Positions 1 to 32,102 of a stretch of 32,102 nucleotides of DNA are shown here, in pieces. Positions within the stretch are counted from its first letter, which is position 1. Every line of letters starts with the position of its first letter. Made by a program: the position numbers and the translations under genes. The notes under the pieces were generated by a model. It saw nothing but the letters and a program-made list of their open reading frames with translations, was not told the DNA's origin and did not search any database. Origin of the DNA: Sandaracinus sp. (lineage in GTDB: Bacteria; Myxococcota_A; Polyangia; Polyangiales; Houyiibacteriaceae); contig PABA01000086.1 in NCBI GenBank assembly GCA_002699025.1, forward strand, positions 1 through 32,102. The letters run 5' to 3'.

Positions 1-75
1 CGAGGCCCCGAGACCCTCGCTCGCGGCCCCGCTCGCCGGCCCCGCCGCCTCGACGGCGCCCGCGCGGGCCCAGGC

Positions 76-267
76 GTCCTGCGGACGCCAGGAGGGGTCC
101 TGCGGACGCCTGGTTGGGGGCTGCGGAGCTGGGGGGAGTCCTGCGGACGCCTGGTTGGGGGCTGCGGAGCTGGGGGAGTCCTGCGGACGCCTGGTCCGGG
201 GCTGCGGAGCTGGGGGGAGTCCTGCGGACGCCTGGTCGGGGCTGCGGACGCCTGGTTGGGGCTGCGG
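76..267. repeat. 41-bp direct tandem repeat, about four copies plus fragments
   Basis: The core TCCTGCGGACGCCTGGT recurs at 98, 139, 179 and 220, so the spacing is 41, 40 and 41 bases, and a shortened copy follows at about 241-267. A degenerate first copy at 73-89 forms a perfect inverted repeat, GGCGTCC-TGC-GGACGCC. Between the cores lies a G-rich segment. Reading frames cross the array only because it lacks stops; a 41-base period cannot hold one reading frame, so I treat it as non-coding. The rest of bases 1-390 shows nothing I can name. Confidence 0.85.
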
Positions 268-390
268 TCCCGAGGGGGCGGCGGAACGGCTCGCGCGGCC
301 TGGGCGACGGCTCGCGGGGTGTGTGCGACGGTTCGCGGTCGATGGTAGCATGCTGGGCGTCCCGGCTTCGGGTCGGGATCGGGGGGATCG

Positions 391-840
391 ATGCTCGTTC
401 GCGCACCACTTCGCCAGCTCGCGGCGATCATCCTCGCGCTGGGTCTGCTCGCCGCCGCGCCCGCGGCTTCGGCCCAGCCGCCGGAGGACGCCTTCCCGCG
501 CCGGGCCCAGCTCTCCCTCGACCGGGAGGCGCGCCTCGACGCGCCTCGGTGGCTCACCTGGACCGGGCTCGCCATCACCGCCGGGCTCGGCACGGTCACC
601 GTTTGGTCCCTGGTGCAGACCTTCGAGGCGCGCGACCACCTGGACCGCGTGCCCAGTGCGGCGAACGAGAACGAGCTCGACCGCTTCGCCCGGCGCAGCT
701 GGCTCCTCGCCGCGAGCACGGCCACCGTCGCCATCAGCACCTTCCTCGTCGCCGTCCTCGGGACCCGCTGGGACGAAGGCGAGATGCAGGCCTGGGCAGC
801 CCCGAACGGCGGGGGGCTACGGCTCCAGAGAGTTTTCTGA
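391..840 (+). CDS. small membrane protein with signal peptide, function unknown
   Basis: A 149-residue protein that I do not recognise. Residues 1-28 look like a cleavable signal sequence: basic start, Leu/Ala-rich core, then ASA-Q as a plausible cleavage site. Two further hydrophobic stretches lie near residues 54-74 (LTWTGLAITAGLGTVTVWSL) and 105-124 (SWLLAASTATVAISTFLVAV), separated by a charged, Asp/Glu/Arg-rich loop, so two membrane helices joined by a short loop are likely. The ATG at 391 is preceded by a G-rich GGGGGGA that could serve as ribosome binding site. It ends 44 bases before feoA on the same strand, but an apparent promoter and Fur-like site in that gap suggest feoA is transcribed independently. 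Two-helix proteins with this layout are common near lipoproteins in myxobacteria; no role can be assigned. Confidence 0.75.
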   Translation: MLVRAPLRQLAAIILALGLLAAAPAASAQPPEDAFPRRAQLSLDREARLDAPRWLTWTGLAITAGLGTVTVWSLVQTFEARDHLDRVPSAANENELDRFARRSWLLAASTATVAISTFLVAVLGTRWDEGEMQAWAAPNGGGLRLQRVF

Positions 841-849
841 CGCTTCGGC

Positions 850-884
850 TTGCTGGGCTTGTTGAAAGCCATTATCAAAAGCAG
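850..884 (+). promoter_or_regulatory. putative feoA promoter with Fur-box-like site
   Basis: This gap is unusually AT-rich for the window. Bases 858-876 match the classical 19-base Fur box (GATAATGATAATCATTATC) at 12 positions, including an intact right-hand CATTATC at 870-876. A dyad TTGA (862-865) and TCAA (875-878) is centred on 870. A weak -35-like TTGCTG (850-855) lies 17 bases before a -10-like TATCAA (873-878), which would place the start of transcription close to the feoA ATG at 885. The site would then overlap the -10 region, as expected for iron-dependent repression. The match is modest; the placement before feoAB is what makes it credible. Confidence 0.45.
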
Positions 885-1202
885 ATGTTGTTGGGGCCCG
901 AGCCCGCATCGCCGACCGTCGCGGCCACACCGCTGAGCGAGCTCGCCGTCGGTGAGCGGGGCGTCGTGCGCGCCGTGCGCTGCCCCCGGCCCGTGCGGCG
1001 CCGACTCCTCGAGCTCGGCCTCTTGCCGGGCACGCCGGTGCAGGTGCTCCGCAGAGCCCCCCTCGGCGATCCGATCGAGCTCCGCCTGCGCGGCTACTCC
1101 CTGTCGATCCGCTCCTCCGAGGCGAGCGCGATCGAGGTGGAGAGCCTCCCGCAGGTCGAAGCCGCGGCCGTCCCGCAGCGCGAGGAGAAGCGCGCGACGT
1201 GA
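885..1202 (+). CDS. feoA: FeoA, ferrous iron transport accessory protein
   Basis: A 105-residue cytosolic protein with the SH3-like FeoA domain, which works with FeoB in Fe(II) uptake. The core reads LSELAVGERGVVRAV, then RRRLLELGLLPGTPVQVL, then a DPIELRLRGYSLSIR stretch followed by EASAIEV; the LGLLPGT turn and the G-Y-S-L-S-IR strand are typical of the family. The ATG at 885 is chosen because everything upstream in frame reads through the preceding gene's end. No strong ribosome binding site precedes it, which would fit a very short or absent leader. It is somewhat longer than the usual 75-85 residues, with short unstructured tails at both ends. Its TGA overlaps the feoB GTG start by four bases (GTGA, 1199-1202), so translation of the two is probably coupled. 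Confidence 0.9.
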   Translation: MLLGPEPASPTVAATPLSELAVGERGVVRAVRCPRPVRRRLLELGLLPGTPVQVLRRAPLGDPIELRLRGYSLSIRSSEASAIEVESLPQVEAAAVPQREEKRAT

Positions 1203-3451
1203 GCGCCGAGGCCCCGCCTCCGGCCCCGCCCCCCGCCCCGCAGGAGCCCGCCGCCGCCGCGCGGAACGGGCCGATGCGTGGCGCGGGGCGACCGCTGGTG
1301 CTCCTCGCTGGGAACCCGAACGTCGGCAAGACGACGGTCTTCAACCGGCTCGCCGGGGTCCGCGCCCGGACCGGCAACTACCCGGGCGTGACCGTGGAGC
1401 GGCGCACGGCGCCCATCCACCTCGGGGACGGACGCGCGGAGCTCGTCGACCTCCCCGGCACCTACAGCCTCTCCGCCCACTCGCCGGAGGAGCAGATCGC
1501 CGCCGACGCCATCCTGCGCGACCGACCGGACGCGGTGATCGTCGTCGTCGACGCCACGGCGCTGGCCCGGAGCCTCTACCTCGCCCTCCAGGTGGTCGAG
1601 ACCGGCGTGCCGACGGTCGTGGCCCTGAACATGATGGACGAGGCGCGCCGCGCCGGGACCGGGGTGGACCGCGCCGCCCTCGAAGAGGCCCTCGGCGCCC
1701 CGGTGGTCGAGCTCGTGGCCGCCCACGGAGAGGGCTTCGACGCGCTCCACGCGGCCCTCGAAGACGTGGCCTCGGGCCGCCGTGCCCCGGAGCCGCCCGA
1801 GCTCGCGCTCGACGCCCAGACTGCCACCGACGTCGCGAAGGTCGCCGAACGAGCCGCCGCGGAGCTGGACGCCGAGCCGCGCCTCGCGCGGGCCTGGGCG
1901 ATCTGGGCGCTGCTCAGCCTCGACGAAGAGGACGAGCTCCGTGAGGTGCCGCCGGCCCTCCGCGCGCGGGCCCTCCAGGTGCGCGCGGCAGCGGACGAGG
2001 CGGGGCGCGACCTCGACGCCAAGCTCGTCCACGCGCGCTACGCCTTCGTCGACGCCCTCTGCGCGCGAGCTCTCCGCGAGGGCGAGGAGAGCCGAAGCCT
2101 CACCGAGCGCCTCGACGCGGTCCTCGTCCACCCGGTCGCCGGCCTGCTCATCTTCGCTCTCGTGATGTACGTCATCTTCGAGGCGCTCTTCACCTGGTCC
2201 GCCCCCGCGATGGAGTGGATCGAAGCCGGCGTGGGCGCCGTCCAGCAGGGCATCCTCGCGTCCATGGACCCGGGCCCCTTCCGCGATCTCCTCGTGGAGG
2301 GCGTCGTCGCCGGCGTCGGCAACGTGCTGGTCTTCGTCCCCCAGATCGCCTTCCTCTTCCTCCTCATCTCGTTCCTCGAGGACTCGGGCTACCTGGCCCG
2401 CGTCGCCTTCGTCATCGATCGCGTCATGAAGGGCGTGGGCCTCCACGGGAAGGCCTTCGTGCCCCTCCTCAGCGGCTTCGCCTGCGCGGTCCCCGCCGTG
2501 ATGGCGACGCGCACCATCGCCGACCGGCGCGACCGCCTCGTGACCATGCTCGCGCTCCCCCTGATGAGCTGCAGCGCCCGCCTGCCGGTCTACGTGCTGA
2601 TCACGGCCACGGTCTTCGCCGGCGCCGGGCGCGTGGGCGGCGTCCTCAGCGCCGGCGCCCTCGCGCTCTTCGCCATGTACGGGCTGAGCGTGCTGGCCAC
2701 GCTCGGGGCCGCGGCCGTCCTGCGCCGCACCGCGCTGAAGGGGCCGCGGCCGACGCTGATGCTCGAGCTCCCGCCCTATCGCATGCCGCTCGCGCGGAAC
2801 CTCCTCGGCACGACCTGGGGCCGCGTCCGCACCTTCCTCGTGGACGCGGGGACGATCATCCTCGCGCTCACGATCGTGCTCTGGGCGCTCCTCGCCTACC
2901 CGCGCAGCGAGGCCATCGAGACCCGCTTCGCGTCGCTCCGCCAGGAGGCCGAGGCGACGCTCGTCGGCGACGCGCTCGAGGACCGGATGAGGGCCCTCGA
3001 CGGCGAGGAGCAGGCGGCGCAGCTCGAGCACAGTGCCGCGGGGCGTCTCGGGAAGGCCATGGAGCCGGCGCTCGAGCCCCTCGGCATGGACTGGCGCCTC
3101 GGCGTGGGCGTCATCGGGGCCTTCGCGGCGCGCGAGGTCTTCGTCTCGACGCTGGGGATGGTCTTCGGGATCGGCGGCGAGGCGGACGAGGAGAGCGTCG
3201 GCCTGCGGCGGCGGCTCCAGAGCGCGACCTGGCCCGACGGGCGCCCGCTGATGACGCCGCTCGCGGGCGTGGCCCTGATGGTCTTCTTCGTGCTCGCCTG
3301 CCAGTGCATGAGCACGGTGGCGGTGGTGCGACGCGAGAGCGGGAGCTGGCGCTGGCCGATCCTGATGGTCGGCTACATGACGGCGCTCGCCTACCTGGCG
3401 GCGCTCCTCGTGTACCAGGTCGGGGCGGCCCTCGGCTGGGGGACCGGATAG
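1199..3451 (+). CDS. feoB: FeoB, ferrous iron transporter with G domain
   Basis: A 750-residue inner-membrane Fe(II) transporter. The N-terminal G domain shows GNPNVGKT (residues 38-45, G1), the switch-I-type YPGVTVE, DLPG (84-87, G3) and NMMD (144-147, G4). A helical linker follows, then the polytopic membrane domain from about residue 310, with the conserved gate segments GFACAVPAVMATRT and LMSCSARLPVYVL, each with its conserved cysteine. Length matches the family. The GTG at 1199 overlaps the feoA stop; an ATG at 1274 is an alternative that would remove a Pro/Ala-rich 25-residue leader. The stop TAG (3449-3451) overlaps the GTG of the next small gene by one base. The three genes form one feo operon. 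Confidence 0.97.
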   Translation: MSAEAPPPAPPPAPQEPAAAARNGPMRGAGRPLVLLAGNPNVGKTTVFNRLAGVRARTGNYPGVTVERRTAPIHLGDGRAELVDLPGTYSLSAHSPEEQIAADAILRDRPDAVIVVVDATALARSLYLALQVVETGVPTVVALNMMDEARRAGTGVDRAALEEALGAPVVELVAAHGEGFDALHAALEDVASGRRAPEPPELALDAQTATDVAKVAERAAAELDAEPRLARAWAIWALLSLDEEDELREVPPALRARALQVRAAADEAGRDLDAKLVHARYAFVDALCARALREGEESRSLTERLDAVLVHPVAGLLIFALVMYVIFEALFTWSAPAMEWIEAGVGAVQQGILASMDPGPFRDLLVEGVVAGVGNVLVFVPQIAFLFLLISFLEDSGYLARVAFVIDRVMKGVGLHGKAFVPLLSGFACAVPAVMATRTIADRRDRLVTMLALPLMSCSARLPVYVLITATVFAGAGRVGGVLSAGALALFAMYGLSVLATLGAAAVLRRTALKGPRPTLMLELPPYRMPLARNLLGTTWGRVRTFLVDAGTIILALTIVLWALLAYPRSEAIETRFASLRQEAEATLVGDALEDRMRALDGEEQAAQLEHSAAGRLGKAMEPALEPLGMDWRLGVGVIGAFAAREVFVSTLGMVFGIGGEADEESVGLRRRLQSATWPDGRPLMTPLAGVALMVFFVLACQCMSTVAVVRRESGSWRWPILMVGYMTALAYLAALLVYQVGAALGWGTG

Positions 3452-3624
3452 TGGGCTGGCAGCCCCTGGCGGCGGGCGTGGTGGTGGCCCTCGCCGTCGC
3501 CTACCTGGTCTGGAAGCTCGGCCTCCAGGGGCGGCGACCGAAAGAAAAGGGCGGGCCCGACGTCCCGGCCTCGCGGCTCGTGAAGAGCGCCCGGCGGGCG
3601 GCCCGAGAGCGCGACGAGAGCTGA
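3451..3624 (+). CDS. FeoB-associated single-helix membrane protein (no cysteines)
   Basis: A 57-residue protein starting at a GTG that shares its G with the feoB stop codon (TAGTG). It opens with (M)GWQPLAAGVVVALAVAYLVW, one transmembrane helix, followed by a basic, soluble tail. Small one-helix proteins encoded directly after feoB are a known family (FeoB-associated Cys-rich membrane protein), whose tail usually carries cysteines; here the position, size and the W-Q followed by one helix fit, but no cysteine is present. The tail is Arg/Lys-rich and ends RAARERDES. A role in stabilising the FeoB complex is an inference from position only. The gene has the same codon style as feoB and ends 58 bases before the next gene. 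Confidence 0.75.
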   Translation: MGWQPLAAGVVVALAVAYLVWKLGLQGRRPKEKGGPDVPASRLVKSARRAARERDES

Positions 3625-3682
3625 AGCCCGCTCGCGCGCGGCGCGCTCGCACATCCAGGGGCTTGTACTACGCTCGCGCGCC

Positions 3683-5557
3683 ATGGCCGCGCCGCACACC
3701 CTGGTCCACCACATCGCCCACTGGGCCGAACAGAAGCCCCACGTCCCCGCGCTCCACGCCAAGCGAGCCGGCCGCTGGATGTCGCTGAGCTGGTCCGAGT
3801 ACTGGCGGAACGTCCGCGCGGTGGCGAAGGGGCTCATCGCCCTCGGGCACGAGCCGGGGGACTGCATCGCCATCGCCGGCGCGAACCAGCCCGAGTGGGT
3901 GCAGCTCGAGTTCGGCGCCGAAGCGGCGCGCGGCGTGCCGGCGCCCATCTACGGCAACAGCACCGTCGAGCAGACCGCCTACATCGTGAAGGACTCGGGG
4001 TCGAAGATCGTCTGCTGCGACAGCCTCGAGCTGCTCGAGAAGTTCCTCGAGGGCGAGGCCCAGGGGCTCTTCCCGAAGGCCGTGAAGTACGTGACCTTCA
4101 CCCCCCTCGCGCCGCTCCCCGCGGCGGCCGAAGGGCGCGTGATGGCCTTCGACGAGCTCCTGCAGCTCGGGCACGCGCAGGACGACGCGGAGCTCGACGC
4201 GCGCCTCGACGCGCTCACCGACGACGAGACCTGCCTGATGATCTACACCTCGGGCACGACGGGTGTGCCGAAGGGCGTGGAGATCGACCACGGCGGGCAG
4301 ATCCTCATCGGCGAGGGCTGCCGGGCCTTCGGGCCGCAGTTCTTCCCGCAGGGCGGCCAGCCGCCCGAGGCGGAGTACCACGCGATCAGCTACCTGCCGC
4401 TGAGCCACCAGGCCGAGCAGCTGCTGACGAACGTGCTGAGCCTGATGGTCGGCGGGCAGATCTACTTCTGCCCCGAGATCACGGCGGTGAAGGACTACCT
4501 CGGCGAGGTGCGGCCGACGGTCTTCCTCGGCGTGCCGCGGGTCTGGGAGAAGTTCCAGGCGGCGCTCGAGGCGCGGCTCTCGGAGGCGGAGGGCTTCAAG
4601 GGCAAGCTCGCGCGCTGGGCCATGGAGACGGAGCTCGCGTGCTTCCACGAGCAGGTGGAGCGGGGCGTCCGCGCCAAGGAGCACATGCCGCTGAAGCGGC
4701 GCGCCGCGCGGGCGCTCGTGCTCGACAAGATCAAGACCGCCCTGGGGCTCGACCGGCTCGAGATCGCGATCACGGGCTCGGCGCCGATGGCGAAGGAGAC
4801 GCAGGCGTTCTTCGCGTCGCTCGGGATCTGCGTCTACGAGGTCTACGGGCTCACGGAGACGAGCGGGGCGTGCACGATCTCGGATCCGCTCCGGCCGAAG
4901 TTCGGCACGGTGGGCAAGCCCTTCCCGGGCGTGGAGATCCGCATCGGCGAGGACGACGAGATCCAGCTCCGCGGCCGGAACATGGTCAAGGGCTACCGGG
5001 GGTTGCCGGAGGAGACGGCGGCGCTCTACACGGAGGACGGCTGGCTGCGCACGGGCGACGCGGGGGCGCTCGACCCGGACGGCAACCTGCGCATCACGGG
5101 GCGGCTGAAGGAGCTCTTGATCACGGCCGGCGGCAAGAACGTCGCGCCGGTGGAGCTCGAGTTCTACGTGAAGCAGATCGTGGGCGTGGGGCAGTGCGTC
5201 GTGGTCGGCGACCGAAAGCCCTTCCTCAGCGCGCTCATCGCGCTCGATCCGGAGAACCTCGAGGCGCTCGCGAAGGCGGCGGGGACGGGCTCGAAGCCGA
5301 TGGCGGAGCTGGCCGCGGATCCGAAGGTCCGCGCATACCTCGAGCGCGAGATCGAGGCGAAGTGCAACGCGCACGTGGCCCGCTACCAGACGATCAAGAA
5401 GTTCGACGTGCTCCCGCACGAGCTCACGGTGGAGGGCGGCGAGCTCACGCCGTCGATGAAGCTGCGGCGGCCGCAGATCGGGGAGAAGCACGCCCAGCGG
5501 ATCGAGGCCTTCTACGCCGGGGGCACGAAGAACACCCCGGAGACCTCGCACCCCTGA
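3683..5557 (+). CDS. long-chain fatty acid--CoA ligase (AMP-forming)
   Basis: A 624-residue ANL-superfamily enzyme that activates a fatty acid with ATP to an acyl-adenylate and transfers it to CoA. The P-loop-like motif YTSGTTGVPKG lies at residues 188-198, the A5 motif YGLTETSG near residue 387, the adenylate-binding TGDAGALDPDGN near 457, and the hinge plus C-terminal domain GRLKELLITAGGKNVAPVELE follows. Length and order fit the long-chain acyl-CoA synthetase group (bacterial FadD15-like / eukaryotic ACSL-like, about 600 residues) rather than shorter acetyl-CoA synthetases. The ATG at 3683 is the first in a frame that conserves the family N-terminus (a heading such as TLVHHIAHWAEQKPHVPAL). 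It stands alone on the plus strand, converging with the pur/rbfA genes. Exact chain-length preference cannot be read from sequence. Confidence 0.93.
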   Translation: MAAPHTLVHHIAHWAEQKPHVPALHAKRAGRWMSLSWSEYWRNVRAVAKGLIALGHEPGDCIAIAGANQPEWVQLEFGAEAARGVPAPIYGNSTVEQTAYIVKDSGSKIVCCDSLELLEKFLEGEAQGLFPKAVKYVTFTPLAPLPAAAEGRVMAFDELLQLGHAQDDAELDARLDALTDDETCLMIYTSGTTGVPKGVEIDHGGQILIGEGCRAFGPQFFPQGGQPPEAEYHAISYLPLSHQAEQLLTNVLSLMVGGQIYFCPEITAVKDYLGEVRPTVFLGVPRVWEKFQAALEARLSEAEGFKGKLARWAMETELACFHEQVERGVRAKEHMPLKRRAARALVLDKIKTALGLDRLEIAITGSAPMAKETQAFFASLGICVYEVYGLTETSGACTISDPLRPKFGTVGKPFPGVEIRIGEDDEIQLRGRNMVKGYRGLPEETAALYTEDGWLRTGDAGALDPDGNLRITGRLKELLITAGGKNVAPVELEFYVKQIVGVGQCVVVGDRKPFLSALIALDPENLEALAKAAGTGSKPMAELAADPKVRAYLEREIEAKCNAHVARYQTIKKFDVLPHELTVEGGELTPSMKLRRPQIGEKHAQRIEAFYAGGTKNTPETSHP

Positions 5558-5575
5558 GGGGGTCGGGCTCGCCCG
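5550..5575 (+). terminator. hairpins at the 3' end of the acyl-CoA ligase gene
   Basis: ACCCC (5550-5554) and GGGGT (5559-5563) form a perfect five-pair stem that spans the stop codon, directly followed by CGGG-CTCG-CCCG (5564-5575). No T-run follows, so this is at best a weak intrinsic terminator. Confidence 0.3.
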
Positions 5576-5867
5576 AAGCCCGTGCCCGCGCCCGCGCCCG
5601 TCGTAGCTCATGCCCGTGCCCGCAGGTCCAGCGGGGCATGGAGCAGGTGCTCGGGAATGGATGCCCACTCCGCGTGCCCGGCAGCTCGACGAGCGTCTCC
5701 GACCAGGAGCGCTGGGCTCCCACGACGCGCCCTCCCATCCGCGCGTCTACGGCGACTCCGGCGCCACCCACGGCGACGCGATCAGGCCGACGGAGCGCCG
5801 TCGAGGGAGCACTCCGCGCGCGCAGCTCGGTCGGCCGCGCATCCGGTCCGCCGCCTCGCCCTTCCCT
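5576..5867. other. gene-free spacer between convergent genes
   Basis: About 290 bases between the acyl-CoA ligase and the converging rbfA-like gene. Near its left end (5578-5630) the sequence is a low-complexity run of GCCCGT/GCCCGC-type hexamers. I see no convincing reading frame, RNA gene or mobile-element end. Confidence 0.5.
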
Positions 5868-6212
5868 TCACGGCTCGCGCGAGCCCGCTCCGCTCTCGCG
5901 CGGCACCACCTGGAACATCAGGTCCGGCGTGCGCTTGCGATGGATGGCGCCCGCGACCTCCGCGCGCAGGTGACCTTGGGCGGCGTTCAGGAGGCCGAGC
6001 ACCTCGTCCGGGTCGACCTCCGGGCCGACCTCGACCACCACCCGCAGGCGCCCCACGTCGGGGTTCGGCAGCACCTCGCGCACCCACGCGCCGAGCAGAC
6101 GCTCGTCGCTCGCCTCGGCCAGCGCGAGGTCGAGGGTCCGGCGCACCTGGGCGCAGAGCTGCAGATCCTTCCGCCGGTCGTCTCCGCGCCCGCCCCGTCC
6201 TCGTCGACCCAT
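5868..6212 (-). CDS. rbfA: RbfA-like ribosome-binding factor
   Basis: A 114-residue protein resembling ribosome-binding factor A, a KH-fold protein that binds the 30S subunit and helps 16S rRNA 5'-end maturation. Visible family features, in order: an N-terminal helix RKDLQLCAQVRRTLDLAL, the NPDVGRLRVVVEV strand pair (family: DPRL...VTVT.VEVS), and the helix-kink-helix LLNAAQGHLRAEV with the A-x-G signature (AQG), ending in the RKRTPDLMFQV strand (family: R..PEL.F). The match is divergent overall, and the first 15 residues are a Gly/Arg-rich leader. It lies 49 bases after purS, on the same strand, rather than beside infB/truB where rbfA is often found. The start at 6212 lacks a clear ribosome binding site. 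Gene symbol is provisional. Confidence 0.75.
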   Translation of the reverse strand: MGRRGRGGRGDDRRKDLQLCAQVRRTLDLALAEASDERLLGAWVREVLPNPDVGRLRVVVEVGPEVDPDEVLGLLNAAQGHLRAEVAGAIHRKRTPDLMFQVVPRESGAGSREP

Positions 6213-6261
6213 GCGCCGCGCAGGGTGGGTCGGCCCACGCGCGGCGCAAGGGGGAACGACG

Positions 6262-6504
6262 CTACTTCTCGAGCTCGAAGCGGAAGTCCTCGATGACCGG
6301 GTTGGCCAGGAGCTTCTCGCACATGCTCGCGAGCTCCTCCTTCGCGGCCGCCTCGTCGGCGCCCTCGAGATCGATCTCGATGAGCTTGCCGACGCGGACG
6401 CGCTTCACGTCGTCGAAGCCGAGCGCGCCGAGCGCGCGGCGGACGGCGTCGCCCTGGGGGTCGAGGACTTCCTGCTTGAGCGTGACGTAGACGTTCGCCT
6501 TCAT
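6262..6504 (-). CDS. purS: PurS, phosphoribosylformylglycinamidine synthase subunit
   Basis: An 80-residue small subunit of the three-part FGAM synthase (PurS with PurQ and PurL), which converts FGAR to FGAM in purine synthesis. Family features are plain: MKANVYVTLKQEVLDPQGDAV at the start, RRALGALGF, VRVGKLIEIDL, and the ending CEKLLANPVIEDFRFEL. Length is the standard one. A GGAG-type site lies upstream of the ATG. It follows purC by 68 bases in the same direction. purQ and purL are not in the window, so the enzyme's other parts must be encoded elsewhere. Confidence 0.97.
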   Translation of the reverse strand: MKANVYVTLKQEVLDPQGDAVRRALGALGFDDVKRVRVGKLIEIDLEGADEAAAKEELASMCEKLLANPVIEDFRFELEK

Positions 6505-6572
6505 GGGGGGGCTCCGGGAGTCGGGGGAGGTCGGGGTCGTGCAGAGTTCGTGCGGGGCCGTGCGGAGGCCGT

Positions 6573-7535
6573 TCAGAGGCCGAGGTTGCGGCGCATGCGC
6601 GCGTGCGGGTCCTCGAGGTTCGGCTCGAAGGGCTCGCCGCGGATCGCGTCGCAGGCCTCGATGTAGCGGCGCGAGGCCTCTACGCGCACCTCGTCGGGGA
6701 GCGTCGGGCTGGGGCCGTCGCCGCCGTAGCCGACGCTCTTGAGCCAGCGCCGGACGTACTCCTTGTCGAAGCTCTCCGGGTCCTCACCGGCCTCGAAGCG
6801 CTCCGCGTAGCTCGCCGCGTACCAGTAGCGGCTCGAGTCGGGCGTGTGGATCTCGTCGATGACGACGATCTCGCCCTCGGGCGTCTTCCCGAACTCGTAC
6901 TTGGTGTCGACGAGGATCAGGCCGCGCTCGGCGCAGAGCTTCTGCCCCCGCGCGAAGAGCGCTTTCGCGAGCTCGGCCGCCGCGTCGAAGTCCGCCGCCG
7001 ACACCGTGCCCATGGCGAGGATCTCCTCCCGCGAGGCGCTCACGTCGTGGCCGCCCTTCGCCGCCTTGGTGCTCGGCGTGAGGATCGGCGCCTCGAGGCG
7101 CTGGTGCTTCTTCAGCCCGTCGGGGAGCCGGTGCCCACAGAACACCCGTTCGCCCTTCGCGTAGTGGGTCCAGATGCTCGTCGAGGTCACGCCCGTCACG
7201 TAGGCGCGCATCACCATCTCGACGGGCAGCGGCGCGCACTCGCGGGCGATCGTCACGTTCGGGTCGGGCACCTCGATCACGTGGTTCGGCGCCACGTCCG
7301 CCGTCGCCTCGAACCACCAGGCGGCGAGCTGGTTCAGCACCTGCCCCTTGAAGGGGAGCGTGCCGAGCACCCGGTCGAAGGCGCTGATCCGGTCGGTGAC
7401 GATCAGCGTGCGCCGGCCGTCCTTCGAGTAGTTGTCCCGGACCTTGCCCTCGTACTTCGCGCCGAGCCCGGGGAAGTCGGTGGCGTCGAGGGTCAGGCCG
7501 AGGCCCCGCTCCAGCGTGTCCTTCGAGACGGTCAT
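6573..7535 (-). CDS. purC: PurC, SAICAR synthetase
   Basis: A 320-residue phosphoribosylaminoimidazole-succinocarboxamide synthase, which joins CAIR and aspartate using ATP in purine synthesis. Visible signatures include YEGKVRDNY near the start, [23 protein letters not shown], the DTKYEFG strand and [13 protein letters not shown], the two classic PurC motifs. The length of about 320 matches the longer, yeast-like/proteobacterial form rather than the 240-residue form. I chose the ATG at 7535 because GGAGGAG lies just upstream of it; a frame extending to 7577 only adds an Arg-rich leader. It leads a purC-purS-rbfA-like run on the minus strand. purB lies 3.7 kb away on the other strand. Confidence 0.96.
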
Positions 7536-7636
7536 GGCGCTCCTCCGCCGGCGTGATCGACCAACTCGGGCCGCCACGCAAGCGGAAAGGCGAGGGGAGG
7601 GCGCCGGCGCGATGGTCCGACTGCGATCCTACGGCC

Positions 7637-8677
7637 CTACTGCGCGATCGAATTCGGCGTGACCGAGCTGAGCTCGGAGAAGCCGAGGCGGTAGGCGGCG
7701 TTCTGGCCCTGCTGGTAGGAGCCGACCCAGACCCGGTACTGGCCGGGCGGGAAGGACCCGGTGACCATCGGGTTCATGCCCTCCGAGTCGTCGTCGCAGA
7801 CGAAGGTGCCGTCGGGCTTGCGCACGACCAGCGTCGTGTCCTGCGCGGAGTTCACCATCACGCGGAGGTTGTTGAAGGCGCCGCTCGCCGTGAAGAGGTG
7901 GTCGGGCACGCGCGCGATCCAGCCGCGGCAGCTCGGGTTCACGCTGGTGGCGTTCACGCTCCCGCCGGAGGTGCCGGTGACCACGTGCGGGTCCGGCGTG
8001 AAGCCCGGGCGCAGGCTCACGGGCTGGAAGTTCGCGTTCGAGCCCGTCAGGTCGAGCTGCGCCGCGCCCGCTCCCGCCGCGCCCCCGGCGCTTCCGCCGC
8101 CGAGGCTCGAGGGGGTCACCGAGCCGAGCTCGCTGATGCCGAGCTGGTAGGCGGCCTGCGTCCCGCGCTGGTAGGAGCCGACCCAGACCTTGTACATGCC
8201 GGGCGGGAAGGCGCCGGCCACGACCGGGTGGAAGCCGTCCGTGTCGTCGTTGCAGAGGTAGGTGCCGTCGGGCTTCTGGACGACGAGGGTCGTGTCCTCG
8301 CTCCCGGCGTTCACGACGAAGCGGAGGTTGTTGAACGGCCCCTGCGCGTTGAAGAGGTGGTCCGGCGTCTGGGAGATCCAGCCGCGGCACTGGGCGTTCA
8401 GGTTGCTCGCCTGGATCGCGCCGCCGGAGGTGCCGCGCACGACGTGCGGGTCCGGCGTGAAGCCGGGGCGGAGGGCGACGGTGCCGAAGTTGCTCTGGCC
8501 GGCGCCGGCTGCGGGCGTCGGGGTGGGGGTCGCCGCGCCGCCGGCCGGGGCCACGGGCTGGGCCTGGCCCACGGGCTGGGGCGTGGCCGGCGCGTTCGTC
8601 GCGGGCGGCTGCTGGGGCTGCTCTTCGCCTCCGCAGGCGAGACCGAGGACGACGGCGACGGTGATGACGTGGCGCAT
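7637..8677 (-). CDS. lipoprotein with two tandem copies of a ~125-residue domain
   Basis: A 346-residue exported protein. The start MRHVITVAVVLGLAC places a lipobox-like cysteine at residue 15 (with Gly at -3, slightly non-canonical), followed by a Pro/Ala/Gln/Thr-rich linker to about residue 60. Residues 63-190 and 217-343 are repeats of one domain, each with LRPGFTPDPHVV-x-GTSGG, a C-RGWI...PDHLF segment, FNNLR, DTTLVV-x-KPDGT, an aromatic-x-C-x-DD turn and FPPG-x-Y-x-VWVGSYQ. Each repeat has exactly two cysteines, suggesting a disulfide. The beta-rich layout with DTTL...PDG...DD resembles pre-peptidase C-terminal (PPC)-like domains by character, but I do not recognise the exact family. Likely a periplasmic or outer-membrane-attached binding protein. 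It stands alone between purC and the Nudix gene. Confidence 0.85.
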   Translation of the reverse strand: MRHVITVAVVLGLACGGEEQPQQPPATNAPATPQPVGQAQPVAPAGGAATPTPTPAAGAGQSNFGTVALRPGFTPDPHVVRGTSGGAIQASNLNAQCRGWISQTPDHLFNAQGPFNNLRFVVNAGSEDTTLVVQKPDGTYLCNDDTDGFHPVVAGAFPPGMYKVWVGSYQRGTQAAYQLGISELGSVTPSSLGGGSAGGAAGAGAAQLDLTGSNANFQPVSLRPGFTPDPHVVTGTSGGSVNATSVNPSCRGWIARVPDHLFTASGAFNNLRVMVNSAQDTTLVVRKPDGTFVCDDDSEGMNPMVTGSFPPGQYRVWVGSYQQGQNAAYRLGFSELSSVTPNSIAQ

Positions 8678-8734
8678 GGGGCTTCCCTCTCCTCTTCTTT
8701 CCCGCTCCGATGAAACTCGATCACGGGCGGCGCC

Positions 8735-9289
8735 TCAAGGACGAAGGAGCCGGAAGAGCAGCTGGAGCATGCGGTAGGTCAGGCCCCAGATGATGCGCCC
8801 GTCGGCGTCGTAGGCCGGGAAGCGCCAGGTCTGCCCGTCCCGCTCGAGCGGGTAGGTGGTGTCCCGCTCGCCCCGGAGCAGGGGGCCGAGCGGCACCCAG
8901 AGCACCTCGGCGACCTCGTAGTTCCCCTCGAGCGCCGGCTCGCCCTCGAGGGCGAAGACGTAGGGGCGCACGATCAGGCCCTTCCGATGCGTCTGCACGT
9001 CGTCGAGCGGGCCGAGGAGCGCCGCGCGGCCCAGATCGAGGCCGACCTCTTCGAGCGTCTCGCGCCGGGCCGTGTCGAGGAGCGTCGCGTCCTCCGGATC
9101 CTGCCGCCCCCCCGGGAAGGCCATGTGACCGCTCCACGGGTCGTCGGGGTGCTCGGCCCGGCGGATGAAGAGGCCCTCGAGCTCGCCCCCCCGTGGGCGG
9201 AGCACGGTCGCCACGGCGGCGCGCTTCGGCGCCTCGAGCTCCGCGGGCTCGAGCTCGGCGATCCGCGTGCGCAGCTGCTCGAGCGTCAT
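8735..9289 (-). CDS. Nudix hydrolase, CoA pyrophosphatase type
   Basis: A 184-residue Nudix enzyme that splits a nucleoside diphosphate linked to another group; the closest type is the CoA diphosphatase (NudL/NUDT7-like) group. The Nudix box reads FPGGRQDPEDATLLDTARRE followed by TLEEVGL (residues 58-84): catalytic REx2EE glutamates E77, E80 and E81 are present, and the FPGG-x2-DP-x-D opening is characteristic of this subgroup. The substrate-side sequences QTHRKGLIVRPYVF and EVAEVLWVPL also fit. The ATG at 9289 is preceded by AGAGAGG; a longer frame to 9355 only adds a basic leader. It runs on the minus strand toward the duplicated-domain lipoprotein, which starts 58 bases downstream. Confidence 0.9.
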   Translation of the reverse strand: MTLEQLRTRIAELEPAELEAPKRAAVATVLRPRGGELEGLFIRRAEHPDDPWSGHMAFPGGRQDPEDATLLDTARRETLEEVGLDLGRAALLGPLDDVQTHRKGLIVRPYVFALEGEPALEGNYEVAEVLWVPLGPLLRGERDTTYPLERDGQTWRFPAYDADGRIIWGLTYRMLQLLFRLLRP

Positions 9290-9372
9290 CCTCTCTAGCT
9301 GAGGCCCGTCGGCGCGCTGGTCAATGCTCCGGCGCCTCCTCCCGGGCTCGCCCACCGAGAGCCCCGGCCGGC

Positions 9373-10362
9373 TCAGGCCATACCGCGCTGGCGGAACCAG
9401 GCGACGGCGTCGCGGATCGAGTCCTCGATGGGCCGGTAGCGGGCGCCGAGCTCGCGGACCGACTTCGCGTTGTCGTAGTAGCTCGGGACCAGGCTGTACT
9501 CGAAGAAGTCACGGCTCAGGGGCGGCTCCTTGCCCGTGCGCGCGGCGGCCTCGTTCATCGCGATGATGATCGCCCGCGCGGCCGGCAGCGGCAGCTTGAA
9601 GAAGCGGCGCTCGGTGTTCGTCGCGCGGCAGATCGCGAGGAGCAGCTCGTGGTTCGAGAGGTTGTGGGCCGCCGCCACGTAGCGCTCGCCGCGCTTCCCC
9701 TTCTCGGCCGCCAGCACGTGCACCTCCGCCGCGTCGCGGACGTCCACGTAGGCCGCGCCCCCGTCGACGTAGATGGGCGGCCCGCCCTTCTTCAGCGTCT
9801 CGAGGATGAGCTTGCCCGAGGGCGTCGGCGCGATGTCGCCGGGGCCGAAGACGATGCCCGGGCACACCACGCGCACGTCGAAGCCCCAGGTGGCGAAGTC
9901 CTCGGCGAGCACGCGGCTGTGGAACTTCGAGCGGCTGTAGGGGAAGTCGAGGTCCCAGACGTCGTACTCGGTCTCCTCGTCGCCGATCGTGCCCTCCGGC
10001 GGGCGCCCGAGGGAGACGATGCTCGCCGTGTAGACGACCTTCTCGACGCCGGCCTGCCGCGCCGCCTCGAGCACGTTGAAGGTGCCGCGGTGGTTCACGG
10101 CGTACATCCGGCTCGGGTTCGGCGCCCAGGCCTGGTAGATGGCGGCGGCGTGGAAGACGACCTGGCGCCCCTCCACGGCCCGGCGGCAGGCGTCCGGGTC
10201 GAGCACGTCGCCGCGGACGAGCTCCACGTCGAGGTCGGCGACGTTGTCCGTGGGCTCGCCGGGGAGGGCGAGGACGCGCACGGAGACGCCGCGTTCGCGG
10301 AGGCGGCGGACGATCTGGCTGCCGAGGAACCCGCAGCCGCCGGTGACGAGGGCGTTGTCCAT
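9373..10362 (-). CDS. NAD-dependent epimerase/dehydratase, HpnA-like
   Basis: A 329-residue extended short-chain dehydrogenase. The Rossmann motif TGGCGFLG (residues 7-14, G-x2-G-x2-G), the acidic D/N region after the second strand, YTASIVSLG (111-119) and the catalytic YSRSK (Y142, K146) are all present. The run VFHAAAIYQAWAPNPSRMYAVN closely follows the hopanoid-associated sugar epimerase (HpnA) and dihydroflavonol-reductase-like pattern. Substrate is not readable; a nucleotide sugar or sterol/hopanoid-related 3-beta-hydroxy compound is possible. The ATG at 10362 has AAGGGG just upstream; a longer frame to 10398 lacks that support. No other hopanoid gene is in the window, so the HpnA name is not used. 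Confidence 0.9.
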   Translation of the reverse strand: MDNALVTGGCGFLGSQIVRRLRERGVSVRVLALPGEPTDNVADLDVELVRGDVLDPDACRRAVEGRQVVFHAAAIYQAWAPNPSRMYAVNHRGTFNVLEAARQAGVEKVVYTASIVSLGRPPEGTIGDEETEYDVWDLDFPYSRSKFHSRVLAEDFATWGFDVRVVCPGIVFGPGDIAPTPSGKLILETLKKGGPPIYVDGGAAYVDVRDAAEVHVLAAEKGKRGERYVAAAHNLSNHELLLAICRATNTERRFFKLPLPAARAIIIAMNEAAARTGKEPPLSRDFFEYSLVPSYYDNAKSVRELGARYRPIEDSIRDAVAWFRQRGMA

Positions 10363-10422
10363 GGCCCCTTGTAACGCGCCGGCGGTGGCCGCCGCCACGC
10401 TCGCCGACTTCGCGCGGCGAGC

Positions 10423-11127
10423 TCAGGAGGTGTAGCGGGCCTGCACCAGATCGAGGAGCGGGCCGATGCCGTGGCCGTAGCGGAGCGAGATGGTCGCGGT
10501 CACGCCGGCCGCCTGGAGCGCCTGCTCGAGCCCATCGCCGTACTCGGTCTCCCGGCCCCAGACGACCGGGAGCACGTTGTCCGGCAGGCTGCGGAGCGTG
10601 GTCGCGATGGTGCCGCGATCCATCGAGGGCGGCGCCGTGGCGTCGACCATCACGATGAGCGGCGCGCTCGAGAAGACCGCCCGGCGCGTGTCCTCCTCGC
10701 CGTCGACGGTCGTCACGTGCACGCGCCCGTCGCCGAGGGCCGCGTGGAGCTGCGTGGCGAAGTGGGGCGTCCCGGCGAGCACGAGCACGCTGACGGGCTG
10801 GCGCCAGACCGTCGGCATCACCATCGTCACCGAGTCGTCGTCGAGGTCGACCTCGATGGGGATGTCCGTGCCCGTGCGGTCGCCCTTCACGAGCACCTGT
10901 TCGAGGCGCTGCAGGACGATCTCACGGACGTCGGCGCCGACCATCTCCTCGACGACGCTCGCGAGACCCGTCCGGCAGAAGTGGAGGACCTCCTCCGTGC
11001 TGCCGGGCACGGCGCCCGATTGCTGGAGCGCCTCGAACATCACCTGGGTCGCGAGCTGGGGCGAGAAGGCCCCTTCGAGCACCTCGCGGACGATGTGCAC
11101 TTCCTCGCGGACGGTCGGCTCGAACAC
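10423..11127 (-). CDS. protein of unknown function with a receiver-like C-terminal half
   Basis: A 234-residue soluble protein that I do not recognise, starting at a GTG (11127). The N-terminal half (residues 1-85) is predicted helical and carries two motifs, [17 protein letters not shown] and [14 protein letters not shown]. After an acidic, Asp-rich strand ([14 protein letters not shown]) the C-terminal half, from about residue 110, alternates beta strands and helices ([20 protein letters not shown], then [16 protein letters not shown], then [10 protein letters not shown], then VLPVVWG). That order, with an Asp at the end of the third strand (VMVDA), resembles a response-regulator receiver domain, but the usual paired acidic residues after strand 1 are missing (LAGTP). 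It may be a pseudo-receiver. It is divergent from purB and ends 60 bases before the epimerase gene. Confidence 0.75.
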
Positions 11128-11249
11128 GACCGCAGTATGCCAGAGCCCCCCGGTGCGCCGATAGGCCCGCCTACGCGGGGGCGGGCGGGGCTCGTGGGGC
11201 GCCCTTTCGCCTTGCGAGCGCGGCCGAGGCGCCTATCCCTCCCGGCGCC

Positions 11250-12548
11250 ATGATCCCGCGCTACACCCCCGACGACTTCGCCGCCCTCTGGAGCTCCCGC
11301 CGCAAGTACGAGGCCTGGTTCGACGTGGAGGTCGCGGCCTGCGAGGCCATGGAGCGTGCCGACCTCGTGCCCGCCGGCACGGCGGAGAAGGTCCGCCCCT
11401 TCCGCGCGAAGCTGGTCCCGGAGCGCATCGACGAGATCGAGAAGACGACGCGCCACGACGTCATCGCCTTCCTCACGCACGTCGAGGAGCTCGCCGGCGA
11501 GCCGGCCCGCTGGCTGCACCGGGGCATGACGAGCTCGGACGTGCTCGACAGCTCGCTCGCGCTGCTCCTCGTCGAGGCCGTGGACGCGATCGACCAGCGC
11601 CTGGACGCGCTCATCGAAGCCTTCACGAAGCGCGTGGAGGAGCACCGGAAGACGCCGGCCATCGGCCGGAGCCACGGCATCCACGCCGAGCCCGTGAGCT
11701 TCGGGCTGATCCTCGCCGGGCACCTCGCGGAGATGAAGCGGGGCAAGAAGCGCCTCGCGGCGGCCCGCGAGGCCGTGGCCGTGGGCAAGATCGCCGGCGC
11801 CGTCGGGACCTACGCGCACCTCAGCCCGGCCATCGAGCTGGACGCGCTCGGTCAGCTCGGGCTCGTGCCGGAGACGCTGGCGACGCAGGTCGTCGCGCGG
11901 GACCGGCATGCGGAGCTGCTCTCGGCGCTCGGGCTGATCGCGGCGGGCATCGAGCGCTTCGCGACGAACGTGCGGCACTGGCAGCGGACCGAGGTCGCCG
12001 AGGCGGAGGAGCACTTCAAGAAGGGGCAGAAGGGCTCGAGCGCCATGCCCCACAAGCGCAACCCGGTGCTCACGGAGAACCTCTGCGGGCTCGCGCGGGT
12101 GGTGCGCGCGGCGGTCGTGCCGGGGCTCGAGAACGTGGCGCTCTGGCACGAGCGCGACATCAGCCACTCGTCGGTGGAGCGCATGATGGTGCCGGACGCG
12201 ACGGCGACGACGGCCTTCATGCTCGACCGGTGCACGCGGGTGGTGCGTGACCTGGTGGTCTACCCGGAGGGCCTGATGCGGAACCTCGAGCGCACGGGCG
12301 GGCTCTGGGCGAGCGAGGGGGTGCTGCTGGCGCTGGTCGGCACGGGCATGGGGCGGCAGGAGGCCTACGTGCTGGTGCAGCGGAACGCGATGAAGGCCTT
12401 CCACGGGGAGGGCGAGTTCCGGGCGCTGCTGAAGGCGGACGAGGACGTCTCGGCGCGGCTGGACGCGGCGACGATCGACGCGCAGTTCGAGCTGGACCAC
12501 GCCCTCGCCCACGTGGACGCGATCATCGACCGTGTCCTCGCCAGCTGA
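11250..12548 (+). CDS. purB: PurB, adenylosuccinate lyase
   Basis: A 432-residue fumarase/aspartase-superfamily lyase acting twice in purine synthesis: on SAICAR and on adenylosuccinate, releasing fumarate each time. The family signature loop [12 protein letters not shown] sits near residue 262, with the catalytic serine. Other conserved parts are [37 protein letters not shown] and [12 protein letters not shown]. Length matches the bacterial short form. The ATG at 11250 is followed directly by [15 protein letters not shown], a typical start. It diverges from the unknown 10423-11127 gene across a 122-base gap, and its 3' end has a strong hairpin. Confidence 0.97.
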
Positions 12549-12549
12549 G

Positions 12550-12583
12550 CCGGGCCGCCGTCGACGAAGGCGGCGAAACCCGG
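12550..12583 (+). terminator. hairpin after purB
   Basis: GCCGCC (12554-12559) and GGCGGC (12569-12574) form a six-pair stem with a nine-base loop, extended outward by CCGG (12550-12553) pairing with CCGG (12580-12583) across a small bulge. It starts two bases after the purB stop. There is no T-run, as is common in GC-rich genomes, so termination activity is an inference. Confidence 0.4.
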
Positions 12584-12807
12584 ATCCCCGCGACCCGCGC
12601 GTCAGCGAAGGCCGGAGCTCCCGGACGCCGTGCAGCCCCGCGCGGGTAGCCGACCGGGCGCGGCTCCGCGAACGCGGCGTGGACCGCGAAGCCGAGCGCC
12701 AGCACGGACGGCGGACGTCGGAGCGCGGATCGCGTTCCGACCGCAGGGAGGGAATCTCGCTCGCGCGGGCGTCGCGCGGGTGTCGTGGCATGAGGTAGAG
12801 TGTACGC

Positions 12808-13863
12808 GTGAAGCGCGCGAGCCTGCTTTTCTTCGCCTGCGCCAGCGCCCTGGCGCTCGGTGGGTGCTCCGACGACCCGCAGTGCGTGATCGACACGGAC
12901 TGCGACCTCTACCAGCGTTGCTCCGACGAGGGGCGCTGCGTGGATCTCCGCGAGGACGCGGGGGCCACCGACGGCGGCGCCGGCGAGGGCGGCGTCGACG
13001 CGGGCGAGGAGGACGCGGGGCCCGAGGACGCGGGCGTGGACGCGGGGCCCGGCATGATCGGCACGGGCTCGGTCACGGCCGTGAGCCAGGGGCTCTCTTC
13101 GGGGGGCGTCGCCGTCGCGAGCTACGGCGTGAGCGCGAGCTTCTCGCTGCTCGAGGACGCCCCCGAGGACCCCTGCACCACGACGAGCCCCGCCGAGGGA
13201 TGCACGCTCGTCGACTGCCCCGACACGACGCCCATGCCGATGGACGCGGGCACGCCGGAGGACGCGGGCGCGCCGGAGGACGCGGGCGCGATGGACGCCG
13301 GTGTCCCGGTCGCGCCGAACGCCGGGACGATCCAGGTCTCCGGCGGCACCGTCGCCGTCACGCTCATGCCGGACGAGGCGGGGCTCTACACCTCGGCGAG
13401 CGGGAGCTCGCGCCTCTGGGCCGACTCGACGGCGATCATCCGCTTCACCAGCCAGGCCATGCGCGACGTGCCGATGTTCAACGTCATGCTCGCCGGCACG
13501 GACCAGGTCACGCTGACCGCGCCCGACGTGAGCGCCGGGCCGCCCTCGGTCTCCCGGGCCGCCGACCTGAGCCTCGCCTGGACCGGGACGACGCCCGGGC
13601 AGGTGGTCGCCATCCTCAACCAGCCGGGAGAGGGCACGGCGTCGACGACGCTCACCTGCGTGTTCGCCGGCGACGCGACCGAGGGCGCCCTCCCCACGGC
13701 GGGCCTCGCCGAGCTCGCGAACGGGCGGGCGGTCCTCTCCATCTTCAGCCAGAACCCGGAGATCGTGGACGAGGGCGGCTGGGAGGTGACCGTGCTCACG
13801 CAGTCGCTCGGCGTGCTCCCGGACGGCAGCGGGGCGACGACGGCGGTCACGCTCGTCGACTGA
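12808..13863 (+). CDS. surface lipoprotein with Asp-Ala-Gly linker
   Basis: A 351-residue protein beginning at a GTG. The leader MKRASLLFFACASALALGGC carries a clean lipobox (LGGC, C20), followed by a small cysteine knot-like stretch, C-x5-DC-x5-RC-x5-RC (about residues 26-48). Next comes a low-complexity linker of DAG/EDAG repeats (about residues 50-80); a second linker of the same type lies near 147-171. The remaining sequence is beta-rich, with many Thr/Val strands, and no catalytic motif that I recognise. Such four-cysteine plus DAG-linker lipoproteins are a hallmark of Sandaracinaceae-like myxobacteria. Probably anchored in the outer membrane and exposed to the periplasm or surface. It is not in an evident operon with purB. 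Confidence 0.85.
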   Translation: MKRASLLFFACASALALGGCSDDPQCVIDTDCDLYQRCSDEGRCVDLREDAGATDGGAGEGGVDAGEEDAGPEDAGVDAGPGMIGTGSVTAVSQGLSSGGVAVASYGVSASFSLLEDAPEDPCTTTSPAEGCTLVDCPDTTPMPMDAGTPEDAGAPEDAGAMDAGVPVAPNAGTIQVSGGTVAVTLMPDEAGLYTSASGSSRLWADSTAIIRFTSQAMRDVPMFNVMLAGTDQVTLTAPDVSAGPPSVSRAADLSLAWTGTTPGQVVAILNQPGEGTASTTLTCVFAGDATEGALPTAGLAELANGRAVLSIFSQNPEIVDEGGWEVTVLTQSLGVLPDGSGATTAVTLVD

Positions 13864-14037
13864 GTCGCTCCGGGCGCGCGCGTTCCTCCCTGACCGCGTC
13901 CTTCTTCGCTCCCCAGTGGGGGCGCTCGGCTGTCCGATTCGCGGCCCGTTCGGCGCCGAGGCGCGCCGGGGGTGGCGTCCTCCGGGGCTGCGCCCTATGA
14001 CTCCGCGGCGCGCGACGCGCCCTGTTCGAGGAGAACC

Positions 14038-14352
14038 ATGCCCGAAGCCGATCCCGACCGCCTCGTCGACTGCATCAAGCTCGAGAAGAAGCTCCCCGGG
14101 CTGGCGAAGCCGCCGTTCCCGAACGAGCTCGGCCAGCTGGTCTACGAGAAGGTGTCGAAGGAGGCCTGGGACCTCTGGCTCCAGGAGAGCGTGCGCTTCA
14201 TCAACACCTACCGCGTCGACCTCTCCTCGAAGGAGGGCACGGAGTTCATGCTGAAGCAGCTGCGCATCTGGCTCGGCCTCGAGGAGGGCGAGATGGCGCA
14301 GACCGCGTGGACGCCGCCCGAGGAAGACGCCGGCGAGAGCGCCGAGAGCTGA
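14038..14352 (+). CDS. YggX-type Fe(II)-trafficking protein
   Basis: A 104-residue protein of the YggX family, which in gamma-proteobacteria protects Fe-S clusters and helps iron trafficking under oxidative stress. Family features: an N-terminal cysteine (C12, in LVDCIKLEKKLPGL), then PPFPNELGQLVYEKVSKEAWDLWLQESVRFINTYRVDL, corresponding to the family's PGELG...I...SKEAW..W.......INE..L pattern. It is longer than the usual ~90 residues because of an acidic C-terminal tail (PEEDAGESAES). The ATG at 14038 has GAGGAG upstream, which decides it over a longer frame from 13972. The gene stands alone, followed by a hairpin. Confidence 0.88.
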   Translation: MPEADPDRLVDCIKLEKKLPGLAKPPFPNELGQLVYEKVSKEAWDLWLQESVRFINTYRVDLSSKEGTEFMLKQLRIWLGLEEGEMAQTAWTPPEEDAGESAES

Positions 14353-14360
14353 GCGGCGTC

Positions 14361-14382
14361 CGGTCCCGCTCCGGTGGGACCG
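14361..14382 (+). terminator. hairpin after the yggX-like gene
   Basis: CGGTCCC (14361-14367) pairs perfectly with GGGACCG (14376-14382) around an eight-base loop, eight bases after the stop codon. No T-run follows; it may still act as a terminator or 3'-end stabiliser. Confidence 0.45.
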
Positions 14383-14483
14383 AAGCCGAGTCCGTGACCG
14401 TGTCCCGGGCGTCGCGGTCGCCGAGTCGCCGGCGCCGTCCCCCGATGGCTCGCTGAGGGGCCGGATGCTCGGGGGTCGGATGC

Positions 14484-15128
14484 TCAGAAGCCGACCGGAC
14501 GCCCGCCGGACGCCTCGACCTCGATGCCTCGGGTCCGCTCCCAGGCGAGTCGCCGGGCGTCCCAGCGGCGCTGTAGGCGCACGACGAGCAGCAGGATCGC
14601 GGCGAGGAGCAGCCCGAAGACGAGCGCGATCTCGAAGAGCGGCCCTCGCGATGCCGGCCGCAGGACGCGCGCGTCCCGCGCCACGTGCCAGCCCTGCTCG
14701 CGAAGCTCGGCGCGCTCCTGGAAGTACATGGGGCCGAGCACGCCCACGTGCTCTCGGGGCTCTTCGGCCCGCGCCGCGTAGCGCTCGGCGAAGCGGCGGC
14801 GGGGCCGCCCGCCGTAGGTCGCGCGGCCGGCTTCGCCCAACGCCGTGAGCTCTCCGTCGCGGGGCGCCACGGCCAGGCGGAGCGGGTCCTCCAGGCTTCC
14901 GTCGCCGGCGCCGGCCACGGGGAGGATCGGGCCCCGGGCGATCGCCTCGAGCTGGACGCCGCAGCGCAGCCAGACGCGCTCGCCGTTCGGAGTGGACGCC
15001 CGGCCATCACAGCGCAGGAACTCGCCCTTTCCGCTGACCGTTCGCAGCTCGAGCACGGAGAGGACGACGCAGCCGAGGATGCCCAGACCGAGCAGGCCGA
15101 CCAGGATGCGGTAGCTCGAGCGGGTCAT
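14484..15128 (-). CDS. two-helix membrane protein, function unknown
   Basis: A 214-residue protein that I do not recognise. A first membrane helix is at residues 7-25 (RILVGLLGLGILGCVVLSVL) and a second at about 170-188 (LFEIALVFGLLLAAILLLVV), with a roughly 140-residue loop between them and a basic cytosolic C-terminal tail. The loop has two cysteines (FLRCD, WLRCG) near its start and a charged, Arg/Glu-rich second half. Its ATG (15128-15126) overlaps the stop of the upstream gene by four bases (ATGA), so the two are translationally coupled and probably form one functional unit. The layout of two helices with a long outer loop recalls GIDE-type membrane proteins, but the similarity is only in shape. 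Confidence 0.8.
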   Translation of the reverse strand: MTRSSYRILVGLLGLGILGCVVLSVLELRTVSGKGEFLRCDGRASTPNGERVWLRCGVQLEAIARGPILPVAGAGDGSLEDPLRLAVAPRDGELTALGEAGRATYGGRPRRRFAERYAARAEEPREHVGVLGPMYFQERAELREQGWHVARDARVLRPASRGPLFEIALVFGLLLAAILLLVVRLQRRWDARRLAWERTRGIEVEASGGRPVGF

Positions 15129-16183
15129 CGGCTCGGCTCCTTGGGCGAGGTCGGGGCGCAGGGCGCGAGCGCCTGCCGCTCGGTCTCGGGCAGCGCCGGG
15201 TCGGAAGCGAGCGCCGCCCACTCATCCGGGTCCGGAGGTGCGAGGGCCCGGCACCAGCGTCCGGCGACGCGCGCCGCGATCGGCTGGCCGCGGGCGACGA
15301 GCGGCCGGAGCGCGTCGAAGGGGACGGGGGCGGCGCCCCGGTGCAGGAGCACGGCCCGCTCGGCGAGCTGGCCGAGCGCCTGCTCGTGGAGCGCCGGCCG
15401 CTCGCGGCGAGCCTCCTCTCGGAGCGCCTCCGCGACCCGCTCGGGCTGCCCCGGGTCCTGGGCGAAGGCGCGCTGGGCCTGCCGGCGCGCCTCGTCGGGG
15501 AGCGTGGCGTAGAGGCGCTCCAGGCCACTCCGGGCGCGGGGGTCCGAGAGCTCCGCCAGGGCCGTCGCCAGGCGCACGCGCCGGTCGAGCGCGGTGGCCG
15601 TGGGCGAAGCCTCGAGGACCGCCAAGAGGGCCGGCGCCGCCCTCGGATCGAGCGTCTCCTCTTCGGCGGCCTCCTGCGCGTGGCGTGCCCCGCGGTCGAG
15701 GAGGGCGGGGTCGCCGCTCTCGAGATCGGCGATGATGGCGTCCGTCTCGCCGGGGAGCGGCCGGGCTCCCGCGCGCGGCGTGGCCGACGGATCGAGCGCC
15801 AGGTGGAGCACCATGCCGGCGAAGATCCCGACCACGAGCAGCACGCGGGCGAGGGCGAGGAGCGTGCCCCAGACCGCGTTCGCCCGGATCGCGGCGATGG
15901 CCGGGTGCCAGCCCTCGTGCTCCTCGACCTCGCGGGCGCGCTGGAGGCGGGCCCGCGCCCGGCCCAGCGTCATGATGGTGGGGATGAGGAAGGGGTCGCA
16001 GAAGAGGCTGAAGGTCCCGAGGGCGAGCGGGCTCCATTCGCTGCCGAACTTCAGCGTGTCCGGGGTCGGGCCGGCGGCGCAGACCGGGCAGGCCGTGGCC
16101 GAGGGGGAGTCGGGCTGGAAGCGGCGACCGCAGGAGCAGGTCTGGGCGGGGGGCGACATGGAGGCGGGAGCAGCATGCGTCAT
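15125..16183 (-). CDS. membrane protein with N-terminal zinc ribbon and HEAT-like repeats
   Basis: A 352-residue protein of unknown function. The start has a likely zinc ribbon, C-x-CGRRF...CPVC (about residues 16-38). A hydrophobic region follows (about 50-75, LALGTFSLFCDPFLIPTIM), then a helix rich in Arg/Glu, then a second membrane helix near 115-135 (TLLALARVLLVVGIFAGMVL). From about residue 160 the sequence is Ala/Leu/Arg-rich helical pairs (DPRAAPALLAVLEASPTAT, LDRRVRLATALAELSDPRA and so on), in the manner of HEAT-like repeats, suggesting a protein-binding solenoid outside the membrane. The start at 16183 is uncertain; an ATG at 16159 (MSPPAQTC) is possible. No good ribosome binding site is visible at either. 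It is coupled to the 14484-15128 gene. Confidence 0.78.
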   Translation of the reverse strand: MTHAAPASMSPPAQTCSCGRRFQPDSPSATACPVCAAGPTPDTLKFGSEWSPLALGTFSLFCDPFLIPTIMTLGRARARLQRAREVEEHEGWHPAIAAIRANAVWGTLLALARVLLVVGIFAGMVLHLALDPSATPRAGARPLPGETDAIIADLESGDPALLDRGARHAQEAAEEETLDPRAAPALLAVLEASPTATALDRRVRLATALAELSDPRARSGLERLYATLPDEARRQAQRAFAQDPGQPERVAEALREEARRERPALHEQALGQLAERAVLLHRGAAPVPFDALRPLVARGQPIAARVAGRWCRALAPPDPDEWAALASDPALPETERQALAPCAPTSPKEPSR

Positions 16184-16251
16184 CGGCGGCGGGCGCGCAT
16201 CGGACCATTGATCGGCGGGTTGCGGCGAGCCCGATTCGCACGTGACACGGT

Positions 16252-16270
16252 GGTGACCAGACCTGTCACC
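16252..16270. promoter_or_regulatory. operator-like inverted repeat
   Basis: GGTGAC (16252-16257) and GTCACC (16265-16270) form a perfect six-base dyad with a seven-base spacer, about 70 bases upstream of the minus-strand gene starting at 16183. The spacing is typical of a dimeric helix-turn-helix regulator site. The regulator is unknown. Confidence 0.4.
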
Positions 16271-16278
16271 CAAAAGGG

Positions 16279-16433
16279 TGTGGATCGTTGGCGATCCGGG
16301 TGTGGATGCCCTGTGGATAACTCGCTCGGAGATTGCCCTAGACGAGGCTTCGACAGGTGTTTTGTGTTGTGATTGCAACGACTTGCGAGCGGAAACGAGT
16401 GGGCCCGGGGGTTGTGGGAGGGCCTGTGGACTC
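16279..16433 (+). promoter_or_regulatory. row of DnaA-box-like sites
   Basis: The site at 16312-16320, TGTGGATAA, is the exact reverse complement of the consensus DnaA box TTATCCACA. Two seven-of-nine copies, TGTGGATCG (16279) and TGTGGATGC (16301), share its orientation; the three starts are 22 and 11 bases apart, i.e. on about the same helix face. Two weaker ones follow at 16413 (TGTGGGAGG) and 16425 (TGTGGACTC). An AT-rich patch lies between the groups. This may be an origin-like or DnaA-titrating/regulated site; no dnaA, dnaN or rpmH is nearby. Confidence 0.4.
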
Positions 16434-16643
16434 CTGGTGAGGGAAACCACGCCCTTCGCCTCCCCCGGGCACGGCGCTTGCGTGACATGACGGAGACACC
16501 GCGGAGACGCGAGAAGGGCAGCGATGCAGGCCGCCTGGCTCCCGAGGTCGTTCGGGGCCGCGCTCTCCCCGGCCCCGGTTCACCCAGGCGACGGAGCGGA
16601 GCGCGCCACCTCCTGCGACGCGGGAGGAAGCCGGCGTGGCCGT

Positions 16644-16657
16644 CCCGCCGCGGCGGG
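16644..16657 (-). terminator. palindrome after the RDD gene (end of the MoxR module)
   Basis: CCCGCCGCGGCGGG is a perfect 14-base palindrome located 15 bases beyond the last stop codon of the long minus-strand run. It can fold as a five-pair stem with a four-base loop. There is no T-run. Confidence 0.3.
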
Positions 16658-16672
16658 CTCGAGGCCAGCCGC

Positions 16673-17554
16673 TCAGCCGTCGTACTTCGAGCTCTTGCGC
16701 TGCCCGAAGAGCAGCCGCCGCTCGAGGTGGGCGCGCTGCTGCTTGTAGAAGCTCCGGAGGAAGCGCTCCGGGAGCCGGTTCGGCAGATCGCCGCCGAAGC
16801 CGATCTTCTGCGCGATGGTCGTCGCCACGATCTGGAGGTCGTAGGGCGTGACCTTCCCCTGATCGATCTTCCGGATGAGGTCGGCCAGCGTCTCGAGCTC
16901 GCGCTCGCCGTAGTGGCCGAGCTGCTGGGTCGTGAAGGTGATCGCGTCGCCTTGGGGGAGCCCGGGCATGAGCGAGGAGCGCGCGGCCTCGTCGCTCTGG
17001 AGCTCCGCCTTCGGGATGCGCACGACGAGCGTGCCGCCGACGAGATCCCCGACGCGCGTGCGCTCCCGCGAGAGCACGGGCATCAGCAGCATCACGAGCA
17101 GCCAGATGGCCGTCGGCGCGATCATCCACCAGGGCGCGTCCCCGTAGAGCTGCTCGGGCGCGCTCACCGCGGCGGCGGGGACGAAGAGCTCGACGTCGCG
17201 CATCAGGTTCCGGGCGATGACGGCGTCGGTCTGCAGCCCGGCGCCGTCCCGGGAGACCACCTTCAGGCGGAGCAGGCGCTTGCCCGGCGTCGCCCCCTGC
17301 CAGTGCGTCTCGAAGACGATGAAGTAGCCGTGCTGGATGAGGAACGCCAGCACGATGCCGATGCCCATGATGGACGCCGAGCCGCTGCCGGCGCCGGCCA
17401 TCACGAAGAGGATCAGCACGCAGGCGACGCCGAGGAAGAGCAGCGCCATGTCGACGCCGAAGGCCATCACGCGCTCGCTCAACGTCGCCGCCGGGAAGTG
17501 CAGCGGCACGCCCTCCGGCCCGATGATCTCGATCGCCTGATCCTTCTCGCGCAT
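16673..17554 (-). CDS. RDD-family membrane protein
   Basis: A 293-residue inner-membrane protein of the RDD family. Key features: the first helix region ERVMAFGVDMALLFLGV with R28 and D35, the family signature GATPGKRLLRLKVV (residues 88-101), VIARNLMRD (112-120), and RTRVGDLVGGTLV (166-178). Hydrophobic helices lie near 33-54, 62-82 and 142-162. Beyond the RDD part there is a soluble tail of about 110 residues, with an ERELETLADLIRK helix and the ending FYKQQRAHLERRLLFGQRK. Its ATG (17554) overlaps the stop of the SpoIIM-like gene by one base (TGATG), so the two are coupled. It closes the DUF4129-DUF4350-MoxR-DUF58-SpoIIM-RDD run; the role of RDD proteins in this setting is not settled. Confidence 0.9.
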   Translation of the reverse strand: MREKDQAIEIIGPEGVPLHFPAATLSERVMAFGVDMALLFLGVACVLILFVMAGAGSGSASIMGIGIVLAFLIQHGYFIVFETHWQGATPGKRLLRLKVVSRDGAGLQTDAVIARNLMRDVELFVPAAAVSAPEQLYGDAPWWMIAPTAIWLLVMLLMPVLSRERTRVGDLVGGTLVVRIPKAELQSDEAARSSLMPGLPQGDAITFTTQQLGHYGERELETLADLIRKIDQGKVTPYDLQIVATTIAQKIGFGGDLPNRLPERFLRSFYKQQRAHLERRLLFGQRKSSKYDG

Positions 17555-18636
17555 CAGGCAGCCTCCTCGGAGGAGGAGGAGGTCGCGGCGGTCGCGGCGG
17601 TCGCGGCCGGGCGCGGGCGCTTCGGGCGGGTGACGCGGCTCCGGCCCGCCACGAAGAGCCAGCCGAAGAACCAGAGCCCGTTGAAGGCCGCCATCAGGTA
17701 GCGGGTGCCGTCGTCGGTCACGGCCTGCCGGAAGATGCCCTCGACCAGGCCGGCGATGCCGAAGAGGAGCACGGCGCCGGCGACCACCATGGCGCTCCGC
17801 CGTCCCGCGTCGGCCAGCGCGTCGCGGATCGTGCGCCGCCCGGGCGTGAGCATGGCGCGGCCGAGGTGGAGCCCGGCCGCGCCGCAGAGGATCACGGCGC
17901 CGATCTCCGGGATGCCGTGCGGGAGCAGCCAGCCGACGAGCTCGAAGAGCAGCCCGCGCGAGTGATAGAGGTGCAGGAAGGCGCCGAGCATCAGCCCGTT
18001 CGAGAAGAGCAGGAGCGCCGAGGGGATGCCGGCGGCGAAGCCCAGCGCGAAGCACATCAGACCGATGCGCGCGTTGTGCACGAAGAGGAACTGGGCGAAG
18101 AAGCCCAGCTCGTCGCCGTGGACGTCCTGCCCCTCGCCGTAGAGGGCGCCGCGGAGCATCTCCGTGCTCGCGTAGGGATCGCGGCCGCCGGCGAGCGCCG
18201 GGTCGACGAAGGCGTCGTACCAGCCGGGCTCGATGCTCATCAGCGCCCAGGCGACGACGGCGCCGAGCGTGAGGAAGCCGGTCGAGAGCGCGAGCTCGAG
18301 GCCGAGGGCGCGGACGCGGCGCGGGAAGGTCTCGAAGAGGGCGCGGCGGAGCGCCCCGCGCGTCGAGCGGCGCGAACCGTAGACGGCGAGGTAGGCGCGC
18401 GAGGCGAGGGCCTCGAGGTACTCGACGAGGGCCCGGTCCATGGCCGTGCGGCGCGCGACCGAGAGGCTCGAGAGCGTGGCCCGGTAGAGCACCGGGAGCC
18501 GGTGGAGCTCCGAGGCGTCGAGGGCCTTGAGGCCGCTCTTCAGCGCCTTCTCCACGAGCCGGTCGAGCTCGTACCACTGGCCCTCGCGCTCCTTCCGGAA
18601 CGCGACCGAGCGGGGGGTCTGGGCGGGGGCCTTCAT
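17554..18636 (-). CDS. SpoIIM-family (stage II sporulation protein M) membrane protein
   Basis: A 360-residue polytopic membrane protein of the SpoIIM/DUF95 family. A cytosolic helical N-terminus (EREGQWYELDRLVEKALKSG, LYRATLSSLSVARR) is followed from about residue 115 by several membrane helices. Family hallmarks are the FLFVHNARIGLMCFALGFAAGIP segment, LMLGAFLHLYHSRGLLFELVGWLLPHGIPEI and the adjoining HLGRAML. In Bacillus SpoIIM is part of the DMP peptidoglycan-degrading machinery; in many non-sporulating phyla, as here, SpoIIM-like proteins are instead tied to MoxR/DUF58 clusters. The C-terminus is an Ala/Thr/Ser-rich tail. It begins 16 bases after the DUF58 gene and overlaps the RDD gene by one base. 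Confidence 0.9.
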   Translation of the reverse strand: MKAPAQTPRSVAFRKEREGQWYELDRLVEKALKSGLKALDASELHRLPVLYRATLSSLSVARRTAMDRALVEYLEALASRAYLAVYGSRRSTRGALRRALFETFPRRVRALGLELALSTGFLTLGAVVAWALMSIEPGWYDAFVDPALAGGRDPYASTEMLRGALYGEGQDVHGDELGFFAQFLFVHNARIGLMCFALGFAAGIPSALLLFSNGLMLGAFLHLYHSRGLLFELVGWLLPHGIPEIGAVILCGAAGLHLGRAMLTPGRRTIRDALADAGRRSAMVVAGAVLLFGIAGLVEGIFRQAVTDDGTRYLMAAFNGLWFFGWLFVAGRSRVTRPKRPRPAATAATAATSSSSEEAA

Positions 18637-18652
18637 GCCGTGCGACTCCGCT

Positions 18653-19957
18653 TCATCCGATGAGCCCCCGGCGCTTGATGTGCACGTAGCGGGCGAGGAG
18701 CTGGAGCGCGGCCGGCCCCGGCGGGCCGTTCACCACGTCGACGCCCATGCGCTTCAGCCGCCGGAGCACGCGCTCGCGATCCTGGCGGAGCCCGCCGGCG
18801 ACCACCGTGCCTGCGAGGTCTTCGGCGGTCTTCGGCTCCTGCCCGATGCGGTCCTCGATGGCCGGGTCGTCGAGGGCGACGAAGACGACCAGGTGCCGCT
18901 TGGCGAGGTGGCCGAGGTGCTCGACCATGAGCTCGGCGGTCGTCGAGTCCGTGAACTCGGTGAAGACGACCACGAGCGAGCGGCGCCGCATCTTGCCGAG
19001 CAGGCCGTGGATGCCGAGCACGTGGTTGGTCTCCGCCGGCGCCGACTCGAGCTTGGCGAGGCCGCGGCTGATGCGCGCCATCTGGCGCATGCCGCCCCCC
19101 ATGGGCACCCAGGCCTCGGGGTGCTCGCCGTAGGCGTGGACGCCGACGAGGTCGCCGGCCTTGAGCGCGACGCGGCTGAGCAGGAGCGCCGCGTGGATGG
19201 CGTGGTCGAGGCGCTCGAGGCCCTCGATCGGATCGGCCATCAGCCGGCCCGTGTCGACGCAGAGCACGAGGCGCTGGTTCTGCTCCATGCGGAAGCGCCG
19301 GACGCGGAGGAACTGGTGCCGCGCCGAGGCCTTCCAGTCGACCTTGCGCAGATCCATGCCCGGCTCGTAGGCCTCGAGGGCGTCGAACTCGCCGCCGTCG
19401 CCGACCTTCTTGGTGACGTGGATGCCCCCGAAGCGCTGGGCGCCGAAGTGGGCCAGGGCGAGCTCGCGGACGCGCTCGGCGTTCGGCACGATGGCGACCT
19501 CCTCGTCGACCTCGTGCCGATCGATGCGGCGGAAGAGGCCGAGGGGGCCCTGGAGCCGGAGCCAGAGGGCGCGCACGGAGGCGCCGCCGCGGCGGGGGGC
19601 GTCGAGGAGGACCTCGTGCTCGGTCGTTCCGTCGGCCGTGCGGAGATCGAGGTCGGGCCCGGCGTGGAGCGGCGCCTCGGCCTCGCTCCGGAGCACGCCC
19701 CGGAGCCGCGCCTTCGAGCGCACCTCGAGCTCGACCCGGAGCGCCAGCTCGCTCCCGACGCCGACGGCCGCCGGCACCTCGACGCGGAGCGCGGGCTTGG
19801 CGCGCAGCAGCAGCACGAAGTCGACGAGCGCCGCGAAGGCGACGAGCGCCCAGAGCGCCGCCACCAGCGTCCAGAGCGCCGCGTGGAAGAGCGTCGGCGC
19901 GGCGGCCACGAGGAGGCCGGCGAGCATCGTCCACATCAGGCGGGGGGCGGGGACCAT
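18653..19957 (-). CDS. DUF58 domain protein (vWA-like, MoxR partner)
   Basis: A 434-residue membrane-anchored protein of the DUF58 family. Two hydrophobic helices fill residues 9-52; a periplasmic or outward beta domain follows. The DUF58 core is at residues 190-240: EFDALEAYEPGMDLRKVDWK, then ASARHQFLRVRRFRMEQNQR, then VLCVDTGRLM. In vWA-like members the last part usually reads D-x-S-x-S; here it is D-T-G-R-L (D235), so the metal-binding site may be altered. The rest holds the alpha/beta vWA-type domain (LVVVFTEFTDSTTAELMVEHL, then HLVVFVALDDPAI). Proteins of this family are nearly always encoded next to a MoxR ATPase, as here (42-base gap). The start at 19957 is an ATG without a clear ribosome binding site. 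Confidence 0.92.
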   Translation of the reverse strand: MVPAPRLMWTMLAGLLVAAAPTLFHAALWTLVAALWALVAFAALVDFVLLLRAKPALRVEVPAAVGVGSELALRVELEVRSKARLRGVLRSEAEAPLHAGPDLDLRTADGTTEHEVLLDAPRRGGASVRALWLRLQGPLGLFRRIDRHEVDEEVAIVPNAERVRELALAHFGAQRFGGIHVTKKVGDGGEFDALEAYEPGMDLRKVDWKASARHQFLRVRRFRMEQNQRLVLCVDTGRLMADPIEGLERLDHAIHAALLLSRVALKAGDLVGVHAYGEHPEAWVPMGGGMRQMARISRGLAKLESAPAETNHVLGIHGLLGKMRRRSLVVVFTEFTDSTTAELMVEHLGHLAKRHLVVFVALDDPAIEDRIGQEPKTAEDLAGTVVAGGLRQDRERVLRRLKRMGVDVVNGPPGPAALQLLARYVHIKRRGLIG

Positions 19958-19999
19958 CGCGTCGTCGTCGAAGGAGTGAGGGAGACGGGGGCCGCGCGC

Positions 20000-20956
20000 T
20001 CAGCGCGGGGCGGGGACCTGCTGGAGGATCTGCTGGAGCACGCCGTCGACCTGCACGTCCTCCATCTCCGCGGCGGGCGTGACGATCACGCGGTGGCGCG
20101 CGGCGGGGGTGAAGAGGATCTTCACGTCGTCGGGCACGACGTAGTCGCGGGCGTCGCAGGCGGCGTTCGCCCGGGCGGCGGCGGCGAGCATGGTGGCGGC
20201 GCGGGGCGAGAGGCCCACGGCGAGGCTCGGGTGCTCGCGGGTCGCGCGGGCGAGGCGCACGCAGTAGTGGGCGATGCTCGGCTCGATGCGCACGCTCGAG
20301 GGGACCGTACGGAGCTGGCTCGTCTGGGCGGCGTCGAGGACCGGCTCGAGGCCGAGCTGGTCGAGGTCCGGGATGCCCGAGGAGCCGCAGTGGGCGAGGA
20401 CGGCGTTCACCTCCTGCTGCTCCTCCGGGTAGCCGATCTCGAGCTTGAAGAGGAAGCGGTCGAGCTGGGCCTCGGGGAGCGGGTAGGTGCCCTCGTGCTC
20501 GACCGGGTTCTGGGTCGCGAGGACCATGAACTTGTCGGAGAGCGGGTGGGTCGTGCCGTCGATGGTGACGGCGCGCTCCTGCATGGCCTCGAGGAGGGCC
20601 GACTGGGTCTTCGGCGGGGTCCGGTTGATCTCGTCGACGAGGAGGAACTCGGTGAAGACCGGGCCCTTGGTGAGCGTGAAGGACTGGGTGCGGAAGTCGA
20701 AGACGTTCGCGCCGATCACGTCGCCGGGCATGAGGTCGGGCGTGCACTGGACGCGGCCGAGCTCGAGGCCGAGGGAGCGGGAGAAGCTCCGGGCGAGGAG
20801 GGTCTTGCCGACGCCCGGGACGCCCTCGAGGAGGAGGTGCCCGCGCGTGAGGAAGGCGACGAAGGCGTAGCGGACGTTCCATTCGCTGCCGAGGACGACG
20901 CGGCCGATGCGCTCGGTGAGGTGGGCGAGGACCTGCTGGACGTTCTGGGGCGTCAT
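20000..20956 (-). CDS. MoxR-family AAA+ ATPase
   Basis: A 318-residue ATPase of the MoxR group, AAA+ proteins that act as chaperones for vWA-domain partners. Motifs in order: Walker A GVPGVGKT (residues 45-52), Walker B FLLVDEIN (104-111), the MoxR loop RTPPKTQSALLEAMQE (112-127), sensor-1 region LATQNPVEHEGTYPLPEAQLDRF (146-168, with R167), and the lid domain near the end with VGLSPRAATML and DYVVPDDVK. Length is standard. Its ATG overlaps the stop of the DUF4350 gene by four bases (ATGA), and the next gene encodes its DUF58 partner. Energy from ATP probably remodels DUF58 or another cluster protein; that role is inferred. Confidence 0.96.
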   Translation of the reverse strand: MTPQNVQQVLAHLTERIGRVVLGSEWNVRYAFVAFLTRGHLLLEGVPGVGKTLLARSFSRSLGLELGRVQCTPDLMPGDVIGANVFDFRTQSFTLTKGPVFTEFLLVDEINRTPPKTQSALLEAMQERAVTIDGTTHPLSDKFMVLATQNPVEHEGTYPLPEAQLDRFLFKLEIGYPEEQQEVNAVLAHCGSSGIPDLDQLGLEPVLDAAQTSQLRTVPSSVRIEPSIAHYCVRLARATREHPSLAVGLSPRAATMLAAAARANAACDARDYVVPDDVKILFTPAARHRVIVTPAAEMEDVQVDGVLQQILQQVPAPR

Positions 20957-22269
20957 GCTGCCGTCTTTTCCTTGTCGGAGGAGGCTGTGGGGGCACGCCG
21001 GGGCGCGCCGCCGGGCGCGGAGCCGAGGAGGCGCGCGCGGAACTGGTGGGCGGCCCGGGCGACGGCCCAGGCGTCGTTTTGGGCCTTGCGGTCGTCGCCG
21101 AGCGCGTGGGCCCGGCGGAGGAGCGCCTCGGCGGCCGGCGGCACCTGGCGCTGCTTGGCGACGGCGTCGATGCGGGCGGCGCGGGCGGCGAGCGTCGGGG
21201 CGCTCGGCAGGCCGAGCTGGCGGTGGAGATCCTGCACGACCTCGACGACGTAGTTGTAGGCCAGGCGCCCGATGGGCTGGCCGTCGGCGAGGACCGAGGC
21301 GGCGACGCTGATCGCCTCCTGCGGGCCGTGGCCGAGGTCGCGGGCGCCGAGGGGCGGGCCGAAGCGCTTCGAGCCGAGCATCACCAGCAGCAGGAGGAGC
21401 ACCAGGCCGTGGGCGACGAGGAGCACGGCCGGGAACTTCCCGAGGGCGGTCTTGAGCGAGAGCACGCGGCCGTGGCCGTGGAAGACCTCGTCGATGCCGA
21501 GGGCGTCGGAGGTGAAGGAGCGCTCGAGGAGGGCGACCCAGAGGCTGGCGTGATCGGCGCGGTGGAAGTTGAAGCTGTGGATGAGGTCCGGGTCGCTGAC
21601 GACGATCGTGCCGCGGGCCTCGCGGAGGACGACGGCGCCGGTGGCGGCGTCGAGGAGCACCTCGGCGCCCGGGGGGACGCGCTGGATGGTCTGGAGCTCG
21701 GGGACCTCGACCTCGAAGGTGCCGAGGAGCCCGACGAGCGTGTGGCGGGCGTGCCGGTCGTCGCCGCGGTGGATGCGGGGGGTCTCGTCGAGGCCCGAGG
21801 TGGGGAGGGCGGCGTCGAAGACGGCGTGCAGCCGGTCGTCGGGGACGTAGCCGACGCTCGGATCGCCCATGCTCAGGCCGGCGCCGAAGGTCCACTTGGG
21901 GAGCACGACGAGCGTGGGGAGGCCGGCTGCGGTGCGGGTGGTGATGGCGTCGTCGAGGCGGCGGAGGCGGCCCTCGACGCGGGCCTCGTCCTGGGGCTCG
22001 ATGAAGAGGAGCGGCGCCTCGGGGCCGTCGAAGCGGTCGCCGCGGCTCTGCATCACGTGCCAGCCGAGCGCCTCCATGGTCTCGGCGAAGGCGCGGTGGC
22101 CGAGCGGGCCGCCGCCGTAGGAGTCGGCCTCGCCGGGGGAGGGGGTGACGAGGCGGGCGCCGTAGAGGAGCGTCGCCACGACCGCGCCGGCGGAGAGGAA
22201 GAGGAGCACGAGCACGAAGCGGCGCATGCGCGGCGAGAAGACGTCGCCGATGGTGCGGCTGCGGCTCAT
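20953..22269 (-). CDS. DUF4350 domain membrane protein
   Basis: A 438-residue protein with a membrane helix at about residues 17-40 (RFVLVLLFLSAGAVVATLLY), an outer domain of DUF4350 type, and a second helix near 282-302 (PAVLLVAHGLVLLLLLVML). The outer domain begins with PSPGEADSYGGGPLGHRAFAETMEALG, the usual start of the family, and contains IVVSDPDLIHSFN. After the second helix, a cytosolic helical tail has KRFGPPLGARDLGHGPQEAI and LAYNYVVEVVQDLHRQLG. The Ser/Thr-rich end closes at KEKTAA. Its start overlaps the DUF4129 stop, and its stop overlaps the MoxR start, each by four bases. DUF4350 proteins regularly sit with DUF4129, MoxR and DUF58; their function is unknown. Confidence 0.9.
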   Translation of the reverse strand: MSRSRTIGDVFSPRMRRFVLVLLFLSAGAVVATLLYGARLVTPSPGEADSYGGGPLGHRAFAETMEALGWHVMQSRGDRFDGPEAPLLFIEPQDEARVEGRLRRLDDAITTRTAAGLPTLVVLPKWTFGAGLSMGDPSVGYVPDDRLHAVFDAALPTSGLDETPRIHRGDDRHARHTLVGLLGTFEVEVPELQTIQRVPPGAEVLLDAATGAVVLREARGTIVVSDPDLIHSFNFHRADHASLWVALLERSFTSDALGIDEVFHGHGRVLSLKTALGKFPAVLLVAHGLVLLLLLVMLGSKRFGPPLGARDLGHGPQEAISVAASVLADGQPIGRLAYNYVVEVVQDLHRQLGLPSAPTLAARAARIDAVAKQRQVPPAAEALLRRAHALGDDRKAQNDAWAVARAAHQFRARLLGSAPGGAPRRAPTASSDKEKTAA

Positions 22270-23105
22270 GCGGGGGCCCCGGCGGGCAGGGAGGGAGCGG
22301 TCTGGCCGGCGGCGCGGCGGACGGCCTCGCGGTGCTCGCGGACCTCGAGGAAGAGGGCGTGGGTGGCCTCTTCGCCGGCGAAGCGGACGCGCTCTGCGCG
22401 GCGGACCACCTGATCGAGGGGCGCGCGGCGCGGGTCCGTGAGGCCGAGGGCGCGGAGGCTCTCGCGGGCCGTGCGACTGCGCTGCGTGCGCGGGTCCCAG
22501 CCGGCGTCGCGGAGGGCTTCGACCAGGAGCGCGAGGATGGCGTCGGCGAAGCGGCCCTCGGCGGCGAGCCGATCGGCGTCGCCGAGATCGAGGGGGAGGA
22601 GGTCGTCGTCCGTCGGCGCGCGGGCCGGCGGGCGCGGGCGGCGCGGCTCGGGGGCGTCCTTCTCCTCGCGGGGGCGGATGGCGATGACGAGGATCACGAC
22701 CAGGCCCACGAGGAGGACGATGACGGCGACGAGCAGGACCGTGGAGAGGAGCTGCCCGGCGCCGGCGAGCATGCGCCCGATGGTGAAGCCGCCCTGGCCG
22801 CCGCCGGCCGCGTTCGCGTCGCCGGCCTCGCGGCCTTCGAGGCCGCCCGTGCCGCCGCCGACGCGCCCGCGCCGCGCCTCGTCCGGGCGGGAGGAGCCGC
22901 CGCCGCCGCCCACCGAGGGGAACGAACGCACGCCGCCGCCCCCGGAGCCGCGGAAGCGGAGCTCGCCCGGGTAGTTGCCCTGCTCGTGGACCCGCGCCGC
23001 GACCTCCCGGGGGTCGGACCCGGAGAGGCCCTCGGTCGGCTGCGCGGCGGCCACGCTCGCGGGGAGCGCGGCCGCCAGCGCGAGGCTGAGGGCGAGGCGG
23101 CGCAC
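22266..23105 (-). CDS. DUF4129 domain membrane protein
   Basis: A 279-residue protein with a signal peptide (residues 1-21, ending SVAAAQ), a Gly/Ser/Arg-rich outer linker (about 55-105, with a poly-Gly run), one membrane helix (about 117-143, LLSTVLLVAVIVLLVGLVVILVIAI) and a cytosolic DUF4129-like helical domain (about 175-270). The latter has RLAAEGRFADAILALLVEALRDAG, RTARESLRALG and RRAERVRFAGEEAT, close to the DUF4129 pattern A...g.y..Ai..ly...l..l...g.....T..E. The poly-Gly stretch echoes the upstream Gly/Pro-rich gene. It follows that gene by ten bases and overlaps the DUF4350 gene by four. Topology is inferred from hydrophobicity. Confidence 0.88.
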   Translation of the reverse strand: MRRLALSLALAAALPASVAAAQPTEGLSGSDPREVAARVHEQGNYPGELRFRGSGGGGVRSFPSVGGGGGSSRPDEARRGRVGGGTGGLEGREAGDANAAGGGQGGFTIGRMLAGAGQLLSTVLLVAVIVLLVGLVVILVIAIRPREEKDAPEPRRPRPPARAPTDDDLLPLDLGDADRLAAEGRFADAILALLVEALRDAGWDPRTQRSRTARESLRALGLTDPRRAPLDQVVRRAERVRFAGEEATHALFLEVREHREAVRRAAGQTAPSLPAGAPA

Positions 23106-23115
23106 GGGGGAGGGG

Positions 23116-24630
23116 TCAGGCGAAGACGTTCGCCAGCTCCTGGGCGTCGACGCCGTCCCGGATGCCGCGGATGCGCGCGTAGGTCACGGCGGCGAGGGCC
23201 GAGAAGGCCATGGTCTGGCCGAGCTGGAGGATCCACGTGAGCACGAAGTTCACGATCTGCATGGCCATGCTCGGCTGGGCGACGGCGCCCGTGGCGTCGA
23301 AGCCCGCGCCGGCGCCGGCGGCGCCTCCGAACATGCCCACGATGCAGCTGAGCACGAAGTAGGCGGCGAAGACCGCGAGGCCCGCGAGGAAGATGGTGAG
23401 CCGGTTGCCCTCGGTGAGCTGCACGGAGCGCTGGAGCGCCTCGAAGGGGCCGACGTCCTCCATGACCGCCGCGGGGACGGAGAGGAAGAGGACGATGGCG
23501 ATGAAGATGCCGGGCGCGATGCAGGCGATGAGGCCGAGGGCCGTGGCGATGGCGACCATGAACGCCACCGGGATGACCGACCAGGCGCGGGAGAGGCCGC
23601 GGGAGAAGGCGTCGCCGACGCTCGCGTGGCGGCCGGCCATGAACTCGACGACGGTGAACATCATCACCGCCTGCGCGAGGTAGGTGAGGGTCATCGTCAC
23701 GACCGAGCTCAGGCAGGTGCCCCACCAGAACCAGGACGGGAAGAGGTCGAAGGGGCTCGAGCTCTGCATGGAGTAGGGGTCGTTCATCGACCGCTCCATG
23801 ATCTCCATCGACCAATCCTGGACCGCGAGCGTGTACCAGAGGTTGATGAGGATCGCCGGCGTCAGGCAGACGAGGCAGATGATGAAGAAGGAGCCGAGGT
23901 TGGCGGCGATGCCGCGCATGGCGGTCTGAAGGAGATCGCCGACCCGGACGACGCCGGCCGACGCCGCGAGCTCGCCCGCGCCCCAGGGGCCGCCCCCGCC
24001 GGGCGGGCCGCCGCCGTAGCCGCCGCCTCCGCCGGGCGGGCCGCCGTAGCCGCCGCCGGGCGGACCGCCTGCGGGAGGCGCGCCGAACGCGCCGCCGCCC
24101 TGACCACCGGGGGCACCGAACGCGCCGCCCTGCGGACCGCCTGCCGGAGGAGCGCCGAACGCGCCGCCTTGGCCGCCGCCGGGAGCCTGGCCGCCTGCGG
24201 GAGGCGCGCCGAACGCGCCGCCCTGGCCGCCTTGGCCACCGGGAGCCTGGCCGCCGCCCTGCGCCGGAGGAGCGCCGAACGCGCCGCCTTGGCCGCCGCC
24301 CTGAGCCGGGCCGCCAGCGGGGGGACCGCCGAACGCGCCGCCCTGGCCGCCTTGGCCGCCGGGAGCCTGGCCGCCGCCCTGCGCCGGAGGAGCGCCGAAC
24401 GCGCCGCCTTGGCCGCCGCCGGGAGCCGGGCCGCCAGCGGGGGGACCGCCGAACGCGCCGCCCTGGCCGCCGCCCTGAGCCGGGCCGCCAGCGGGGGGAC
24501 CGCCGAACGCGCCGCCCTGGCCGCCGCCCTGAGCCTGATCGTCACTGGAGCTCTGGGGCGGCTCGGCGCCCTGCGGGGCCGGCTTCCAGCCCCCGAAGCC
24601 GCCGTCGTCGCCACCGGATTCGTTCGCCAT
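23116..24630 (-). CDS. membrane protein with Gly/Gln/Pro-rich repeated N-terminus
   Basis: A 504-residue protein. Residues 1-30 are acidic/polar; residues 30-225 are low-complexity, with nine AFG(A/G)P cores separated by PAGGPAQGGGQGG-type runs, then Gly/Tyr/Pro repeats (PPGGGGGYGGGPPGG). From about residue 240 there are 5-6 membrane helices (LGSFFIICLVCLTPAILINL, VTMTLTYLAQAVMMFTVVEF, VAFMVAIATALGLIACIAPG and so on). The last 140 residues, from MEDVGPFEALQRSVQLTEGN to YARIRGIRDGVDAQELANVF, are strongly paralogous to the protein at 27298-28182. It belongs to the polytopic 'glycerophosphoryl diester phosphodiesterase membrane domain/DUF975-like' type by shape. It starts the tightly packed run to the RDD gene. 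I infer a scaffold or trafficking role only from its company. Confidence 0.85.
   Translation of the reverse strand: MANESGGDDGGFGGWKPAPQGAEPPQSSSDDQAQGGGQGGAFGGPPAGGPAQGGGQGGAFGGPPAGGPAPGGGQGGAFGAPPAQGGGQAPGGQGGQGGAFGGPPAGGPAQGGGQGGAFGAPPAQGGGQAPGGQGGQGGAFGAPPAGGQAPGGGQGGAFGAPPAGGPQGGAFGAPGGQGGGAFGAPPAGGPPGGGYGGPPGGGGGYGGGPPGGGGPWGAGELAASAGVVRVGDLLQTAMRGIAANLGSFFIICLVCLTPAILINLWYTLAVQDWSMEIMERSMNDPYSMQSSSPFDLFPSWFWWGTCLSSVVTMTLTYLAQAVMMFTVVEFMAGRHASVGDAFSRGLSRAWSVIPVAFMVAIATALGLIACIAPGIFIAIVLFLSVPAAVMEDVGPFEALQRSVQLTEGNRLTIFLAGLAVFAAYFVLSCIVGMFGGAAGAGAGFDATGAVAQPSMAMQIVNFVLTWILQLGQTMAFSALAAVTYARIRGIRDGVDAQELANVFA
24049..24540. repeat. tandem repeats coding the AFG(A/G)PP segments
   Basis: The core GAACGCGCC recurs at 24085, 24118, 24157, 24211, 24277, 24331, 24397, 24451 and 24505. 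From 24211 on the spacing alternates 54 and 66 bases and then 54 and 54, which makes a higher-order 120-base repeat; bases 24241-24300 and 24361-24420 are identical. All steps are multiples of three, so the reading frame is kept. This points to recent expansion or contraction by recombination within the coding sequence. Confidence 0.85.
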
Positions 24631-24799
24631 TCTCTTCTCCGTCGGTGCTCGGGCGCCCCCCGAGCCGGGCCGACTCTAGCAGCCTCTCCCCTGCCCTCAC
24701 ACCGGGCAGTGGCCCCACCAGATACGGTCGTAGGGGCGCGAAGATTCCGTCGCCACCTCGCGTTCCCTCCCGGCCCCTCGCCCGGCCGGCCGGCGCCAC

Positions 24800-24829
24800 G
24801 AGCGCGACCCGCCCTCTGGACCCGCGCTC
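24800..24829 (-). terminator. hairpin at the 3' end of the GlmS-like gene
   Basis: GAGCGCG (24800-24806) pairs perfectly with CGCGCTC (24823-24829) around a 16-base loop. The stem overlaps the stop codon, and 197 bases separate it from the next gene's start. No T-run. Confidence 0.3.
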
Positions 24830-27257
24830 AGTCCACCGTGATGGACTTCGAGACGTTCTTCGGCACGTCGGGGTGCACGCCATGGTCGCGCACGCCGAGC
24901 GCCTCGAGGTAGGCCATCTTCTTCTCGCTCATGCGCAGGGCCAGCAGCTGCAGCGCGACCGTCGCGCTGAAGGTCGTCAGCAGCGTGTCGCCGGTCTTCG
25001 GCAGCGGCACGTACACGGCCCGGTAGGCCTCCTCGTTCGCCGGCGCACCCATGGCCGCCGAGCGGAGCCGCGCGTCCTCCTCGGCCACCACCACCACGCT
25101 CGCGCCGCGGATCTTGTGCGTGTGGATCTGCGAGATCGTCAGGTCCACGTCGCGCCGGTCGGGTCCGGTGATGAAGACGAGCGGGTAGTCCGCGTAGAGC
25201 GCGTCCATGTCGCTCCGCAGCGCGCCCCGGACGAGCGCCGCCGCGTCACTCCCTTCCTCGCCGCCCAGCTTCGCCGCCAGCCGGTCGAGGAGCGCCTGCA
25301 CCTGGTGCGGCCCGAAGAGCGTGTTGAACCCGAGGATCGTGTTCGGCCCGTGCTTGAACTCCGAGCCCTCGAAGCCCTCCGTGTGGTTCAGCACCACCTC
25401 GCGCACCTTCAGCGCCCCCTCCTTGGCCACCGCGAGCAGACGCGTCGCGAGCAGATGCATGGACGGCGAGAGGTAGAGCAGCTCGGCCGCCTCCTCGACG
25501 GCGTCCTTCGTCTCGTCGAGGGTCCGCTGCACCAGCCCGGGCAGGTCCGGCAGGGGCTCGGCGGGGCGCCGACCGAGGCGCTCCCCGAGCCGATGGGCGA
25601 GCCCGTAGAAGACGGCGAGCTGGTTCATGAAGCTCTTCGTCGCGGGCACGGCGACCTCGGGGCCGCAGCGGAGCGGCACGACCACCTCGGCCTTCTCCTG
25701 GGCGATCGTGCTGTTGAGGTTGTTCACCAGCCCGACGACGCCCACGTCCTTGCCGCTCGTGCGGAGGAGGTTGATCGCGTCGACGAGGTCCTTGGTCTCG
25801 CCGCTCTGGCTGATGGCCACGAAGAGGTCGCCGTCGCGGAGCGTCTTGGCGTGCTGGCCGCGGAACTCGCCGGGGAGGAGGGGCGTGACCTCGACGCCGG
25901 CGAGCTCGGCGAAGAAGAGCGCCGCCGCCTTGGCCGCGTGGAAGGAGGTGCCGCAGCAGACGAGGGCGATGCGCCCGCCGCGCTCGAGGGCCCGCTCCAT
26001 GCGCGCGCAGGTCTGCTCGATGCCCTCGGCGAGCTCGCCCACCTCGCGCGCCTCGAGGTAGGCGTCGACCCCGCGGACGAGCTTCGCGTGGGCCGGGTCG
26101 ATGGCGAGCAGGTCCTCGAGGAAGCCGCGCTCGGCCGACGCCAGCGCTGCCCCGCCCGGTGCCGCCTCGCCCGGTGCCGCCTCGGTCGGCGCCGCCTCCG
26201 CCAGGGCCACGGCCTCGGGCAGCTCCGCCAGCTCGCCGAGCCGGGCGCGCAGGTCGTCCTCCGCGTAGGCGGCGCGGAGCGCCTCGAGGCGCGCGTCCAG
26301 GCGCCCGCGGGCGGCCTCGTCCCATTCCTCGAGCTTCGGCGCCACGGCCCGCGCCGCCTCGCTCCCGCCCTCGAACATGCGCAGGGCGTCCCGGCAGGTC
26401 TCCGGCTGCGCGTGGATCTCCTGCGCCATGAAGGTCTCGAAGGGCGGCTGGAGCGCCGTGTCCTCGACCCGCAGCCGGCTCCGCACGGGCTCGCGCTGGA
26501 GCGGCGCGCCCTCCGGGTCGTCGCCGCGGAGCGCGCGCACGGTCCAGGCGTCGGCCGTGTACTGGACGAACTCGCCCTCGGCGAGGGGCACGAGGACCTT
26601 GGTGCGCTGGAGCACGCTCGAGAGATCGGAGGAGGCGATGGCGAAGGGGCCGCGCTCGTCCTCGCCCACGCCGAAGTAGAGGCTCGAGCCGCGCTTGATG
26701 GCGCAGAGCGTGTGCGTCTCCGGGTCGACGACGACGGCGGCGAAGGAGCCCTCGAGCTCCTTCGAGGCGCGCACGACGGCGCGGCGGAGGGCGAGGCTGC
26801 GGTCGTCGGTCTTCTCCAGCTCGGGCGCGAAGAAGTGCTCGACCGTGTGGACGACCATCTCGCCGTCGTTGTCCGACTTCACGTCGTGGCCCTCGCTCCG
26901 GAGCCAGGCCTGGAGCGCGTCCGTGTTGGTCACGTTCCCGTTGTGGGCGCCGTAGAGGAAGGTCTTGCAGCGCACGACGTGCGGCTGGGCGTTGACGGCG
27001 TCGACGGCGCCGAAGGTGGCCCAGCGCACCTGGCCGCAGAAGACGCGCCCCGGGAGGTCGACGATGCCGAGCGAGTGGATCAGCTCGGAGGGCGGGCCGA
27101 CGTCCTTGCGGAGCTCGAGCGAGTCCGGGCTCGCGCCCTGGATGGCCGCGCCGGTCGAGTCGTAGCCCCGGTACTGGAGGGTCTCGAGGAGGCGACCGGC
27201 GATGACGCCGAGGTCGTCGCGATCTTCGTGGTGGACCAGGCCGATGACGCCGCACAT
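24828..27257 (-). CDS. divergent GlmS-like glutamine:fructose-6-phosphate aminotransferase
   Basis: An 809-residue enzyme with an N-terminal Ntn glutaminase domain (Cys2 after Met, MCGVIGLV; residues 1-240) and two SIS sugar-isomerase domains (about 428-580 and 630-780), the arrangement of GlmS, which makes glucosamine-6-phosphate. SIS motifs are CCGTSFHAAKAA (434-445), ISQSGETKDLVDA (482-494), HTEGFEGSEFKHGPNTIL, and the C-tail HPDVPKNVSKSITVD. Two oddities: the glutaminase has GQVRWATFG where GlmS usually reads GHTRWATHG, and NAQPH/AHNGNVTN, which resemble PurF (amidophosphoribosyltransferase) more; and about 100 extra residues (roughly 291-428), with an EAAPTEAAPGEAAPG run, sit before the first SIS domain, so it is about 200 residues longer than the usual 600. 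The ATG at 27257 exposes Cys after Met removal. It follows the 27298-28182 gene by 40 bases. Whether it is the essential GlmS or a specialised paralogue is open. Confidence 0.85.
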   Translation of the reverse strand: MCGVIGLVHHEDRDDLGVIAGRLLETLQYRGYDSTGAAIQGASPDSLELRKDVGPPSELIHSLGIVDLPGRVFCGQVRWATFGAVDAVNAQPHVVRCKTFLYGAHNGNVTNTDALQAWLRSEGHDVKSDNDGEMVVHTVEHFFAPELEKTDDRSLALRRAVVRASKELEGSFAAVVVDPETHTLCAIKRGSSLYFGVGEDERGPFAIASSDLSSVLQRTKVLVPLAEGEFVQYTADAWTVRALRGDDPEGAPLQREPVRSRLRVEDTALQPPFETFMAQEIHAQPETCRDALRMFEGGSEAARAVAPKLEEWDEAARGRLDARLEALRAAYAEDDLRARLGELAELPEAVALAEAAPTEAAPGEAAPGGAALASAERGFLEDLLAIDPAHAKLVRGVDAYLEAREVGELAEGIEQTCARMERALERGGRIALVCCGTSFHAAKAAALFFAELAGVEVTPLLPGEFRGQHAKTLRDGDLFVAISQSGETKDLVDAINLLRTSGKDVGVVGLVNNLNSTIAQEKAEVVVPLRCGPEVAVPATKSFMNQLAVFYGLAHRLGERLGRRPAEPLPDLPGLVQRTLDETKDAVEEAAELLYLSPSMHLLATRLLAVAKEGALKVREVVLNHTEGFEGSEFKHGPNTILGFNTLFGPHQVQALLDRLAAKLGGEEGSDAAALVRGALRSDMDALYADYPLVFITGPDRRDVDLTISQIHTHKIRGASVVVVAEEDARLRSAAMGAPANEEAYRAVYVPLPKTGDTLLTTFSATVALQLLALRMSEKKMAYLEALGVRDHGVHPDVPKNVSKSITVD

Positions 27258-27297
27258 GGGGCGCGGGCGTAGCACGCGGCGGGGCGGGGCGTCGACG

Positions 27298-28182
27298 TCA
27301 GGCGAAGACCTCCGCCAGCGCCTGTGCGTTCACCCGCTCGCGGATTCCGCGGATGCGCACGTAGGCGACGGCGCCGAGGGCCGCGAGAGCCATGGACTGG
27401 AGCGCGGCGATCGCCCAGGAGATGGCGCCCTCGACGACGAGCCCGAGGGCGCTGGGCCCCTGGGGCTGGCCGGTCGCGTCGTAGGCTCCGGCGACCTCGC
27501 CACCCATGCCGACGCCGAAGGAGGTGATGATGCAGGCGAGCACGATGTTGACCAGGAGCACGGCGAGGAACGCGAGGAAGAGCGTGCCCCGATGCCCCTC
27601 CGTGAGCGCGGCGGAGCGCTTCAGCGCCTGCACGGGGCCGACGTCCTCCATCATGACGGCCGGGACCACGAGGAAGAGCACCATCGAGATGTAGAGGCCC
27701 GGGAGGAGGCAGGCGAGCGCGCCGAGGAAGACGGCGACGCCGCTCAGGATCGAGGTCAGGAGGAGCGGGCCGGCGCGCCGCGCGGCCTGACCGAGGGAGG
27801 CGCCGACGCCGGCCTGGCGACCCGCGAGGAGCTCGATCAGGACGTAGGTCATGGCGCCCTGCGCGATGTAGGTGAGGATCAGCTCCAGGAGCACGCCGCC
27901 ACAGAGGCCGCCCAGCGCGAGCACGGCCGGGAGCACGACTTCGGGGGCCTGGGGGTCGAGGGGCTCGGCCTCGGGGACGAGCGCGTCGACCGCGATGGGG
28001 AGCAGCGTGTCGAAGAGGATGGCCGGCAGGAGGCAGAGGAGGGCGAGGGCGAGGAGCGGGCCGAAGCTCGCGCCGATGATCCGCATGCTGGTGCCGAGCA
28101 GGTCGGCGGTGTCGAGCTTCGGGGAAGGCTCGGGAGCGTGCGGCTGCGGAGCGTGCGGCTGCGGAGACCGGTGTTCACTCAT
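27298..28182 (-). CDS. polytopic membrane protein, paralogue of the 23116-24630 protein
   Basis: A 294-residue protein with a short His/Pro-rich start (SEHRSPQPHAPQPHAPEPSP, encoded by a small DNA repeat at about 28128-28165) and 5-6 membrane helices. It shares with the protein at 23116-24630 the segment V-MMEDVGP-QALKRS-ALTEG (about 165-185), FDATGA/YDATGQ and the ending YVRIRGIRERVNAQALAEVF, which in the other reads YARIRGIRDGVDAQELANVF. The long Gly-rich front is lacking. The two flank the GlmS-like gene on either side, in the same direction. The ATG at 28182 is chosen as the first after the divergent promoter region; a longer frame to 28221 would run into it. Function unknown; the fold class looks like the DUF975/YciC-type membrane domains. 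Confidence 0.85.
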   Translation of the reverse strand: MSEHRSPQPHAPQPHAPEPSPKLDTADLLGTSMRIIGASFGPLLALALLCLLPAILFDTLLPIAVDALVPEAEPLDPQAPEVVLPAVLALGGLCGGVLLELILTYIAQGAMTYVLIELLAGRQAGVGASLGQAARRAGPLLLTSILSGVAVFLGALACLLPGLYISMVLFLVVPAVMMEDVGPVQALKRSAALTEGHRGTLFLAFLAVLLVNIVLACIITSFGVGMGGEVAGAYDATGQPQGPSALGLVVEGAISWAIAALQSMALAALGAVAYVRIRGIRERVNAQALAEVFA

Positions 28183-28271
28183 GATCGACCATGGCCCTAG
28201 CACGCTCCCGGTGCGAAGCACGTGAACGTCGTCCGCGCCGGCCGGGGTGGTGCTCGGAAGGCCCCGGCCCC
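28183..28271. promoter_or_regulatory. divergent promoter region
   Basis: An 89-base gap between the minus-strand membrane-protein/GlmS run and plus-strand msrB. Promoters for both directions must lie here, if the genes are not read from further away. No clear -35/-10 pairs or dyads can be named in this GC-rich stretch. Confidence 0.35.
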
Positions 28272-28679
28272 ATGATCGCGCCCATGTCCGCCGAGAAGAC
28301 CGAAGAAGAGTGGCGCCGCATCCTGACGCCGGAGCAGTACGCGATCCTGCGGGAGAAGGGCACCGAGCGGGCCTTCACCGGCGCGTACTGGGACCTGAAG
28401 AAGGACGGCACCTACGAGTGCGCGGGCTGCGGCACGCTCCTCTTCGACAGCCGGACGAAGTACGACTCCGGCTCCGGCTGGCCGAGCTTCTGGGAGCCGG
28501 TCGCGGAAGAGCGGATCCGCCTCGTCGACGACCGCACGCACGGCATGCATCGCATCGAGGCGGTCTGTGCGAATTGCGGCGGCCACCTCGGGCACGTCTT
28601 CCCCGACGGACCGAAGCCCACGGGGACGCGCTTCTGCATCAACTCGGCCTCGCTCGCCTTCACGCCGCGCGAGGAGTAG
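28272..28679 (+). CDS. msrB: MsrB, peptide-methionine (R)-S-oxide reductase
   Basis: A 135-residue thiol enzyme that reduces R-methionine sulfoxide in proteins, repairing oxidative damage. The catalytic cysteine is C122 in [11 protein letters not shown]; zinc cysteines are C50 and C53 (ECAGC) and C99 and C102 (CANC); the GSGWPSF loop (67-73), [11 protein letters not shown] (103-113) and TGTRFCINS complete the family pattern. There is no signal peptide, so it is cytosolic. I chose the ATG at 28272 ([10 protein letters not shown]); the one at 28284 is nearly as likely. GGAAGG lies 11-16 bases before the first. It converges with the large lipoprotein gene, and diverges from the membrane-protein/glmS run. 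Confidence 0.96.
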
Positions 28680-28788
28680 CCGCGCTCGACGAGCGCGCGG
28701 CGGACCGACGATGGCAGACGCGGCGCGACCATCGGCCGCGTGACCCGTGCGGCGTCGCTTCGTCGCTCGGCGCCACGGCCTCGCTCCG

Positions 28789-30987
28789 TTACGGCCGCGC
28801 GGCGAGGGCGGCGAGGGCGTCGCCGCGGGCCGCCTCGTCCGCCGCGAGCACGAAGAGGCGCACGGGGGTGGCGTTACTCAGGGGCGCCCGCAGGCGCACG
28901 CGCCGGCCGGAGACGCTCGGCCTGACCTCGGCGACGCCGCGGGGAGTGACCTCGAAGACGTCGCGCACGCCGAAGTCCGGCGGCACGCTCACCTCCACGT
29001 CGCTGGTGATCGTCGCCAGCTCCCAATGGGGCACGCTGCCCTCGGAGACGAAGGACGCGGCGCAGGCGAAGTCGTCGACGGTCGCCGTCGTGTCGTGGTT
29101 CACCACCGGCACGACGATCGCGTCGCCGGCCCGGATGGCCTCGACGAGCACGGCGCCGCTCGCCGTCGCGGCGCCGGTGGGATCGCCGACCCGCAGGCGC
29201 TCGCGGACGGCGCGCACCATCCAGTTCGCGTCGGCGATGGCGTCCCAGCGGCGCGGCGCGTGGTCCGCCTCCTCGAGCGAGGTCTGAAACCACATCAGCC
29301 CCTTCGCGCCGGCGGCGATGGCGTGGAAGGCCTGGAGCAGGATCTCCTGCGGGTCCGGCTGCACGTGGATCTCGCCGCCGATGAGCGGCCGCTCCTGGTT
29401 CCACACGCCGCTGAGGCCCTGCGCGTAGAGCCAGGTCGGCGAGGGCATGTGGTTCTCGCGCGTGTTGCGGAGGTAGTCGAAGGCGCCGTCGATGGGCGGG
29501 TGGGAGCCGAAGCGCGTGATGTGGGGCGCGCAGGCGGCGATGTAGAGGTCCATGCCCTGCACGTCGGTCATGCCCGCGAAGGCGCCGACGTTCTTGTTGG
29601 TCTTGCCGCCGTTGTAGACGGGCAGGCCCGGGTACATGGACCAGAGGCGGCGCGCGTCGTCGGCCTTCTTGGCGGGGCGGGGGATGCCGTCCTCGTCGTC
29701 GATCTCGCCGTCGGACTCGTCGCCCGTGAGGAAGCCGACGATGGCGCTCGGGTCGGTGATCGCGGTCTCGGGGCTCGGGCGCTGGAGGAAGTCGTCGCCG
29801 ACGAGGATGTTCAGCTCGGGCGTGGCCGGCGCCGTGACGTTGGCCATGGTCGCGCCGTCGAAGCCGCAGCGGCCGGAGCCGCCCCAGTACATGTAGAGGG
29901 TGTCGAAGCCGGCGCGCCGGTGGCGCTCGAAGTTGGCGTCGTTCGCGCCCGGGAAGGCGCAGTCGCTGCCGCTCGGCCAGGCCTCCACGATGAAGCGCTC
30001 GGGCAGCACGCGGCCGACGCCGACGGCGGTCGGGGCGTCGTCGAAGTCGACGGCGACGGTCCAGGCGTCGCCGGCGGCGGCGACCGAGCAGAAGGGGACG
30101 CGCAGGAGCGTCGCCTCGCCCGGGGCCAGCTCGGTCGCGCCGAGGCAGGCCTGAGCGGTGACGTCGCGGGCGTTCACGCGGAGCCGGCGGAGGGTGTGGG
30201 CGCGGCCGTCGCGGTTCTGCAGGTGGACGAGGAGCTCGGCGCGGTCGGCGTCGGTGGTGACGTAGGTGAGCGGGACCGGCGTGGTGGCGACGGGGAAGCG
30301 GCCGCGGAGCGCGTCGCCGCCGGTGGTCTCGACGACCAGCTCGGCGTCGGCGAGCCCGTCCCACTTGGCGTCGCGGGAGTGGAAGGCGACCCAGAGCGGC
30401 TCGCCGGCGACCGCCTCGCGCGGCCAGACGTGGTACCAGTCGAAGGGCGGGGGGCCCTCGCTCGGGGTGTAGATGTCCTCGGGATCGACGCCGTCGACGA
30501 GCACCCGGGTGACCGTGCCGCTGGCGGCGGCCGTGCCCGCGATCTGGAGGCGGCCGCCGACCGTCGGGGCCGTGCCTGCCTCGTCGTAGTCGGGGAGCCA
30601 GGCGTCCTTCCGGTAGCTCGCCACCAGGCCGCTCACGGCGGGGGCCGCGCAGACGTCGCCGCTCGGGGCGCAAGCCCGGACGGGCGGCACGTACCAGCCC
30701 TCGTCGTCGCCGGCGTCGGTCGGGGGAACGGCGGCGTCCCCGCTCGCGCCGGCATCGCGAGGCGCTCCGCCGTCGGGGGAGCCGCCGTCCGGGGGCGCGG
30801 CGTCGACGGCCACGGTCGCGTCCGGTGCCGTGGCGTCCGGTGTCGTGGCGTCCGGTGTCGTGGCGTCCGGTGTCGTCGCGCCGGCGTCGAGCGTGGAGGG
30901 AGGAGCTCCGCCGTCCTCGCGGTCGCCGGCGAGGTCGTCACCGCAGCCGAGGAGGAAGGCGAGCGCGAAGAGGGGGAGTGCGCGCAT
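28789..30987 (-). CDS. large lipoprotein with a TIM-barrel glycosidase-like domain
   Basis: A 732-residue surface protein. The leader MRALPLFALAFLLGC has a clean lipobox (LLGC, C15), followed by a Thr-Pro-Asp-Ala and Asp-Gly/Ala linker up to about residue 95. Residues 95-330 look like beta-sandwich domains. From about 340 the sequence follows a (beta/alpha)8 pattern: AGFDTLYMYWGG, ILVGDDFLQ, IVGFLTGDESDGEID, YPGLPVYNGGKTN, VQGMDLYIAACAPH, PTWLYAQGL, IGGEIHVQPDPQEILLQAF, AIAAGAKGLMWFQTS. The late segment (PQEI...AFHAIAAGAKGLMWF) resembles the last strands of glycoside hydrolases of the GH42/GH-A kind; D/E in TGDES and E in GGEIHV are candidate catalytic residues. A beta domain closes the protein. 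It may act on a polysaccharide or only bind one. The ATG at 30987 is preferred to GTG 30993. Confidence 0.82.
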   Translation of the reverse strand: MRALPLFALAFLLGCGDDLAGDREDGGAPPSTLDAGATTPDATTPDATTPDATAPDATVAVDAAPPDGGSPDGGAPRDAGASGDAAVPPTDAGDDEGWYVPPVRACAPSGDVCAAPAVSGLVASYRKDAWLPDYDEAGTAPTVGGRLQIAGTAAASGTVTRVLVDGVDPEDIYTPSEGPPPFDWYHVWPREAVAGEPLWVAFHSRDAKWDGLADAELVVETTGGDALRGRFPVATTPVPLTYVTTDADRAELLVHLQNRDGRAHTLRRLRVNARDVTAQACLGATELAPGEATLLRVPFCSVAAAGDAWTVAVDFDDAPTAVGVGRVLPERFIVEAWPSGSDCAFPGANDANFERHRRAGFDTLYMYWGGSGRCGFDGATMANVTAPATPELNILVGDDFLQRPSPETAITDPSAIVGFLTGDESDGEIDDEDGIPRPAKKADDARRLWSMYPGLPVYNGGKTNKNVGAFAGMTDVQGMDLYIAACAPHITRFGSHPPIDGAFDYLRNTRENHMPSPTWLYAQGLSGVWNQERPLIGGEIHVQPDPQEILLQAFHAIAAGAKGLMWFQTSLEEADHAPRRWDAIADANWMVRAVRERLRVGDPTGAATASGAVLVEAIRAGDAIVVPVVNHDTTATVDDFACAASFVSEGSVPHWELATITSDVEVSVPPDFGVRDVFEVTPRGVAEVRPSVSGRRVRLRAPLSNATPVRLFVLAADEAARGDALAALAARP
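30824..30887. repeat. 15-base tandem repeat coding TPDAT units
   Basis: GTGTCGTGGCGTCCG or close variants repeat about four times at 15-base steps, coding the lipoprotein's Thr-Thr-Pro-Asp-Ala linker on the minus strand. The step is a multiple of three, so the linker length can vary by slippage without shifting the frame. Confidence 0.75.
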
Positions 30988-31331
30988 TGGCACCGAGTGT
31001 CGGAGAACGAGCGAGCGCCGTCGCTTTCAGCTGGACGCTTGCATCCGGTTGGTGAGCGCCATCAAAGCGCGAAGCGGGCTCGCGGCGAGTTGGCGTTCCC
31101 GCGACGAGGCGCTCGGGGTGAGCGCGCGCTCGGGACCCTGGACTCCACCCGGGGCCCGATTGGCGCCGATTCGGGGACCCCGTACCCCACGTCGCGTGAA
31201 GCATTCCGTTCTTGGTGCATGTGGGGGGCGGATCTCGCCGTCCGAAGGGGTGGCACGCGGGCTGCACTGTCGAGGGGCGCACCGACGCTCTTCCCCCAAC
31301 CACCACACGCATCCTTCCAAGCTCGGTGCCG
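30988..31331. other. gene-free region upstream of the large lipoprotein
   Basis: About 340 bases. GC content is a little lower than in the genes, with several short open frames that lack the codon pattern seen elsewhere. I find no tRNA, no strong hairpin and no promoter motif that I can defend; the promoter of the lipoprotein should lie near 30990-31100. Confidence 0.5.
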
Positions 31332-31477
31332 AGCGGCCGTTCGGGCCGCTCCCCGGGGACGCCGTCACCGACGGCCTCCCCGGGGAGCTGCCCGAGCGGC
31401 GTTTTCCGCTCGCTGGCGCTCGCTAATTTGGGCTTACCAGCGGGCCCGTGGGGCCCTCGGCGCGGCCTCCGGCCGCG
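31332..31477. other. cluster of strong inverted repeats (structured RNA or DNA)
   Basis: Within 146 bases there are five hairpins or palindromes: AGCGGCC/GGCCGCT (31332-31338 with 31344-31350), TCCCCGGGGA (31350-31359), GCCGTC/GACGGC (31361-31366 with 31370-31375), CTCCCCGGGGAG (31376-31387), GAGCGG/CCGCTC (31394-31399 with 31406-31411, loop with four T), and CGCGGCC/GGCCGCG (31461-31467 with 31471-31477). This could be an intergenic structured element, a terminator block or the lead-in to the repeat array; no known RNA family is recognised. Confidence 0.55.
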
Positions 31478-31560
31478 TCACATCGGTCGGTTCTTCGACG
31501 ACACACGAAGGCGGCTCCGTGGGGCCGGGCTCTGGGGCAGAGATGGGAGCGCTCCCCTTC

Positions 31561-32102
31561 GCAGAGATGTGGCTTTGCCGCGTTCGCGGCCGAAGCGCTC
31601 TCCCGCAGAGGCGTGGCTTTGCCGCGCTCGCGGCCGGGGCGCTTCCCCTCGCAGAGGCGTGGCTTTGCCGCGTGCGCGGCCGGGGCGCTCCCCCTCGCAG
31701 CAGCGTGGCTTCGCCGCGTGCGCGGCCGGGGCGCTCCCCTCCGCAGAGGCGTGGCTTTGCCGCGTACGCGGCCGGAGGGCTCCCCTTCGCAGAGGCGTGG
31801 CTTTGCCGCGTACGCGGCCGGGGCGCTCCCCTCCGCAGAGGCGTGGCTTTGCCGCGTACGCGGCCGGAGGGCTCCCCTCCGCAGAGGCGTGGCTTTGCCG
31901 CGTACGCGGCCGGAGGGCTCCCCTTTGCAGCAGCGTGGCTTTGCCGCGTACGCGGCCGGGGCTCCCCTTTGCAGCAGCGTGGCTTTGCCGCGTACGCGGC
32001 CGGGGCGCTCCCCTCCGTAGAGGCGTGGCTTTGCCGCGTACGCGGCCGGAGGGCTCCCCTTCGCAGAGGCGTGGCTTTGCCGCGTACGCGGCCGGGGCGC
32101 TC
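31561..32102. repeat. 46-bp tandem repeat array with nested palindrome, continues past the window
   Basis: Twelve units start at 31561, 31605, 31651, 31697, 31743, 31789, 31835, 31881, 31927, 31971, 32017 and 32063. Steps are 46 bases, except 44 after the first and ninth; the last is cut by the window end. Each unit holds GGCTTTGCCGCG-nn-CGCGGCC; in units 5-12 the two central bases are TA, giving the perfect 14-base palindrome GCCGCGTACGCGGC, while units 1-4 have TT, CT, TG and TG. A partial unit is seen at about 31537-31560. There are no unique spacers, so it is not CRISPR. Frames through it are open only because no stop occurs, and a 46-base step cannot keep one frame. Confidence 0.9.

Follow-up and report, generated by a model that had tools for sequence, protein, structure and literature searches.

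Tandem units of some 46-100 bp, spread over some 40 intergenic loci, make up the MIRU of Mycobacterium tuberculosis, for which we know of no structured leader module. CRISPR arrays consist of a leader and repeats, the latter being best conserved on the leader side and decaying at the far end, while the boxB module of the BOX elements measures about 45 bp. BOX elements of S. pneumoniae and S. suis are hairpin-rich composites of boxA, tandem boxB and boxC, thought not to move on their own and to be capable of influencing genes with which they are co-transcribed (PMC3049150); the bcr repeats of the Bacillus cereus group are interspersed between genes and often transcribed in UTRs, some with a conserved structure for which a role as RNA is predicted (PMC3446304); and the REP/BIME palindromes (GTAG and CGTC super-families) have units of 20-40 bp and are possibly selfish, the GTAG type being tied to the RAYT transposase (PMC3733652).

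The array treated here lies at the right end of the window, i.e. the whole stretch of 32,102 nucleotides that was analysed, which corresponds to the full length of contig C97 in a 9.24-Mb draft genome of 238 contigs. TRF reported a 46-bp array at 31549-32102 with 12.1 copies and 89% matches, and unit decomposition yielded 12 units from 31550 to 32095, whose palindrome centres are, in order, TT, CT, TG, TG and then eight times TA. The sequence GCCGCGTACGCGGC has eight exact occurrences; with up to two mismatches it is found 12 times in the array and 18 times in the whole window, against a mean of 2.18 and a maximum of 7 in shuffles. The preliminary description had counted twelve units and read the change of centre to TA correctly (8/8 later units). 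Its 46-bp period holds overall, except for two spacings of 44, and of its limits, 31537-32102, the array stands but the start does not, as positions 31537-31549 are the end of a conserved leader and the array begins at about 31550. It was also right in letting the array run off the window and, since the window is a whole contig, the array runs off the assembly contig rather than merely the stretch chosen for analysis. Judged by sequence, this array may continue in contig C224, at the right end of the latter. The features of the locus are as follows.

28789..30993, minus strand: neighbouring gene of 734 aa, its start codon towards the leader, with a called 5' gap of 414 bp
31399..31549, plus strand: leader of about 148 bp and 3-bp junction (C97:31399-31547 has 88% identity to the consensus query)
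31442..31456, plus strand: leader hairpin P1, here GGGCCC-GTG-GGGCCC, three inner pairs of which covary
31459..31479, plus strand: leader hairpin P2, GGCGCGGCC-TCC-GGCCGCGTC, with a G.T pair constant in 42/42 leaders
31513..31526, plus strand: leader hairpin P3, GGCTC-CGTG-GGGCC, invariant and with a conserved T.G pair
31550..32095, plus strand: twelve tandem units of 44-46 bp, arms GCCGC/GCGGC kept, loop variable
31550..31592, plus strand: unit adjoining the leader, with the loop GTTC, the commonest in the genome
31732..32095, plus strand: eight units that share the local GTAC loop, a homogenised stretch of the array
32096..32102, plus strand: contig end within the array, with matching GTAC units at the right end of C224 (reversed)

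No Pfam match was obtained for the 734-aa gene, nor did any Rfam covariance model match window positions 28000-32102 at E up to 1. Elsewhere in the window, a second palindromic tandem array is found at the other contig end (76-248; GTCCTGCGGAC five times, with a 41-bp period), the 11-mer of which has 12 copies in 473,088 bases of this genome's sequence, and within a long open frame, positions 24137-24535 are occupied by degenerate repeats whose periods, of 27 to 174 bp, overlap.

The array belongs to a small dispersed composite element, of which it is the 3' part and which is made up of a leader, a fixed 3-bp junction and a variable number of units. When the 5' sides of the arrays were aligned, about 148 bp directly 5' of them proved conserved wherever the contig was long enough, which rules out an array of palindromes standing on its own. 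Pattern searches allowing two mismatches found at least 229 units (105 forward and 124 reverse) and 172 leader copies in the genome, with 0 matches to the reversed-pattern control in both cases; the unit core pattern matched seven contigs, and DNA queries matched dozens more places. In 70 stretches of this genome, i.e. the window and 69 others picked because of their search matches, there were 124 leader and 306 unit matches, the order being leader, 3 bp, units. The 78 leader-anchored arrays had 1 to 20 units each, with an identical register of the first unit in 68, a register one base longer in 6 and another one in 4. Leaders were also found in tandem, 3' of an array or, in L103 only, once inverted, and many copies sit at contig ends. 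The preliminary description had named random scatter of the motif as an objection to its reading; scattered the motif is, although not randomly, the copies being ordered leader-array sets. Some leaders (L126:3529-4117, L129:3898-4134 and L125:3930-4134) are followed by a different tail in place of the 46-bp array, and may be a second subfamily.

By analogy, BOX appears to be the nearest of the described architectures. Both elements are composite and interspersed, with a 5' module, a variable number of tandem units and predicted hairpins. The likeness is one of architecture only: the element described here is GC-rich, its leader adjoins stop codons, and it decays in a polar manner from the leader. 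We have not filed it as BOX because two defining features, the conserved 3' module (boxC) and the terminal inverted repeats, were not seen. Among the 3' flanks listed, nothing was conserved besides further leader copies, and the longest exact match between the ends of 37 chains averaged 5.92, compared with 6.07 in mismatched control pairs. For target duplications the match was 5.11 against 4.98 in the controls, a weak test given the ragged 3' end. With neither terminal inverted repeats nor target-site duplications above control, the latter with this reservation, the element was also rejected as a MITE. It shares with the bcr repeats the interspersed, intergenic occurrence and, for some of these, a conserved predicted structure, but the hosts differ, no tandem unit array is mentioned in the part of the bcr description cited above, and the element treated here is only presumed to be transcribed within a UTR. 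MIRU are similar in being intergenic and in the size of their tandem units. The resemblance to CRISPR is confined to geometry, as there are no spacers here and the copies are dispersed by the dozen.

Structure is indicated by covariation in the leader, for which we used 42 full leaders out of 45 listed, leaving out three with large gaps or inserts. The three inner pairs of P1 were changed on both sides in 19, 14 and 19 of the 42 copies and broken in none, and four pairs of P2 had two-sided changes. In total, 89 cells had two-sided changes (shuffles, 42.3; slid controls, 2 to 16), while the number of pair types was not above that of the shuffles (11 vs 11.3). The variation in P1 comprises three block alleles only and so goes back to few independent events; in 20 of the 42 copies, two positions of P2 are unpaired; and a candidate fourth helix is paired in only 73.7% of the cells. 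Two G.T pairs are constant in all 42 leaders, which suggests that the strand as drawn is the one that folds. Predicted folding energies are modest on both strands (z of -1.2 to -2.9 for the leader, -0.2 for the leader with two units) and are weak evidence for structure. A subtype was also seen in which the leader start has TTGCGC in place of TTCCGC, with a stop codon directly adjoining it in 5/5 cases (L063, L065, L085, L104 and L118). In the 231 near-full units the arms GCCGC/GCGGC are nearly invariant, while the loop varies in both letters and length, the most frequent being GTTC (58), TCC (36), TTC (28), TGTC (15) and GTAC (14); 36 units had no loop of the form sought. Eight of the GTAC loops are in the window, and two belong to full-length units at the C224 end.

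The arrays have a direction. Units are more similar within a locus than between loci (0.866 vs 0.814, or 0.689 vs 0.508 for the variable columns), in line with the homogenisation of the interior proposed in the preliminary description. The decaying edge that it placed at the left, however, points the wrong way: in 25 arrays of at least four units ending inside a contig, conservation fell from 38.4 bits in the first unit to 32.1 in the interior and 25.7 in the last (first vs last, p 1.8e-5), so that conservation is highest at the leader-side edge and lowest at the far end. The window itself fits this polarity, its edge unit having the commonest loop of the genome and its TA centres being a local variant that spread.

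Gene contexts were obtained with a simple codon-usage script rather than a standard annotator, and all of them come from loci selected for holding the element. None of the 50 arrays first examined overlapped a called gene, all being intergenic, and in 73 chains only 191 of 29,771 element bases lay inside called genes. The 5' neighbour was known in 55 of these chains, with the element in sense orientation in 41 and antisense in 14 (p 0.00036), the window's own copy belonging to the latter. The leader adjoins the stop codon of the upstream gene or supplies a new one, mostly in sense and between genes: in 33 of the 41 sense cases it starts between -25 and +21 bp from the stop codon, and in 9 of these 33 the reading frame enters the leader and stops inside it, yielding the tails SAR (5), FAR (2) and DAR (2). 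For the 26 sense cases with both neighbours known, the median gap was 4.5 bp on the 5' side and 116.5 bp on the 3' side, and 20 lay within 25 bp of the stop, where uniform placement gave 7.3 on average and at most 15 in 10,000 trials. Convergent genes flanked the element in 12/36 cases vs 24/173 (p 0.013), and divergent genes in 7/36.

Relatives lack the element at corresponding places. Of the other 32 genomes searched in the family, 9 have matches to the gene 5' of the copy in L056, which end within a few residues of where this gene ends, and 11 have matches, with similar ends, to the gene 5' of the copy in L112, in both cases without the element. A leader and unit search of these 20 orthologous loci at E 0.01 found none, which speaks for insertion at the native stop codon or just ahead of it, although exact empty sites could not be aligned, as the relatives are of other genera. 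In larger sets, the unit pattern gave a single match, with two mismatches, in 95 relatives; 182 other genomes of the order had no match to the leader pattern; and a leader covariance model gave none among the 9 candidates scored per genome in 316 other genomes of the class. Exact patterns and a capped number of candidates may miss diverged relatives. No exact match of unit or leader occurred in a wider collection of genome contigs, which may omit this genome and very near ones. A phage, plasmid or viral source was rejected, with no match in phages and plasmids (distant blastn) and none of the exact patterns in viral contigs. In the parts of the literature on myxobacterial repeats, MIRU and stop-codon insertion that were consulted, no description of this element was recognised. 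A different structured intergenic repeat is found in G010, a relative from the same family, with 15 matches in 400,000 bases (e.g. L155:4000-4153 and L155:7299-7449) and no 46-bp array 3' of it among the matches listed, so structured repeat families may turn over between genera; a sample of 229,895 bases from the relative G007 had simple repeats only.

Taken as a whole, the element is probably a composite, BOX-like, non-autonomous interspersed element that was inserted at gene 3' ends and puts hairpins into the mRNA tail. It is possible, though rather unlikely, that the copies are instead a 3'-end device of the host, kept as terminator, block to read-through or mRNA stabiliser whatever their origin. 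The adjacency to stop codons, the sense bias (41/55) and the convergent excess (p 0.013) would all suit such a device, as would covarying hairpins with strand-specific G.T pairs, but no T-tract follows the hairpins in the aligned leaders, 14/55 copies are antisense and 7/36 lie between divergent genes, all relatives tested lack the element, also at orthologous gene ends, and the tandem and inverted nesting resembles spread. A further, improbable reading would make the copies reverse transcripts of a structured RNA, produced by a retron-type or group II intron reverse transcriptase of the genome. msDNA-like repeats have reportedly been seen in the myxobacterium Nannocystis exedens, which would be a precedent (a title to this effect is among the references of PMC6868368), and an element that is structured, strand-specific and variable at one end only is compatible with this, as are the four RVT_1 loci of the genome: L142 (C10:34009-34590), L143, L144 and L145. 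One of these is beside a group II intron RNA (RF02001), and three are retron-like by our reading of the sequences; hairpin-like stretches lie upstream of the reverse transcriptase gene in L144 and L145. Against it, the structured strand is fixed at its 5' end, the opposite of ordinary target-primed copies, and neither leader nor unit was found near the four reverse transcriptases (13,046 bases; best covariance model E 0.33, best nhmmer E 0.2), so that an origin from these loci by sequence was rejected.

The remaining alternatives concern the array more than the whole element. The preliminary description had suggested sites for a segregation or nucleoid protein, or else repeated RNA hairpins. 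For the former speak the perfect 14-bp palindromes in eight units, and yet it is very improbable: genome-wide the palindrome centre is not conserved (TTC, TCC, GTTC, TGTC and others), with only the GCCGC/GCGGC arms holding, and the array makes up only the last part of a larger element, which begins with a leader and is tied to the 3' ends of genes. RNA hairpins are still plausible. REP/BIME palindromes, mobilised by a RAYT transposase, are likewise short hairpins repeated between genes and near their ends. This origin is highly improbable, since the search for Y1_Tnp (RAYT) at E 0.01 in this 95.9% complete genome gave 0 matches, with a control search positive in 6/14 known genomes, and since unit and leader exceed the 20-40 bp given for REPs in the part of the source consulted (PMC3733652). 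Even though the window's array stops at the contig end, as do many other copies, we consider a collapsed or fabricated tandem repeat at contig ends extremely improbable, as many arrays lie inside contigs with flanking genes and distinct sets of units of their own, and as the 231 near-full units comprise 219 distinct sequences.

Returning to the composite, non-autonomous element, its copies would spread by insertion at gene 3' ends via an enzyme encoded elsewhere, and would be transcribed within the 3' end of the upstream mRNA, where the hairpins may delay its decay or act against read-through. An enzyme for such spread was not found, the genome having no Y1 transposase match and the four reverse transcriptases no copy of leader or unit near them. 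The array would lengthen by local tandem duplication and decay away from the leader, with the leader and the first unit presumably forming the selected core. There is also a small chance of something more unusual, a new class of bacterial mobile element. Its insertion machinery would recognise where a coding sequence ends, by the stop codon or by the 3' end of the mRNA; the element's own stops in two frames would permit landing in the last codons, and its leader-proximal hairpin array would be built afterwards. Should the composite-element reading hold, this genome would contain well over 100 copies of an undescribed element landing almost exactly at stop codons. This would add a case of safe-site insertion to those known in bacteria and connect scattered hairpin repeats with mRNA ends. 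The element probably accounts for many of the contig breaks of this assembly, and it would offer a testable system for the growth of tandem arrays from one fixed end.
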